Source: Aliiroseovarius sp. F20344 (GTDB lineage Bacteria > Pseudomonadota > Alphaproteobacteria > Rhodobacterales > Rhodobacteraceae). From it: DNA of 64,000 nt. The notes under the pieces were generated by a model that did not search any database, was not told the origin of the DNA, and saw only the letters and a program-made list of their open reading frames with translations. This document shows, one piece after another, positions 1 to 64,000 of this stretch; position 1 is the first letter of the stretch, and each line of letters starts with the position of its first letter. The DNA lies in the NCBI RefSeq assembly GCF_023016155.1, contig NZ_JALKBG010000003.1, forward strand, positions 558,001 to 622,000, given 5' to 3'. Position numbers and translations under genes: made by a program.

Positions 1-2
1 CC

Positions 3-125
3 TATATTGTCGGCGCTTCGACAATTGGCCCATTTCGCGCATCGCAAGCCACCAGGGGAATTAATGCAGCCGCGGGGGCCTATCGCATGAATATGTCGCG
101 AAACGAAACCGACGGCGGCGGTTAA
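3..125 (+). CDS. C-terminal end of an unidentified protein (partial)
   Basis: A reading frame is open from the window edge to a TAA at 123-125 and ends five bases before the stop of the convergent queG gene. That spacing is what two tail-to-tail genes would give. The visible 40 residues are Gly/Ala-rich and end in a polar tail (NETDGGG). No motif is recognisable. It may be chance, because 120 bases of open frame is not significant in GC-rich DNA. Confidence 0.3.
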   Translation, partial: YIVGASTIGPFRASQATRGINAAAGAYRMNMSRNETDGGG

Positions 126-130
126 TCGGT

Positions 131-1207
131 CTACCCAATCAAACGCTGCTTCGCCCAACCTGCGGCATCGGCCACCACAGGATCTGGATCGATCAAATGA
201 GGCTCTAACATGGGCAGAAACGCCGCATCGCCTGAATTTCCCACCGCGTATAGGACATTTCGAAGAAAGCGATTTCGCCCAATCCTTTTGACAGGACTGC
301 CCGAGAATTTTTCGCGGAAAGCTGTATCATCAAGGGTCAACAGTTCGGACAGTTTCGGCGCCACCAGATCGTCGCGCGCGGCATAGCGTATTTCGGATGC
401 CTCTACTGCGAACTTGTTCCACGGGCAGGCAGCAAGGCAGTCATCACAACCATAGATTCGATTTCCAAGCTTCGCACGAAGCTCTTCATCCACCGGCCCT
501 TTGTGTTCAATCGTCAGATAGGAAATGCAGCGCCGCCCATCCAGTTGAAACGGCGCGGGGAACGCATCTGTGGGGCAGGCGTCCAAACACGATGTGCACG
601 AGCCGCAGTTTTCCTGACCCGGCGCGTCAACTGGAAGCTCCAACGTTGTGAAAATCGCGCCTAGAAAGAACCAGTTTCCCAGCTCGCGGGACAGAAGGTT
701 GGTGTGTTTGCCTTGCCACCCCAACCCAGCTGCTGCCCCCAAAGGTTTTTCCATGACCGGGGCTGTGTCGACGAAGACTTTGATCTCACCCCCAAAGTGG
801 TCGATCATCCAACGCCCCACACGCTTCAGGCGCTTTTTTACGATGTCATGATAGTCTCTATTCTGGGCGTAAACGCTGATTGCAGCGCGATCTTTTTGGC
901 CGATGACGGTCATCGGATCATGTGAGGGCGTATAAGGCTCTGCCAGCATGATCACCGATTTCGCTTCGGGCCAAAGTGCAGCGGGATTGCCGCGCCAATT
1001 CATCCGATCACCCATCCACGCCATGTCTCCGTGACGCCCTTCGGCCACGAACTGTTCAAGGCGCTCGGCGATTTCAGGGACTGAGTTCGGCGTACAGATG
1101 CGTGCGGCTGCGAACCCTTCAGTCAGCGCCTGCGAGACGATTTCAGTTTTCTGGGATGCGCCGTCTTTCGGTGGTAAGCGGCGCGATGTGCCGCCGCCTA
1201 CGGTCAA
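131..1207 (-). CDS. queG: Epoxyqueuosine reductase QueG
   Basis: QueG performs the last step of queuosine synthesis in tRNA, reducing epoxyqueuosine to queuosine with a cobalamin cofactor and two 4Fe-4S clusters in the cytoplasm. Both ferredoxin-type clusters are present: [12 protein letters not shown] near residue 200 and [13 protein letters not shown] near residue 250. The catalytic Asp region reads [10 protein letters not shown]. The open frame extends further upstream, but family homology begins only around [14 protein letters not shown] therefore chose a TTG at 1207-1205, which overlaps the stop of the upstream glutathione transferase and gives 358 residues, close to the family length. 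The start is uncertain because no strong Shine-Dalgarno sequence is visible. It is the last gene of an mtgA-gst-queG run. Confidence 0.93.
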
Positions 1208-1869
1208 AAGTCCAGGTCCGAGTAATGTGCTGGCTGCGGAAACCCTGCGATCTGATCTGCAAGGATGGAACGGAAGGCTGGGCGAGATTTGATCTTGGCA
1301 TACCAATCGCGAACATTTGCGTTCCGGTTCCAATCCACATCGCTGATATAGTCCAGCGACGACAAATGCGCGGCTGCTGCAAAATCTGCCAGCGACATCG
1401 TGTTTCCTGCGAGCCAGCGACGTTGATCCAGAAGCCACCCCATATAGTCGAGGTGATATTTGATCGCCTTGGCCCCGGCCTTGATCGCACGGCTTTCGGG
1501 ATAGCCCGCGCCCATGACCTTTTTGTTCACACGCTCGTAAAGCAGGTTCGCGGTGACTTCGTTGTGGAACTTGTCGTCAAACCAGCTGACCAGCCTGCGT
1601 ACCTCGTATCGACCTTCGGGGTCTTTCGGGAGCAGGGCGGGTTCGGGAAACTTCTCTTCCAGATATTCGCAGATTGGCGCGCTTTCTGTCAGAAGTTGAC
1701 CATCCATTTTCAGGATGGGCACTTTGCCTGCAGGGTTGCGGCGAAGGAATTCCGGGCTGCGTTCCCAATAGCGTTCCTCGACCAATTCAACCTCGACCTT
1801 TTTTTCGGCAAGGGACAACCGCACTTTGCGGCAGAAAGGAGAGAGCGGGACGTGGAAAAGGCGGTTCAT
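1204..1869 (-). CDS. Glutathione S-transferase family protein
   Basis: This 221-residue protein has an N-terminal thioredoxin-like domain (about 1-78) and an all-helical C-terminal domain (about 85-215). The glutathione-binding region is recognisable: [11 protein letters not shown] near the N-terminus, KVPILKMDG with the cis-proline, and [11 protein letters not shown]. Which reaction it catalyses cannot be told. ATG 1869 is preferred over an in-frame TTG nine codons upstream because it begins exactly at the first beta strand ([10 protein letters not shown]). It lies 54 bases after mtgA, and its stop overlaps the likely start of queG, so the three genes are probably co-transcribed. Confidence 0.9.
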
Positions 1870-1923
1870 TGGAAACTTCTGAATTTGGTGTTTCAACCGT
1901 ATTGCCCCGAACCGGGCTTGGGA

Positions 1924-2664
1924 TCAATCCTCGAAGCAGTCTGAGCGCCCATCCGCGCGGATCGTAGCCGCCCCTTCGACGATGGATTGGGCGCGTTTTC
2001 GCACGAATGGGGAAGGTCGCGCGGCGGATCGTTCTTTTGGGTTTGGCAGTAAGGCGGCCAATCGACCAGCTTGCACAGGTGTCAGTTCGTCCGGCCCAAC
2101 GCCGAAATAGTGGCGCGCTGCGGCCTCCACCCCGAAGACGCCTTCGTCGAATTCTGCGACGTTTAGGTAGACCTCAATGATGCGGCGTTTGGTCCAGACA
2201 AGTTCGATTGCCGGGGTGAGTATGGCTTCCAAGGCTTTTCGTAGCCAAGAACGACCGTGCCAAAGGAATGTATTCTTCACGACCTGCTGTGACAGGGTCG
2301 AAGCTCCACGTCCCCCGCCGTCTTCGATGGCCGTCCGGATCGCGCCCATGTCGAAACCCCAATGGCGGCAGAAATTTGCGTCTTCGGCAGCGACAACCGA
2401 CCGCGCCATCACGGGAGAGACTTCTTCAAGATCGACCCATTGTCGGTCCACGTCGCCCAAGCGCATTTTCTCAGCGATGATGTAGGGCGTGGTTGGCGGA
2501 TTGATGAAAGCGTATCCCACAATCCCAAGGGCAAAGAACACCAGACAAGCGACCACGGCGCGGAAAAGCCAGCGCTTCACCCACTGAATGGGTTGAAACG
2601 GCTTGCGCTTCTTCGTGCTCTTCTTGCGCTTGGTCTTGGTTGGTTTCTTTTTTGCTCGTGCCAC
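1924..2664 (-). CDS. mtgA: Monofunctional biosynthetic peptidoglycan transglycosylase
   Basis: This family 51 glycosyltransferase polymerises lipid II into glycan strands at the periplasmic face of the inner membrane. A very basic cytoplasmic tail (about 1-25, Lys-rich) precedes one membrane helix (WLFRAVVACLVFFALGIVGY). The GT51 signatures follow: AAEDANFCRHWGFD with the catalytic Glu, GASTLSQQVVKN, and RRIIEVYLNVAEF with the second Glu. No transpeptidase domain is present, as expected for MtgA. The frame is open 28 codons further upstream, but a GTG at 2664 preceded by GAAAGA gives the normal length of 246 residues. Confidence 0.93.
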   Translation of the reverse strand: MARAKKKPTKTKRKKSTKKRKPFQPIQWVKRWLFRAVVACLVFFALGIVGYAFINPPTTPYIIAEKMRLGDVDRQWVDLEEVSPVMARSVVAAEDANFCRHWGFDMGAIRTAIEDGGGRGASTLSQQVVKNTFLWHGRSWLRKALEAILTPAIELVWTKRRIIEVYLNVAEFDEGVFGVEAAARHYFGVGPDELTPVQAGRLAALLPNPKERSAARPSPFVRKRAQSIVEGAATIRADGRSDCFED

Positions 2665-2710
2665 GGGTCTTTCACACCACGCGAAAGGGGTGTGGGTCAA
2701 GACCGGTTCC

Positions 2711-2742
2711 AAAATGAAAACGCCCACCAGGTGGTGGGCGTT
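2711..2742 (-). terminator. Rho-independent terminator after gltB
   Basis: A perfect 10-bp stem, AACGCCCACC / GGTGGGCGTT with a four-base loop (2719-2742), lies 21 bases after the gltB stop. Read on the minus strand it is followed by TTTTCATTTT. It separates gltB from mtgA. Confidence 0.88.
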
Positions 2743-2762
2743 CATCAAAAATTTAGGGCAGC

Positions 2763-7301
<4,539 letters not shown>

Positions 7302-7359
7302 ATCGGTTCTCCTTGCGGATGGGCGCGGGCGACTTGGCCCGGCATGCCCAGAGGTGTGA

Positions 7360-8793
7360 TTATTCGGCGGCGACAGCGGCGGATGCGTTCAGGCTGTCCA
7401 GTATGCTGGCACCTGCTTCGCGGCCGTCACGGATGGCCCAAACGACCAGCGATGCACCGCGCACGATGTCGCCAACAGCCCAAACGCCGTCCAGATCGGT
7501 CTTATGCGTGCCAAAGGAGGCTTTCACGGTGCCCCAACGGGTCACGGGCAGATCCTTTTCGCCCCAGAGGGTCGGCAGGTCTTCGGGCTCGAAACCCAGC
7601 GCCTTGATGACCAGATCGGCGTCTTCGGTGTAATCCGAGCCTTCGATCACTTCGGGGCTGCGACGACCCGAGGCATCGGGTGCGCCAAGACGCATCTTCT
7701 GCACGATCACGCCGTTCACGGGGTCGCCGGTGAAGCCTTTCGGGGCAGACAACCAAACGAATTCCACGCCTTCTTCCTCGGCGTTCTGCGTTTCGCGTTG
7801 AGAGCCGGGCATGTTGGCACGGTCACGGCGATACAGACACTTTACAGACTTGGCACCCTGACGGATCGCGGTACGAACACAGTCCATCGCGGTATCACCA
7901 CCGCCGATGACGACGACGTTCTTGCCTTCAGCGTTCAGCTCGCCGCTCTCAAATTCCGGAACGGTGTCGCCAAAGCTTAGCTTGTTGGAGCAGGTCAGGT
8001 AGTCCAGAGCCGGAACGATGCCTTTGGCACCAGCGCCGGGGCCCGTCAGGTCGCGACCTTTGTAGACGCCCGTGGCCAGAAGAACGGCGTTGTTCTGAGC
8101 GCGGATGTCTTGGAAGGTGATGTCTTCGCCGACATTGCAGTTCAGAACGAACTCAACGCCCGCATCTTCCAACAGTTTCACGCGGCGCATGACCACGTCT
8201 TTTTCCAGCTTGAAACCGGGGATGCCATAGGTCAGCAGCCCACCCGCGCGATCGTGGCGGTCATAGACGGTGACTTTTACGCCAGCACGTACCAGCACGT
8301 CAGCCGCAGCCAGACCACCGGGGCCAGCGCCGATAATGGCAACTTTTTCCGAGCGATCCGCAACCGGGGTAATAGCTTCGACCCAGCCGTTATCCCAGGC
8401 GGTGTCTGTGATGTATTTCTCGACCGCGCCGATGGTGACGGTGCCGTGGCCCGACTGTTCAATCACGCAGTTGCCTTCGCACAGACGGTCCTGCGGGCAG
8501 ATACGTCCGCAGATCTCGGGGAAGGTGTTGGTGGCTTGGCTCAGCTCATAGGCTTCTTTCAGGCGACCCGACGCGGTCATCCGCAGCCAATCGGGGATGT
8601 TGTTGTGCAGCGGGCAGTGCGACTGGCAATAAGGTACGCCGCATTGGCTACAGCGGCTGGCCTGTTCGGCTGCCTTCTGTTCTGCAAACTCCGCATAGAT
8701 CTCGTTGAAGTCTTCTTTGCGGGTTTCGGCGGTGCGCTTTTTGGGCATATCCCGGTCGACCGTCACGAATTTCAACATAGGCTGCTTTGCCAT
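7360..8793 (-). CDS. gltD: Glutamate synthase (NADPH) small subunit
   Basis: GltD oxidises NADPH on FAD and passes electrons through 4Fe-4S clusters to GltB. The N-terminal region has two cysteine groups, CSQCGVPYCQSHCPLHNNIP and CGRICPQDRLCEGNC. These are followed by the FAD-binding GAGPGGLAAADVL and the NADPH-binding GGGDTAMDC. The C-terminal GDIVRGASLVVWAI is typical of the family. Length (477) is normal. The ATG is preceded by GGGAGAGCCAGG. It is the first gene of the gltD-gltB operon, and the upstream gap carries repeated motifs that may control it. Confidence 0.97.
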   Translation of the reverse strand: MAKQPMLKFVTVDRDMPKKRTAETRKEDFNEIYAEFAEQKAAEQASRCSQCGVPYCQSHCPLHNNIPDWLRMTASGRLKEAYELSQATNTFPEICGRICPQDRLCEGNCVIEQSGHGTVTIGAVEKYITDTAWDNGWVEAITPVADRSEKVAIIGAGPGGLAAADVLVRAGVKVTVYDRHDRAGGLLTYGIPGFKLEKDVVMRRVKLLEDAGVEFVLNCNVGEDITFQDIRAQNNAVLLATGVYKGRDLTGPGAGAKGIVPALDYLTCSNKLSFGDTVPEFESGELNAEGKNVVVIGGGDTAMDCVRTAIRQGAKSVKCLYRRDRANMPGSQRETQNAEEEGVEFVWLSAPKGFTGDPVNGVIVQKMRLGAPDASGRRSPEVIEGSDYTEDADLVIKALGFEPEDLPTLWGEKDLPVTRWGTVKASFGTHKTDLDGVWAVGDIVRGASLVVWAIRDGREAGASILDSLNASAAVAAE

Positions 8794-8887
8794 CCTGGCT
8801 CTCCCTCGGCTGGCCCTTTGCGGGCAGGTCGTTGGCTTGGAGTTGTGCTTGTAAGAGGACTCGCATTGAATGAAAAGTCAATAGTAC

Positions 8888-8971
8888 TGACCTAAATGAA
8901 GAAAAGTGACCTGAGTAGGAGGAAATTCGGCCAAATTTGGAAATTAATAAGGCAATAATACTTACCTAAAT
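8888..8971. repeat. Three direct copies of a TGACCTRART-like motif between gltD and uppP
   Basis: TGACCTAAAT (8888-8897), TGACCTGAGT (8907-8916) and TTACCTAAAT (8962-8971) lie in the 242-base gap between the divergent genes gltD and uppP. The first and third copies share further flanking bases (TAGTACTGACCTAAAT and TAATACTTACCTAAAT). On the minus strand a TTGACT hexamer (8881-8876) sits just downstream of the first copy and could be the -35 box of gltD. The motifs may bind a regulator; I cannot name it. Confidence 0.45.
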
Positions 8972-9035
8972 ATCCTCTTCCCTTTCCGAACGGCTGCTTT
9001 AGCTTGCCGCACAGCCGCATTTCAAGGAACCGCGC

Positions 9036-9839
9036 ATGTCGCTTGCCCATATTCTTCTGGTCGCCATCATTCAGGGAATCACCGAATTTCTGCCTGTTTC
9101 GTCTTCAGGTCACCTGGTTTTGGTGCCTCGCCTGACGGGCTTGCCGGATCAGGGCTTGGCAATTGATGTGGCAGTGCATCTGGGCACGCTGGGCGCGGTT
9201 GTTCTCTATTTCTGGAGAGATGTTCAAATCGGGCTTGCCGGTATTCCGCGCATGCTGACAGGTCGGATTGATACGCCGGGCGCAAAGCTGGCGTTTTTGC
9301 TGGTGATCGCAACAATCCCTGCTGTCATCCTTGGACTGATTTTCAAAATGACTGGGTTTAGCGATGCGATGCGGTCCATCAAGGTGATTGCTTGGACAAT
9401 GATCATCTTTGGCTTGGTGTTGTACTGGGTCGACCAGAAAGGGGCGGTTCAGAAAACCGCAAATGATTGGAGCCTGAAGGACGCGGTGATCATGGGTTTG
9501 TGGCAGGCTTTGGCCTTGATCCCCGGAACGTCGCGTTCCGGTGCTACGATCTCGGGTGCGCGTGCGTTGGGCTATGAACGTTCGGATGGTGCGAAATTGG
9601 CAATGCTGATGTCGATCCCAACCATAATTGCTTCGGGCGTCCTCTTGGGGGCTGAAGTTGCAGCCACAGCTGACGCTCAAGTCGCCAAGGACGGCGCAAT
9701 TGCCGCAATGTTTTCTTTCGTGGCAGCGCTTTTGGCGCTGAGCCTGATGATGCGCCTTTTGCGATCGGTCAGCTTCACGCCTTACGTGATCTACCGTATC
9801 GCGTTGGGGGTCGTGCTGTTGGGCATCGCATATCTGTAA
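9036..9839 (+). CDS. uppP: Undecaprenyl-diphosphate phosphatase
   Basis: This integral membrane enzyme of the BacA family recycles the lipid carrier undecaprenyl diphosphate to the monophosphate for peptidoglycan and O-antigen synthesis. Both active-site motifs are intact: EFLPVSSSGH near residues 17-26 and PGTSRSGATI near 163-172. About eight hydrophobic segments span the 267 residues, the family length. The ATG is preceded by CAAGGAACC. It is transcribed divergently from gltD and ends before a hairpin shared with the convergent next gene. Loss of such genes raises bacitracin sensitivity in other bacteria. Confidence 0.96.
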   Translation: MSLAHILLVAIIQGITEFLPVSSSGHLVLVPRLTGLPDQGLAIDVAVHLGTLGAVVLYFWRDVQIGLAGIPRMLTGRIDTPGAKLAFLLVIATIPAVILGLIFKMTGFSDAMRSIKVIAWTMIIFGLVLYWVDQKGAVQKTANDWSLKDAVIMGLWQALALIPGTSRSGATISGARALGYERSDGAKLAMLMSIPTIIASGVLLGAEVAATADAQVAKDGAIAAMFSFVAALLALSLMMRLLRSVSFTPYVIYRIALGVVLLGIAYL

Positions 9840-9840
9840 A

Positions 9841-9866
9841 GAAAAAGGCGCGGGATGAACCGCGCC
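9841..9866 (-). terminator. Hairpin terminator between uppP and the NDUFA9-like gene
   Basis: The stem GGCGCGG / CCGCGCC with a six-base loop (9847-9866) is followed on the minus strand by TTTTTC, so it suits the convergent gene at 9892. It may also stop uppP transcripts, although no T-run follows on the plus strand. Confidence 0.75.
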
Positions 9867-9891
9867 CTTCCAATCATTCACTCTGACAGTG

Positions 9892-10878
9892 TCAGCCGCC
9901 TGTGCGCAGGTTCTTGGCCGAGTTCTGGATCGCCGCATATTGCCCGCCCACGCGGAAGCGCCACAGATAGTCCGGCAAGATCGCAGACATGGCGCGTGGC
10001 GTAATACCCAGGTCCTCAAACCCCTTCGCATCGTCAGCGACAACGTTGTCATAACGCAGGCTTGTTACCTGATCACGAGTCAGAGGCGCCTTGATCAGGC
10101 CGCCAGAAATCCACTGAACAAAATCAAAGATCCCGGCTTGAAGTCGGGCGATGCCGAAAGGCAGGTTCAGCACAAGACGACGACGCTGCGTGATCTTCAG
10201 CATGCGGTTGATCGAATCGCGCAGCGTTTCGACATCCGGGCCGCCCAGCTCATAGATGCCGGCGTCGACCTGACCCAAAACAGCTTTCTCGGCGGCTTTG
10301 GCGATGTCATCCACATGGACCGGTTGGAACTTGGTGTCGCCACCGGTGATCGGCAGAACAGGTCCAAATCGTGTCATGCTGGCAAAGCGGTTGAAGAACT
10401 GATCTTCAGTTCCGAAAACCACGGAAGGGCGCAAAATGACTGCGCCCGGGAAGGCGGCTTTCACATCAGCCTCGCCTTGAGCCTTGGTGCGCGAATACTC
10501 GCTTTCGCTGTTCGCGTCAGCGCCGATGGCGGAAAGCTGAACAAGCTGTCCAACGCCTTCTTCGGCAGCGATGCGTGCCACACGCCCTGCCCCGTCGTGG
10601 TGAACGGCATCAAAGCTGTTCTTCCCGATTGAGTTCAAAACGCCCACGCAATTCACAACCGCATCGGCACCCTGCATGGCGGCACGAACGGAATTGTCAT
10701 CGCGAATGTTGCACAGGATCGGTTCGACCTGACCTACGGCACCATAGGGTTTCACGAACAGGGCTTCATTCGGACGACGTACTGCAACGCGAACGCGCCA
10801 GCCCTGCTTGGCCATGCGGCGAGCAATATACCGTCCGATAAATCCTGAACCACCATAGATCGTCACCAGATTGGACAT
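9892..10878 (-). CDS. NAD(P)-binding protein of the complex I NDUFA9 / atypical SDR family
   Basis: This 328-residue Rossmann-fold protein begins with TIYGGSGFIGRYIARRM, an atypical SDR nucleotide-binding motif. It resembles NDUFA9, the accessory subunit of mitochondrial complex I, which is common in alphaproteobacteria and lacks the full SDR catalytic triad. A role in stabilising or assembling NADH dehydrogenase is the usual assumption. A free-standing NAD(P)H-binding epimerase-like activity cannot be excluded. The start at 10878 is supported by CAAGGAGAGCTTCC; the frame is open 19 codons further upstream without a good ribosome-binding site. No nuo genes are in this window. Confidence 0.82.
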   Translation of the reverse strand: MSNLVTIYGGSGFIGRYIARRMAKQGWRVRVAVRRPNEALFVKPYGAVGQVEPILCNIRDDNSVRAAMQGADAVVNCVGVLNSIGKNSFDAVHHDGAGRVARIAAEEGVGQLVQLSAIGADANSESEYSRTKAQGEADVKAAFPGAVILRPSVVFGTEDQFFNRFASMTRFGPVLPITGGDTKFQPVHVDDIAKAAEKAVLGQVDAGIYELGGPDVETLRDSINRMLKITQRRRLVLNLPFGIARLQAGIFDFVQWISGGLIKAPLTRDQVTSLRYDNVVADDAKGFEDLGITPRAMSAILPDYLWRFRVGGQYAAIQNSAKNLRTGG

Positions 10879-10972
10879 GGAAGCTCTCCTTGAATTTCTT
10901 AGCTTTTGAATAGCTTTCAAAGCGCCTTTGGGCAAGGCGCAAACGGAATCCGTTAAAAGCGGCGAAATGCGG

Positions 10973-11001
10973 TTGACACTCCATGCGGGTCGCTTTACAT
11001 C
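10973..11001 (+). promoter_or_regulatory. Probable promoter of tRNA-Leu
   Basis: TTGACA at 10973-10978 and TACATC at 10996-11001 are separated by 17 bases. The -10 box ends 18 bases before the first tRNA base, the usual place for a sigma-70 promoter of a single tRNA gene. Just upstream (10922-10940) is a 7-bp hairpin, GCGCCTT / AAGGCGC. Confidence 0.65.
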
Positions 11002-11019
11002 CCCGCCTCACCAACCCGT

Positions 11020-11106
11020 GCCCAGATGGCGGAATTGGTAGACGCGCTAGCTTCAGGTGCTAGTGTCCGTATGGACGTGGAGGTTCGAGTCCTCTTCTGG
11101 GCACCA
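11020..11106 (+). tRNA. tRNA-Leu (anticodon CAG)
   Basis: This 87-base tRNA has a seven-pair acceptor stem (GCCCAGA / TCTGGGC), a D-arm with GGAATTGGTAGAC, the anticodon loop TTCAGGT with CAG reading CUG codons, a long class II variable arm (TGTCCGTATGGACG), and the T-arm GGTTCGAGTCC. The 3' CCA is encoded (11104-11106). CUG is a major leucine codon in GC-rich genomes. No integrase or duplicated 3' end is visible next to it. Confidence 0.98.
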
Positions 11107-11148
11107 AATATCCCCGAAAACCGAATACTTGACGCATAGTTCGAATGA

Positions 11149-12813
11149 CTAGCTGTCGTTTGTTGTCGTGTCGCTAATCCGCACATAGTCTCCAGCCGAT
11201 ACACCGCGGTACGCCTTTGTCAGCTCGTCCGAAACTTCTGTCCCATCTTTCATAAACGGCAAAATCCCACGGCGCATCGAATGGCCACGCCCGGCTTCGA
11301 TCTGAGCGTCAGATTTGGTGACCCGTTGGCTCATCCGACGGCCCCATTGGCCCAGCATCTCGTATAAACGGGCGATCTGATCTTGGTGTGAGTTGCCGCG
11401 CGCCAGATCGTTCAGCTCGTCCGGGTCAGTTTCCAGATCAAACAGCATCGGGCGCAAGCCGCCCTCGGCATGCATCAGTTTGTAACGTCCGTCAAACACC
11501 ATAAACAGCCGCGCATCGCGGGGGCTGACGCCCAGTTTCTCGCAGACGGGGGTCGACGAGTAGTCATATTCGCTGATCGCGAAGTCACGCCATTCCGGTG
11601 TCTCGCCGCGCAGCCATGGCATCAGGCTGCGGCCTTCAAGGATGTGATCGGCCACTTTGCCGTCCGCGACTTCGACAAAGGTGGGGGCAAGGTCGATTGC
11701 TTCGACCAAAGCATCACACGTGGTGCCGCGCGTGGCATCCGCCGAAGGGCGCGGGTCCGCGATGATCAGTGGCACTTTGACGGATGCCTCATGGAACAGG
11801 TCCTTTTCGCCCAGCCAGTGATCTCCCAGATAATCCCCGTGGTCCGAGGTCAGGACGATCATGGTGTTATCTGCCTGCCCGGTCGCTTCGAGATGATCCA
11901 AAATGCGCCCCAAATGATCATCGCATTGCTTGATTAGACCCATATAGGCAGGGATGACCTTGCGGCGCACTTCGTCCTGCTGGAAGGCAGCGGCGATCTT
12001 GTTGTGCATGAAGGCGTCAAACACCGGCTGCGCGTTCTGGCGTTCATCGTCCGAGCGAACTGCGGGCGGCACATCATCTGGTCCGAACATGTCGTGATAG
12101 GGCGCGGGCACGATATAGGGCCAGTGCGGTTTGATATAGCTGACATGCGCGCACCAAGGCCCCTTGGCCTGATCCATGAAGCTCAGGGTTTCACTGGTCA
12201 GCCACGCGGTTTCGCTGTCTTCTTCGCGGATATTGGCGGGTTTATCGGCGTTGTCGAACATCCAGCCGCTGGCGATCTCGCCATCCTCGACGCCTGCATT
12301 GGCGTTCACCGACCACGGGTTTTCGGCCTCGTAACCTTTGGACTTCAAATACGCATTATAGGGCGAGTGCTTTTCGTCATAGAATCCGTCTGGCCCTTCG
12401 GCCCAAAGGCCGTCGTCGCGGACCCAGACATCAAATCCGCACTCTGCTTGCCGCGCACCGATGACGCTGTCGGGTGCGATGCCAAGGCGCTTCATCCCTT
12501 CGGCATCGACCTTCATATGTGTCTTGCCCAGAAGCCAGCAGACCATCCCCGCTTCGCGCAGGTGATCGCCCATGGTGTGCTCGCCGACTCGCAGGGGAAA
12601 GCCGTTCCACTGCGCCCCATGGGACGAGGCATAGCGCCCGGTATAGGTGCTCATCCGGCTGGCGCCACAGATTGGGGATTGCACATAGCAGTTGGTGAAC
12701 CGCACCCCGCGCGCGGCGACACGATCGAAATTTGGGGTCTTCAGCGTCGGGTGACCGGCACAGCTGAGGTAATCGAACCGCAGCTGATCATACATGATGA
12801 AAAGGATATTCAT
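11149..12813 (-). CDS. Sulfatase / phosphonate monoester hydrolase-like enzyme
   Basis: This alkaline phosphatase-superfamily hydrolase has 554 residues. The N-terminus carries the metal-binding MYDQLRFD motif. The modification motif reads CGASRMSTYTGR, where the Cys would be converted to formylglycine and act as the nucleophile. The usual Pro or Ala at position three of the motif is Ala here. Later metal ligands are in TSDHGDYLGDH. The overall organisation resembles phosphonate or phosphate monoester hydrolases and choline sulfatase relatives; the substrate cannot be fixed from sequence. There is no signal peptide, so it is probably cytoplasmic. The ATG is preceded by GGGAGGAACGGC. No formylglycine-generating enzyme or transporter is adjacent. 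Confidence 0.85.
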   Translation of the reverse strand: MNILFIMYDQLRFDYLSCAGHPTLKTPNFDRVAARGVRFTNCYVQSPICGASRMSTYTGRYASSHGAQWNGFPLRVGEHTMGDHLREAGMVCWLLGKTHMKVDAEGMKRLGIAPDSVIGARQAECGFDVWVRDDGLWAEGPDGFYDEKHSPYNAYLKSKGYEAENPWSVNANAGVEDGEIASGWMFDNADKPANIREEDSETAWLTSETLSFMDQAKGPWCAHVSYIKPHWPYIVPAPYHDMFGPDDVPPAVRSDDERQNAQPVFDAFMHNKIAAAFQQDEVRRKVIPAYMGLIKQCDDHLGRILDHLEATGQADNTMIVLTSDHGDYLGDHWLGEKDLFHEASVKVPLIIADPRPSADATRGTTCDALVEAIDLAPTFVEVADGKVADHILEGRSLMPWLRGETPEWRDFAISEYDYSSTPVCEKLGVSPRDARLFMVFDGRYKLMHAEGGLRPMLFDLETDPDELNDLARGNSHQDQIARLYEMLGQWGRRMSQRVTKSDAQIEAGRGHSMRRGILPFMKDGTEVSDELTKAYRGVSAGDYVRISDTTTNDS

Positions 12814-12876
12814 GCCGTTCCTCCCGTTGGCGTTAAGCGCACGGTAGGGCAGGTGGGTCAGTTCATCAATGACGGA

Positions 12877-14103
12877 TCAGATCTGACGACCTTGCAGGAG
12901 GCGGGGCAGGTCTCCGGTCAGTCCAGCGGCCTCGCGGATGAAATTGCGACGCAGACCCGGCATGGCGTTCACAGCACCCAATCCAATGTCACGCGCGGCG
13001 CGCAGAATGGGATTATCGTTTGAAAACAGCCGGTTGGTGGCTTCGGTCATCATGACCATCTGCGAGACATCCCAGCGGCGCCACTGTTGATAGCGTTCCA
13101 GCACATCCAGACGGCCAATGTCTTCGCCACGACGGCGGGCGAGCGTCAGAACCTCGGCCAGAGCAGCTACGTCCTTTAGGCCGGCGTTCAATCCCTGCCC
13201 GGCAATCGGGTGCATCCCGTGGGCCGCGTCGCCGACCAAGGCCAGCCGGTCCGCAATGAAACTGTTCGCGACTGTCAGGTTCAACGGATAGGTAAACCGC
13301 TTACCCGCAAGGCTGATATCGCCAAGAAACGATCCGAAACGCGGGCGCAGTTCTTCGATGTAGCCAGCATCATCCAGCGCGTGGATGCGCGCGGCCTCGT
13401 CATGGGTTTCCGTCCACACGATCGAGCACTGATTGCCCGGTAACGGCAGGATCGCAAGCGGGCCCGACGGCATGAAAAACTGATGTGCAACACCGTTATG
13501 AGGCATCGCGTGATCAATCGCGCAAACCAGTGAGGTTTGCCCATAATCATGCCCGTGACGCTTGATCCCCGCACGTTCACCTGTGCCGGATTTGCGCCCG
13601 TCGCAGCCAACAACCATACGCCCCGTCAGCGACTTTCCTGACGCAAGTTCAAGCGTGACCGATGCAGCGCCAATGTCTTGCGCAATGACCGTATCTTGAT
13701 CAATCAGCGTGACATTCGGGTGGGCCTCGACGGCGTCCAAAAAGGCGCGGGACAGGAAGCGATCTTCGATCATATAGCCCATCGGGCCTTCGTCGATCTC
13801 GGCGTGATCAAACTCTAACACGAAAGGGCCGGGGCCTTCACCGGGACGTCCGTCCGAGATGCGGATATCCAACAAAGGCTGGGCATTATCGACAACCTTG
13901 GGCCAAACTCCAAGGGCAGCCAGAAGACGTTGCGATGCAAGCGCAAGCGCGTATCCACGACCGTCAAAATTATCCCCACCCCGTGCGCCTTTGGGCAGCG
14001 CATCAATCATGGTGACCTTGAACCCGGTGTCTCCAAGAGCCAGCGCCAAGGCGGGTCCGTTCAGACCTCCGCCCACGATCAGGATATCGGCATCATAGTT
14101 CAT
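12877..14103 (-). CDS. UbiH/UbiF/COQ6-family FAD-dependent hydroxylase
   Basis: This flavin monooxygenase family hydroxylates the ubiquinone ring. Three signatures are present: the dinucleotide-binding GGGLNGPALALALG near residue 12, the DG motif VVGCDGRKSGTG, and the FAD-ribityl motif LVGDAAHGMHPIAGQGLNAG. The length is 408 residues from ATG 14103, where homology begins (MNYDADILIVGGG) and where GCAGAAAGAG precedes it. An ATG 12 codons upstream is an alternative. Which ring position it hydroxylates cannot be told, so a specific ubi symbol is not assigned. It is divergent from the amidase gene with only 86 bases between the starts. Confidence 0.88.
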   Translation of the reverse strand: MNYDADILIVGGGLNGPALALALGDTGFKVTMIDALPKGARGGDNFDGRGYALALASQRLLAALGVWPKVVDNAQPLLDIRISDGRPGEGPGPFVLEFDHAEIDEGPMGYMIEDRFLSRAFLDAVEAHPNVTLIDQDTVIAQDIGAASVTLELASGKSLTGRMVVGCDGRKSGTGERAGIKRHGHDYGQTSLVCAIDHAMPHNGVAHQFFMPSGPLAILPLPGNQCSIVWTETHDEAARIHALDDAGYIEELRPRFGSFLGDISLAGKRFTYPLNLTVANSFIADRLALVGDAAHGMHPIAGQGLNAGLKDVAALAEVLTLARRRGEDIGRLDVLERYQQWRRWDVSQMVMMTEATNRLFSNDNPILRAARDIGLGAVNAMPGLRRNFIREAAGLTGDLPRLLQGRQI

Positions 14104-14189
14104 ATGCTCTTTCTGCCCCTCTCGTTTAGGATTGTCCATGCGTCGTCCTGTCGTTACCGTCTTTCGAGCACACAAAAACGGAGGCAGGG

Positions 14190-15518
14190 ATGAGCAATAC
14201 GTGGTTGACCATGAGCATGGCTGACTTAGGCCGGGGCATTGCCAAGGGCGAGATTGACCCCGAAGCCCTGACCCGCACCTATTTGGATGCCATCAAATCC
14301 CACCCGTTTGCCGACCGTATCTATGCTCGCGTCACTGAAGAACGCGCCCTATCAGAAGCCCGCGCCGCGGCTGAACGTGCGCGCACGGGGCATCGTTTGG
14401 GACTGCTGGATGGCGTTCCGATCAGTTGGAAAGACCTGTTCGACACCGCAGGAGTTGCGACCGAAGCAGGGTCTGCCTTGCTGAAAAACCGCGTTCCGAC
14501 AGAGGATGCCGAGGTGCTGCGCAACGCTACAGCTGCGGGCCTTGTCTGCCTTGGCAAAACGCATATGAGCGAGCTGGCGTTCTCGGGCCTTGGATTGAAC
14601 CCGGTGACAGCAACCAGCCCCTGCGTGAATGATCATGATGCGGTGTCTGGTGGCAGCTCGTCGGGTGCGGCGACGTCCGTGGCCTTCAATCTCGCACCTT
14701 GTGGAATTGGGTCCGACACGGGCGGATCGGTACGTATCCCGTCGGCATGGAATGATTTGGTTGGGTTAAAAACAACCTCGGGCCGGGTGTCGGCCAAAGG
14801 TGTCGTATCGCTTGCCGCGCGTTTCGACACAGTCGGCCCATTGTGTCGCACCGTGGAAGACGCCGCATTGATGCTCGCTGCATTGGAAGGCGGGCAGGCT
14901 GCTGATCTACGCGGCGCGTCTTTGAATAAAACGCGCCTTTTGGTGTTGGAAAACGGGTTTGAAGGCTGCCGTGACGAACCTATGGCGGGGTTCGACAGTG
15001 CGCTGGGCCGATTGATGGATGGCGGCGCTGAAGTCAAACGCATACATTTGCCCATCGTCGATGAAGCGCTGGCCTTGTCTGGAGTGTTGTTCACCACCGA
15101 AGCTTACGCGACATGGCGCACAGAAATTGAAGCGCAGCCCGATCTGATGTTCCCGGCCATCCGCGAACGGTTCATGTCGGGGGCGGCGTTTTCGGGCGCG
15201 GATTTTGTGGCTGCGTGGCAAAGATTGGATGCAATCCGCGCGGAGTTTATGTCTGAAATTGCGGGTTTCGACGCGGTTGTTTTGCCCACGTCTCCGATTA
15301 TGCCCCCGAATGTGGAACGCTTGATGTCGGACCAAGACTATTATGTCGAAGAGAACCTTTGGGCGCTTAGAAATACACGCATTGGCAACCTTCTGGGCCT
15401 GTGCGGACTAAGCTTGCCAACGGGCCTTCCGTCGACCGGCATCATGCTTCTGGGTGCGCCATTTGGGGAAGAACGCTTGCTGCGCCTTGGAGCGGCCGCC
15501 GAGGCCGTGTTGTCCTAA
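14190..15518 (+). CDS. Amidase (amidase signature family)
   Basis: This amidase signature hydrolase has 442 residues. The catalytic triad is visible: Lys81 in PISWKDLFD, the cis-Ser in SGGSSSGAA (about 156), and the nucleophile Ser180 in GSDTGGSVRIPS. It is shorter than GatA and no gatB or gatC is nearby, so it is more likely a catabolic amidase than a tRNA amidotransferase subunit. The substrate is unknown. The ATG is preceded by GGAGGCAGGG. It is divergent from the UbiH-like gene. Confidence 0.9.
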   Translation: MSNTWLTMSMADLGRGIAKGEIDPEALTRTYLDAIKSHPFADRIYARVTEERALSEARAAAERARTGHRLGLLDGVPISWKDLFDTAGVATEAGSALLKNRVPTEDAEVLRNATAAGLVCLGKTHMSELAFSGLGLNPVTATSPCVNDHDAVSGGSSSGAATSVAFNLAPCGIGSDTGGSVRIPSAWNDLVGLKTTSGRVSAKGVVSLAARFDTVGPLCRTVEDAALMLAALEGGQAADLRGASLNKTRLLVLENGFEGCRDEPMAGFDSALGRLMDGGAEVKRIHLPIVDEALALSGVLFTTEAYATWRTEIEAQPDLMFPAIRERFMSGAAFSGADFVAAWQRLDAIRAEFMSEIAGFDAVVLPTSPIMPPNVERLMSDQDYYVEENLWALRNTRIGNLLGLCGLSLPTGLPSTGIMLLGAPFGEERLLRLGAAAEAVLS

Positions 15519-15649
15519 AAGCCACAGCTTGGCCTCTCAAGCGCTGAATTTCACAGCGTATTTCTGGACCACACGGATAATGCAGGCTATCCTCAGTCCA
15601 AACGGGGCGACATGATCCCGATAATTGAGGCAGTAGCAAAGACGTTCCT

Positions 15650-16831
15650 ATGACGTTTCCCGAGCGGTATTCCAGCTTGCCCGAATATGCATTTCCGCGT
15701 TTGCGGACCCTTCTCGACGCGCATGCGCCGGGGGGCGAAATCATGCATATGACGATTGGCGAACCCAAGCACCCGTTCCCGAACTGGGTGCCCGAGGTGT
15801 TGGCCCAAGCCGTTGATGGATTTGCGAAATACCCACCCAATGAGGGTGCGCCCGAGCTGCTGGATGCGATTTCCGGCTGGCTGGATCGCCGCTACGGCGT
15901 TGATGTTCCGGCTGATCAGATCATGGCCCTGAATGGCACACGTGAAGGGCTGTTCAATGCGCTGATCGCCTTGTGCCCAGAACAAACGTCGCGCGGCGAA
16001 AAGCCGGTCGTTTTGATCCCCAACCCGTTTTATCAGGTCTACGCAGTGGCTGCGATGACGGTCGGGGCGGAACCTGTGCTTTTGCCTGCAACGGCTGAAA
16101 ACAACTTCCTGCCTGACTATTCGCAGCTCTCGCCCGAGATCTTGAACAGAACCGAAGTCGCATACATCTGTTCGCCCTCCAACCCGCAAGGGGCCGTGGC
16201 GGATCGTGATTATTGGGCGAACCTGATTGCGTTGGCCGAAAAGTATGATTTCCAGATATTCGCGGATGAATGCTATTCCGAGATCTACCGCGACACGCCG
16301 CCTCCTGGCGCGCTTGAGGTCGCCCGTGAAGGTGGGGCCGACCCCGAACGTGTGGCGATTTTCCATTCGCTGTCCAAACGCTCGAACCTGCCCGGTCTTC
16401 GATCGGGTTTTATCGCGGGTGGCCCAGAAAGCATTCGTCGTGTGCGTCAGTTGCGTGCTTTTTCGGGGGCTCCGCTGCCTTTGCCGCTGCAACGCGTGGC
16501 GGAACGGGCTTGGACGGACGAGGCGCACGTGGCTGAGAACCGCGCGCTGTACCAAGAAAAATACGCAATTGCGGACGAGATTTTTGCTGGTGTCGAGGGG
16601 TACAGGCCCCCCGAAGCCGGCTTTTTCCTGTGGCTTCCCGTCGAAGACGGCGAAGAGGCCGCAATGAAACTGTGGACCAAAACAGGCGTGCGGGTTTTGC
16701 CCGGTGCGTATCTGTCGCGGGATGTGAATGAAGAAAACCCCGGAAAGGGGTTCATTAGGGTCGCAATGGTGGCCCCAAAAGAAGACATGACGCGCGGGCT
16801 GATCCAGCTTCGCGACTGTCTGTATAAGTAA
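15650..16831 (+). CDS. PLP-dependent aminotransferase, class I/II (possibly succinyldiaminopimelate aminotransferase)
   Basis: This fold type I aminotransferase has 393 residues. The PLP-binding Lys lies in HSLSKRSNLPGLRSGF, the cofactor Asp and Tyr in FADECYSEIY, and the substrate-binding Arg near the C-terminus in GFIRVAM. NPFYQVYAVAA and the SKRSNLPGLR form resemble DapC-type N-succinyldiaminopimelate aminotransferases of lysine synthesis, but assignment to DapC is inference. No strong Shine-Dalgarno sequence precedes ATG 15650. The gene ends 12 bases before ftsK, so the two are probably co-transcribed. Confidence 0.85.
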   Translation: MTFPERYSSLPEYAFPRLRTLLDAHAPGGEIMHMTIGEPKHPFPNWVPEVLAQAVDGFAKYPPNEGAPELLDAISGWLDRRYGVDVPADQIMALNGTREGLFNALIALCPEQTSRGEKPVVLIPNPFYQVYAVAAMTVGAEPVLLPATAENNFLPDYSQLSPEILNRTEVAYICSPSNPQGAVADRDYWANLIALAEKYDFQIFADECYSEIYRDTPPPGALEVAREGGADPERVAIFHSLSKRSNLPGLRSGFIAGGPESIRRVRQLRAFSGAPLPLPLQRVAERAWTDEAHVAENRALYQEKYAIADEIFAGVEGYRPPEAGFFLWLPVEDGEEAAMKLWTKTGVRVLPGAYLSRDVNEENPGKGFIRVAMVAPKEDMTRGLIQLRDCLYK

Positions 16832-16843
16832 GGACGAGGTGGC

Positions 16844-19825
16844 ATGGCGTACCAGGCGAAACAACGAGATCCGATTTTTGACAGCACGACACAAGCAGTG
16901 CTGGAACGACGTGGGAAAGAGCTTTTGGGCATTGGCCTGATTGCGCTGGGCGTCATGATCGCGCTGATCCTTGGAAGCTATTCACCAGAAGATCCGGGCT
17001 GGATGTCGGCAACAGATACGCCCGCGCAAAACGCGTTGGGTCGCTTTGGGGCGTTCATTGCATCGCCACTTTCGGTCATCGCCGGGCTGGGATCATGGGC
17101 TTTGCCATTGATCTTGGTTGTCTGGGGACTGCGCATGACGTTCCATTTCGGGGAAGAGCGCGCAATCGGACGTCTGATTTTTGCCCCGATCGCAGTTGCA
17201 CTGTGTTCTGTCTATGCCTCGACCTTGGTTCCGGGCTCGGGTTGGACCCACTCGTTTGGCCTTGGTGGGCTGTTTGGCGACACTGTTCTTGGTGCCATGT
17301 TGGCCGCATTGCCTGTTAGTGCGGGCGCTGGTCTGAAAGTCATGTCGGCGATTGCCGCGGTGGCTGCGCTTGTCGCAACCATCTTTGTACTTGGATTGAA
17401 CAAGGACGAGTTGAAACGGATTGGGCACTTTTTGGTCGTTGGCGTCGTCATGACCTATGCTGGTATCGTATCGCTGCTGGGCAAAGGCGCAAAAGGGGCC
17501 GCCACTGGTGCAGCCGCAACCGCCCGCCACATGCAGGAACGCCATGCCGCTCGCAAAGAAGAGCAGATGGCGCAGGAAGAATATCAAGAGCTGTATGAGG
17601 AAGAATTTTCGGCCCCGCCGCCGTTGCATAAGGCCCGTGTGTTGCGCCCCGAACCGCCTCTTCACGGAGCTTCGCAAGGGTTTGCTCAGGAAGAACCCGT
17701 GCCTGCACCTGCCCCGCAAAAACAAGGTTTGTTGGCGTCCCTAATGCGTCGGAATGTTGAGCCCGAACCGGAATTGGTTGAGCCCGCAACCTTCGAAGGT
17801 GACATCCCCGAAGGGCTGGGTGGCGAAGATCGCATCCGCGCCAAAATCGCGTCGGCCCTTAAGAACCGGTCACGTGAAATGCCGATTGCCAATCCAATGC
17901 GCGCCGAACCTCCTTTGGAACGTGCGGTTTCGCGTCACCGTCGCAGCCCGGATCCGATGATCTTGGATACGACCTCTCCTGCAGAGCCAGATATGGATGT
18001 GCCGGTTGAAGACTATGTTGACTACGCCCAGGCCGCGCCGATGGATGAGCAACCGGCGTCGCATGCTCAGGACATGGCCGCGCCATATGCGGATGATGCG
18101 CATTTTGCCAACGATGACGATCTGATCGTTGAGGATCTTATGGCACCCGAGGCAGAGCCTGAAGCCCGCGTATACACGCCACAGCATTCCGGGTTCACGC
18201 AGCCGTCCAAAAAGGTTGTTCAGCACCCACCGAAAAAGGCGACCCAGCCTTCGACCCGTGCCAAGGCCGAAGCGCAGCCTGCTTTGAAGTTCGAAGAAAG
18301 CCACCCGGGCTATGAGCTTCCGCCGCTGAACCTGTTGGCGAACCCAATTTCGATCGAGCGTCACCATTTGTCGGATGAAGCGCTGGAAGAAAATGCGCGT
18401 ATGCTGGAAACCGTGCTGGATGACTATGGCGTGAAGGGCGAGATCGTATCGGTCCGTCCCGGCCCTGTTGTCACCATGTACGAGCTTGAACCCGCGCCAG
18501 GCTTGAAAGCCAGCCGTGTGATTGGTCTGGCTGACGATATCGCGCGTTCAATGTCTGCCCTGTCCGCCCGAGTTTCGACGGTTCCGGGGCGATCGGTGAT
18601 TGGTATCGAACTGCCGAATGAAAAACGCGAAATGGTGTCCTTCCGCGAAATCCTGTCGACCCGCGATTTTGGTGACGGCAACCACCGCCTACCACTTGCT
18701 TTGGGGAAAGACATTGGCGGCGAGCCCGTCGTGGCGAACCTTGCCAAGATGCCTCACCTGCTGATCGCAGGGACAACAGGGTCAGGTAAATCCGTGGCGA
18801 TCAACACCATGATCATGTCGCTGCTCTACAAGCTGACGCCCGAAGACTGTCGCATGATTATGATTGATCCGAAGATGCTGGAACTGTCTGTTTATGACGG
18901 CATTCCGCATCTGCTTTCCCCCGTCGTGACTGACCCGAAAAAGGCTGTTGTTGCCCTGAAATGGGTCGTAGGCGAGATGGAGGAACGGTATCGCAAGATG
19001 TCCAAAATGGGTGTGCGTAACATCGAAGGCTACAACAGCCGCGTTGCCGATACCCTTGCCAAAGGCGAAATGTTCGAGCGTACCGTTCAGACGGGTTTTG
19101 ACGACGACACTGGCGAACCGATCTTCGAAACTGAAGAATTCGCACCTAAGAAACTGCCCTTCATCGTGGTGGTTGTCGACGAGATGGCCGACCTGATGAT
19201 GGTCGCTGGTAAAGAAATTGAAGCCTGTATTCAGCGCCTGGCACAGATGGCGCGTGCCTCGGGCATTCACATTATCATGGCCACGCAGCGTCCGTCGGTT
19301 GACGTGATCACCGGCACGATCAAAGCGAACTTCCCCACCCGGATTTCGTTCCAGGTGACGTCGAAAGTCGACAGCCGTACCATTCTGGGTGAGCAAGGCG
19401 CCGAGCAGCTTTTGGGCATGGGTGACATGCTCTACATGGCTGGCGGATCGAAAATCACCCGTGTGCACGGTCCGTTTGTATCGGACGAAGAGGTCGAAGA
19501 GATCGTCACCTACCTGAAAAGCTTCGGTCCGCCAGAATATGTGGGCGGAGTTTCCGATGGACCGGCCGAAGACAAAGCCGACAATATCGACGCCGTTCTT
19601 GGCTTGAACACTGGTGGCAACACCGGTGGCGAAGATGCGCTTTACGATCAGGCGGTTGGGATTGTGATCAAGGATCGTAAATGCTCGACATCGTATATCC
19701 AGCGTAAGCTTGGCATCGGCTACAACAAGGCCGCGCGCCTTGTTGAACAGATGGAGGATCAAGGGCTTGTGTCGGCGTCTAACCACGTTGGCAAGCGTGA
19801 AATCCTAATCCCAGAACAGCAGTAA
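16844..19825 (+). CDS. ftsK: DNA translocase FtsK
   Basis: FtsK pumps chromosomal DNA at the division septum and activates dimer resolution at dif. Four to five N-terminal membrane helices (about 25-190) are followed by a long Pro/Glu-rich linker (about 220-480) and the RecA-like motor. The motor has Walker A GTTGSGKS near residue 640 and Walker [13 protein letters not shown] near 775. A C-terminal winged-helix gamma domain (about 925-990, [20 protein letters not shown]) reads the KOPS signals. Length (993) is typical for alphaproteobacteria. It follows the aminotransferase gene by 12 bases; lolA lies two genes downstream, a common arrangement in this class. Confidence 0.98.
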
Positions 19826-19856
19826 AACCCCGCCCGGACAACGATCCGGATTGCGT

Positions 19857-19872
19857 CGACCCTTCGGGGTCG
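19857..19872 (+). terminator. UUCG-capped hairpin after ftsK
   Basis: The stem CGACCC / GGGTCG is closed by a TTCG tetraloop, a very stable RNA hairpin, 32 bases after the ftsK stop. Only a weak T-tract follows (CTTTC), so it may instead protect the transcript end. Confidence 0.5.
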
Positions 19873-19907
19873 GCGCGCTTTCAATAATAAGAAACTGAGG
19901 CAAACCA

Positions 19908-20255
19908 ATGATTCAAAGACGTCATACAACCGACCGTATGAGCCAAAGCGTGACGCACAAAAGTGTCGTGTATCTGGCAGGTCAGGTCGGCAATCCCGGC
20001 GACAGCGTAGCGGACCAAACCCGTGAATGTCTGGCCCGTGTTGAAAAGCTTCTGGACGAAGCAGGCTCGTCCACCAAACACATGTTGCAAGCCATTATCT
20101 GGATGGCTGACATGAAGGACTTCGCCGAGATGAACGAGGTCTGGGATGCTTGGGTTCCCAAGGGCCATGCCCCTGCCCGCGCGACCGGTTCCGCTGAACT
20201 GGCCACCCCGGATCACAAGGTCGAAGTGATCGTGACCGCCGCTGTCACTGAATAA
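19908..20255 (+). CDS. RidA/YjgF-family protein
   Basis: RidA-type proteins are small trimeric enzymes that hydrolyse reactive enamine/imine intermediates released by PLP enzymes. This 115-residue protein keeps the catalytic Arg (PARATGSAELATPDHKVEV) and the family's YLAGQVG strand. Its divergence from canonical RidA suggests one of the other subfamilies, so deaminase activity is not assured. The ATG is preceded by CTGAGGCAAACC. It sits between ftsK and lolA with hairpins on both sides, so it may have its own transcript. Confidence 0.85.
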   Translation: MIQRRHTTDRMSQSVTHKSVVYLAGQVGNPGDSVADQTRECLARVEKLLDEAGSSTKHMLQAIIWMADMKDFAEMNEVWDAWVPKGHAPARATGSAELATPDHKVEVIVTAAVTE

Positions 20256-20291
20256 CAGCGCCCCTTGAAAGGCGCGTTATCGCCTATCACC

Positions 20292-20347
20292 TACTGTTCG
20301 GGCTTAAACTTCCCACATCAAACGGGATAGAGTACGCCCGAGCAGTA
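20292..20347 (+). promoter_or_regulatory. Long imperfect hairpin in the lolA leader
   Basis: TACTGTTCGGGC (20292-20303) and GCCCGAGCAGTA (20336-20347) can pair over 12 bases with one G-U, closing a 32-base loop. The right arm ends three bases before the lolA ribosome-binding region (GGTAGGATAG). The position suggests control of lolA expression in RNA, but it could also be a DNA-level repeat around a promoter. Confidence 0.45.
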
Positions 20348-20359
20348 AAGGTAGGATAG

Positions 20360-20965
20360 ATGACCCCCTTACGTATGACTTTCGCCGCCGTTGTTTTGGT
20401 GGCCACAGCGCTTCCGGCTCAGGCCGAGAAGGTGAGCCTGAGTGCGATTTCCAAATATTTGAATGGTCTGACGACCGCCAAATCTCAGTTTACGCAGATC
20501 AATGACGACGGGACGATCTCGACCGGGACGATTTACTTGAAACGTCCGGGCCGTGCGCGTTTTGAATACAATCCTCCGATGGATGCATTGGTGGTTGCCG
20601 GTGGGTCTCAGGTTGCGATCTTCGACGGGAAATCAAATGCGGGTCCTCAGCAATACCCATTGAAACGCACGCCGCTAAACCTGATTTTGGCGCGAAATGT
20701 GAATCTGAATCGTGCAAAGATGGTGGTTGGCCATAAGTATGATGGCACCGCGACCACCGTGGTTGCGCAGGACCCCGAAAACCCCGAAGTTGGCACGATT
20801 GAACTGAAGTTCACGTCGAACCCGACCGAACTTCGTCAGTGGATCATCACCGACAATGCAGGTACAAAAACCACTGTTCTGTTGGGCGAGCTAGAAAAGG
20901 GCGCCCCCCTTGGGTCGTCACTTTTCTCGATCACTGCAGCAATCAAACAGCAATCTCGTAAATAG
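20360..20965 (+). CDS. lolA: Outer-membrane lipoprotein carrier protein LolA
   Basis: LolA carries lipoproteins across the periplasm from the LolCDE exporter to the outer membrane. A signal peptide with a cleavage site after ALPAQA (about residue 22) leads into a single LolA beta-barrel domain. Family features such as the SAISKYLNGLTTAKSQFTQ start and GTIYLKRPGRARFEYNPP are visible. Length (201) is normal. The ATG follows GGTAGGATAG, and a long hairpin lies just upstream. Its location near ftsK is conserved in alphaproteobacteria. Confidence 0.95.
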   Translation: MTPLRMTFAAVVLVATALPAQAEKVSLSAISKYLNGLTTAKSQFTQINDDGTISTGTIYLKRPGRARFEYNPPMDALVVAGGSQVAIFDGKSNAGPQQYPLKRTPLNLILARNVNLNRAKMVVGHKYDGTATTVVAQDPENPEVGTIELKFTSNPTELRQWIITDNAGTKTTVLLGELEKGAPLGSSLFSITAAIKQQSRK

Positions 20966-20976
20966 AACTTTGAATA

Positions 20977-21007
20977 GTCTGGCCCAGGTGTTGAGCCCAG
21001 GTCAGAC
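20977..21007. terminator. Hairpin between convergent lolA and lytic transglycosylase genes
   Basis: GTCTGGCC (20977-20984) and GGTCAGAC (21000-21007) pair with one mismatch across the 48-base gap between two gene ends. No clear T-tract follows on either strand, so its role as a terminator is doubtful. Confidence 0.3.
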
Positions 21008-21013
21008 AAAAAC

Positions 21014-21589
21014 TTAGCGGCAGCTTGCGAGCTGTCGCTGATACATGGCCGAGCGCGACCCGACTTCGTCAGCGACACGGACCAACCAAGACTTGGAATT
21101 GTAGCTGCCACGCAGATAACCTGTCCGCCCTTCATGATAGGCTAGGTATTGATTGCGGGCATCGGACAGCGGGACGCCAGTCACATCACGCGTCTTGTTC
21201 ATATACCAACCCATGAAATCTGTGGCGTCTCGAATGTTGGTGCGGCGTGCGCTGCGACCACCTTCGGCCTTTTGGTATTCTTTCCACGTGCCGTCCAGCG
21301 CCTGTGCATAGCCATACGCCGAGCTTTGACGCCCCATTGGAAGCACGCCCAACACGTATTTCATCGGGGTACGGGCATCACGCACGAATTTCGATTCCTG
21401 ATGGATGATTGCCATCTGAACATGTACGGGAACGTTCCACTTGCGCTCAGCCTTTTTCATGGCACGCAACATCTTGGGTTGCTGCCGCACGATACTGCAC
21501 GCATTGTCAAGGTTTCGAGGCGCTCTGGACTTGCCACCACACGACGCCACGAACGCAACAACCATGGTTGCGAGTATGAGTTTCTTCAT
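21014..21589 (-). CDS. Lytic transglycosylase (SLT domain) lipoprotein
   Basis: This 191-residue protein has a lipoprotein signal with lipobox VASC (Cys about 17), so it is probably anchored to the outer membrane. The SLT/lysozyme-like domain (about 40-185) carries the catalytic Glu in MAIIHQESKF and the substrate-groove motif SAYGYAQALDGTWKEYQ, with LAYHEGRTGY near the end. It would cleave peptidoglycan glycan strands in the periplasm. The start has GTAGG upstream. It is convergent with lolA. Confidence 0.9.
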   Translation of the reverse strand: MKKLILATMVVAFVASCGGKSRAPRNLDNACSIVRQQPKMLRAMKKAERKWNVPVHVQMAIIHQESKFVRDARTPMKYVLGVLPMGRQSSAYGYAQALDGTWKEYQKAEGGRSARRTNIRDATDFMGWYMNKTRDVTGVPLSDARNQYLAYHEGRTGYLRGSYNSKSWLVRVADEVGSRSAMYQRQLASCR

Positions 21590-21807
21590 CTGCCTACTGC
21601 TCTTATGTTTTTTGCAAGTCTAGCCGATTTTCGACGCGGTGTGAATCACCAGATATCCCTTTTTCGTGACCGTGGCGTATCTTTGCTGGCGCGGGCGATT
21701 TCTGATCACACGTGTCGAAAGTACCCAAACTGTTTCCAACTTTTCCAGTGAAGTTGCATGGACATTCCACCGTGATCGGCGGTAGTCATAAAGCCATGGT
21801 AAGGCCA

Positions 21808-22134
21808 ATGCTGAAGACACACGCAAAATATCATTTGGGCCAAGTTGTCCGCCATCGGAAGCATCCCTTCCGGGGGGTCGTTTTTGATGTGGATGCGATG
21901 TTTTCGAACACCGAGGAATGGTATGACGCTATTCCCGAAGACAGCCGCCCATCAAAAGATCAGCCGTTTTATCATCTGCTTGCAGAGAATGATCAAAGCT
22001 ACTACGTCGCCTACGTTTCCGAACAAAACCTAGTTGCCGACTACTCCGGTGAACCCGTCGAGCACCCTGATTTGGCAGATCTTTTTGGCGATTTTGAGGA
22101 TGGACAATATCCTCTTCAGGTTCAGTTGAACTAA
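21808..22134 (+). CDS. hspQ: Heat shock protein HspQ
   Basis: HspQ is a small heat-shock-induced protein that in E. coli binds hemimethylated DNA and modulates Lon specificity. Homology starts at MLKTHAKYHLGQVVRHRKHPFRG, giving 108 residues from ATG 21808. The frame is open 32 codons further upstream, but that part is unlike the family. The PFYHLLAE and YVAYVSEQNL segments are typical. No clear heat-shock promoter is identified upstream. Confidence 0.93.
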   Translation: MLKTHAKYHLGQVVRHRKHPFRGVVFDVDAMFSNTEEWYDAIPEDSRPSKDQPFYHLLAENDQSYYVAYVSEQNLVADYSGEPVEHPDLADLFGDFEDGQYPLQVQLN

Positions 22135-22210
22135 GCTCAAACAGTCGCATTTACTCAGCCATTGGACGTAGTGCGCGTTCGATTCGAAGGTCAACGTTTT
22201 CGTCGGTTGG

Positions 22211-22663
22211 CTACGCTGTGTCGCAGTTTGAGATGGCAATGCTGAAGGCCAGACAATTGCTCTGATCGACCCGCTTGTAGCTGAGATTATCCGTCAATTC
22301 TTGCACCAAAAGCCAGCCGAATCCCCCTTCGGGCAAGTCGTCCATCAGGCAATCAAGGTCGTGCTCTACCTTCCGGTCCAGCAGCCCATCAGGCAGAGGA
22401 ACGCCTTCGTCAAGGACCTGAACATCTATTGCCTGATCAGTTCGTTTGACCGAAAGCTGGATCAAACCAGTAGGCCGTTCCTGATAGGCGTGTTCGACGA
22501 TATTGTTCAGAACTTCGGCCAACACGATCTCGGCAACCGACTTCCCATCCGAAGGAAGATCAAGCGCCAGAACCTGATGCAAAGCCTGCCGTACAGACAT
22601 TGCATCGCTTGGAAATTTCAGCTCAAGCGTATCGGTTTTGTGTGGCTTTGCCGCGCTATGCAA
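22211..22663 (-). CDS. Anti-sigma factor, RsbW-type ATP-binding kinase
   Basis: This 150-residue GHKL-fold protein resembles RsbW/SpoIIAB kinases that bind a sigma factor and phosphorylate an STAS antagonist. The N-box is EVLNNIVEHAY, the G1 box DEGVPLPDG and the G2 box GGFGWLLVQEL. The frame starts with TTG at 22663, ten bases after an AGGAG; no good ATG exists. It lies 31 bases after the STAS gene, its obvious partner. No sigma factor or PP2C phosphatase is adjacent, so the controlled target is unknown. Confidence 0.88.
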   Translation of the reverse strand: MHSAAKPHKTDTLELKFPSDAMSVRQALHQVLALDLPSDGKSVAEIVLAEVLNNIVEHAYQERPTGLIQLSVKRTDQAIDVQVLDEGVPLPDGLLDRKVEHDLDCLMDDLPEGGFGWLLVQELTDNLSYKRVDQSNCLAFSIAISNCDTA

Positions 22664-22694
22664 ATTCTATGCACTCCTGTTGATACCAGTCGCT

Positions 22695-23042
22695 TCAGCT
22701 TGCGTTGGCCAGCCCACCATCAAGGGCGCTGGCAACATCGGCATGGATTGTAAAAACGGTGTCCATTCGCGTCAGGCTAAACACCTTTTTCACCGTACTC
22801 GACAAGCCAGCAAGCTCAAAACTGCGCCCGTCTGGCACCTGCTTTAAAGCGGCGACAATCGCGCCAAGACCGCTGGAATCAATGAAATCGACGCGAGACA
22901 TATCGACCACAATGCGGTCTGGGCCATCCGCGGTCATCTCGCGCATGGTATCTTTGAAGCTGATTGCGATTGCGGCGTCGATTCTGTTGTTGTCGACGGT
23001 AATCAGACGGGCTTGTGGGCCATCTTGGAAACTGAGTTGCAC
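22695..23042 (-). CDS. Anti-sigma factor antagonist (STAS domain)
   Basis: This 115-residue STAS protein resembles SpoIIAA/RsbV. The phosphorylatable Ser lies in FIDSSGLGAIVA. In related partner-switching systems the unphosphorylated form captures the anti-sigma kinase and frees the sigma factor. It starts with GTG at 23042, preceded by a strong AAGGAG, and is followed 31 bases later by the RsbW-like kinase gene. It is divergent from the thiolase gene with 98 bases between starts. Confidence 0.92.
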   Translation of the reverse strand: MQLSFQDGPQARLITVDNNRIDAAIAISFKDTMREMTADGPDRIVVDMSRVDFIDSSGLGAIVAALKQVPDGRSFELAGLSSTVKKVFSLTRMDTVFTIHADVASALDGGLANAS

Positions 23043-23140
23043 GGGTTCGCTCCTTCACACGGTTAGTAGAACTACAGTCTAGACGGCGATCCTTACCATT
23101 CGGTAAGCGAGTACGGGAAAAGCATTGGCTGGAGGCAAAG

Positions 23141-24319
23141 ATGAAAAACGTGGTTATCGCAGGGGCGGCGCGCACCCCCATGGGCGGATTTCAGGGCGCA
23201 TTCTCGGGTGTGACAGCTTCCGAGCTGGGCGGCGCAGCAATCAAGGCCGCATTGGAAGATGCAGGCGCCGAGGCCAGCCAGATTGAAGAGCTTCTGATGG
23301 GCTGTGTTCTGCCCGCCGGTCAGGGTCAGGCACCCGCACGTCAGGCAGGTTTTGCTGGCGGTTTGGGCAAAGAGGTTCCGGCGACCACGCTGAACAAGAT
23401 GTGCGGCTCGGGTATGAAGACTGCGATGATCGCCTATGATCAGGTCGCGCTGGGTGGCACCGACATCATGGTCGCTGGCGGTATGGAGAGCATGACCGAA
23501 GCTCCCTACATCCTGCCGAAAATGCGCAGCGGTGCACGGATCGGACACGGTGCGGTCGTGGACCACATGTTCCTGGACGGTCTGGAAGACGCCTATGACA
23601 AGGGTCGCTTGATGGGCACGTTTGCCGAAGATTGCGCAGAAAGCTTCCAGTTCACACGCGAAGCTCAGGATGAATACGCACTGAAGTCGCTGTCGAACTC
23701 TTTGGAAGCACAGAAGTCTGGTGCATTTGAAGGTGAGGTTGCCGCCGTCACCATCAAGACCCGCAAGGGCGATATTGTGGTGGCTGAAGATGAACAGCCT
23801 GGCAATGCGCGTCCGGACAAGATCCCGACCCTAAAACCTGCCTTCCGTAAGGATGGAACCGTTACAGCGGCCAACAGCTCGTCGATTTCGGATGGGGCTG
23901 CGGCGTTGGTTGTTGCATCGGAAGACGCGGCCAACGCGGCCGGCCTGAAGATTCGCGCGCGCATTCTGGGTCACGCGAGCCATGCTCAAGAGCCGAACTT
24001 GTTCACAACGGCCCCTGTCCCTGCGGCGCAAAAGCTGCTGGACCGTCTGGGCTGGACCAAAGACGACGTGGACCTGTGGGAAGTGAACGAGGCCTTCGCC
24101 GTCGTCCCCATGGCCTTCATGCACGAAATGGGTCTGGCGCGTGACATCGTGAACGTAAACGGCGGTGCTTGTGCGCTGGGCCACCCAATTGGGGCCTCGG
24201 GCACGCGCATCATGGTGACGCTGTTGAACGCGCTTGAGAAACGTGGTCTGAAACGTGGTGTAGCCGCGATTTGCATCGGGGGCGGTGAAGGCACTGCCAT
24301 CGCGATTGAACGCGTGTAA
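23141..24319 (+). CDS. Acetyl-CoA acetyltransferase (thiolase)
   Basis: This biosynthetic-type thiolase condenses two acetyl-CoA to acetoacetyl-CoA or runs the reverse reaction. It has 392 residues. Cys88 in NKMCGSGMKT is the acyl-binding nucleophile, His lies in GHPIGASGTR and the second Cys in CIGGGEGTA. Similar proteins are called PhaA or AtoB; no phaB or fatty-acid genes are beside it, so the pathway is not settled. The ATG follows TGGAGGCAAAG, and a strong terminator follows the gene. Confidence 0.93.
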   Translation: MKNVVIAGAARTPMGGFQGAFSGVTASELGGAAIKAALEDAGAEASQIEELLMGCVLPAGQGQAPARQAGFAGGLGKEVPATTLNKMCGSGMKTAMIAYDQVALGGTDIMVAGGMESMTEAPYILPKMRSGARIGHGAVVDHMFLDGLEDAYDKGRLMGTFAEDCAESFQFTREAQDEYALKSLSNSLEAQKSGAFEGEVAAVTIKTRKGDIVVAEDEQPGNARPDKIPTLKPAFRKDGTVTAANSSSISDGAAALVVASEDAANAAGLKIRARILGHASHAQEPNLFTTAPVPAAQKLLDRLGWTKDDVDLWEVNEAFAVVPMAFMHEMGLARDIVNVNGGACALGHPIGASGTRIMVTLLNALEKRGLKRGVAAICIGGGEGTAIAIERV

Positions 24320-24344
24320 GATCACCTAAGACCCGCAAGATTAG

Positions 24345-24368
24345 GGGCGCGGGTTTCCGCGCCCTTTT
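24345..24368 (+). terminator. Rho-independent terminator after the thiolase gene
   Basis: A perfect stem GGGCGCGG / CCGCGCCC with a GTTT loop is followed by TTTT, 25 bases after the thiolase stop and 15 bases before the next start codon. Confidence 0.88.
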
Positions 24369-24383
24369 CATTTGGAAAACACC

Positions 24384-24836
24384 ATGAAGATCAACTACGC
24401 CGAAACTGCCCAAATCATTGCATCGCTTACTGAAGGCGAGTCAGATGAGGTCGCCCTGATGGCCACCGTCACCTGCGAGCTGCACCACGCCGATGACCGG
24501 TTCGACTGGACGGGCTTCTATCGCGTGACCGAGCCCGAGTTGCTGAAGATTGGACCCTATCAAGGCGGACACGGCTGTTTACAGATCCCGTTTTCGCGCG
24601 GGGTCTGCGGCGCTGCCGCCCGCACGGGCGAGGTCCAGTTGGTGGACGACGTGGATGCATTTCCCGGCCATATCGCCTGCGCATCCTCAACACGGTCAGA
24701 AGTCGTGTTGCCAGTCTGGAACACCGAAGGTGCGCTGATCGCTGTGCTGGATATCGACAGTGATCAGCCCGCTGCGTTCGCACAGGAAGACGTGAATGCT
24801 CTGGCGAAAATTCTGTCAGACACGTTCGCGCGTTAA
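24384..24836 (+). CDS. msrC: Free methionine-(R)-sulfoxide reductase (GAF domain)
   Basis: This single-GAF-domain enzyme repairs free methionine-R-sulfoxide (fRMsr; YebR in E. coli). The three family cysteines are in HGCLQIPFSRGVCGAAA and HIACASSTRSE, and SEVVLPV and VLDIDSD are typical of the group. The ATG at 24384 gives 150 residues; an in-frame TTG four codons upstream lies inside the hairpin region and is less likely. The gene begins 15 bases after the thiolase terminator. Confidence 0.9.
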   Translation: MKINYAETAQIIASLTEGESDEVALMATVTCELHHADDRFDWTGFYRVTEPELLKIGPYQGGHGCLQIPFSRGVCGAAARTGEVQLVDDVDAFPGHIACASSTRSEVVLPVWNTEGALIAVLDIDSDQPAAFAQEDVNALAKILSDTFAR

Positions 24837-24952
24837 CTGCGTAACCAAAGCAATCATTCATTTCAGACCCGTTTTCGCAGCCTGAACACGACAATTTTTC
24901 GTCGCTATCAGGCTTGCAACGAATCACCTTTCTGCCTCAACATGAAAAAAAA

Positions 24953-24967
24953 CGTGAAAATTTCACG
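24953..24967. promoter_or_regulatory. Palindromic operator upstream of the XRE-cupin regulator
   Basis: CGTGAAAATTTCACG is a perfect 7+1+7 palindrome ending 22 bases before the regulator's start codon. It is nested in wider arms, CATGAA (24941) and TTCATG ending at 24979. The position suggests autoregulation by the protein encoded just downstream. I found no second copy before the two oxidoreductase genes. Confidence 0.6.
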
Positions 24968-24989
24968 ATATCGTTCATGGGAGGACCAC

Positions 24990-25568
24990 ATGCTTCACAG
25001 CGACCCACAGCACTTGCACCGAACCAGTCTTGGGGCTGATTTGCGGGCATTGCGCAAGTCGCGTGGCATGACCCTAACAGAAGTGTCCGAGGCTTTGGGT
25101 CGTTCCGTTGGATGGCTTAGCCAAGTGGAACGTGACAAATCCGAGCCGTCGATTTCGGACTTGCGTGAGATTGCCGAGGTGCTCGGCGTCCCTATGTCGC
25201 TTCTTTTCGCACATAAACCTGCACTAGAAGGCGAGAAAGGACGCATTGTCAGGGCTGGCAATCGACGTCCGATGGGTGCCGGTCATGAGGGCTTGATCGA
25301 AGAGCTGCTCTCGCCTGATCTGACCGATGATTTCGAAATGGTGCATTCCACCTTCGAGCCGCATTCGAAAACCGAATCCCCGGCCAGCCGTCCCACTCAG
25401 GAAGTTGGCTATGTGATTTCGGGCAAGCTGGACCTGACAATTGGGGGGCGTCCCTTCACCGTTCAATCCGGGGACAGCTTCCGCATCAAGCACGAAGCAT
25501 TTGTATGGGCGAACCCATATGACGAACCGGCCGTGGTGATCTGGGTGATCGCTCCGCCGGTTTATTAA
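24990..25568 (+). CDS. XRE-family transcriptional regulator with cupin sensor domain
   Basis: A helix-turn-helix domain (about 10-70: LRALRKSRGMTLTEVSEALG, WLSQVERDKSEPSI) is joined to a C-terminal cupin (about 110-190: TQEVGYVISGKLDLTIGG, SGDSFRIKHE). Such regulators sense small metabolites through the cupin and control amine or amino-acid catabolism genes. The ATG at 24990 has a near-perfect GGGAGGACCAC; an in-frame ATG 16 codons upstream overlaps the palindrome and is unlikely. It lies 10 bases before the GFA gene, so it probably heads the operon and controls the oxidoreductases. Confidence 0.92.
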   Translation: MLHSDPQHLHRTSLGADLRALRKSRGMTLTEVSEALGRSVGWLSQVERDKSEPSISDLREIAEVLGVPMSLLFAHKPALEGEKGRIVRAGNRRPMGAGHEGLIEELLSPDLTDDFEMVHSTFEPHSKTESPASRPTQEVGYVISGKLDLTIGGRPFTVQSGDSFRIKHEAFVWANPYDEPAVVIWVIAPPVY

Positions 25569-25578
25569 GGAGGGTCGG

Positions 25579-25953
25579 ATGCTAAAAGGAAGCTGCCTAT
25601 GCGGCGCGATAGAATTTGAGACCTCGGCCAATCCAAAAGGCGTCTCTATGTGCCACTGTAGCCAATGCCAGAAGCAATCCGGTGGCATCTGGGCCTCCGC
25701 TTACGTAGCAGAGGCCGACCTGACAATTGCTGGCGACGTCAAATGGTACGCCGCAAGTGACGCCGCCAAACGCGGTAGTTGTCCGACCTGCGGATCTTTC
25801 CTGTTCTGGAAAGCCAATGACGAAGACACGATCAGTTTTGCGCTGGGTGCAATTGACGGACCCACCGGCCTGAAGCTCGAGAAACACATCTTTATCGCCG
25901 ACAAGGGCGACTATTACGAAATCGCTGACGGCTTGCCGCAAAGCGCGCAGTAA
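25579..25953 (+). CDS. GFA-family zinc protein (glutathione-dependent formaldehyde-activating-like)
   Basis: This 124-residue zinc-binding protein keeps the family cysteines: SCLCGAIEF, MCHCSQCQKQSG and GSCPTCGSFLF. The founding member was reported to speed adduct formation between formaldehyde and glutathione, although that activity has been questioned. Placement between the XRE-cupin regulator and a demethylating oxidoreductase gene fits handling of formaldehyde from N-demethylation. That link is inference. Spacing is 10 bases from the regulator and 23 bases to the next gene. Confidence 0.9.
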   Translation: MLKGSCLCGAIEFETSANPKGVSMCHCSQCQKQSGGIWASAYVAEADLTIAGDVKWYAASDAAKRGSCPTCGSFLFWKANDEDTISFALGAIDGPTGLKLEKHIFIADKGDYYEIADGLPQSAQ

Positions 25954-25976
25954 CTCTTAGATAGACGGAGACCACC

Positions 25977-28424
25977 ATGTCTGATTTCCCCACCAAAGCC
26001 CGCGTTGTCATCATCGGTGGCGGTGTCGTCGGCGCATCAACACTGTACCACCTTGGCCTGAAGGGCTGGACCGATTGTGTCCTGCTGGAAAAGAACGAGC
26101 TGACCGCAGGGTCGACCTGGCACGCGGCGGGCAATGTGCCGACGTTCTCGAACAGCTGGGCGATCATGAACATGCAGCGCTATTCGACCGAGCTGTATTC
26201 GCGTTTGGGTGAAGAGGTCGATTATCCAATGAACTATCACCAGTCGGGTTCAATCCGACTGGCGCACACCAAGGAGCGAATGCAGGAATTCGAGCGCGCC
26301 CGTTCCATGGGTCACTATCAGGGCATCGAGATGGAGATGTGGACGCCTGAGCAGGCGAAAGAGCGTTATCCGTTCCTTGAGATCCACGACCTTATGGGCG
26401 TGCTTTGGGATCCGTCGGATGGCGATATTGATCCCGCTCAGGTCACGCAGGCGCTGGCGAAGGGTGCGCGCGACATGGGGCAAAAGATCCTGCGCTTTAC
26501 CCCGGCCACGGGTGTGACCCAGAAGGAAGACAAGACATGGGTTGTTCACACTGAAAAGGGTGACATCGAATGTGACTATGTGGTGAACGCCGCTGGTTAC
26601 TATGCCCAACGCGTGGGCGAGATGTTCAAGCCCTATGGCGGACGCACCGTGCCGATGATGGTGATGGAGCACCAGTACCTTCTGACCGAACAGATCCCCG
26701 AAGTGGAAGCATGGTCCAAGGAACATGGCGGTAAGCTGCCTCTGATCCGCGACGTGGATGTGTCGTACTACCTGCGGCAGGAAAAGCACGGCTATAACCT
26801 TGGTCCGTATGAGCCGAACTGTAAGGCGCATTGGCTTGGCGACGATAAGATGCCTGAAGATTTCAGTTTCCAGCTTTGGCAGGAAGATCTGGACCGGATC
26901 GAAGATATCGTGGTCGATGCAATGGCGCGTGTGCCGCTGATGGAAACTTCAGGCGTGTCCAGTGTGATCAACGGCCCGATTCCCTATGCGCCGGATGGTT
27001 TGCCCCTTATTGGCCCCATGCCAGGCGTCGCGAATGCGTTTGAGGCCTGTGTGTTTACGTTCGGCATCGCCCAAGGCGGTGGCGCCGGGAAGGTCATGGC
27101 CGAATGGATCGTCGATGGCGGTACCGAATGGGACATGTGGGCAGTCGATCCGCGCCGCTATACCGACTACACCGATCAGGATTACTGCGATCAGAAAGGA
27201 ATGGAGGTCTACGGCAACGAATACGCCATGCACTTCCCCCATCACGAATGGCCCGCTGCGCGCGACAAGAAACTGTCGCCGGTGCATGACCGTGTGATCG
27301 CTGCTGGTGGCGTCATGGGTGCCTATAACGGCTGGGAACGCGCCAACTGGTTTGCGCAAGACGGCGACGATACCTCGCTGGAAGCGACCCACACGTGGGG
27401 CCGCCAAGGACCTTGGACCCAGCGTGTGAAAGAAGAATGCGAGGCCGTGCGTGACGGTGTTGGTGTTCTGGATCTGCCGGGCTTCTCGCGGTTTGAACTG
27501 TCGGGTGAAGGTGCAGCGGAATGGCTTCGTGGCATGGTCACCGGCGCGCTGACCAAGGTGGGCCGGATGAACCTGATCTATTTCTCGGATGACCGCGGTC
27601 GCATCCTGACCGAGATGTCGTGCCAGCGTCACGCCGAGGATCACTTCACCCTGATCACCGCAGCCTCCGCACAGTGGCATGATTTCGAGGTGCTGAAGCG
27701 CAAACTGCCGGAAGGTCTGTCCTTGACCGACCACACGACCGAGAAAGACACCCTGATTGTGACCGGCCCCAAATCGCGTGACCTGATGACCGAAATTGGC
27801 ACCGATGCCGACCTGTCGTTGGGCTGGTTGACCCATCAAGAGGCCACCGTCGCGGGCAAATCTGCCCGTGTCGTACGCGTGTCCTTCGCTGGTGAACTGG
27901 GTTGGGAAATCCACGCGACCAACGCCGACATGCCTGCCATCTATGACGCGGTCATAGCGGCAGGGGCCAAGCCCTTCGGCATGTATGCGCTGGACAGCTT
28001 GCGTCTGGAAAAGGGCTATCGCACTTGGAAAGGCGACCTGTCGACCGATTACTCAATGTTCGAAGGTGGTCTGGAACGCTTCGTGCGTCTGGACAAACCG
28101 CAGGACTTCCCGGGCAAAGCCGCGCTTCAGTCGGAAAAGCAGCAGGGGTCAAAGAAGGCCTTCGTCACCCTCACGGTTGATGCCGGTGACTGCGATGCGC
28201 CCTATATGTCCTGCATCTGGTCGGGCGATCAGATCGTCGGTGAAACCACCTCGGGCGGTTGGGGCTATCGCGTGAACGGCTCGATCGCGTTGGGCATGGT
28301 ACGCACCGATCTGGCCGAACCCGGCACCGAGCTTGAGGTCGAAATCTACGGCCAAAAATACAAGGCCGTGGTTCAACCCGATCAACCGCTGTGGGATCCA
28401 GAAAACGAAAGGCTGCGTGCCTAA
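25977..28424 (+). CDS. Dimethylglycine/sarcosine dehydrogenase-like FAD and folate enzyme
   Basis: This 815-residue protein combines an N-terminal FAD-binding amine oxidase domain (GGGVVGASTLYHL near 14) with a C-terminal GcvT-like folate-binding part (about 430-810). The covalent FAD-attachment His is His49 in TAGSTWHAAG, as in dimethylglycine dehydrogenase. Enzymes of this kind remove an N-methyl group, and the GcvT part traps it as methylene-tetrahydrofolate. Whether the substrate is dimethylglycine, sarcosine or a related amine cannot be decided. The ATG follows CGGAGACCACC. A paralogue of the same length lies two genes downstream. Confidence 0.88.
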   Translation: MSDFPTKARVVIIGGGVVGASTLYHLGLKGWTDCVLLEKNELTAGSTWHAAGNVPTFSNSWAIMNMQRYSTELYSRLGEEVDYPMNYHQSGSIRLAHTKERMQEFERARSMGHYQGIEMEMWTPEQAKERYPFLEIHDLMGVLWDPSDGDIDPAQVTQALAKGARDMGQKILRFTPATGVTQKEDKTWVVHTEKGDIECDYVVNAAGYYAQRVGEMFKPYGGRTVPMMVMEHQYLLTEQIPEVEAWSKEHGGKLPLIRDVDVSYYLRQEKHGYNLGPYEPNCKAHWLGDDKMPEDFSFQLWQEDLDRIEDIVVDAMARVPLMETSGVSSVINGPIPYAPDGLPLIGPMPGVANAFEACVFTFGIAQGGGAGKVMAEWIVDGGTEWDMWAVDPRRYTDYTDQDYCDQKGMEVYGNEYAMHFPHHEWPAARDKKLSPVHDRVIAAGGVMGAYNGWERANWFAQDGDDTSLEATHTWGRQGPWTQRVKEECEAVRDGVGVLDLPGFSRFELSGEGAAEWLRGMVTGALTKVGRMNLIYFSDDRGRILTEMSCQRHAEDHFTLITAASAQWHDFEVLKRKLPEGLSLTDHTTEKDTLIVTGPKSRDLMTEIGTDADLSLGWLTHQEATVAGKSARVVRVSFAGELGWEIHATNADMPAIYDAVIAAGAKPFGMYALDSLRLEKGYRTWKGDLSTDYSMFEGGLERFVRLDKPQDFPGKAALQSEKQQGSKKAFVTLTVDAGDCDAPYMSCIWSGDQIVGETTSGGWGYRVNGSIALGMVRTDLAEPGTELEVEIYGQKYKAVVQPDQPLWDPENERLRA

Positions 28425-28436
28425 AACCCAATCACA

Positions 28437-28460
28437 CCCCGCGCGCATTTGTGCGCGGGG
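28437..28460 (+). terminator. GC-rich hairpin after the first oxidoreductase gene
   Basis: CCCCGCGC / GCGCGGGG can pair over eight bases plus two inner pairs, starting 13 bases after the stop codon. No T-run follows, so it could be an intrinsic pause, an mRNA stabiliser or a weak terminator before the regulator gene. Confidence 0.45.
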
Positions 28461-28484
28461 CCGTCAATCAGCGAGGTGAAGAAG

Positions 28485-29453
28485 ATGAAGGACATGATCC
28501 AGCATCCAATTCAGGTCGATATCCTGATGTCGGATGGTTTCGTTCTGACTGAACTGTCCGCCATTTTTGAACTTCTGCGCATCGCCAACCGGGTTACCGC
28601 GCGCGAGGTGTTTCGCTGGCAGAGCCTGTCACGTCACGGCGGCGCTGTCAGCTGTCGCGCTGGAATCGACGTGGCGACCCAGCCCTTTGATCCCAAGCCA
28701 TCAGCACACTACGTCTTTGTGTTGGGCAATTCCAATCCGGACGCCAAAGAGCTGTCTCTGCAAAAAGAGATCAAGGCTTATCAATGGGCCGGTGCCCGCG
28801 TGATCCTGCTGTCCGAGGCAGCAAGCCGTCACATTGCCGAAACCGGCGAACAGTCGATGAGCCACACGACCCATTGGGAAAATCGCGCGGTTTTGAACGA
28901 GCGCGGTACGCCAGGCGTCGGGTCCTATGCTCTGGTCGCTGATGACGGACGCATCATTACGTCTGCGGGGATGGGATCGACACACGACCTTGTGCTGGCG
29001 TTGCTCGGCAGCCACCTGTCTGCTGCGTCAGTCGCGACAGTCGCTGATATCATGTTGCACGAAAACATCCGCACATTCGCAACTCTTCAACCCTTTGGCG
29101 GGAAAGAGCTTTCTTTGACAGGCAACCGGGCACTTGATCAGTGTGTCGAGTTGATGCAAGCCAATTTAGAGGAGCCCTTGCGCATCTCGGAACTGGTCTC
29201 GCTGCTCGGTATTTCGGAACGGTCCCTCGAACGTCACTTCCGCGCACATTTCCACACCACGCCCAATTCGTATTATCGCGAGTTACGTCTAAACCACGCC
29301 AACACGCTGCTTTTGAAAACAGCGATGAGCGTGCGGGATGTTGGGTTGGCTTGCGGCTTTCCCAATGGGTTTTCGTCGCTCTTCCGCCGCCATTTCGGCG
29401 TGACCCCGATGTCGCTGCGCAAGAACGGAAACTTGCCTGCCTACAATAACTAG
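28485..29453 (+). CDS. GlxA-family (AraC-type) transcriptional regulator
   Basis: An N-terminal DJ-1/PfpI-like domain (about 10-190) is followed by an AraC-type double helix-turn-helix (about 220-318: LVSLLGISERSLERHFRAHF, VRDVGLACGFPNGFSSLFRR). This architecture includes GbdR, the activator of glycine betaine and dimethylglycine catabolism in Pseudomonas. Its position between two dimethylglycine dehydrogenase-like genes supports a similar role by inference. The chosen ATG follows GAGGTGAAGAAG and gives 322 residues; the upstream open frame overlaps a hairpin. Confidence 0.92.
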   Translation: MKDMIQHPIQVDILMSDGFVLTELSAIFELLRIANRVTAREVFRWQSLSRHGGAVSCRAGIDVATQPFDPKPSAHYVFVLGNSNPDAKELSLQKEIKAYQWAGARVILLSEAASRHIAETGEQSMSHTTHWENRAVLNERGTPGVGSYALVADDGRIITSAGMGSTHDLVLALLGSHLSAASVATVADIMLHENIRTFATLQPFGGKELSLTGNRALDQCVELMQANLEEPLRISELVSLLGISERSLERHFRAHFHTTPNSYYRELRLNHANTLLLKTAMSVRDVGLACGFPNGFSSLFRRHFGVTPMSLRKNGNLPAYNN

Positions 29454-29537
29454 ATTCCGGCACTTTTGTCGGAAACACGATGTTTGGTCGCGGCATCTCG
29501 TGCCACCTTCAACCCGAATCCATCAAGGAGTGATGTC

Positions 29538-31985
29538 ATGTCTCTGCCCACACAAGCCCGCGTTGTCATCATCGGTGGCGGCGTTATCGGCTGTTCTGTC
29601 GCCTATCACTTGACCAAGCTTGGCTGGAAGGATGTTGTCCTTCTTGAGCGTAAACAGCTGACCTCGGGCACCACATGGCACGCTGCAGGGCTGATCGCGC
29701 AGCTGCGGGCGACGGCGAATATGACGAAGCTCGCGAAATACTCGCAAGAGCTTTATGGTGAGTTAGAGACTGAAACTGGTGTTGCGACGGGCTTTAAACG
29801 TGTTGGCTCGATCAGTGTCGCGTTGACCGATGAACGTATGGAAGAACTGGCTCGTCAGGCCGGCATGGCGCGCTCTTTCGGCGTGGATGTAGAAGAGATC
29901 ACGGCAGCAGAAGCCCTTTCACGTTATGAACACTTGAATATCGACGGCGTGGTCGGCGGCGTCTGGCTGCCCAAGGACGGGCAGGGCGACCCGGCCAACA
30001 TCGCTTTGGCACTGGCAAAAGGCGCGCGTCAACGTGGGGCGCTGGTCAAAGAACGCACCAAAGTCACAGGGATCAAGCGCGACGGTCGCAAGGTGACGGG
30101 TGTCGATTGGGCGTCGGACGACGGCAAGGAACAGGGTCACATCGCCTGCGACATGATCGTGAACTGCGCGGGTATGTGGGGCCATGAAGTTGGACGCATG
30201 GCCGGTGTGAATGTGCCGCTTCACGCATGCGAGCACTTCTATATCGTGACCGAAGCCATTCCGAACCTGACCCAGATGCCGGTTCTGCGAGTGCCGGACG
30301 AATGCGCCTACTACAAGGAGGATGCGGGCAAGATGCTTCTGGGCGCGTTTGAGCCCAATGCCAAGCCGTGGGGCATGAAGGGCATCGCCGACACGTTCGA
30401 GTTCGACCAATTGCCCGAAGATTTCGATCATTTCGAGCCGATCTTGGAGGACGCTTGCAACCGTATGCCCATGCTCGCCGAAGCAGGTATTCACACCTTC
30501 TTCAATGGGCCGGAAAGCTTCACACCGGATGACGCCTATCACCTTGGCCTTGCGCCAGAGATGGACAATGTCTGGGTTGCTGCGGGCTTTAACTCGATCG
30601 GCATTCAATCGGCAGGCGGTGCAGGCATGGCGCTGGCCCAGTGGATGGAGGACGGCGACAAGCCTTTCGATTTGGGTGACGTGGACATCAGCCGGATGCA
30701 GCCCTTCCAAGGCAACAAGCACTACCTTTATGAACGCTCGAAAGAGACGCTGGGCCTGCTCTATGCCGACCACTTCCCATTTCGGCAAAAGGCCACCGCA
30801 CGCGGTGTGCGCCGCACACCCTTTCATCACCACCTGAAGGAAAAGGGTGCCGTGTTTGGAGAGCTTGCGGGTTGGGAACGTGCCAACTGGTTCGCCAACG
30901 AGGGCCAGAAGGCCGAGTACGAATACACCTGGGGTCGCCCCAACTGGTTCGAAAACTCGGCTGCCGAGCACAAAGCCGTACGCGAGAATGTCGGCATGTA
31001 CGACATGACTTCTTTCGGCAAGATTAGGGTCGAAGGACCGGACGCAGAAGCGTTCATGAACTATGTGGGTGGCGGCGATTATTCGGTGCCCAACGGCAAG
31101 ATCGTCTATACCCAGTTCCTGAACCGTCGCGGAGGGATCGAGGCAGACGTGACCGTCACCCGCTTGGCCGAGACCGCTTATCTTGTCGTCGCCCCTGCTG
31201 CCACGCGTCTGGCAGACCAGACGTGGATGCAGCGCCATGTTGGCGATTACCGCGTGGTGATCACCGATGTAACCGCAGGCGAAGGCGTTCTGGCGATTAT
31301 GGGGCCCAATGCGCGCAAGCTGCTTGAGAAAGTCAGCCCGAACGACTTCACCAACGCCACCAACCCCTTTGGCACGGCGCAGGAGATCGAGATCGGCATG
31401 GGCTTGGCCCGCGCCCATCGCGTGACCTATGTGGGCGAGCTGGGATGGGAAATCTATGCCTCGGCCGACATGGCTGGCCACGTGTTCGAAACGCTGTTTG
31501 AGGCTGGGCAGGACATGGATCTGAAACTCTGCGGCATGCATATGATGGATAGCTGCCGGATCGAAAAGGGCTTTCGCCATTTCGGGCACGACATCACCTG
31601 CGAAGACCACGTGCTGGAAGCCGGGCTTGGCTTTGCGGTGAAGACTGACAAGCCGGATTTCATCGGTCGCGAGGCTGTGCTGGCTAAGAAGGAAAGCGGG
31701 CTGGAAAACCGCTTGGTCCAATTCAAACTGAACGATCCCGAGCCGCTTCTCTATCACAACGAACCCGTCATTCGTGATGGCGAAATCGTGGGCTATCTCA
31801 GCTCTGGTTCTTATGGCCACCATTTGGGCGCTGCCATGGGTTTGGGCTATGTGCCGTGCAAAGGCGAAAGCGCTGCGGATGTTCTGGCTTCGAGCTACGA
31901 GATCGACGTGGCGGGCACGCGGGTGAAAGCGGAAGCATCGCTGAAACCTATGTATGACCCGAAATCGGAACGGGTTAAGGTATGA
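29538..31985 (+). CDS. Second dimethylglycine/sarcosine dehydrogenase-like FAD and folate enzyme
   Basis: This paralogue of the gene at 25977 is also 815 residues and has the same two-part build. The covalent-FAD His is His48 in TSGTTWHAAGL, and the FAD site is GGGVIGCSVAYHL. The GcvT-like half includes GELGWEIYAS. The two proteins differ enough to suggest different substrates, perhaps successive demethylations. The ATG at 29538 follows AAGGAGTGATGTC; the 24 codons of open frame upstream are ignored. An 8-bp hairpin (29455-29474) lies between it and the regulator. Its stop overlaps the next gene's start (ATGA). Confidence 0.9.
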   Translation: MSLPTQARVVIIGGGVIGCSVAYHLTKLGWKDVVLLERKQLTSGTTWHAAGLIAQLRATANMTKLAKYSQELYGELETETGVATGFKRVGSISVALTDERMEELARQAGMARSFGVDVEEITAAEALSRYEHLNIDGVVGGVWLPKDGQGDPANIALALAKGARQRGALVKERTKVTGIKRDGRKVTGVDWASDDGKEQGHIACDMIVNCAGMWGHEVGRMAGVNVPLHACEHFYIVTEAIPNLTQMPVLRVPDECAYYKEDAGKMLLGAFEPNAKPWGMKGIADTFEFDQLPEDFDHFEPILEDACNRMPMLAEAGIHTFFNGPESFTPDDAYHLGLAPEMDNVWVAAGFNSIGIQSAGGAGMALAQWMEDGDKPFDLGDVDISRMQPFQGNKHYLYERSKETLGLLYADHFPFRQKATARGVRRTPFHHHLKEKGAVFGELAGWERANWFANEGQKAEYEYTWGRPNWFENSAAEHKAVRENVGMYDMTSFGKIRVEGPDAEAFMNYVGGGDYSVPNGKIVYTQFLNRRGGIEADVTVTRLAETAYLVVAPAATRLADQTWMQRHVGDYRVVITDVTAGEGVLAIMGPNARKLLEKVSPNDFTNATNPFGTAQEIEIGMGLARAHRVTYVGELGWEIYASADMAGHVFETLFEAGQDMDLKLCGMHMMDSCRIEKGFRHFGHDITCEDHVLEAGLGFAVKTDKPDFIGREAVLAKKESGLENRLVQFKLNDPEPLLYHNEPVIRDGEIVGYLSSGSYGHHLGAAMGLGYVPCKGESAADVLASSYEIDVAGTRVKAEASLKPMYDPKSERVKV

Positions 31986-32533
31986 CGTTCAACGACCAGC
32001 CTGAACTGGACGGGGAAACGCTGCGCTTGCGCGGGCTGCAGGAAGAGGACCGCGAAGCGCTCTTCCTTGCGGCCTGTGATCCCGAGACTTGGGCTGGTCA
32101 CCCCGCGAAAGATCGCTATCAGCGCGCCGTGTTCGATCCCTATTTTGACATGCTTCTAGCCGCTGGAGGCACGCTGATCGTGTTCGACAAGACGACCGAT
32201 CAGGCGATTGGGTGCTCACGCTACTATGTTGGCCCCGATGCGCCCGGTGACATCGCCATTGGCTTCACCTTCCTGAACCACCGCTATTGGGGCGGAGAGG
32301 TGAATTTTCGAATGAAGCAGCTGATGCTGAATCACGCATTCAAGCAGTTTGACCGGGTGTGGTTCCACATCGCCCCCGACAATATCCGTTCGCAAAAAGC
32401 GACGATGAAGATCGGTGCAGAGTTCACAAGTGACGAGGATCTGGACCTGTCAGGCAGTGTCCTGCCGTGGAAATGCTATCGCTTGGATCGCGCCGTTTGG
32501 GCGCGGGTCAAGGCCGAGCGTTTGGGGGATTAA
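31982..32533 (+). CDS. GNAT-family N-acetyltransferase
   Basis: This 183-residue GNAT acetyltransferase has the RimJ/RimL-like start ETLRLRGLQEEDREALF, a mid-region beta strand IAIGFTFLNHRYWGGEVN, and the acceptor segment HIAPDNIRSQKATMKIGAEF. It overlaps the upstream dehydrogenase gene by four bases (ATGA), so translation is coupled. Its acetyl acceptor is unknown, and the link to amine catabolism rests only on the overlap. Confidence 0.87.
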   Translation: MTFNDQPELDGETLRLRGLQEEDREALFLAACDPETWAGHPAKDRYQRAVFDPYFDMLLAAGGTLIVFDKTTDQAIGCSRYYVGPDAPGDIAIGFTFLNHRYWGGEVNFRMKQLMLNHAFKQFDRVWFHIAPDNIRSQKATMKIGAEFTSDEDLDLSGSVLPWKCYRLDRAVWARVKAERLGD

Positions 32534-32624
32534 TCCATCACGCAGATTGATGTATCCGTTCAATGAAATCGCTCTACCCAATCGATGTGGTTGCCTGTCA
32601 TAAAGGCGGGGTGAGGAGCGCGCG

Positions 32625-33527
32625 ATGACAATGACAGCCAAACCCGAAAACATCGATACGCCACAAGGCCTTGCCTTTGCGATCACGGCCTATGTGTTGT
32701 GGGGGTTCTTGCCGCTGTATCTGAAGCTGCTGACCCATATGCCCGCGACCGAGGTTCTGGCCCACCGCGTTATCTGGTCAGTGCCTGTGGCCGGTGCTGT
32801 GTTGGTTGCCTTGGGGCGGACGCGGGATTTGAAAGCCGTTCTGACCCACCCACGCAGCTTGATGTTGGCACTGGTGACGGCAACTCTGATCTCGGTCAAC
32901 TGGTGCATCTATATTTGGGCGATTGGGGCCGAGCAGACTGTCGAAGCGGCGCTGGGCTATTACATCAACCCGCTGTTTTCGATCGTGATGGGGGCGATGC
33001 TTTTGGGTGAACGCCTGTCGCGCGCGCAGTGGGTTTCTGTCCTGCTGGCCGCATTGGCAGTGATCGTCCTTACGGTCGATGCAGGTCGTTTGCCTATGGT
33101 GGCGCTGGGTTTAATGTTGACCTGGGGCTTCTACGCATATTTCAAGAAATCCCTTCCAATCGGCCCCAATCAGGGCTTCCTTCTTGAGGTGTTGATCCTG
33201 ACGCCGCCTGCCTTGGGCTATGTCATCTGGCTTGCATATACCGGAGAGGGCCACCTGTTCACGGGCGCATGGGACACGGCGCTACTAATGGGCTGTGGAG
33301 TGGTCACCGCGGTACCTTTGATGTTCTACGCCAATGGCGCCAAGCTGTTGCGCCTGTCGACCATCGGAATCCTGCAATACATCGCGCCGACGATGATTTT
33401 CCTTGTTGCAGTTTTGATCTTCAAAGAGCCGTTCGGCGGGGCCAAGCTGATCGCCTTCCCTCTGATATGGTTGGCATTGATCATCTATACGACGTCCATG
33501 TATCGGCAGATGCGTCGCAAGCGGTGA
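32625..33527 (+). CDS. rarD: EamA-family transporter RarD
   Basis: This drug/metabolite transporter of about ten membrane helices has 300 residues. The conserved opening GLAFAITAYVLWGFLPLYLKLL and the SVNWCIYIWAIGAEQTVEAALGYYINPL stretch identify the RarD subgroup. In E. coli the name comes from chloramphenicol sensitivity, and the natural substrate is unsettled. The ATG is preceded by GTGAGGAGCGCGCG. Confidence 0.92.
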   Translation: MTMTAKPENIDTPQGLAFAITAYVLWGFLPLYLKLLTHMPATEVLAHRVIWSVPVAGAVLVALGRTRDLKAVLTHPRSLMLALVTATLISVNWCIYIWAIGAEQTVEAALGYYINPLFSIVMGAMLLGERLSRAQWVSVLLAALAVIVLTVDAGRLPMVALGLMLTWGFYAYFKKSLPIGPNQGFLLEVLILTPPALGYVIWLAYTGEGHLFTGAWDTALLMGCGVVTAVPLMFYANGAKLLRLSTIGILQYIAPTMIFLVAVLIFKEPFGGAKLIAFPLIWLALIIYTTSMYRQMRRKR

Positions 33528-33563
33528 CTTGCGGCACTGGGCCTCAGCCGCTATCCCGCGCCT

Positions 33564-34211
33564 ATGTCGTCTGATTATAACCCGCCCAATGATCCACTGG
33601 TGATCCTGCATCACGACCACGAGCTGTTGCTGGTCGACAAGCCCTCGGGCCTGTTGTCGGTGCCGGGTAAGGGTGAGCATTTGGCGGATTGCCAGATCGC
33701 GCGGGTTCAAGCTGTCTTCCCCGAAGCACTTTTGGTGCATCGGCTCGACCGTGACACGTCGGGCGTCATGATCTTTGCCCTGACGCCGCATGCGCAGCGC
33801 CATCTTGGTCTTCAGTTTGAAAAACGACAGGTCAAGAAAACCTATCTGGCGCGAGTGTTTGGGCGGGTGGAAGAACGTGAAGGCACCGTGGATTTGCCCC
33901 TGATCGTTGACTGGCCCAATCGCCCCAAACAGCATGTGGATTTTGAGAACGGCAAGCCGGCGGTGACCGATTGGAAGGTCCTGCGCTACGAAGAAAACGC
34001 CACGCGGATGAGGCTGTTTCCCCAGACCGGCCGAAGCCACCAATTGCGTGTGCATATGCTGGAATTGGGCCACCCCATTCTTGGCGATCCGTTCTATGCA
34101 ACGGGCGAAGCGCGCGATGCGCCGCGCTTGATGTTGCATGCCGAAAGCCTGCGTCTGCGCCACCCAGATGGCGGAAAAGGGCTGACCATCAAGGCGAAAT
34201 GCCCATTTTAG
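33564..34211 (+). CDS. RluA-family RNA pseudouridine synthase
   Basis: This 215-residue pseudouridine synthase lacks an S4 domain, like E. coli RluA (219 residues). The catalytic Asp is in VHRLDRDTSGVMIFAL, and the C-terminal GRSHQLRVHMLELGHPILGD is diagnostic. It converts uridine to pseudouridine in rRNA or tRNA; the target base cannot be assigned with certainty. No good ribosome-binding site is visible before ATG 33564. Confidence 0.92.
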   Translation: MSSDYNPPNDPLVILHHDHELLLVDKPSGLLSVPGKGEHLADCQIARVQAVFPEALLVHRLDRDTSGVMIFALTPHAQRHLGLQFEKRQVKKTYLARVFGRVEEREGTVDLPLIVDWPNRPKQHVDFENGKPAVTDWKVLRYEENATRMRLFPQTGRSHQLRVHMLELGHPILGDPFYATGEARDAPRLMLHAESLRLRHPDGGKGLTIKAKCPF

Positions 34212-34290
34212 CAGGGATGACCTAGGGGCATCTCCCCTTGTCGTGCGCCTTGCTTCCTGCTTTTTTGGGAGAACCTGCAAGGAGCCCATC

Positions 34291-35418
34291 ATGCATCAAC
34301 CCGTCATTTCCGGAACCGGGGTGTTTACCCCAACCGAAATCATCTCGAATGCCGAACTTGTCGAGGCATTCAACGCCTATGCCGACAAGCAAAATGCAGC
34401 GCAGGCCGATGCGATTGCGGCGGGCGAAACTGATGCCATCGGACACTCGAGCGAAGAGTTCATCGTTTCGGCGTCGGGCATTCATCAACGCTATGTGATG
34501 GACAAATCCGGCGTTCTGGATCCGGATGTGATGCACCCATCTTTGCCGGAACGCGCGGATGACGAAATGGGCATCATGACCGAAATGAGTGTGGATGCTT
34601 GCAAGAAGGCTCTGGCGCAATCTGGTCGCGATGCCAGCGAGGTGGACCTGATCATCTGTGCTGCCTCGAACCACGAACGGGCCTATCCGGCGATTGCCAT
34701 CGAAATTCAGCAGGCCTTGGGCGCAGGTGGGTTCGGTTTTGACATGAACGTCGCCTGTTCTTCGGCGACTTTTGGAATACAGGCCGCCGCGGATATGATC
34801 CGGTCGGGTTCTGTGCGACGCGCCCTAGTCGTGAATCCCGAGATCTGCTCGGCCCATCTGGAATGGCGTGACCGTGATTGTCATTTCATTTTCGGCGATG
34901 TGGCCACAGCGACGCTTCTGGAACGTAAAGAAGACGCCCAAGGCGATCATTTCGAAATCCTGTCGACCCGTTGTTTGACCCAGTTCTCAAACAACATTCG
35001 CAACAACAACGGCTTCCTGCGACGTACGCGTGAAGCCACAAACGACCTGCCGGATCGGCGCGATATGCAGTTTATGCAGAACGGCCGAAAGGTGTTTAAA
35101 GAGGTTTTGCCGATCGTCTCGAAACACATTCTGGAACATATCGCAGACATTAACGTATCGCAGGATGATCTGAAGCGGCTTTGGCTGCATCAGGCCAACA
35201 AGTCTATGAATGACTTCATCGGGAAGAAGGTACTTGGCCGTGTTCCCGAAGATGGTGAGCAGCCAAACATTCTGCAGGATTATGCCAACACCTCATCCGC
35301 AGGATCGATCATCGCTTTCTCGAAATTTTCTGATGATCTGGCTCCGGGTGACACAGGCGTCATCTGTTCCTTCGGTGCGGGCTATTCTGTCGGGTCAGTG
35401 GTGGTGCGCCGCGCTTGA
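34291..35418 (+). CDS. Beta-ketoacyl-ACP synthase III-like protein (FabH family)
   Basis: This thiolase-fold protein has 375 residues, longer than the usual 320 or so of FabH. The triad is intact: Cys in NVACSSATFG, His in WLHQANKSM and Asn in DYANTSSAGSI. It carries an N-terminal insertion of about 40 residues (NAYADKQNAAQADAIAAG) compared with housekeeping FabH. This suggests a second KASIII with a different acyl primer. The ATG follows AAGGAGCCCATC; the in-frame upstream ATG has none. It is convergent with flgI. Confidence 0.9.
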   Translation: MHQPVISGTGVFTPTEIISNAELVEAFNAYADKQNAAQADAIAAGETDAIGHSSEEFIVSASGIHQRYVMDKSGVLDPDVMHPSLPERADDEMGIMTEMSVDACKKALAQSGRDASEVDLIICAASNHERAYPAIAIEIQQALGAGGFGFDMNVACSSATFGIQAAADMIRSGSVRRALVVNPEICSAHLEWRDRDCHFIFGDVATATLLERKEDAQGDHFEILSTRCLTQFSNNIRNNNGFLRRTREATNDLPDRRDMQFMQNGRKVFKEVLPIVSKHILEHIADINVSQDDLKRLWLHQANKSMNDFIGKKVLGRVPEDGEQPNILQDYANTSSAGSIIAFSKFSDDLAPGDTGVICSFGAGYSVGSVVVRRA

Positions 35419-35444
35419 ATCGTGGCCCCACTTGGTCAGCGCTG

Positions 35445-36548
35445 TCACCGCACGATGAATTCCGCATGAAGCGCCCCCGCGGCCTTAATGCTTTTCAGAA
35501 TGTCGATCATATCGCGTGGTGCGACGCCAAGCGCGTTTAGCCCAGCAACAAGTTCGGACAGGGATGCTCCGCCGCTGACTTCGGCAAGGCCGATACCGGG
35601 CTCTTCCTCAATCGCGGCATTGGTTCGCGGGACGACAATCGCCTCGCCGTCGGAGAATGGGTTGGGTTGCACAACGATGGGCTGCTCCTGAATGCGCAGT
35701 GTCAGGTTGCCCTGCGACACCGCCACCCGGCTGATGCGAACATCTTCACCCATGACGATTGTGCCGGAACGTTGATCGACCACCACCTTGGCTCGGCGTT
35801 CGGGTTCAACCCCGATATTCTCGATCGTGCCCAAGGCATGCGCGGGAGAGATAGCCCGCGTGGCTGTGATATCAACGACAACCGTCCCACTATCCAACAT
35901 GCGGGACACGACGCGGCCATATTTGCCATTGATGGCGCGTTCGATGCGTTCTGCCGTGGTGAAGTCTGGGGTGCGTAAGGCCAGCCGGATGGACTTCAGC
36001 TTGGTGAAATCAAACTCGATCTCGCGTTCGACCCTTGCGCCGCTGGGGATCACGCCACTTGTCGGAACACCCTTGGTCACGGTGGCCCCATCGCCTTCGG
36101 CGCTGGCCCCGCCTGCGATCACCGTGCCTTGTCCCACGGCGTAGATCTCTCCATCTGCCGCATTCAAGGGCGTCATAATCAGCGTGCCACCCAACAGGCT
36201 TTTGGCGTCCCCAATTGCTGAAACGGTCACGTCAATTCGTGACCCCGATCGAGCGAAAGGGGGAAGGGCGGCGGTGACGAATACGGCAGCCACATTTTTT
36301 GGGCGGAACTGCTCACCTGTGATATTTACGCCCAAACGCTCCAGGATGTTGGACATGATGTCTTCGGTAAAGGGGGCGTTGCGAATGCCATCCCCGGTGC
36401 CGTTCAGGCCAACAACCAAACCGTATCCAACCAGATCATTTCCGCGTACTCCGTCGAATTCCACCAGATCTTTGATGCGCACGGAACTGGAATGGGCTGC
36501 AAAGGTCATCGTGAACAGCACCAATAAGAAGGAAATCAGGTATCTCAT
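35445..36548 (-). CDS. flgI: Flagellar P-ring protein FlgI
   Basis: FlgI forms the periplasmic P-ring, the bushing of the flagellar rod in peptidoglycan. A signal peptide (about 1-20) precedes the mature start SSVRIKDLVEFDGVRGNDLVG, and NGTGDGIRNAPFTE and LIMTPLNAADGEIYAVGQG are family signatures. It has 367 residues. Its ATG overlaps the flgL stop by four bases (ATGA). It is the last gene of a motB-flgE-flgK-flgL-flgI run and is convergent with the FabH-like gene. Confidence 0.97.
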   Translation of the reverse strand: MRYLISFLLVLFTMTFAAHSSSVRIKDLVEFDGVRGNDLVGYGLVVGLNGTGDGIRNAPFTEDIMSNILERLGVNITGEQFRPKNVAAVFVTAALPPFARSGSRIDVTVSAIGDAKSLLGGTLIMTPLNAADGEIYAVGQGTVIAGGASAEGDGATVTKGVPTSGVIPSGARVEREIEFDFTKLKSIRLALRTPDFTTAERIERAINGKYGRVVSRMLDSGTVVVDITATRAISPAHALGTIENIGVEPERRAKVVVDQRSGTIVMGEDVRISRVAVSQGNLTLRIQEQPIVVQPNPFSDGEAIVVPRTNAAIEEEPGIGLAEVSGGASLSELVAGLNALGVAPRDMIDILKSIKAAGALHAEFIVR

Positions 36549-37555
36549 CGCATATAATCCGTGAATCTGAGTTTCGACAGGCGCGCCGTCGTGACATAGA
36601 GCGCCTCCATCTGGCCATAGAGCTCTTCCAATCGTGACGCCGTGTCATAGGGATCTGCGGCGGTTAGATCGTTGTATGAAAGCTCCAGCGCGTGTTTTTC
36701 CGCGGTGTTGTGGACCACTGCGTTTTCAATCCGTGCCTCGACCGCACCGACGCGGGCCTGAAGCATTGTGGTTTGATCAACGGCCTGCAGAAGCGCGTTG
36801 GACGCAAGCTCTGTCAGTGCTTTTTGTTGCTTCAAATCGCCAGCCAATGCGCCTTCGCTTAGAACAACAGTTTTTGCCACCGCGGAAAGCAGGTTTCGGA
36901 CCTCGGTATCATTGGCGCGGACGGGCAGCGTTGCGGTTTCGCCGTTGCCCAACCTAATTGGGCCATAGCTTTCATCTGCCCCGAGATAGCCGAGTGATTC
37001 AAACCCGCCACCCGGTGTGTTGAACCAGTCGTCAATTTGCGAGGCCACGCCGCCGGCTGTCACTTCGCCAGCGATGGCGGTCATAAGCTCTGTTATGATC
37101 GTTTCTGCGTCGGCAAGGGCAGGTTGATCCGTCGCAGCCCCTGCAAACAAGGACCGCCCGCCAGCAACCGCATTCAGCTTTGAAATGATCGAAGCAAACT
37201 TCTGCCCGGCGTCCAAAGATGTGGTGTGAAGCAGGGTGGAGTTATTTGAACTTCTGGCAGCGATCAGCCCGTTCGATAAGTCCTGCGCCTGTGTGTGGAT
37301 TGTTGTTAACGCAACCTGAGTTGTTTCTGCCATCAAGCGCGCCTCGGTCGTGGCTTGTTCGTGAGCGGACATGAGTTTCAGGCTATGTTCCAAGCCCGCA
37401 AGTGCACCGATACCGCCCGTGGTTTTCGAACCCAAATCCGTTTTCCGCCCCGTGGACATTTCGGTGCCCAGACGTGTGAGCTCCTGACGCATTTGACTGG
37501 ACTGCCGCCGCGTGAAGAACGAACTGGCCAAATCTCCGTAAGTCGAAATGCTCAT
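36545..37555 (-). CDS. flgL: Flagellar hook-filament junction protein FlgL (flagellin-like)
   Basis: This 336-residue hook-associated protein 3 has flagellin-type helical ends: N-terminal FFTRRQSSQMRQELTRLGTEMSTGR and a C-terminal region ending AVEARIENAV and the following helix. It joins the hook to the filament together with FlgK. The position directly after flgK and before flgI, rather than a long variable central domain, supports FlgL over flagellin. The ATG follows AAGGGG, ten bases after flgK. Confidence 0.9.
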   Translation of the reverse strand: MSISTYGDLASSFFTRRQSSQMRQELTRLGTEMSTGRKTDLGSKTTGGIGALAGLEHSLKLMSAHEQATTEARLMAETTQVALTTIHTQAQDLSNGLIAARSSNNSTLLHTTSLDAGQKFASIISKLNAVAGGRSLFAGAATDQPALADAETIITELMTAIAGEVTAGGVASQIDDWFNTPGGGFESLGYLGADESYGPIRLGNGETATLPVRANDTEVRNLLSAVAKTVVLSEGALAGDLKQQKALTELASNALLQAVDQTTMLQARVGAVEARIENAVVHNTAEKHALELSYNDLTAADPYDTASRLEELYGQMEALYVTTARLSKLRFTDYMR

Positions 37556-37565
37556 GCTATACCCC

Positions 37566-39023
37566 TTACAAACCCAAGATTAGTTGCATCATTTCGTCAG
37601 CGGTTGTGATGACCTGTGCGTTGGCGGCAAATGCCTGCTCGATCATCATGAGCTTCTGCATTTCAGCATCGGTATCCACACCATGAGACAGTTCCATTTG
37701 CCGCAGGCTGTCGTTCTGCGCGGTATCAAAGCTTAAGCGGGTGTCCATCTGTTCGCGGCCACTTGCCACGATGTTCAGAAGATCGGCTGCCAAGCCTGCG
37801 GTTGAGCGTGCAGTGCTAGAAAAACCGCCTGATGCTGCTGTTATCGGCGTGTTCAGGACTTCGATCTTGTCGTTCAACAACTGAGAATTGCCCACGTTCC
37901 CGGGGACAGCGGCCCCTAAACCATCACGCAAGCGCCAAATTACGCCGCCCTGTGATGGGTCAACGGCAGCGTTAACTGTCAGGCGTGTGGACAGTGCGAC
38001 CTCATCCACCGGGTCAAAGGCCAGCCCAGCGTCGGTAAACAAGCCGGGCGCTCCCGGAGCACGTGTGGCGTCCAACGCCGGGTCCTGAAAACGTTCAACT
38101 AAGTTGCGTGCAAATCCATCGAGCTGTTCTTGAGCGGTCACAGCAAGCTCATCACGAACTTCAAAATGCGCGGCAAGAGAGCCGCCTGAGATTGCGCTTC
38201 GATTTGACGAAGTATCGACAGATTGACCATTGATGGTCAGTCCCGACAATGCGCCCCCGGCTTGGGTCATCTCAGGTACGATCAAGTTTACCGTCGAGAA
38301 TTCCAGCTTTGCGGGTTTCCCATCCAGAAGAATCGCCCCCCCGGCTGAGATCAGGGCAACTCGCCCACCATCACGCGGAACTTGTTTGATTGGCACGATC
38401 GAAGACAAGGCATCGATTGCCTGTTGCCGTTGATCCATCAAGCCCGACGGATCAGCGCCGCGGGCCATTGCAGCCTGAATTTTGACATTCAGGTTTTGCA
38501 CGTCTTCTAGGCCCTGATTCAGCTGCCCAACCTCCTGCGCGATGGCGCTGTCAGCGGACAGGCGCGCGGCCTGAATGTGGTCTGATGTGGCTTTGATATG
38601 CGACACAACGTTTTTCGCTGCGTTCAGGCTGGCGTTCAGAGCGGCTTCACTGTCTGGGCGCACGGCGGCTTCTGTAAGTGCGGCTTCGAATTGCGCCAAT
38701 CTGCCTGACAATGATCCAGGTTGATCCGGTGTCCCGAGCGCTTTTTCCAGCCCCGCAAGGAATCCCGAGCGCGTGCTGCTATGGCCGATGGCAGCATCCG
38801 ATAGGCGGCGCTCACCGACTAAAATCTCGTCGACGTTCCGGCGGACACCCTCAACTGCCACGCCAGAAGGCGCACCCCCCAAATTGCGCGATGACAGCTC
38901 AAGCGAGCGGGCACCATATCCTTCGGTCATCGCGTTGGCGACGTTGTTGGATACAAGATGGGCCGCGCGCGTATTGGCGTTAAGGCCGGTCAAAGCGTTG
39001 TGAAGGGCACCAGAGATGGTCAT
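37566..39023 (-). CDS. flgK: Flagellar hook-associated protein FlgK
   Basis: FlgK (HAP1) sits between hook and filament. The N-terminus has the axial-protein signature (ALTGLNANTRAAHLVSNNVANAMTEGYGAR), and the C-terminus has the matching helix ending QAFAANAQVITTADEMMQLI. It has 485 residues. The reading frame is 24 bases after flgE and ten bases before flgL, so the genes form one transcription unit. Confidence 0.95.
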   Translation of the reverse strand: MTISGALHNALTGLNANTRAAHLVSNNVANAMTEGYGARSLELSSRNLGGAPSGVAVEGVRRNVDEILVGERRLSDAAIGHSSTRSGFLAGLEKALGTPDQPGSLSGRLAQFEAALTEAAVRPDSEAALNASLNAAKNVVSHIKATSDHIQAARLSADSAIAQEVGQLNQGLEDVQNLNVKIQAAMARGADPSGLMDQRQQAIDALSSIVPIKQVPRDGGRVALISAGGAILLDGKPAKLEFSTVNLIVPEMTQAGGALSGLTINGQSVDTSSNRSAISGGSLAAHFEVRDELAVTAQEQLDGFARNLVERFQDPALDATRAPGAPGLFTDAGLAFDPVDEVALSTRLTVNAAVDPSQGGVIWRLRDGLGAAVPGNVGNSQLLNDKIEVLNTPITAASGGFSSTARSTAGLAADLLNIVASGREQMDTRLSFDTAQNDSLRQMELSHGVDTDAEMQKLMMIEQAFAANAQVITTADEMMQLILGL

Positions 39024-39047
39024 GAGATGTTACTTTCCAGCACGAGA

Positions 39048-40355
39048 TCAGCGTTTGATATTCGTGGTTTCCTGAAGCATTTCGTCGACGGTTTGGATGA
39101 CCTTGGCGTTGGAACTGTAAGCCCGCTGCGTTTGTATCAGGTTTGTCAGTTCGCCTGCCACATCAGTGGTAGATCCTTCCCGCGCAAAACCCACAACCTC
39201 ACCCGTGGGGCCATCGCCTGCATTCCACATGAAAAACGATCCGCTTTCTGGGGACACCTGATAGGCTTGGTTCGAGAGAGAAGTGAGGCCATTAGGGTTT
39301 GAGACGTCAACCAGAGGCACTTGATAGATCGTGCGAATAAAACCCGTGTCATAAGTCGCTTTCAAAAATCCATGTTCATCGATCTGAACTGCGGTCAGGT
39401 TGCCCACTGGCGACCCGTTTTTGGTAATCGCAACGGGTGCAAAACTGTCGGACAATTGAGTTAACCCGTTCGGATCGCCAATGCCGCCAATTGTCAATGA
39501 AAGGGGACCGCCTGCAACGGTCAGATCCAGGGTGCCATCAGTTGCGTTGTATGCCCCGCCCGAAACAACGGACACTGAGGCAAGAGTACCACCGTCCGCC
39601 CGACTGTCGTCGAAGGCCAGCGTGTATTCCCCAATTACTGCCCCGCCCGATGCACTGTCGGTGATCTGCATTGTCCAAGTGTTCGATGAGCCCGTTCCGG
39701 GTACAGTCGGGGTAAAGCTGAAATCTAATGTTTCTGAGGTACCTAGGTTGCCGAAATACTCGACTGACAAGGGCAATGGGTTACCATCTGCGCCTGCTTC
39801 GGTTTCGACGGCTGGCAGGTTGACACCCAGCTTCATGTTGGTTGTCGGGTCGCCTGCGGTTTGGTTCGCGTTGATTACAACGGGTTCCAGCCCAACGCCG
39901 GTGTCCCTTGGGTAGGTTCCCACATTGCCATCTGCATCTGCTGGCCAACCCAACAACACCAGCCCCGTTTCGGTTTTCAGAACGCCTTCGGAATCTGTCC
40001 GAAATGACCCTGTGGTGGTCATCATCATTGGCCGCTCACCCGGGTTGGCGTCTGCGTAAACCTCTTGCGTGACAGGAAGCATGCCGCGTCCCGCGATCGC
40101 AATGTCCATGGGGTTCGATGTTGAAATTAGCGGACCGTGTTCGTCGATCAGGCGTTGTGTTGTTGTTCGCACGCCGCCCGCCGAATAGGTGCCAGCCCCG
40201 GCGTTGCCGCCGATGACCAGACTTTGGAAATCTGCGGTGGCCCGTTTGTAGCCGAATGTCGAAGAGTTCGCGATATTGTCCGAAATCGTTGCTAATTTCG
40301 TTGCATGCGCGTTCAGACCGGCCACGCCGGCACTTAGCGAAGAGGAAATCGTCAT
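39048..40355 (-). CDS. flgE: Flagellar hook protein FlgE
   Basis: FlgE builds the flexible hook. The rod/hook signature at the N-terminus is GLNAHATKLATISDNIANSSTFGYKRATADF, and the C-terminal helix is ELTNLIQTQRAYSSNAKVIQTVDEML. The central part is rich in Thr, Gly and Asp, as expected for the variable surface domain. It has 435 residues. A GAAAGG lies upstream of the ATG. It follows motB by 116 bases, so it could have a separate promoter. Confidence 0.95.
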   Translation of the reverse strand: MTISSSLSAGVAGLNAHATKLATISDNIANSSTFGYKRATADFQSLVIGGNAGAGTYSAGGVRTTTQRLIDEHGPLISTSNPMDIAIAGRGMLPVTQEVYADANPGERPMMMTTTGSFRTDSEGVLKTETGLVLLGWPADADGNVGTYPRDTGVGLEPVVINANQTAGDPTTNMKLGVNLPAVETEAGADGNPLPLSVEYFGNLGTSETLDFSFTPTVPGTGSSNTWTMQITDSASGGAVIGEYTLAFDDSRADGGTLASVSVVSGGAYNATDGTLDLTVAGGPLSLTIGGIGDPNGLTQLSDSFAPVAITKNGSPVGNLTAVQIDEHGFLKATYDTGFIRTIYQVPLVDVSNPNGLTSLSNQAYQVSPESGSFFMWNAGDGPTGEVVGFAREGSTTDVAGELTNLIQTQRAYSSNAKVIQTVDEMLQETTNIKR

Positions 40356-40471
40356 GGTGCGCCTTTCTGCTGCATCTACCTCTGGTTCGCATCAGCATGG
40401 CGGACGTGTCCTTAACAGGCGGCTAATTCCCTTCTATTTGGCGACTGATTTCCTTTGATCAACTGATTTCA

Positions 40472-41305
40472 TTATCTTTTTGAGCGTAACAAGATCATCT
40501 CAATCCGATTGTTTCGGGCCGCCATCGCGTTTGGAATCACGGGCTCACGGTCGGCGTGGCCTGTCACGCGTTGCACTTTCTCAGGTGTTTGATCCAGTGA
40601 TTCGAATAGCTTCCGCACTCGGTCAGCGCGCCCAGAGGACAGTTGCCATGCAGTGTTTTCTGCAATGACCACAGGCTGGGAAGCCACGTGCCCTTCGATT
40701 GCAATACCGTTCTTGGCCAATGCAAAGACCTCGGAGATCGTGGCGATGATCGCTTCCAAAAGGGGCGTCGGCGTATTGGTTCCGGCATGAAAGATTGGTG
40801 CGTGGTCCAGATCGAAAACCTCAACCAACAGCCCTTCATCGGTGACTCTGGTGACGATATGACGCTGCAACTTGTCGCTTGTCATGCTTTCGCCTGAACG
40901 GGCCAGCAAAAGCTCTTCGACCTCTTTCAGCTTGGCGGTTTCCTTTTCGCCCTCATTGCCCGCGCCGTCTGCCTGATTTCCATCCTTGGAACTAGACGGG
41001 TCGCGGGGCAATCCGCCGGTTCCGGTCTGTGACAGGGTTTCTTCGCTGAAGACACTATCGCCGCCGAAAGACCCACTTCCACCGCCGGAAACGCGCGTGA
41101 TGGGAATGGTTGGGCTGAAGTAGTCCGCGATCCCTTTCCGCTGTTTCTCTGTCGTGGCGTTTAGAAGCCACATCAGAAGAAAGAACGCCATCATAGCGGT
41201 CACAAAGTCTGCATAGGCAACTTTCCACGCGCCACCATGATGACCGCCGCCACTGACTTTCTTAACTTTCTTAATAATTACTGGAGCCTGTTCATTCGAA
41301 CGCAT
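40472..41305 (-). CDS. motB: Flagellar motor stator protein MotB
   Basis: MotB anchors the proton-driven stator to peptidoglycan. A single membrane helix ([19 protein letters not shown]) carries the proton-accepting Asp, followed by a plug region and a C-terminal OmpA-like peptidoglycan-binding domain (ending [21 protein letters not shown]). It has 277 residues. The ATG follows GAGGTGGTGGG. No motA is beside it in this window, so its partner lies elsewhere. Confidence 0.93.
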
Positions 41306-41418
41306 CCCACCACCTCATTTTTCACCCAAGGACATGGATATCAGCGGCAAGTTTCCATTGGCTTAACTATTCAAATTGTTGCCATTTCATTACTTCGCAT
41401 GTGAAGCATCCCTTTTTC

Positions 41419-41448
41419 TTGACTTCATTTCACTTGCAACGATATTAT
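41419..41448 (+). promoter_or_regulatory. Probable sigma-70 promoter of the homogentisate operon
   Basis: TTGACT (41419-41424) and TATTAT (41443-41448) are 18 bases apart and lie about 50 bases before the hmgA start. An AAC-N8-GTT inverted repeat (41438-41451) and TTGC/GCAA flanks overlap the -10 box, a plausible place for a repressor. Confidence 0.6.
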
Positions 41449-41496
41449 GTTCAGGCAACAGGATTGGCCGTAACTGGCATTGAAACGGATGGAAGC

Positions 41497-42849
41497 ATGA
41501 ACAAGCACAGCCCGTCGCGCGATATGACGCGCGCGGTGTCAGCCGTTGGCACCGAAACCCACTATATGCCCGGTTGGGCCAATGACTTCGAAACCGAGGC
41601 TCTGCCCGGCGCTCTGCCGCAAGGCATGAACAGCCCGCAGAAGTGCGAATATGGCCTGTATGGCGAACAGCTGTCCGGCACCGCCTTCACCGCCAACCCG
41701 CCCGAGCGCACCTGGTGTTATCGCATCCGCCCGTCGGTGAAGCATTCAGCGCGCTATACCAAGATCGACATGCCTTACTGGAAGTCCGCGCCCTGCGTAG
41801 ATCCTGACGTGATCTCGCTGGGTCAGTACCGTTGGGATCCGGTGCCGACAACCGAAGGTCTGAACTGGATCACCGGCATGCGCACGATGACCACGGCCGG
41901 CGACGTTAACACGCAGGTCGGCATGGCATCGCACATCTATCTGGTCACGGAATCAATGGTCGACGACTATTTCTTCTCGGCCGACAGTGAACTTCTGGTC
42001 GTGCCGCAGGAAGGCAAGCTGCGGTTCTATACAGAACTGGGCATCATCGACCTTGCCCCGCAGGAGATCGGCGTAATCCCACGCGGCTTGGTTTACCGTG
42101 TTGAGCTTCTGGAAGGCCCGGCGCGTGGCTTTGTCTGCGAAAACTACGGCCAGAAATTCGAGCTTCCGGGACGTGGCCCGATTGGTGCGAACTGCATGGC
42201 CAACCCGCGTGACTTCAAAGCTCCTGTTGCGGCATATGAAGACCGCGAAGTACCGTCGACCATCACCATCAAATGGTGCGGTCAGTTCCACAAGACCGAG
42301 ATCGGCCAGTCGCCGCTGGACGTGGTTGCATGGCACGGCAACTACGCGCCTTACAAATACGATCTGACCACCTATTGCCCGGTTGGTGCGATCCTGTTTG
42401 ACCACCCGGACCCCTCGATCTTTACCGTGCTGACAGCACCTTCGGGCCAGCCGGGTACTGCGAATATCGACTTCGTTCTGTTCCGCGAACGCTGGATGGT
42501 GGCTGAAAACACCTTCCGTCCGCCGTGGTATCACAAGAACATTATGTCCGAGCTGATGGGCAACATTTACGGCCAGTATGACGCCAAGCCGCAGGGCTTT
42601 GTCCCCGGCGGTGTCAGCCTGCACAATATGATGCTGCCGCATGGACCGGACCGTGATGCGTTTGAAGGTGCGTCGAATTCGAACCTTGGGCCCGAGAAGC
42701 TGGACAACACCATGTCCTTCATGTTCGAAACCCGCTTCCCGCAGCACCTAACCGCCTTCGCGGCCAATGAAGCGCCGCTTCAGGACGAATACATTGATTG
42801 CTGGGAAAGCCTTGAGAAGAAGTTCGACGGGACGCCGGGTAAGAAATGA
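41497..42849 (+). CDS. hmgA: Homogentisate 1,2-dioxygenase
   Basis: HmgA opens the aromatic ring of homogentisate to maleylacetoacetate in phenylalanine/tyrosine breakdown, using a mononuclear iron. The iron ligands are visible: His in [11 protein letters not shown], the Glu just after it, and His in MLPHGPD. It has 450 residues from ATG 41497 (GGAAGC upstream); the 32 codons of open frame before it lie over the promoter. It is the first gene of an operon with maiA 13 bases downstream. Confidence 0.97.
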
Positions 42850-42862
42850 TGCGCAAGAAATG

Positions 42863-43501
42863 ATGAAACTGTATGGATATTGGCGGTCCACGGCGGCCTA
42901 TCGCGTGCGCATTGCGCTGAACCTGAAAGGGCTCAGCGCGGATCACGTGTCCGTCCATCTTGTGAAGGATGGCGGACAGCAGCACGCAGAAGACTATGCT
43001 GCCAAGAACCCGGCCCATCTGGTGCCCTCGTTGGAGCTGGAAGATGGCACTGTCCTGACCCAGTCGCTGGCGATCATTGATTATCTTGAGGCGGTGCAGC
43101 CAGAGCCTGCCTTGCTGCCTGCGGACCCGATCCAGCGTGCCAAGGTTCTGGCTGCAGCCCATGTCATCGCGATGGACATCCATCCGGTAAACAACTTGCG
43201 CGTAGCCAAGCATCTGGGCGACACGTTCGGTGCGGATGCCGAGGCCAAACGCCAATGGATGATCCACTGGATGGACACCGGCTTTGCCGCCCTTGAACAG
43301 ATGGTCGGCAAGGACACGAAATACGCCTTTGGCGACACTCCGTCACTGGCGGATATCTGCCTTGTGGCCCAGTATTACAACGCACGGCGCTGGGGGGTGG
43401 ACCTGTCCGCCTATCCACGCCTGACCGAAATCGAAGAAACCTGTCTGGCCCTGCCTGCCTTTGCCGCCGCAAGGCCCGAGGCACAGTCAGATGCCGAGTG
43501 A
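42863..43501 (+). CDS. maiA: Maleylacetoacetate isomerase (zeta-class GST)
   Basis: MaiA isomerises maleylacetoacetate to fumarylacetoacetate with glutathione as cofactor. The 212-residue zeta-class transferase has the N-terminal catalytic region YWRSTAAYRVRIALNLKG, the thioredoxin-fold QSLAIIDYLEAVQP and a helical C-terminal domain with PSLADICLVAQYYNARRWGV. It is placed 13 bases after hmgA and seven bases before fahA. ATG 42863 is chosen over the neighbouring ATG 42860 and a longer upstream frame that overlaps hmgA. Confidence 0.94.
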   Translation: MKLYGYWRSTAAYRVRIALNLKGLSADHVSVHLVKDGGQQHAEDYAAKNPAHLVPSLELEDGTVLTQSLAIIDYLEAVQPEPALLPADPIQRAKVLAAAHVIAMDIHPVNNLRVAKHLGDTFGADAEAKRQWMIHWMDTGFAALEQMVGKDTKYAFGDTPSLADICLVAQYYNARRWGVDLSAYPRLTEIEETCLALPAFAAARPEAQSDAE

Positions 43502-43508
43502 GGATCAC

Positions 43509-44768
43509 ATGAGCCAATTGAAAAAGTCGTGGGTGGACAGCGCGAACTCCGCCGAGACACCCTTTCCGCTGAACAACCTGCCATACGGCGTGTTCTCGAC
43601 CGCTGACAGCGAACCGCGCTGCGGTGTCGCCATCGGGGATATGATCCTTGATATGCAAGCCGCAGAAGAGGCTGGTCTGATTGAGGTCGGCGAGGAACCT
43701 GTCTTTGATGTCCCGTTCTGGAACGAGCTGATGGAGCTGGGATCGGGCGCATGGGCCGCCTTGCGCGACCGTCTGGAACAGCTGCTGGGCGAAGGCGCGA
43801 CCGAACAGGGCGCGGTTACACCGCTGCTGGTCGCGCAAGCCGACGCGGACCTGCATATGCCGTTCCTTGTCTCTGAATACACCGATTTCTATGCCGGTCG
43901 TCAGCACGCGGCGAACATGGGCGCGATCCTGCGTGGCTCGCCCGATCTGCCCGCCAACTGGCTGCACATCCCGATCGGCTATAACGGCCGTGCGTCGTCG
44001 GTCGTGATCTCGGGCACGCCGATCCATCGCCCGAACGGTCAGCGCAAAGCGCCCGACGCCGAGATGCCCAGCTTTGGCCCCTCGATGCGTCTGGATATCG
44101 AACTGGAAATGGGGGCCATCGTAGGCAAGCAATCTGACTTCGGTCAGCCGATCACCGTCGACGAAGCCGACGACATGATCTTTGGCTATGTGCTGCTGAA
44201 CGACTGGTCCGCCCGCGACATCCAGGGCTGGGAATACCAGCCGCTCGGCCCGTTCCAGGGTAAAGCCTTCGGCACCTCTATCAGCCCATGGATCGTGACC
44301 GCTGCCGCGCTGGAAGAGTTCCGCGCGCCCACGCCAGAACGCGAGAAGGAATTGCTGCCTTACCTCGACGGTTCTAAGGACGGTCTTTACGACATCGACC
44401 TTCAGGTGCTGATGCAGCCCGAAGGGGCCGACAAGGCAAGCGTCGTTGGTGAAACCAACTACACCCGCATGTATTACTCGGCCGCCGAGCAGCTGTGCCA
44501 CCACGCGATTGGCGGCTGTGCGATGAACGTGGGCGACCTTCTGGGGTCCGGCACCATCTCGGGTCCGACCAAGACCGAATACGGCTCGCTAATGGAGATG
44601 AGCTGGGCGGGACGCGAGCCATTCACGCTCGACACTGGCGAAACCCGTACCTTCATCGAGGACGGCGACACCCTGACCCTGCGCGGTGCCGCCAAGGGTG
44701 ACGGCTTCCAGATCGGTTTTGGCGATTGCGTCGGGCAAATTCTGCCCGCCGTTAACTGGCCCAAGTAA
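43509..44768 (+). CDS. fahA: Fumarylacetoacetase
   Basis: FahA cleaves fumarylacetoacetate to fumarate and acetoacetate, the last step of tyrosine degradation. The catalytic His is in DFYAGRQHAANMG, the metal-binding acidic residues are in MRLDIELEMGAIVG, and NDWSARDIQGWEYQPLGPF matches the family. It has 419 residues. The ATG at 43509 follows GTGAGGATCAC; the longer frame overlaps maiA. A short GC-rich hairpin (44782-44798) follows. Confidence 0.97.
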   Translation: MSQLKKSWVDSANSAETPFPLNNLPYGVFSTADSEPRCGVAIGDMILDMQAAEEAGLIEVGEEPVFDVPFWNELMELGSGAWAALRDRLEQLLGEGATEQGAVTPLLVAQADADLHMPFLVSEYTDFYAGRQHAANMGAILRGSPDLPANWLHIPIGYNGRASSVVISGTPIHRPNGQRKAPDAEMPSFGPSMRLDIELEMGAIVGKQSDFGQPITVDEADDMIFGYVLLNDWSARDIQGWEYQPLGPFQGKAFGTSISPWIVTAAALEEFRAPTPEREKELLPYLDGSKDGLYDIDLQVLMQPEGADKASVVGETNYTRMYYSAAEQLCHHAIGGCAMNVGDLLGSGTISGPTKTEYGSLMEMSWAGREPFTLDTGETRTFIEDGDTLTLRGAAKGDGFQIGFGDCVGQILPAVNWPK

Positions 44769-44832
44769 CAGACATTCAGGGGGGCGCCTGACGCGCCCTT
44801 CGACACAGAAACGCGCTACAAGGATACAACCC

Positions 44833-45783
44833 ATGGCAAAAGCATTCGCATCGCAAGGCGACATGACGGAAAAGAAAATCACCTTCGACCAGATCGGTGA
44901 CGGGCTCTATGCCTTCACCGCCGAGGGAGACCCCAACTCCGGTGTGATCATTGGCGACGACAGCGTCATGATCGTCGAGGCTCAGGCCACCCCGCGTCTG
45001 GCCAACAAAGTGATCGAATGCGTTCGCTCGGTGACCGACAAGCCAATCTCTCACGTGGTGCTGACCCACTATCACGCGGTGCGCGTGCTGGGCGCGTCGG
45101 CCTATGGCGCCGATCAGATCATTATGGGCGACCAAGCCCGTGCGATGGTTGTGGAACGCGGTCAGGAAGACTGGGACAGCGAATTCCAACGCTTCCCGCG
45201 CCTGTTTGAAGGCCACGAGTCGATCCCCGGTCTGACCTATCCTACGACCACATTCTCGGACGATATGACTGTCTATCTGGGTAACCGTCGCATCGATCTG
45301 ATGCATCTGGGCCGCGCCCACACGTCGGGCGACATCGTGATTCACGTGCCGGATCAGAACGTCATGTTCACCGGTGACATCGTGGAAGATCACTCGGCCT
45401 GCTACTGCGGCGATGGTCACTTCGCCGATTGGGGCGACACGCTGGACAACATCGCGTCCTTCGACGTGGACGCCATCGCGCCCGGTCGTGGCGGCGCTTT
45501 GATCGGCAAGGAAGCCGTCGAGCGTGCGATCGAAAGCACCCGTGACTTCGTCTACAGCACCTACGCCCCCGCCGCGAAAGTGGCTGCCCGTGGCGGATCG
45601 CTGAAAGAAGCCTGGGACGCCGTGCGCGCCGAGTGCGACCCGAAATTCGCAGACTATGCCATCTACGAGCACTGCCTGCCCTTCAACGTCGCCCGCGCCT
45701 ATGACGAAGCCCGCGGTATCGACACCCCCCGCATCTGGACCGCACAGCGCGATCTAGAGATGTGGGACGCCCTGCAGGGTTGA
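44833..45783 (+). CDS. Metallo-beta-lactamase-fold protein with a reduced metal site
   Basis: This 316-residue MBL-fold protein has the normal strand order but an altered active site. The HxHxDH motif reads HYHAVR, so the Asp and last His are replaced. The third-motif His (GRAHTSGD) and the Asp in FTGDIV are kept, while the usual PGHG is PGRGG. Three His of the first zinc site remain and most of the second site is lost. It is probably still a hydrolase or a binding protein; the substrate is unknown. It lies 64 bases after fahA and two bases before the next gene. The start follows AAGGATACAACCC. Confidence 0.88.
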   Translation: MAKAFASQGDMTEKKITFDQIGDGLYAFTAEGDPNSGVIIGDDSVMIVEAQATPRLANKVIECVRSVTDKPISHVVLTHYHAVRVLGASAYGADQIIMGDQARAMVVERGQEDWDSEFQRFPRLFEGHESIPGLTYPTTTFSDDMTVYLGNRRIDLMHLGRAHTSGDIVIHVPDQNVMFTGDIVEDHSACYCGDGHFADWGDTLDNIASFDVDAIAPGRGGALIGKEAVERAIESTRDFVYSTYAPAAKVAARGGSLKEAWDAVRAECDPKFADYAIYEHCLPFNVARAYDEARGIDTPRIWTAQRDLEMWDALQG

Positions 45784-45785
45784 TC

Positions 45786-46088
45786 ATGGTCGAGGTTCTC
45801 ACATTCTTTTTTATGGTAGGAGCTATGGTGTCGCTACTCGTGATGCTCATTGCGTCAAGTTTAGTTGCCGACAAAGCGCTGGACGAAACGCCAATGGAGA
45901 TCGAGGAATTCATCAATCCTTACGGTGCCAAAAGGATCGAGAATCTCAACAAACGCTCTGCGGCGTTCGACAAGGCTGAACGCAGCTCAAAAGCCGGTCG
46001 TGTGGCTGATAAAGCCGCACGATATCTGACCTTCTTCGGTGTGATGCTCGCCATCTGTGCCGGAATCATTGCCATCTTCGGAACGTAG
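45786..46088 (+). CDS. Small two-helix membrane protein of unknown function
   Basis: This 100-residue protein has one hydrophobic segment at the N-terminus (about 3-27) and one at the C-terminus (about 78-98), with a charged middle (MEIEEFINPYGAKRIENLNKRSAAFDK). I do not recognise the family. It begins two bases after the stop of the MBL gene and ends 14 bases before the monooxygenase gene, so it is translated within the operon. It might anchor or accompany a neighbour, but nothing shows this. Confidence 0.7.
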   Translation: MVEVLTFFFMVGAMVSLLVMLIASSLVADKALDETPMEIEEFINPYGAKRIENLNKRSAAFDKAERSSKAGRVADKAARYLTFFGVMLAICAGIIAIFGT

Positions 46089-46102
46089 CGGAGGAGAACC
46101 CG

Positions 46103-47725
46103 ATGTTCGACGACAGATACACGCTTGCCTACAAGCGTTACCCCTACAAGAAATCGGCCGATCAGGATGCCGCCGCGCCCGTGCGCCATCCGGTCGTCGT
46201 GATGGGAGGAGGACCCATTGGTGTGGCCACCGCCTTGGACCTTGGCCGTCAGGGCATCCCGACCCTTGTGTTGGATGACCACGAAGGCGTCGGCATGGGG
46301 TCGCGCGCGATCTGCTTTGCCAAGCGTTGTCTTGAGATCGCAGGCCGCTATGGCTGCGGCAAACCGATGGTGGATAAGGGCGTGGTGTGGAATCTTGGGA
46401 AGGTTTTTCACAAGGATGATCAGGTGTTCGAGTTCAACCTTCTACCCGAAGAAGGTCACGAGTACCCCGCTTTCATCAACATGCAGCAGCCCTATTACGA
46501 AAGCTTCCAACTGGACCGCTTTGAAGAGCTGCAAAAAGACGGAGCGCCGATTGAGATCCGCGGCAAGAACCGCGTGGATTCGGTTGAAGTGCATGACGAC
46601 CATGTCACGCTTCAGATCATGACGCCCGACGGTCCCTATACGCTGGAAGCGGACTGGCTGATCGGTTGTGACGGCGCCTCATCGCCGCTGCGCACGATGC
46701 TGGATTTGGATTTCACCGGAAAGGTGTTCCAAGACAGCTTCCTGATCGCCGACATCAAGATGAAGAACGACGATTTCCCGACCGAGCGTTGGTTCTGGTT
46801 TGAACCAACCCATGGATCAGGCGCATCGACCTTGTTGCACAAGCAGCCTGACGATGTCTGGCGCGTCGACTTCCAGATCGGCTGGGATGTGGACCGCAAG
46901 GAAGAGATGAAAGAGGAAAACATCCGCCGTCGTCTGGACGCCTTCCTTGGCGAGGCCGTGGAATACGACATGGTTTGGTCCTCGATCTATACGTTCCAGT
47001 GCAAACGCATGGACAACTTCCGTCATGGTCGTGTGTTCTTTGCCGGCGATGCAGCCCACCAAGTGTCGCCGTTCGGTGCGCGCGGTGCGAACTCGGGCAT
47101 GCAGGACGTGGACAATCTGGGTTGGAAGCTGGGCATGGTCATGCGTGGCGAAGCCCCAGAGAGCCTTCTGGATACCTACAACATGGAACGTATCCATGGT
47201 GCAGATGAAAACATCCTGAACTCGACCCGCTCGACCGATTTCATCACGCCTAAATCCGAGATGAGCCGCATACTACGCGACGCCGTTCTGGACCTGTCCG
47301 AAAAGCACGAATTCGCGCGTCCGCTGGTGAACTCGGGTCGTTTGTCGGTACCGTGCACCTATGATGGATCGCCGCTGAACTCGGCCGATGCTCTGGATGG
47401 ACCTGCGCGGTCGCGTCCCGGTTCGGTCTGCCCGGATGTTCCGATGGGCGACGGGTATTTGCTGTCTGAATTGGGTGACACATTCACGCTTTTGACGATT
47501 GATGCCGATGCCCCGGACGAGATCGAGGAGTCTGGCGTCAAAGTCACACGCCTCGCGTTGTCGACGAAGGATGACAAAACGGGCGCGTTGAAAGAACGGT
47601 ATCTGGGAGACACCGAAAGTGCGGTCTACCTGATCCGCCCGGATCAACACGTTGCAGCACGTCGCCCCAACTTTGATGACAACCTCATCCGCGCCGCCAT
47701 TCGCCGCGCTATCGGTAAGGAGTAA
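46103..47725 (+). CDS. FAD-dependent aromatic hydroxylase (PheA/TfdB type)
   Basis: This 540-residue class A flavin monooxygenase has the dinucleotide-binding motif GGGPIGVATALDL near 35, the DG motif IGCDGASSPLR near 195, and FFAGDAAHQVSPFGARGANSGMQDVDNL near 315. A C-terminal thioredoxin-like part follows. These enzymes hydroxylate aromatic rings with NAD(P)H. Its place in the homogentisate operon suggests a hydroxylation feeding that pathway, but the substrate is not known. The ATG follows GGAGGAGAACCCG, and the next gene begins five bases after its stop. Confidence 0.9.
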   Translation: MFDDRYTLAYKRYPYKKSADQDAAAPVRHPVVVMGGGPIGVATALDLGRQGIPTLVLDDHEGVGMGSRAICFAKRCLEIAGRYGCGKPMVDKGVVWNLGKVFHKDDQVFEFNLLPEEGHEYPAFINMQQPYYESFQLDRFEELQKDGAPIEIRGKNRVDSVEVHDDHVTLQIMTPDGPYTLEADWLIGCDGASSPLRTMLDLDFTGKVFQDSFLIADIKMKNDDFPTERWFWFEPTHGSGASTLLHKQPDDVWRVDFQIGWDVDRKEEMKEENIRRRLDAFLGEAVEYDMVWSSIYTFQCKRMDNFRHGRVFFAGDAAHQVSPFGARGANSGMQDVDNLGWKLGMVMRGEAPESLLDTYNMERIHGADENILNSTRSTDFITPKSEMSRILRDAVLDLSEKHEFARPLVNSGRLSVPCTYDGSPLNSADALDGPARSRPGSVCPDVPMGDGYLLSELGDTFTLLTIDADAPDEIEESGVKVTRLALSTKDDKTGALKERYLGDTESAVYLIRPDQHVAARRPNFDDNLIRAAIRRAIGKE

Positions 47726-47730
47726 GACCT

Positions 47731-47925
47731 ATGACTGACCTCGTTCTGACACCGAATATCGAAAGCGCTGACGATTTCTATGCCGAGCTTCTGGCAGCCC
47801 ATGAAGGTCTGAGCAAAGACGAAAGCGATGCGTTCAATGCACGCCTTGTCTTGGTCTTGGCCAACCATGTGGGCGATCGGGATGTTTTGTCCGATGCACT
47901 TAAGGCTGCAAGCGGTAAGGGCTAG
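47731..47925 (+). CDS. Small DUF2783-like protein
   Basis: This 64-residue acidic soluble protein (MTDLVLTPNIESADDFYAEL) looks like the DUF2783 family, which is found beside aromatic-compound monooxygenases. Its function is not known; being encoded five bases after the hydroxylase with AAGGAG at its start, it may be an accessory of that enzyme. It is the last gene of the operon and is followed by a terminator. Confidence 0.8.
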   Translation: MTDLVLTPNIESADDFYAELLAAHEGLSKDESDAFNARLVLVLANHVGDRDVLSDALKAASGKG

Positions 47926-47943
47926 ACCTGCGCCATATGAATG

Positions 47944-47975
47944 AAAAGCCCGCTCGGATCAGAGCGGGCTTTTTT
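47944..47975. terminator. Bidirectional terminator between the homogentisate operon and the peroxiredoxin gene
   Basis: AAAAGCCCGCTC and GAGCGGGCTTTT pair perfectly over 12 bases with a GGATCA loop and T-runs on both strands. It separates the plus-strand operon from the convergent peroxiredoxin gene. Confidence 0.9.
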
Positions 47976-47993
47976 GTTTCGGTTTTTAACGGA

Positions 47994-48647
47994 TCAGCTG
48001 GGGTCGGCGGTTGTGCGTAGATACGGCAGTTTGATGTCGACCTCGCCAAACTTTTCTTTCGCTTCGTCATCGCTCAGCGACAGGGCGACGATCACGTCCT
48101 GACCCTTCACCCAGTTCGCAGGGGTCGCGATGGGGGTGTTGTAGGTAGACTGCAATCCATCCAACGCGCGCAGAACTTCTGCAAAGTTGCGGCCGACCGA
48201 CATGGGGTAGGTCATGATCAGCTGGACCTTCTTGTCGGGCGAAATGATGAAGACCGAACGGACTGATGCTGAATCGGCTGCGGTGCGCCCATCAGGCAGG
48301 TAGGCTTCTGCAGGCAGCATGTCGAATTGCTTGGACACAGCAAGATCTTCGTCTGCGATGATCGGGAAGCCGGCCTTTGCGCCCGAGTATCCTTCGATAT
48401 CGGCTTTCCAGGTCACGTGTTCTTCCGCGCTGTCGACGGACAGACCGATGACTTTTGTGCCGCGTTTTTCCCATTCATCTGCCAGTTGTGCTACGGCGCC
48501 AAACTCGGTCGTGCAAACAGGGGTATAGTCTTTTGGGTGCGAAAACAGAATGGCCCAGCTGTCGCCAATCCAGTCATGGAATTTGATTTCTCCCTGATCT
48601 GTTTCGGCGGTGAAATTAGGCACGATATCGTTAATGCGAAGTCCCAT
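47994..48647 (-). CDS. 1-Cys peroxiredoxin (Prx6 type)
   Basis: This 217-residue peroxiredoxin reduces peroxides. The peroxidatic Cys45 is in KDYTPVCTTEFG, and the C-terminal extension with a long Prx6-type domain (TYPMSVGRNFAEVLRALDGLQ) distinguishes it from 2-Cys types. No resolving Cys is seen. It is cytoplasmic with no signal peptide. The ATG follows AGGAGAAAAGCAA. It is divergent from the aldehyde dehydrogenase gene. Confidence 0.93.
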   Translation of the reverse strand: MGLRINDIVPNFTAETDQGEIKFHDWIGDSWAILFSHPKDYTPVCTTEFGAVAQLADEWEKRGTKVIGLSVDSAEEHVTWKADIEGYSGAKAGFPIIADEDLAVSKQFDMLPAEAYLPDGRTAADSASVRSVFIISPDKKVQLIMTYPMSVGRNFAEVLRALDGLQSTYNTPIATPANWVKGQDVIVALSLSDDEAKEKFGEVDIKLPYLRTTADPS

Positions 48648-48754
48648 TTGCTTTTCTCCTATGAGGCAATTTTCCGTTCACACATAGGGTATGTTCTTTG
48701 CAGAAATTTGAAACCCCGTGCGACAGTTTGCGTCAGCCTTGATTCTTCCGAAAT

Positions 48755-48768
48755 AATTTGATCAAATT
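48755..48768. promoter_or_regulatory. Perfect 14-base palindrome upstream of the aldehyde dehydrogenase gene
   Basis: AATTTGATCAAATT lies in the 193-base gap between the divergent peroxiredoxin and aldehyde dehydrogenase genes, about 73 bases before the latter's start. It is AT-rich against a GC-rich background and could be an operator for either gene. Confidence 0.45.
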
Positions 48769-48840
48769 GTAAATCCACGGGTTGCGCTACCAGCGCCACG
48801 GTGCCACAGTGCCCGCAAACCCGTCCAAGGAGTCAGGAAT

Positions 48841-50280
48841 ATGATCGAGAAACGCGACTTTTACATCAACGGCAAATGGGTCGCCCCGGCTGCTGCAAAT
48901 GATTGCAATGTGATTGACCCTTCGACCGAAGAGGTCTGTGCGGTCATCTCGCTTGGCGATCAGGCTGACACCGACGCCGCCGTTGCCGCTGCCAAGGAAG
49001 CCTTCAAAACCTGGGGCTTCTCGTCCAAGGCCGAACGTCTGGATCTGATCGAAAGCATTTTCGACATCTACAACCGCCGTTCCGAGGATTTGGCCGAAGC
49101 AATGAGCCTTGAGATGGGCGCGCCGATTGATCTGTCGCGCAGCTCGCAAGTGGGTGCGGGTAGCTGGCATATCAAAAACTTCATCCGTGCCTTCAAGGAT
49201 TTTGAATTCGACAAGAAGCTGGGCGATCACGCGCCAAATGACCGTCTTTTGTATGAACCCGTCGGCGTCTGTGCCCTGATCACGCCATGGAACTGGCCGA
49301 TGAACCAAGTCACGCTGAAGGTTGTGGCCGCCGCCGCTGCAGGCTGCACCATGGTTCTGAAACCGTCCGAGGTTGCGCCGCTATCGTCGATCGTCTGGTC
49401 CGAGATCATGGACGAGGCTGGCACCCCCGCCGGCGTTTACAACATGGTGAATGGCGACGGCATGGGCGTCGGCAGCCAGCTGACCTCGCATCCTGATGTG
49501 GACATGGTCAGCTTCACCGGCTCGACCCGCGCGGGTATCGCAATTTCGAAAGCCGCTGCTGAGACGATCAAACGCGTGGCGCTTGAGCTGGGCGGTAAAG
49601 GGGCCAACATCCTATTTGAAGATGCGGACGAGAAGGCCGTTAAACGTGGTGTGCTGCACATGATGCAGAACACAGGCCAAAGCTGTAATGCACCCTCGCG
49701 CATGCTGGTCCAAAGCTCGATCTATGATCGCGTGGTGGAAGAGGCCGCTGAAATGGCGAACAAGGTGCAGGTTGGCCCCGCGTCGGAAGAAGGCCGCCAT
49801 ATCGGCCCTGTCGTGAACGAGCTTCAGTGGAACAAAATCCAGGATCTGATCCAGAAGGGCATCGACGAAGGCGCACGTCTTGTCGCTGGTGGCACCGGTC
49901 GCCCGGATGGCCTGAACAAAGGCTACTTTGTCAAACCGACCGTCTTTGCGGACGTGACCAATGACATGACCATTGGACGCGAGGAAATCTTCGGCCCGGT
50001 CCTGTCGATCATGAAGTTCGACACGGAAGAAGAAGCCGTCGAGATCGCCAATGACACGGTTTACGGCCTGACCAACTACATCCAGACCCAAGACGGCGCC
50101 CGCGCCAATCGCGTAGCCCGTCAGATGCGTTCGGGCATGGTCGAGATGAATGGCACCTCGCGTGCTGCTGGGTCGCCATTTGGCGGCTACAAGCAGTCCG
50201 GCAACGGGCGCGAAGGTGGCATCCTGGGGATCGAGGACTTCCTGGAAGTTAAAGCGGTATCGGGCTGGTCGAACGACTGA
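48841..50280 (+). CDS. NAD(P)-dependent aldehyde dehydrogenase
   Basis: This 479-residue aldehyde dehydrogenase oxidises an aldehyde to the acid. The conserved segments are TPWNWPMNQVTLKVVAA (NAD site), FTGSTRAGIAI, the general-base Glu in ALELGGKGAN, and the catalytic Cys in NTGQSCNAPSR. The EEIFGPVLSIM block and PFGGYKQSGNGREGG end are typical. Substrate specificity cannot be read from sequence. The ATG follows AAGGAGTCAGGAAT, and a terminator follows. Confidence 0.93.
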   Translation: MIEKRDFYINGKWVAPAAANDCNVIDPSTEEVCAVISLGDQADTDAAVAAAKEAFKTWGFSSKAERLDLIESIFDIYNRRSEDLAEAMSLEMGAPIDLSRSSQVGAGSWHIKNFIRAFKDFEFDKKLGDHAPNDRLLYEPVGVCALITPWNWPMNQVTLKVVAAAAAGCTMVLKPSEVAPLSSIVWSEIMDEAGTPAGVYNMVNGDGMGVGSQLTSHPDVDMVSFTGSTRAGIAISKAAAETIKRVALELGGKGANILFEDADEKAVKRGVLHMMQNTGQSCNAPSRMLVQSSIYDRVVEEAAEMANKVQVGPASEEGRHIGPVVNELQWNKIQDLIQKGIDEGARLVAGGTGRPDGLNKGYFVKPTVFADVTNDMTIGREEIFGPVLSIMKFDTEEEAVEIANDTVYGLTNYIQTQDGARANRVARQMRSGMVEMNGTSRAAGSPFGGYKQSGNGREGGILGIEDFLEVKAVSGWSND

Positions 50281-50304
50281 TCCGCGCCGCAGACTGAACA
50301 CATT

Positions 50305-50332
50305 CACCCCCGGCAATTCCGGGGGTGTTTTT
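50305..50332 (+). terminator. Rho-independent terminator after the aldehyde dehydrogenase gene
   Basis: The perfect 9-bp stem CACCCCCGG / CCGGGGGTG with a CAATT loop is followed by TTTTTG, 24 bases after the stop codon. Confidence 0.9.
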
Positions 50333-50388
50333 GTCCAACTGGTTTGATTTCAATCATAGCTCGCTCTGTCGCCACGTGGCTGTTACAT

Positions 50389-50413
50389 CATTGGTATGAA
50401 TGCATAACCAATG
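50389..50413. promoter_or_regulatory. Inverted repeat before the DUF1538 operon
   Basis: CATTGGT (50389-50395) and ACCAATG (50407-50413) are perfect inverted arms around 11 bases, ending 21 bases before the first start codon and just before the ribosome-binding site (GCAGGAAGGGG). It could be an operator or an RNA hairpin in the leader. Confidence 0.5.
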
Positions 50414-50434
50414 AACTGACGCAGGAAGGGGCAT

Positions 50435-51175
50435 ATGACCGATACGCTTGGAAAGCTGTTCGGCTATTTGGGCGGCACCGCCCGCGACCTTGCCCCGATC
50501 CTTCTGATTGTGGGCTTCTTCCAGCTGGTCGTGCTGCAACAACCCATCGACAATCTGGGCCAGTTCGCGCTGGGCTTTCTTTTTGTTCTTTTGGGTCTGA
50601 CGATCTTTATCCGCGGCCTCGACATGGCTTTGTTTCCATTGGGCGAAGCACTGGCGAACGCCCTTGCCTTACGTGGTTCAATCCCGCTTCTTGTTGTCTT
50701 TGCGTTTAGCCTTGGTTTTGGAACCACAGTCGCCGAACCCGCACTGATCGCTGTCGGGGCCGAGGCTGCAACCGTGATGTCTGAGGCCGGCGTGATCGGT
50801 CAAGGCGAGGATGAGCTGAATTTCATGGCGACCGCCCTGCGCTATACCGTGGCTGCATCCGTTGGCGCGTCTTTGGTCTTGGGTGTTTTCCGTATCCTGA
50901 TGGGCTGGCCCATCCAGTGGCTGATCATTGGGGGATATATCTGCGTTGTGGCCCTGACCCCCATCGCCCCGCGCGAGATCATCGGTATCGCTTATGACAG
51001 CGGAGGCGTCACGACCTCGACCATCACTGTGCCGCTTGTAACGGCTTTGGGCGTGGGTCTGGCTTCGGTCATCAAGGGACGGAACCCGATGATTGATGGC
51101 TTCGGGTTAATCGCCTTTGCGTCTCTGATGCCGATCATCTTTGTGCTGCTGTTCGGATTGGTGGTGGCGACATGA
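50435..51175 (+). CDS. DUF1538-family integral membrane protein, first copy
   Basis: This 246-residue membrane protein has about seven hydrophobic segments. It contains the two features shared by both copies: [13 protein letters not shown] near residue 95 and [19 protein letters not shown] near 190. Gly/Thr/Ser-rich re-entrant-like segments of this kind are typical of transporters, but DUF1538 has no established substrate to my knowledge. The ATG follows GCAGGAAGGGGCAT. Its stop overlaps the second copy's start by four bases (ATGA), implying equimolar production. Confidence 0.88.
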
Positions 51176-51969
51176 TCACGATCCTGATGGACCTTCTGTG
51201 GACATTCCTAAGCGTTGTACGTGACGTGCTGCCCATCGCGGCGGTGCTGCTTCTGTTCCAGCTTGTCATCCTGCGCAAGCCGATCCCACATCCCCGCAAA
51301 GTGGCGATGGGAATGTTCTATGTGCTTCTTGGCCTTGCGTTGTTCTTGTCAGGGCTGGAGCTTGCCCTGTTCCCGCTGGGCCGCGAGATGGCGGCACAGT
51401 TGACCGACCCGGCTTTCTTAGGAATTGAACCCGGTGCGGCGGTCGAATGGCTGGATTACTATTGGGTCTATATCTTTGCTTTCGCCATCGGATTTGCGAC
51501 CACGATTGCCGAGCCGTCCCTGATTGCCGTAGCCCTGAAGGCGCAAGAGGCATCTGGTGGGGCCGTGAAGGCCAATGGGTTGCGCATCGCCGTGGCCTTT
51601 GGCGTGGCGATTAGCCTTGCAGTTGGGACATTCCGTATTGTGACGGGAACGCCGCTCTATCAATATATGATCGTGGGCTATGTGATCGTGGTGATCCAGA
51701 CGCTTATGGCCCCGCGCATGATCATCCCGCTGGCCTATGACAGCGGGGGCGTGACGACCTCAACTGTGACAGTTCCGCTTGTCGCAGCGCTTGGCCTTGG
51801 CCTTGCCAGCACAGTCCCCGGGCGTAGCCCGCTTCTTGATGGGTTTGGCCTGATCGCTCTGGCCAGCCTGTTTCCCATGATAACCGTGATGGGTTATGCC
51901 CAAATCAGCAGCTTGCTGTCCCGTCGCAAAACAGCGTCGGACGACGAAGGAGAAAACCATGAAGTTTAA
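51172..51969 (+). CDS. DUF1538-family integral membrane protein, second copy
   Basis: This 265-residue paralogue of the preceding gene shares [16 protein letters not shown] and [21 protein letters not shown], each embedded in hydrophobic helices. The tandem arrangement with a four-base overlap suggests the two are halves of one hetero-oligomeric transporter. Its C-terminus is a short charged tail ([16 protein letters not shown]) and overlaps the start of the P-II-like gene by 11 bases. Confidence 0.88.
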
Positions 51970-52312
51970 ACTGATCATTGTCATGACACAGGATGAACTG
52001 ACGGACACCGCCATCGAAGCCGCCCGTGAAAAAGGGGCGACGGGGTGCACCGTTATCACGTCGGCGCGGGGCGAGGGTTTGAACCCAACCAAGACCTTCT
52101 TTGGGTTGACCGTTGCCGGGCAGCGGGATGTGATTTTGTTTTTGGTTGAAGAACACCACAGCCGCCTGATTCTGGAAACCATTGGCGAAGCGTGCCGGTT
52201 CGATGAAGACCCCGGGACAGGCGTGGCGTTCCAGCTTGATATCGAAGATGCGATTGGCCTGTCGGGTCAAATCGCTTCTATTCAACAGGAAATCAGCAAG
52301 GAGGACTTGTGA
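51959..52312 (+). CDS. P-II-like signalling protein
   Basis: This 117-residue P-II-fold protein begins with the ferredoxin-like strand [21 protein letters not shown]. The region of the T-loop (ARGEGLNPTKTFFGL) lacks the Tyr that is uridylylated in GlnB, so it is not a standard GlnB/GlnK. The position normally occupied by the B-loop reads DPGTGVAFQLDIED. It probably binds a small molecule and acts on the DUF1538 proteins, as GlnK acts on AmtB; this is inference. The ATG follows GAAGGAGAAAACC. It ends one base into the next gene's start. Confidence 0.85.
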   Translation: MKFKLIIVMTQDELTDTAIEAAREKGATGCTVITSARGEGLNPTKTFFGLTVAGQRDVILFLVEEHHSRLILETIGEACRFDEDPGTGVAFQLDIEDAIGLSGQIASIQQEISKEDL

Positions 52313-52716
52313 TGGACGAAAACAATCTAAAGGTCCGCGATGTGATGCAAAGCACGATCTACATGATCAGCGGCTTGGCCACAGTGCGCGATGCCGTAAA
52401 TGAGATGGACGCGAAAGGTGTGACCGCATTGGTAATCGAACGCCGCCATGACGAAGACGAATACGGCATCGTGTCGATCGAGATGATCGCCGAACGAGCT
52501 ATCGCGTTGAACAAGTCTTTGGACCGCACGAATGTCTATGAAGTGATGGACAAACCTGCGCTGACCTTAAGTGACCATATGGCCGTGAAATACGCAGTTC
52601 GTCTGTTGTCGCGGCTAGATCATCGTCGCGCGTTGGTGGTGAACGAGGGAACAGCCTGTGGGCTGGCCACGCTGCGCGACATGGTGCTGAGCTATGCGGT
52701 CGAAAACGACAGCTAG
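52312..52716 (+). CDS. CBS-domain pair protein
   Basis: This 134-residue protein consists of two CBS motifs (about 8-62 and 75-130), for example VRDVMQSTIYMISGLATVRDAVNEM and VMDKPALTLSDHMAVKYAVRLL. CBS pairs bind adenine nucleotides and gate transporters or enzymes. It is co-translated with the P-II-like gene: ATG 52312 overlaps that stop codon and an in-frame GTG is just before it, with CAAGGAGGACTT upstream. It is the last gene of the operon. Confidence 0.9.
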   Translation: MDENNLKVRDVMQSTIYMISGLATVRDAVNEMDAKGVTALVIERRHDEDEYGIVSIEMIAERAIALNKSLDRTNVYEVMDKPALTLSDHMAVKYAVRLLSRLDHRRALVVNEGTACGLATLRDMVLSYAVENDS

Positions 52717-52738
52717 AACATAGGACAAGATCCAACAA

Positions 52739-52774
52739 AAAACGGCCGGCGATTTGCCGGCCGTTTCTTTTTTT
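52739..52774. terminator. Bidirectional terminator between the CBS gene and the first LysM gene
   Basis: AAACGGCCGGC / GCCGGCCGTTT is a perfect 11-bp stem with a GATTT loop, followed by CTTTTTTTT on the plus strand and a T-run on the minus strand. It ends both convergent transcripts. Confidence 0.93.
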
Positions 52775-52787
52775 TGCAAGCGATAGA

Positions 52788-53897
52788 TCAGTTGGCTGCA
52801 GCGGCCATCAGCTTTTCGTTATGCTCTCGTAGGGTGTCGGAAATGATGGCGTACCATTCGCCCGACTCACGCATCTCGTTCAGGCCAGCGTTCAACATTG
52901 CGATGTATTGGCGACCAAAGGGGTTGGTGCGGTGGGTCACAAAACGCAAACCCGCAACGGTGTTCACAAATGGGTTCTCGACGATATCTTTCGAGGTCAG
53001 CCCCATATCGCTCATTGCATCTGCTGCGAGTTGAACTTCGAATGAGGCAACATCGGCTTGGCCAGTAAGTACGGCATCCATACAGTCAGTAGCGCTGGTG
53101 GGCTGGACCATCGTCACCTTCGGTTCAAATACACCGTTCTCTTCAAGGTCATGTGTGAACCAACCAGACATACGACAAACACGAGCACCATCGAAGTCTT
53201 GGAATGTGCGTGCTTTGGCATAGTCGCTGTCAGGCAATGTATAGAAGCCGACAACGGTATCATAGACACTCACCGTAGCATCGAATTGTGTGCAACGCTT
53301 CTCGGTCTCGGCTGACCATTCATAGGTGCGGTTGCTACAGTCCGGGATGTACCAAGCCAGCGAAATGTCGAACGCGCCCAATGGCAGCAGTGTATCAAGG
53401 TGCGCGCTCCAATCGTTCACGAAGCTGACCGAATAATCACGGTTGTTCCCGGCGCGGTTCAGCGCTGTCGATACAAGACGAACGAGGAAACCACCGCCTT
53501 TAAGATCTTCATCCGCAAACGGTGCATAGTTGCTGCCCGTTACGATTTTCATGGGCGGTTCGTAGACGTTGGAAACCTTGTTGGTCGCGTTGCGCTCTTC
53601 CTCGGCCGCAATTAGTTCTTGGGCGGACTGTCCGTTGGGCAGGCTGCCGTCTTCACAAGGCAGTGCCAGCACAAGCCCGGTCTCAAGGTTGGATGGGTCC
53701 GAGATGATGTTCCGGTTCGCGTTAAAAATCGGCTGGTAGTTCGACGTGCCATAGGCAGTGATCGAGATCGTCGCCAGCGTGTCGCCATCCTCGATTGTAT
53801 AGTTAGAACAGGCTTCCTGCGCTGATGCAGTGTGGGCGCTAATCGCGGTGAGGGTTACCGCGGCTGCCGCCAGTTTTTTGAGATCGAATTTAAACAT
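52788..53897 (-). CDS. Secreted LysM plus solute-binding (SBP_bac_3) protein
   Basis: A signal peptide (about 1-26, cleaved near ASA-QEA) is followed by a LysM-like domain (about 28-85) framed by Cys (EACSNYTIEDGDTL...LALPC), then a family 3 periplasmic solute-binding domain (about 115-355, starting IVTGSNYAPFADED). Paired cysteines recur in the binding domain (PDC...KRC, CRMSGW, TDCMDAV). The LysM would hold it at peptidoglycan, so it is unlike a free ABC-transporter binding protein, and no permease is nearby. The ATG follows TGGAGGAAGTGGAA. It has 369 residues, and a second copy lies 43 bases upstream. Confidence 0.85.
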   Translation of the reverse strand: MFKFDLKKLAAAAVTLTAISAHTASAQEACSNYTIEDGDTLATISITAYGTSNYQPIFNANRNIISDPSNLETGLVLALPCEDGSLPNGQSAQELIAAEEERNATNKVSNVYEPPMKIVTGSNYAPFADEDLKGGGFLVRLVSTALNRAGNNRDYSVSFVNDWSAHLDTLLPLGAFDISLAWYIPDCSNRTYEWSAETEKRCTQFDATVSVYDTVVGFYTLPDSDYAKARTFQDFDGARVCRMSGWFTHDLEENGVFEPKVTMVQPTSATDCMDAVLTGQADVASFEVQLAADAMSDMGLTSKDIVENPFVNTVAGLRFVTHRTNPFGRQYIAMLNAGLNEMRESGEWYAIISDTLREHNEKLMAAAAN

Positions 53898-53940
53898 TTC
53901 CACTTCCTCCAGAAATAAGATGTGCTGGCCTTCCGGGGCC

Positions 53941-55203
53941 TTAGCCGTTTTCCATTTGATGACGCAGGGCGGTCGCAACGATGTCGCGCCATTCGCCAGA
54001 TTGCTGCATAATTCCAAGGCCTTGATTCAGGATCTCAAGGATCGCTTCGCCGTCGGCATTGGCTTTATGTGTCATGATGTTCAGGCCTTTGATGGCGGCC
54101 AGATTGGGGTTTTCGATGATCCGATGCTCGTATCCCAACCGCTTGATCGCCTCGACCGCTAGATGTGCTTCGACTGCCACGATGTCAGCTGTTCCTTCGG
54201 CCACTGCGTGGAAGCAATCGTCAGGTGATGTAGGACGCATCAGTGTGACCGCAGGTTCGTACAAACCCACGGCATCCATATGGGTCAAAGACCATCCTTC
54301 GGGGCGACAGATGGTTGCACCTGCAAAGTCTGCGTAGCTTAGGGTTTCTTCGTAACCTGATCCTTCCATTGCAAAGAAGGTATCAACCACCTCGTAGAAG
54401 GGTTTTGAGAAGTTGTAGGTCTCACACCGTTCGCGGTCGCTTTCCGACAGGGTGTCAGCCACTGAGCAATCAGGTTGTGACCAAGGGAAAGTCGCATCAA
54501 ATGCAAGGGTCGGCATCAGAAGATCCAGATGCGAGTTCCAGTCGTTCACGAATTGGATCTTGTAGGATTGTTCGGGGGCAGCCCGAAGGAAAGCTGTCTC
54601 GACCAATTTTGTGTACAGCCCGCGATTGGGCAGGTTTTCGTCGGTGAACGGGGCATAGTTGCCACCGGTGATCATCAGGATCTGGCGTTCATTTACCGAC
54701 GCCGCATTTGGGTTCGCTGCGTTGCGGATCAAGGCAGCACCTTCTGCACGGGCGGCTTCGATTGCTTTTTCAGCGTCGGCCTTAGCAGCGGCGACAGCTT
54801 CTTGGCTGGCTTTGACTGCTTCCGCTTCAGCATTGGCAACGCGTGCCTCGGCTTCCGCGATTGCAGCTGCGGCGCGGGCTTCTGCCTCTGCGATCAGTTC
54901 GGCAGACATGGCACGCGCCATTTTCTCGGCTTCAGCGTTGGTTGATACGGTCTGACCTGCGGGCTTCTCGGGGCAAGGCATCGAAAGGGTCATTCCAAGA
55001 CGGATGATGTTTGGGTCCTTGCCAATGGCATCCTTGTTGGCGTTATAGATCGACCGGAAGTCCGAACTGCCGAACACACGCAGCGCGATTTCACGCAGAC
55101 TGTCGCCACGTTTGACCACATAATCCGAGCATGCCTCTTGCGCAAAGGCGGTGCCTGTCATTGCGGTGATAGCCAAACCGGAAGCGATGAATAGCTTTCT
55201 CAT
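53941..55203 (-). CDS. Secreted LysM plus coiled coil plus solute-binding protein
   Basis: This paralogue of the preceding gene has 420 residues. Signal peptide (about 1-21), a Cys-framed LysM-like domain (EACSDYVVKRGDSLREIAL...MPC), then an Ala/Glu/Lys-rich helix with repeated EAEARxA units (about 88-160, probable coiled coil), then the solute-binding domain starting MITGGNYAPFTDENL. The coiled coil distinguishes it from the shorter copy and could make a rod-like spacer or dimer. The cysteine pattern of the binding domain is shared with the other copy. Both are just downstream of the PP2C gene. Confidence 0.85.
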   Translation of the reverse strand: MRKLFIASGLAITAMTGTAFAQEACSDYVVKRGDSLREIALRVFGSSDFRSIYNANKDAIGKDPNIIRLGMTLSMPCPEKPAGQTVSTNAEAEKMARAMSAELIAEAEARAAAAIAEAEARVANAEAEAVKASQEAVAAAKADAEKAIEAARAEGAALIRNAANPNAASVNERQILMITGGNYAPFTDENLPNRGLYTKLVETAFLRAAPEQSYKIQFVNDWNSHLDLLMPTLAFDATFPWSQPDCSVADTLSESDRERCETYNFSKPFYEVVDTFFAMEGSGYEETLSYADFAGATICRPEGWSLTHMDAVGLYEPAVTLMRPTSPDDCFHAVAEGTADIVAVEAHLAVEAIKRLGYEHRIIENPNLAAIKGLNIMTHKANADGEAILEILNQGLGIMQQSGEWRDIVATALRHQMENG

Positions 55204-55236
55204 ATTCCCTGTTATTCCTCAGTTATAAGCTTATTT

Positions 55237-56022
55237 TCAGATGTTTAGCGGCTTGATGACCGCGATTGTGATGTTGTCCTGATCGGGATGGGCCTTGGCC
55301 CTTAACGCCTGAACCAGCGCAACAGCCAGGTCGCGGGCAGGCTGATCTTTGCAGCTGTTTGCAATCGACTGGATGTGATCATCGTCCAGATATTGAAGAC
55401 CATCGCTGGCCGCGAGAAGCACATCTCCCTTGGCAAGTTCAACGGGTGCCTCGGGGCAATCCAGTTTGGGAACAGGCGCTCCCATGATGACCGAAGTTAG
55501 CTGATTGCGATCAGGATGGGCGCGGGCCTCTTCCTCGGACAAAGAGCCATCAGACACCTGCGCATCAATCATCGGCGCCATGGAGTGATCTTCGTTGATC
55601 CGCATCATGAAGCCGTTGCGGCACAGGTAAAGCGGGGAATCTCCAACCGACACCCAATGCAGGTGTTTGCCGCGCAGAAGGACACCCAGCAAGGTTGACC
55701 CCATTTGAAGGTCGGTCCCATTTTTCTGAAGATACTCGGCAACGGCATCGTTGGCGTGTAGGGCCACTTGGGTCAGATGCTCAGCGGCCGTACCGTCGTT
55801 AAACTCTTCACGCTCAAGGATATCATCCAGCTGGGATTGCCACGTGGCCTTCACCAGACCCGAGGCAACATCGCCCGCATCATGACCGCCCATGCCATCC
55901 GCGACAACGACATATCCCGCTTCTATCGCATCAAAGAAACGCGCAGCAATTGCGTCCTCTTGCGTGTCGCGTTTGCCCTGATCGGCCACCAGGGCAATGT
56001 CATATGCAGGATTAGCCAACAT
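55237..56022 (-). CDS. PP2C-type Ser/Thr protein phosphatase
   Basis: This 261-residue metal-dependent phosphatase removes phosphate from Ser/Thr. The metal-binding motifs are complete: DQGKRDTQEDA, VVADGMGGHDAG, WVSVGDSPLYL, LAASDGL and DQDNITIAV. It is soluble with no membrane segment. It begins three bases after the FHA gene's stop, so the two are co-transcribed. With the kinase upstream it forms a phosphorylation/dephosphorylation pair. Confidence 0.94.
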   Translation of the reverse strand: MLANPAYDIALVADQGKRDTQEDAIAARFFDAIEAGYVVVADGMGGHDAGDVASGLVKATWQSQLDDILEREEFNDGTAAEHLTQVALHANDAVAEYLQKNGTDLQMGSTLLGVLLRGKHLHWVSVGDSPLYLCRNGFMMRINEDHSMAPMIDAQVSDGSLSEEEARAHPDRNQLTSVIMGAPVPKLDCPEAPVELAKGDVLLAASDGLQYLDDDHIQSIANSCKDQPARDLAVALVQALRAKAHPDQDNITIAVIKPLNI

Positions 56023-56025
56023 CGA

Positions 56026-56916
56026 TCAGCCGTTCTGCCAGTCGAAGTTTTCGTCACAGAACGACACGAAACGCAGGGTCGTATCGCTGATGCGAATCTT
56101 ATCACCCGTCGACAGGGGTACAGTGCTTAGAACAGGTCCGCCATTCAGGCGCACAAGGTTGGCCTTGCCACCATGCCCCAGATAACAGGTCTGATCTTCC
56201 GAGTTATAGGCAACCACAGCATGACCCGCGCGCGAGATGCCGTTGTCCCCGAAATCAAGCTGAACGGCCTGATCATCATTACGGCCGATCTGGGCAAGAC
56301 CCTCGACCAAGGAAAAGCTGGTCCCGCGACCCGGCCCATCGGTGATTACCAACCAACCGACCGGGAAGGTGTTGGTGGCGACAACCTGTTTGGCAACAGG
56401 ATCGGCTTCCATGCTGTCCTGAACCGGGTTTTCCGGGCGCTCGAAGCCAAGGAAGGTGGTCTTAACGCGGTCACTCCGATCCGATGATGGGGCAGGGGCC
56501 GCGGTAACTTCGGGTTCTTCGTCAGCTTCTGGCGCTTCAGTTAGAGCGATGTCTGAACCAGCATCGGGCAGATCGTCAGTCTGAACGGTTTTGACGACCT
56601 CGCTCATGACTGCCTCGTCAGCATCTTCTGTCATGACGGGGGTGGGTTGCTCAGCTTCCTCGGACACCTCGATCGGCGCAATGTCATCAACATTGATCTC
56701 TTCGATCTGAATCTCTTCTTCGGCGGGCACTTCAAGCTCAGCCTCAACCTCGGACGCTTGGTTGCCTCCGGCCAGAACCTGACGCAACGCAGTCAGATCC
56801 GCGATGGGTTCTTCAGCGGCTTCATCACGCTCTTCTTCTTCATGGGCCTCATCCTTGTCCGCTTTTTTAGCGCTACCTTCGAGAAGCCGACTTAGCGGGC
56901 TTTTGTACTTAAACAT
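56026..56916 (-). CDS. FHA-domain protein with long acidic N-terminus
   Basis: A strongly acidic, low-complexity N-terminal region (about 15-190, many Glu/Asp/Ala) leads to a C-terminal FHA domain (about 205-295, with IGRNDDQAVQLDFGDNGISRAGHAVV). The FHA would bind a phosphothreonine on the kinase or its targets. The Arg of the phosphopeptide-binding site is present (IGRN) and the following SRAGH takes the usual SRxH form. The ATG is preceded by GGTGAAGGTGCC. It is 296 residues from the chosen start. The upstream frame lacks a ribosome-binding site. Confidence 0.9.
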   Translation of the reverse strand: MFKYKSPLSRLLEGSAKKADKDEAHEEEERDEAAEEPIADLTALRQVLAGGNQASEVEAELEVPAEEEIQIEEINVDDIAPIEVSEEAEQPTPVMTEDADEAVMSEVVKTVQTDDLPDAGSDIALTEAPEADEEPEVTAAPAPSSDRSDRVKTTFLGFERPENPVQDSMEADPVAKQVVATNTFPVGWLVITDGPGRGTSFSLVEGLAQIGRNDDQAVQLDFGDNGISRAGHAVVAYNSEDQTCYLGHGGKANLVRLNGGPVLSTVPLSTGDKIRISDTTLRFVSFCDENFDWQNG

Positions 56917-57114
56917 GGCACCTTCACCTTTCACTACACGCCAAGACACCTGCCTTGGCACATGACCGATCATTCCATCCGGGACATTCACCCGGGCAGA
57001 GTTTGACTTTGATACTCAGTTACTTGCTACTTTCTGCAGCGGGTCCAACGACCGCCCGAACCGATACAAGGTTCACAGATTACAGTTTCTGGCAGATGGA
57101 TTTATTGAACAGTG

Positions 57115-59202
57115 TCAGGATCCCCCAGCGAGCTGCATGGGGACCTGAACCTCTCGGCTGTCGCGCAACACGGTCAGGCGGGCTTGGGGCACGCCATCAG
57201 CAACAAGAGCTTCCAGAATACGATCAAGGCTTTCAGCCTCGTTGATGGATTTTTCGGTTGTGGCTTCTGCCAGCAAAACATCACCTTGCTGCAACCCATC
57301 TGTCAATTCAGCCGGAACGCGGGTGACTTCGACATCCCACCCATCATTTGCGTTCTTACGTGCTGAAAGCCCGACGCCATTCTCAAGCCCAAAAATACGC
57401 ACCGCAGGCAGGGCCAGAAGACCGTTTTGCGCACGTGTTGCCCCATTGGCGCGATAGCGCGCTACAGCGCGGACGTGGCCGTCCGGATCGACCTCAAGCT
57501 TCTCAAGCGCGCGCCCTGCAATGCCCGAGCTGTTGGAAACAGGTGTTCCATTGACAGCAAAGATCACGGTGCCGCGGCTTACCCAGTCGCCGATGATCGA
57601 CATATCGCGCTTCGGATCAACGCCGGTGATGACAACCGCGTTGCCGGTGGACAGGCGGCGAACACTTGTTGCGAAAGGAATTTCAACATCCCAGTGCGCG
57701 AAGGACACTTGTTGTTCTTGCAGGTTTACCGGCTCAGTTGATGTGGGTTCTGCCGGGGCTTCGGTGACGACGGGTTCTGCCTCCACCTCGGGTGCGGCGG
57801 CAACGGCGGGCGCCTGAGAGGTCTCCGTTTCGGTTTCCGTTTCAACAGGCTCTGGCGCAGGGGCCTCTGTTGATGTCGCGGCGGGGCTATCAGTTGGACT
57901 GGGTTCGATCGTAGGCACAAGCGCAACCGGGGCGGTGTCTGCCGCAGCGATCTCGGTCGCAGGTGCGTCTTGAGCGTCGCCTGATCCCTTCAATGCGAAG
58001 TAGCCGCCAGCGCCGAGTGCCAGCAGTGCAACCACGCCGATGATCGCTTTGCTGCCCCCGCCTGAGTTGCTTTTAACAACAGTTACGGACGGGTCGCGTT
58101 CTGGCTCTGGTTGAGTGAGCCCTTCAGAGCGCGCGGCTGTTGTTAGGTCCTCTTCGCTGGCCAGAAGGGCGGATACGATTGCCTCTGCATTTTCATTGGT
58201 TTTTTCGGTTTCATCCGGGCGTTCCAACGCCACGATGACCGAACTTGGGCGATACCCGAATTCTTCAAATACAACTGCTGGACCGCGGTACATCCTCAGC
58301 CATTCGAGCGCTGATTGAACACGGTTGACGATGTGAACTTCCATCGCCTTGTCCAGCGCCTCAAGGAAGCCATCGGGATAGCCTTCAAAGCGTCCAGCCA
58401 GCGGGACATATGGGTCTTCCTGACCTGCATTGAAGGCATCTTGCCGGGTTTTTCCGTCGATTGGGCGTTCGCCACTGATCGCGTGATAAAGCGTTGCCGC
58501 CAGAACATACAAATCGCTGGTTGTGTCCTGATCCGCCCCACGCGCATAGAACTCATGAGGCGAGTATCCGTCTTTGATCACACGCAGTGTTAAAAGCGCA
58601 GCGGACCGATTTGCAGCCTGTTCGCGCGCCGCGCCGAAGTCGATCAGGATCGGCTCGCCGTTTTCGTCGATCAGGATATTGTCCGGCGAAATATCGCGGT
58701 GAAGCATTCCGTTGTCGTGGATGAAAGACACCGCCGACAACATCTTTTCCGTCACTTTGACAATGAAGTCTGGCGTGATGTTGTTTCGGTTATCTTGAAC
58801 GTAATCAAGCAGATCACCGCCATTGATCAGATCCATCGCGATATAGGCGGTTTGGTTGTCTTCAAACACCTGATGGACGTTTACGATGTTCGGATGCACC
58901 AACCGGGCATGGTTGCGCGCTTCTTGGATGAACAAGTCGATAATCGAGCGCAGGTCTTCTGCGTAAGCGGGGTCCGCGGCTTCGACCTTCCCGTCAACAC
59001 GGTGGCACAAAGCGCCGGGAAAGCATTCTTTGATAACGACATTCCGGTCCAGACTGTCGCGCGCAAGGTAGGTGATCCCGAACCCGCCATTGTTCAGGAA
59101 GCGAAGGATTTCATACTGACCACGCAGCAGTTTTTCACCCGGCTGCAATGCTGAAATCTGGGGATTTTCAAAATCCCGTCCCGAGGCCTGATTGTGGCTC
59201 AT
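57115..59202 (-). CDS. Ser/Thr protein kinase with membrane segment and PDZ-like C-terminus
   Basis: An N-terminal kinase domain (about 30-300) has the glycine loop NNGGFGITYLAR, the ATP Lys (Lys58 in VVIKE), the catalytic loop HRDISPDN (Asp170) and DFG (Asp188). Then come a spacer, one membrane helix (about 387-405, IIGVVALLALGAGGYFAL), a Pro/Glu/Thr-rich linker, and two beta-rich repeats resembling PDZ domains (about 480-690) that would face the periplasm. So an extracytoplasmic signal could be sensed and passed to the kinase. It is upstream of FHA and PP2C genes, 198 bases away. Confidence 0.92.
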   Translation of the reverse strand: MSHNQASGRDFENPQISALQPGEKLLRGQYEILRFLNNGGFGITYLARDSLDRNVVIKECFPGALCHRVDGKVEAADPAYAEDLRSIIDLFIQEARNHARLVHPNIVNVHQVFEDNQTAYIAMDLINGGDLLDYVQDNRNNITPDFIVKVTEKMLSAVSFIHDNGMLHRDISPDNILIDENGEPILIDFGAAREQAANRSAALLTLRVIKDGYSPHEFYARGADQDTTSDLYVLAATLYHAISGERPIDGKTRQDAFNAGQEDPYVPLAGRFEGYPDGFLEALDKAMEVHIVNRVQSALEWLRMYRGPAVVFEEFGYRPSSVIVALERPDETEKTNENAEAIVSALLASEEDLTTAARSEGLTQPEPERDPSVTVVKSNSGGGSKAIIGVVALLALGAGGYFALKGSGDAQDAPATEIAAADTAPVALVPTIEPSPTDSPAATSTEAPAPEPVETETETETSQAPAVAAAPEVEAEPVVTEAPAEPTSTEPVNLQEQQVSFAHWDVEIPFATSVRRLSTGNAVVITGVDPKRDMSIIGDWVSRGTVIFAVNGTPVSNSSGIAGRALEKLEVDPDGHVRAVARYRANGATRAQNGLLALPAVRIFGLENGVGLSARKNANDGWDVEVTRVPAELTDGLQQGDVLLAEATTEKSINEAESLDRILEALVADGVPQARLTVLRDSREVQVPMQLAGGS

Positions 59203-59519
59203 TTGGTTCTACCTGCGTCTCACTTTTCGGCAGAGGATTTTCTAACCAACGAACCAATTCAACACGGTAAACTCAACCTCTGATGCACCCGAAGTTAGAC
59301 TTAGGAATTGGGACCAAACTGTGGCACCCCCATGACTTACGTATGACTCTGGGCGACAAAGGCGCGAGTATAGCGGCTTTGTTGCTCAAACGAAGAAGAT
59401 CAGAAGGGTGATTTGCGCGTTTTTTGGCAGAGAATCAGGGTGAGATCGAAATTGCGCGTTAGCGGAAACGCCCGGAATCACTTCAGTGATTCTATCGGCT
59501 CTTTCCCCTTTGGCGGGTG
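59203..59519. other. 317-base gap between the kinase and GTPase genes
   Basis: No plausible gene lies here. A small hairpin, GAATCAC / GTGATTC (59475-59492), is 27 bases beyond the GTPase stop on the minus strand but is not followed by a T-run. The remainder before the kinase start is relatively AT-rich and likely holds the kinase promoter; no sound -35/-10 pair is identified. Confidence 0.5.
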
Positions 59520-60794
59520 CTATGCATCTGCCTTTTGCGTTCCGGCCCATGACAGGTTGTCACTCAGCTGTGCCAGCACGTTCAAAACGGCTTCCGAAGC
59601 GTTCGGCGTGTCTTCGAATTGCATCAGTGTCAGCAAGTCAGATGCATTTTCGAACTCACCCACAATCCAGTCGGCCGAGGCATCGATGTTCTTTCCGGGT
59701 TCCAGTTTCATGGTGAACTCGTCGACCATTTCCTGACACACGCGCAACAGTTCAGTTGCCTCAAGTTCGGGCTCTTCGCGCAATTGAGCCTGAAGGTCGC
59801 GCAGCTCGGCCTTCCATTCTTCAAGAACGGGGTTTTCCAAAGGAGCGTCATCTGTCGATGTGTTCGGCGTTGGCGCAGGCTTTGCTTCTTCCGGCTCAGA
59901 CACAACTGTATCCGAGCCGCCCAAAGCGGCAAGCGCGGGGGTCAGCGTTTCATCCAGATCCTTACGGGCTTTCTCGATATCCCGCGTTTTGCGTGTGGCG
60001 GCGAGGTCCAGAATCCGTTTCGCCAGATCTTCACCCCCGCAGGATGCCCACAGCTCGTAATCCGGCTCGGGCTCTTGCTCCATCGCTTTCACAGCGACAG
60101 GGGTGCCAATTGGGACAACCGCTTGAAACAGGTCTTTGCTGTCACGTTCAAGTTGGGGAAGCAGACGGGGAAGCGTTTCGGCAACCACTGGCAAATCCGA
60201 ATGCGTCACAGCCAGCAGGCTGTTTTCCTGCAGCTCCTTCGAAACATGCGACCATAGGAACCGTTCCGTTTCGCGCCATGCATTGGTGCCGTTGGTACAC
60301 CAGATCGCGCAATCAACGAATTTCAGCAGCTCCAGCGTTTGCTTATAGCTCTCATCCAACGCGCCCGATCCCGGCAGATCAAAAAGAACCATTTCTTGCA
60401 GGGCTTCCGCAGGCAACCCGATCGAGATGAAGTCAGGCTCGAACCCGGCGGCTTTTTCAAGATCGATCCCGGCAAAAGTCTGTGGCGAATTTGCCCACCA
60501 GCCGACTGTGGTTTCCAAATCAGCTGCGTATTGCACGATGACCAAAGGAAGTTTCAGATGCTGTGGGCCAGTTGGCAAGATATCGGTGCCTGCCAGCATG
60601 TTTGCCAAGCTGGATTTTCCGGCCCCAAACTCACCCGCAAACCCAATGGTTACGGCACTTGTCAATTGGTCTAGATGGCTTTGCGCCTGCGACCGCATAG
60701 CATCCAGCGGGCCAGATTTCGGCGCAGCCTCAGTTTGGTTCAGAAAAGCTTCCAACTGCTGAATGACAGTATCTGCTTCTGGGAAATTGATCAC
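59520..60794 (-). CDS. Dynamin-like GTPase, small member of a pair
   Basis: This 424-residue GTPase has the P-loop GEFGAGKSSLAN (about 54-65), switch DLPGSG and the base-recognition motif THSD. After the GTPase domain a charged helical region follows, with a long acidic stretch (about 290-330) and helices to the end. No clear transmembrane helix is visible. It starts with GTG at 60794, overlapping the stop of the larger GTPase by four bases (GTGA), so translation is coupled and the two proteins probably act together. Confidence 0.86.
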   Translation of the reverse strand: MINFPEADTVIQQLEAFLNQTEAAPKSGPLDAMRSQAQSHLDQLTSAVTIGFAGEFGAGKSSLANMLAGTDILPTGPQHLKLPLVIVQYAADLETTVGWWANSPQTFAGIDLEKAAGFEPDFISIGLPAEALQEMVLFDLPGSGALDESYKQTLELLKFVDCAIWCTNGTNAWRETERFLWSHVSKELQENSLLAVTHSDLPVVAETLPRLLPQLERDSKDLFQAVVPIGTPVAVKAMEQEPEPDYELWASCGGEDLAKRILDLAATRKTRDIEKARKDLDETLTPALAALGGSDTVVSEPEEAKPAPTPNTSTDDAPLENPVLEEWKAELRDLQAQLREEPELEATELLRVCQEMVDEFTMKLEPGKNIDASADWIVGEFENASDLLTLMQFEDTPNASEAVLNVLAQLSDNLSWAGTQKADA

Positions 60795-62830
60795 TTTGCC
60801 GCCTCGAGTCGCTGTTCAGGTTCGCTCCCCTCTTGGAACAACTCTTCCAGCTCATTTGCAACCCTCTTGGCGTTTTCCAGTGCGTCATGCGCATCAGGAC
60901 GAGAGATCTCGGACGCGAAATCCATTTCCTCGAACCGAACGCCAAGAAGGGCAAGGTGGTGATCAATGACCGACTCCAAGCGCTGTTTCAGATCGGACTG
61001 GAAGCTTGTCGCCAAGTCTTCTGAGATGCTTTGAAATTCGCGCGTGATTAGGTTCTCGGCACGGGCAACAACGGATTTTTGTTTCAGAAGGCGTGCCAGC
61101 CACGACACCCGCAGTTCAATCGTGATCCCGCGCGTCAGGGCGCTTGTGTCGGGCCGATACCAACGCAAGGCGCTGGCATCCACATTCAGCTCGCTGTCCC
61201 AATGCCCATCGTTGAGGTCCTGAAGCGCCGTGTTAGATTGCAAGTCGAGCACGTAAAGTTCGTTCAACATGCTTTGCCGTTGGTCATGTGCTGCGTCCAG
61301 AAGCTGTTCACGCATGGCTTGACGCAACGGTCCAAACTCAAGTTCCGTCGCACCACCCGCACTCAGCAGCGGTGATTTTCCATTTGGCCCCTGAACCACT
61401 TCACGCACCAATGTCTGAACCGTTTCCCTTAGCTGTTCACGCAGCTTATCGACACACTGGTCAGCTTCTGCCGCCAATTTGTCCTGAGTTTCCAGAACCA
61501 TCCTTGTCAACTGGGCAAGTGCACCGCTGTCGGTCTGTTTCGCGATGTGTTCATCAATCGTATCGTTATCAACGATTTTCAGATGGACACGGCGGCGTTC
61601 CAGCTCGTTTGTGGCAAAGTTTCGAAGTTGCTTTGCTGCAATCAAAAGGCGTTCTACGCGCGGACCCTCGGACACTTCACGCACAACATGGCTGCGCAGA
61701 TCAGGAAGGCCCGATGCAATCATTGCAGCAAGGCGCAATGCGCTTTCGGATGCCCCTTCCTTCTGAGATTTCTTAAGCCGCTCGATCCCCTCAAGGAAGC
61801 GTTTCATTTTCCGGGGGTGCGCTTTGAGCCAAGCCAGAATTTGGTCGTGATCAATGCCGGTCTTGTCGCCGGTCAACGCATAATGCGCCCACTGCGCGCT
61901 GCCCATAATCACGGTCAGTTTGGCGCTGTCCAAGGTGCGTTCAAGCCCCGCGCGAACTTCGGCATGCACGTTTGCAGCGTCTTTGACCCCACGGTTCAGC
62001 TCGTCCACGCGGTTCACGAAGACAACCATCTGTCCTAGCTCAAGCGCCTGCATCAGCCGCAGAAGTTTCAGGTCAGCTTGCGATAATGCCTGATGCGCTG
62101 ACAGAACCACCACAAAGAAATCGGCATTACGCAGATGTTGGTGCGAGATCTCTTCGCGGATCAAAAGCGGATCGTTGATGCCGGGCGTGTCGGTAACCGT
62201 CAGTGGAAAGGGAAACAGGCCCTGTTCAAAGAACACTTCTGCTTTCCGCGTCAGATCGCTGTAGTAGGGGGCCGCGTTTTCATCCGACTGCGCGGCTTCA
62301 TCCTCCGGGTCTGCGCCTGCGCTGACATAACGGGCGAGGTCGTCTTGTGTCAGATCCTCGAAATCATGCGCCGTGCCCAGAAGTTCTTCATATTGCGAAC
62401 CAAGGCGCTTTTGGGCGCGGGTCTTCATCGCCTCGATCTGTTCTTCGATGATCTGCCGCTTATAGTCGTCTTCGACATCCGGCAGCATGTCACGGATCTC
62501 ATCCCCTTCGGTCAAAAGCGCCCGCCATTGCGCGTTGTCGAAGAAGTGAAAAAGACCACCTGACACACGTCCAGATGGGTGCCCGAAATGCATATCCGTC
62601 ACGACGGTGGTCCAGGGGTTTACATCAGACGGCAGGAAATCTGCTTGGCCGGTAAAGCCATTGATCAGCCGGGATTTCCCGGCTTTGATCTGTCCAACAA
62701 AGGCGATGCCGGGTTTCAGCGATTGAAGGTCGGACAGGATTCGCGCAATGAACGGCTGCGTTTCTTCGCGTGCCGTTTCCGCCATTCTTTCGGCGACCCG
62801 AATTAAATCCTGTCGACGGACCTCATCCAT
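60791..62830 (-). CDS. Dynamin-family GTPase, large member of a pair
   Basis: This 679-residue protein has a P-loop GQIKAGKS (46-53), the switch DTPGINDP and the base-recognition NRVDE. The GTPase domain carries a helical insertion (about 110-200), and long helical segments follow (about 330-679) as in bacterial dynamin-like proteins that bind membranes. Paired dynamin genes occur in other bacteria. The ATG follows GGAAG. It is the upstream member and overlaps the smaller GTPase. The order in this cluster is unknown gene, large GTPase, small GTPase, kinase. Confidence 0.88.
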   Translation of the reverse strand: MDEVRRQDLIRVAERMAETAREETQPFIARILSDLQSLKPGIAFVGQIKAGKSRLINGFTGQADFLPSDVNPWTTVVTDMHFGHPSGRVSGGLFHFFDNAQWRALLTEGDEIRDMLPDVEDDYKRQIIEEQIEAMKTRAQKRLGSQYEELLGTAHDFEDLTQDDLARYVSAGADPEDEAAQSDENAAPYYSDLTRKAEVFFEQGLFPFPLTVTDTPGINDPLLIREEISHQHLRNADFFVVVLSAHQALSQADLKLLRLMQALELGQMVVFVNRVDELNRGVKDAANVHAEVRAGLERTLDSAKLTVIMGSAQWAHYALTGDKTGIDHDQILAWLKAHPRKMKRFLEGIERLKKSQKEGASESALRLAAMIASGLPDLRSHVVREVSEGPRVERLLIAAKQLRNFATNELERRRVHLKIVDNDTIDEHIAKQTDSGALAQLTRMVLETQDKLAAEADQCVDKLREQLRETVQTLVREVVQGPNGKSPLLSAGGATELEFGPLRQAMREQLLDAAHDQRQSMLNELYVLDLQSNTALQDLNDGHWDSELNVDASALRWYRPDTSALTRGITIELRVSWLARLLKQKSVVARAENLITREFQSISEDLATSFQSDLKQRLESVIDHHLALLGVRFEEMDFASEISRPDAHDALENAKRVANELEELFQEGSEPEQRLEAAK

Positions 62831-62918
62831 TAATTGGCTTCCACCCCTAACTTAAAGAAACTCCATCCCCGTGCATCGCGCGTAAAAATGCGAGACGCTG
62901 AAGTATTCAGCTAAAATT

Positions 62919-63746
62919 TTACTTTGCAGTCAATGATTTCCACATTTGAACAACCGCACCAAGCCTTCGTGTGTGATGAACAACCATCGCCGTTGCATCA
63001 ATATCACGGCAAATTGTCAAACTTGGCGTCTCTTCTCGACATGACCGCAGGATCACTAACTGAGGTGATGCTTCTTGGCCGCCATTTTCAGCATCCCAAG
63101 TTGCGAGATCATCCATCAACTGCCCAACTGCATCCAAATTTTGCGTCAGAACACCATCAGGTCCCGCGACTGCGGTGTCATCATGGCCAATCAGAATTCG
63201 TTGATCGGTAATTTTCTTGGCTTCAGAATGGAAGCTTGCCGCCAGTCCACACGCCTCGTTTAAGACAGCAGGTTTATCTAATGCTGTGTCAGCGTCAGGC
63301 GCTGCCTCGTCATGGAACAGCTCCATCACATCAAAGGCGCCTTCGATCTCAGAAGTTGGAATGCCAGTCGCGGCAACTTCGTCCGTGTTGTCGGGCGGGG
63401 TGCTGTGTAATTTCAAGCCTGTCCCCGAACAAATCATCGCCAGTATTTGCGCGACATGTTCCGCCGTAGTTTCGGGCGTGTTGGATTGCACGCCGTCCAT
63501 AGCCGTGTCCGACATGGACGCAACACGGCCATTGTTTACAGAAAGCGTTACGGCATCTTCTTCATCATTGCTGATTTGGATCATGCGGGGAAGGATGGTG
63601 GCGTGGACAATCTCGATGGCAGCCAAGCATCGCGCCTCGGTTGATGTGTGGTTTAGGTGAATGCTTTGATCACCCCGTGCAACGGTGTTGTCCACGATGT
63701 CAGTGAGCCGAGAAAGAATATCGCTCTGTTCCATCACCATACCCAT
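62919..63746 (-). CDS. Unrecognised acidic protein upstream of the GTPase pair
   Basis: This frame of about 275 residues has no family I can name. It is soluble, without signal peptide or membrane segment; the middle is rich in Asp, Glu, Thr and Ala (about 90-180), and the ends are more structured, with EARCLAAIEIVHATILPRM near 40 and a C-terminal TAMVVHHTRRLGAVVQMW. Several nearby starts are possible (ATG 63746, 63740, 63734); none has a strong ribosome-binding site. It lies a few bases after the stop of the upstream gene and 88 bases before the large GTPase, so it probably belongs to the same transcription unit. Confidence 0.65.
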   Translation of the reverse strand: MGMVMEQSDILSRLTDIVDNTVARGDQSIHLNHTSTEARCLAAIEIVHATILPRMIQISNDEEDAVTLSVNNGRVASMSDTAMDGVQSNTPETTAEHVAQILAMICSGTGLKLHSTPPDNTDEVAATGIPTSEIEGAFDVMELFHDEAAPDADTALDKPAVLNEACGLAASFHSEAKKITDQRILIGHDDTAVAGPDGVLTQNLDAVGQLMDDLATWDAENGGQEASPQLVILRSCREETPSLTICRDIDATAMVVHHTRRLGAVVQMWKSLTAK

Positions 63747-63752
63747 CCGCAA

Positions 63753-64000
63753 TTAAACCGAAGCCGAAATAGCGTTCAGATTTGCCGCAGATTTAGCCAG
63801 CGCCAACCCAACATTTGTATCACCGTCAGAAACGAAACAGATCAGGTGGTCCGGCTGATCCTCTCGTCTGAGAAGCACGTAAAGCCGCCCGCCCGAATAG
63901 ATCGCGATTTCACCAAACCCAGTACTCGAAGCGTCTTTGTCGTCGGACAACAACTCTTCGAATGTGCGCACACCTTGTCCCAAAATCAGATTGGCGACAG
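63753..64000 (-). CDS. C-terminal end of a possible roadblock/LC7-domain protein (partial)
   Basis: The frame is open from the window end to a TAA at 63755-63753, giving 82 residues including two strand-rich segments (FGEIAIYSGGRLYVLLRRED and HLICFVSDGDTNVGLALAKS). The pattern of two beta strands followed by a final helix that begins NVGLALAKSAANL resembles the C-terminal half of roadblock/LC7 domains, which in other systems regulate small GTPases. The identification is tentative because the N-terminus is missing. Confidence 0.5.
   Translation of the reverse strand, partial: VANLILGQGVRTFEELLSDDKDASSTGFGEIAIYSGGRLYVLLRREDQPDHLICFVSDGDTNVGLALAKSAANLNAISASV

Follow-up and report, generated by a model that had tools for sequence, protein, structure and literature searches.

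A cluster of 12 genes, all on the minus strand, lies at the end of the window (the whole analysed stretch of 64,000 nucleotides) and runs beyond position 64000. The genes S1 (52788-53897, about 369 aa) and S2 (53941-55203, 420 aa) encode putative secreted proteins resembling LysM and SBP_bac_3 proteins, and are followed by the genes P (55237-56022, 261 aa), F (56026-56916, about 296 aa, with a possible earlier GTG start at 56991) and K (57115-59202, 695 aa), which encode a PP2C phosphatase, an FHA-domain protein and a Ser/Thr kinase, respectively. The genes d6 (59520-60794, 424 aa) and D7 (60791-62830, 679 aa) encode a small and a large dynamin-like GTPase, U8 (62919-63734, about 271 aa) encodes a protein of no matched family, and R (63753-64000, continuing to about 64187; L003:11753-12187; about 145 aa) encodes a protein with a predicted Roadblock/LC7 fold. 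Beyond the edge, in window-equivalent positions, stand a second dynamin-like pair, d9 (small, 64187-65803) and D10 (large, 65809-67821), and a further small gene call, U11 (67825-68331), with no family match in the profile search. The initial annotation counted eight genes from 52788 to the edge; all those it named are present on the minus strand, but nine are listed, the ninth being the edge-cut gene R (63753-64187). Its proposal to extend the sequence past 64000 proved fruitful, revealing d9, D10, U11 and the remainder of R; neither the d9-D10 pair nor the Roadblock-fold protein had been noted, both being outside its view. Its start for S1 (54017) had to be abandoned for a likely one at about 53897-53903. 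The stop of d9 overlaps the start of R (TGATG), while d6 and K are separated by 317 bases, a gap that allows separate transcripts. The ORFs flanking the window, read by eye, are metabolic in appearance.

All four GTPases match Dynamin_N above the Pfam cut-off of 27 (36.3 to 50.9 bits; d6, E 7e-9; D7, E 2e-13), and the genes of the two dynamin-like GTPases in the window, first described as translation-coupled, overlap by 4 bases (d6 and D7). The G1 and G3 motifs are canonical in all four, whereas G4 reads NRxD, TRSD or THSD in place of the usual [NT]KxD; the motifs are GEFGAGKS, DLPG and THSD in d6 and GQIKAGKS, DTPG and NRVD in D7. Among solved structures the D10 profile lies nearest to 5owv (E 6e-12, positions 214-473), which we take to be Campylobacter DLP1, and also matches BDLP (2j68, E 7e-8). 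Large GTPases encoded as pairs are common to Campylobacter DLP1/DLP2, BDLP and the cassette; the cassette differs in holding two large-small pairs, together with R, U8 and the phospho-genes, and in a small partner that consists mainly of a G domain and a long tail. A WWxx[WF] motif, found in 110 of 129 D10-type ORFs, in none of 58 D7-type ORFs and in 10 non-dynamin ORFs among the 10,409 scanned, is a possible membrane-insertion loop of the D10 type.

R gave no match in Pfam, NCBIfam or PDB sequence searches, and Pfam Robl_LC7 matched none of 17 cassette members and none of four outside relatives. The fold was modelled on a Ruegeria relative with 57 residues identical to the window's R (pLDDT 89.7). 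The model shows the alpha-beta-beta-alpha-beta-beta-beta-alpha arrangement of Roadblock/LC7 proteins; the best 50 of its 87 structure matches (E <= 0.001) are all Roadblock-type, as judged from titles and recall, with MglB and Ragulator among the matches, a best E of 2e-7 and the Streptomyces Roadblock protein 3kye at the top. R is predicted to be a Roadblock/LC7-fold protein related to MglB, a regulator of GTPases, a relationship hidden from the sequence searches. The gene family is annotated as hypothetical in a public Ruegeria record. U8 was matched in neither Pfam nor NCBIfam searches; its fold resembles Roadblock/longin proteins weakly (best E 0.0055), and profile-profile comparison gave no alignment that would make it a second copy of R (E 0.15).

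MglB acts as the GAP for the Ras-like MglA (PMC9481161). As in MglA/MglB and other Roadblock-GTPase pairs, a Roadblock-fold protein is encoded with GTPases in the cassette, but the GTPases here match Dynamin_N, no MglA-like gene was recognised in Pfam scans, and R is missed by Robl_LC7. Streptomyces conservons contain a sensor kinase, a Roadblock protein and a GTPase in one operon. Kinase, Roadblock and GTPase genes stand together in both systems, and the best match of the R fold comes from Streptomyces (3kye); however, the cassette has a Hanks-type kinase with FHA and PP2C proteins and a dynamin-like GTPase, whereas conservons have a histidine-kinase-like protein and a Ras-like GTPase.

The kinase, PP2C and FHA genes reported in the window were all confirmed above Pfam cut-offs. 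K carries a Hanks-type kinase domain (Pkinase, E 5e-31) with an HRD loop (HRDI), a single hydrophobic helix near residue 386 and a weakly PDZ-like C-terminal part (PDZ, E 0.069, below cut-off). P matches PP2C_2 (E 4e-12) and, below that model's cut-off, an Stp1-like NCBIfam model (E 2e-40). F matches FHA (E 9e-6, 26.5 bits versus a cut-off of 20.7). A pattern scan located the motif RVKTTFLGF in F (56443-56469, minus strand), upstream of the FHA domain; of 86 FHA ORFs from cassettes, 78 contain the pattern K[ST][RST][FLI][LIV]GF, which is absent from every other one of the 10,409 ORFs scanned, and near variants are present in four of the eight lacking it.

The two secreted LysM/solute-binding proteins of the initial annotation exist as genes, but their domain matches fall below cut-offs. 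SBP_bac_3 scores 16.7 and 21.2 bits in S1 and S2 (cut-off 26.4), and Pfam LysM is found in S2 only (18.5 bits, cut-off 20.9). The NCBIfam model PRK11198 gives LysM weak support below its cut-off (E 1e-9 and 3e-6), and, for S2, LysM/Kbp structures match weakly (E 0.001-0.009). The distance and strand of S2 relative to the dynamin gene are constant in 25 of 25 near relatives, and S1 adjoins S2 in relatives as well.

The core of the cluster recurs across many genera and, with the constant placing of S2, points to more than a chance arrangement. R was detected in 53 of 248 sampled Rhodobacteraceae genomes, and a large dynamin in all 53 (p 6e-46); when the 17 genomes used for the search model are removed, the figure is 36 of 36. 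A dynamin match lies within 6 kb of the R match in 52 of 58 cases, and eight of 61 dynamin-positive genomes lack R. Among the sampled loci, all of which were picked via dynamin or R, the kinase, FHA and PP2C genes all adjoin R in 22 of 30 Roadblock loci, and 22 of the 24 loci with all three contain the R gene. In the other two (L045 and L059) the contig stops at the cassette and R is on another contig. Two further Rhodobacteraceae loci found via R alone (L211 and L212) both hold the full set, and the cultured Ruegeria strain THAF33 is among its carriers. Six Roadblock loci (L036, L039, L040, L046, L048 and L053) have no kinase-set gene in the fetched stretch, and the set is only partial in L060 and L065; with eight of 30 loci lacking a complete set, phospho-control may therefore not be obligatory for the module. 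Joint conservation in related genomes, as the initial annotation envisaged it, holds for the kinase set and the GTPases, but order and strand vary and LysM/SBP genes occur in only three of 41 sampled loci, the window included. In addition, no clear membrane helix is seen in 17 of 24 sampled family kinases, one of the 17 being truncated at a contig end: their hydropathy does not exceed 1.2 over any 19 residues. Peptidoglycan sensing, as the initial annotation proposed it, was not supported as the core of the mechanism, and the rarity of the LysM/SBP genes together with the lack of a membrane helix in most sampled kinases makes a periplasmic receptor at best a lineage-specific trait.

Relatives of R were detected in two of 337 genomes of a class sample and 40 of 398 of a phylum sample. 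The confinement of the R family to Rhodobacteraceae that the class sample suggested was disproved by the phylum sample, in which 34 of the 40 lie outside the family. Of 18 phylum-sample loci fetched, only the two from Rhodobacteraceae link R with dynamins; the 16 outside loci contain neither dynamin nor kinase-set matches, and R as a family is therefore not dynamin-specific. In L204 and L205, two loci of another proteobacterial family whose neighbours were scanned, the R relative adjoins a protein above the Robl_LC7 cut-off.

It is unlikely that the cassette comprises separate functions that are merely adjacent, namely a dynamin-Roadblock unit, a phospho-signalling unit and a LysM unit. Such independence would fit the six loci free of kinase-set genes, the 317 bases that part d6 from K in the window, and four loci (L126, L127, L128 and L133) whose kinase-set and LysM genes run on the strand opposite to the dynamins, but the kinase set still adjoins the dynamins despite changed order and strand. 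An anti-phage role, with the kinase detecting infection and the dynamins working on the membranes of the infected cell, is judged rather improbable. The distribution is patchy (53 of 248 genomes, with no R match in G822 of the same genus), some cassette copies are on plasmid records, and in a PADLOC scan of ten of the 12 proteins (all but S1 and S2) K was matched by PD-T4-6 (E 4e-45) and mad6 (E 3e-43). These top matches, however, fall within the kinase domain, and the LeoA/LeoBC matches of all four GTPases (E 4e-5 to 2e-11 for the best match of each protein) are weak and unconvincing at no more than 41.5 bits, from models without a cut-off in the table. FHA, PP2C, R, U8 and U11 had no PADLOC match at E 0.01, and the window-flank ORFs look metabolic by eye; the PADLOC matches as a whole are weak or generic. 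The trio PpkA-PppA-Fha belongs to the regulation of type VI secretion, and TssC is somewhat more frequent in R-positive genomes than expected (17 of 53, where 12 would be expected by chance; odds ratio 1.8, p 0.10), but that the kinase, PP2C and FHA genes together serve as the regulators of an ordinary type VI system is highly improbable and was rejected by a TssC search of the organism's own genome and the 248 genomes, as TssC is absent from the former (100% complete) and from 36 of the 53 R-positive genomes and F has no T6SS-specific Pfam match, in agreement with the initial placing of the set outside a type VI locus.

The reading that we favour, with confidence a little above even, is that the cassette is a conserved accessory module carried by marine Rhodobacteraceae, a phospho-switched, multi-dynamin membrane-remodelling machine with its own Roadblock regulator. 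The module is observed as gene content, a recurring neighbourhood, a predicted Roadblock fold, G1/G3 motifs and the absence of TssC. The dynamin-like GTPases, each large one with a small partner, would form the membrane-remodelling machine, and R, probably as a dimer, would govern the GTPase cycle or placement with its companion U8. K would phosphorylate a component of the module, F would read the phosphothreonine and P would reset the system; control of the membrane GTPases by phospho-state appears the most plausible arrangement. In the window lineage, K would have a membrane anchor and periplasmic part, with the two putative secreted LysM/solute-binding proteins added, which probably places the source of the input at the cell envelope in that lineage. 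A likely use would be to mend or reshape the inner membrane during envelope stress. We infer that the module acts on membranes, that its proteins contact one another and that control, enzymatic control included, runs in the direction described; the cellular job, too, is inferred. More tentatively, and with confidence short of even, a Roadblock dimer dedicated to the dynamins, together with Ser/Thr phosphorylation that an FHA adaptor reads, may set their GTP cycle, and U8 may serve as a further subunit of the Roadblock/longin type; this would be a prokaryotic counterpart of the eukaryotic control of membrane GTPases by Roadblock/longin scaffolds and kinases.

No description of a dynamin-Roadblock-kinase gene set was found in the literature searched and, to our knowledge, little is known of the regulation of bacterial dynamins. 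Roadblock proteins are regulators of Ras-like GTPases. The work on R assigns a predicted fold to a family annotated as hypothetical in the Ruegeria record. A fixed Roadblock-dynamin partnership, if true, would widen the range of GTPases under Roadblock control, and bacterial dynamins would gain an assayable switch.

The window spans positions 558001-622000 of its contig. Every gene from position 52788 to the window edge lies on the minus strand, as the initial annotation had stated, and the cluster continues past that edge. In order of transcription, the cluster comprises U11 (a small protein), D10 (large dynamin-like GTPase), d9 (small GTPase), R (Roadblock/LC7-fold protein), U8 (no known family), D7 (large dynamin-like GTPase), d6 (small GTPase), K (Ser/Thr kinase), F (FHA protein), P (PP2C phosphatase), and S2 and S1 (secreted LysM/solute-binding proteins). 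Only 3 bases separate U11 from D10 and 5 separate D10 from d9; d9 and R have a TGATG in common, and D7 and d6 overlap by 4 bases. The gap from d6 to K is 317 bases, which would allow for more than one transcript. The gene U11 (window-equivalent 67825-68331; 15825-16331 of L003, the same genome beyond the window edge) encodes a small, conserved protein that belongs to no known family, is the first gene of the cluster in the window's lineage, and was found in 61 of the 80 named loci, which are the best 80 of 496 matching stretches and include many from Ruegeria. D10 shows 89-91% identity to its closest named relatives in Aliiroseovarius and 72-74% to those in Ruegeria. Past the far side of the cluster, cytochrome c-like and phosphate symporter-like open reading frames (plus strand) and then a leuB-like one (minus strand) were recognized by eye. 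Also by eye, positions 50435-52716 of the window (plus strand) encode a pair of adjoining, similar membrane proteins of 246 and 265 aa and, after them, a small P-II-like and a CBS-like protein; the group resembles a transporter with its regulators.

The R protein (about 145 aa) has no meaningful Pfam match, nor do 16 relatives; NCBIfam yields no match for R, and PDB sequences yield none that is convincing (best chain, a sorting nexin, E 0.09). R and U8 are annotated as hypothetical proteins in a public Ruegeria plasmid record. An AlphaFold2 model of a Ruegeria relative with 57 residues identical to the window's R (24 sequences, pLDDT 89.7, pTM 0.82) predicts helix-strand-strand-helix-strand-strand-strand-helix, with an additional helix following the second helix. 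A fold search of the PDB with this model gave a best E of 2e-7, and the 50 matches listed were all Roadblock-type, including a Streptomyces Roadblock, MglB of Thermus and Myxococcus, MglC, Ragulator and archaeal Roadblocks. Independent support for this identity comes from R relatives in another proteobacterial family, which adjoin a Robl_LC7 protein (29.7 and 33.2 bits vs the Pfam cut-off of 23; two neighbour proteins scanned, in loci L204 and L205). The model of U8 (271 residues, pLDDT 83, pTM 0.57) has a predicted Roadblock-like order of elements in its second half. Its fold matches include Mon1-Ccz1 (longin) and Roadblock proteins, among others; because their E values start at 0.0055, with no match at 0.001, kinship of U8 with Roadblock/longin proteins is only hinted at by the model.

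Among 248 evenly drawn Rhodobacteraceae genomes, a D7 relative was found in 61 and R in 53, all within those 61. The R search model was built from 17 of the sampled genomes, and after their removal all 36 R-positive genomes still carried a dynamin. Most R matches (52/58) lie at most 6 kb from a dynamin match; four of the other six are on dynamin-free contigs, one is at 8 kb and one at 3 Mb. Together with the window, 40 stretches drawn from 39 genomes among the remaining 60 dynamin-positive ones make up 41 sampled loci. Of these, R is present in 30, U8 in 26 and the complete kinase, FHA and PP2C set in 24, with R as well in 22. The other eight R loci have a partial (2) or no (6) kinase set. R is missing from 11 loci, two of which (L045, L059) stop at the cassette with their contig. 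A frequent gene order is K-F-P-small GTPase-D-d-R-U8, whereas the window is ordered differently. R and U8 are both present in 69 of the 80 named loci; among the remaining 11 are several short contigs.

The D10 profile (E 1e-20) and R each matched two of 337 alphaproteobacterial genomes, all in the same family, members of which are few in that sample. R was found in 40 of 398 Pseudomonadota genomes (6 inside and 34 outside the family), with no match in one same-genus genome of that sample. Of 18 loci fetched from these Pseudomonadota matches, both same-family loci (L211, L212) carry the whole set; in the other 16, outside the family, R relatives are the only matches to cassette proteins. Such relatives occur singly or in tandem (L204 6454-7396, L205 9325-10850, L206 9036-10041, L208 9960-10977); in L204 and L205 a phosphotransferase-type kinase-like open reading frame lies near the R relatives and adjoining Robl_LC7 protein (by eye). 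In L199, L201 and L202, an ABC-transporter ATPase-like gene adjoins close R relatives (E 1e-33 to 1e-37) without dynamins, which is another Roadblock context. Among plasmid records listed, relatives of D10 that cover 94% or more of its length occur on 5 Ruegeria, 12 Leisingera and 1 Rhodobacter plasmids, and two further records match weakly; a single-sequence search found R on those five Ruegeria plasmids only. The Rhodobacter sp. CZR27 plasmid (L194, 817-8844) carries four successive dynamin-family genes, then a sensor histidine kinase gene.

The type VI secretion core gene TssC is absent from the window's own genome. It is present in 57 of the 248 family genomes, in 17 of the 53 R-positive (p 0.10) and in 20 of the 61 dynamin-positive ones (p 0.05), a weak excess.

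LysM/solute-binding genes occur in 3 of the 41 sampled loci and are grouped here with the window's lineage. A position test of S2 covered 34 genomes, with some S2 match in 32 and 28 agreeing cases; distance and strand were unchanged in 25/25 genomes (Aliiroseovarius, Ruegeria, Roseovarius albus and strain KLH11), leaving out three more distant agreeing cases, L130 and L140 (S2 genes within the locus itself) and L135 (contig unconfirmed). S2-type genes lie inside the limits of 7 of the 80 named loci; most of the 80 end short of that place. By a crude 19-residue hydropathy test for a membrane helix, 24 sampled kinases scored at least 1.95 in six cases, 1.54 in one and at most 1.14 in 17 (one clipped by a contig end). 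Among named-locus kinases longer than 400 aa (n = 60, mostly near relatives), that of L146 alone was below 1.8.

In 78 of 86 FHA proteins of the cassette, the motif K[ST][RST][FLI][LIV]GF stands upstream of the FHA domain, and it occurs in no other open reading frame among 10,409 scanned; the eight exceptions are four near variants, one without any and three of 213 aa. GarA and OdhI carry N-terminal phosphothreonine motifs, of which the cassette motif is reminiscent, although the letters differ. The cassette motif is a candidate site of phosphorylation or docking.

No description of a dynamin-Roadblock or kinase-dynamin operon was found in the titles and abstract openings listed among open-licence papers. 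The majority of bacterial dynamin genes are described as paired in an excerpt of PMC6104087. Because the R-dynamin link is tight, the genes overlap and a kinase-FHA-PP2C set is present, the cluster is best read as a dynamin machine under a phospho-switch. In this reading, with inferred protein contacts, direction of control and cellular job, the dynamin GTPases would form a machine switched by phosphorylation, and R would be its dedicated Roadblock regulator.
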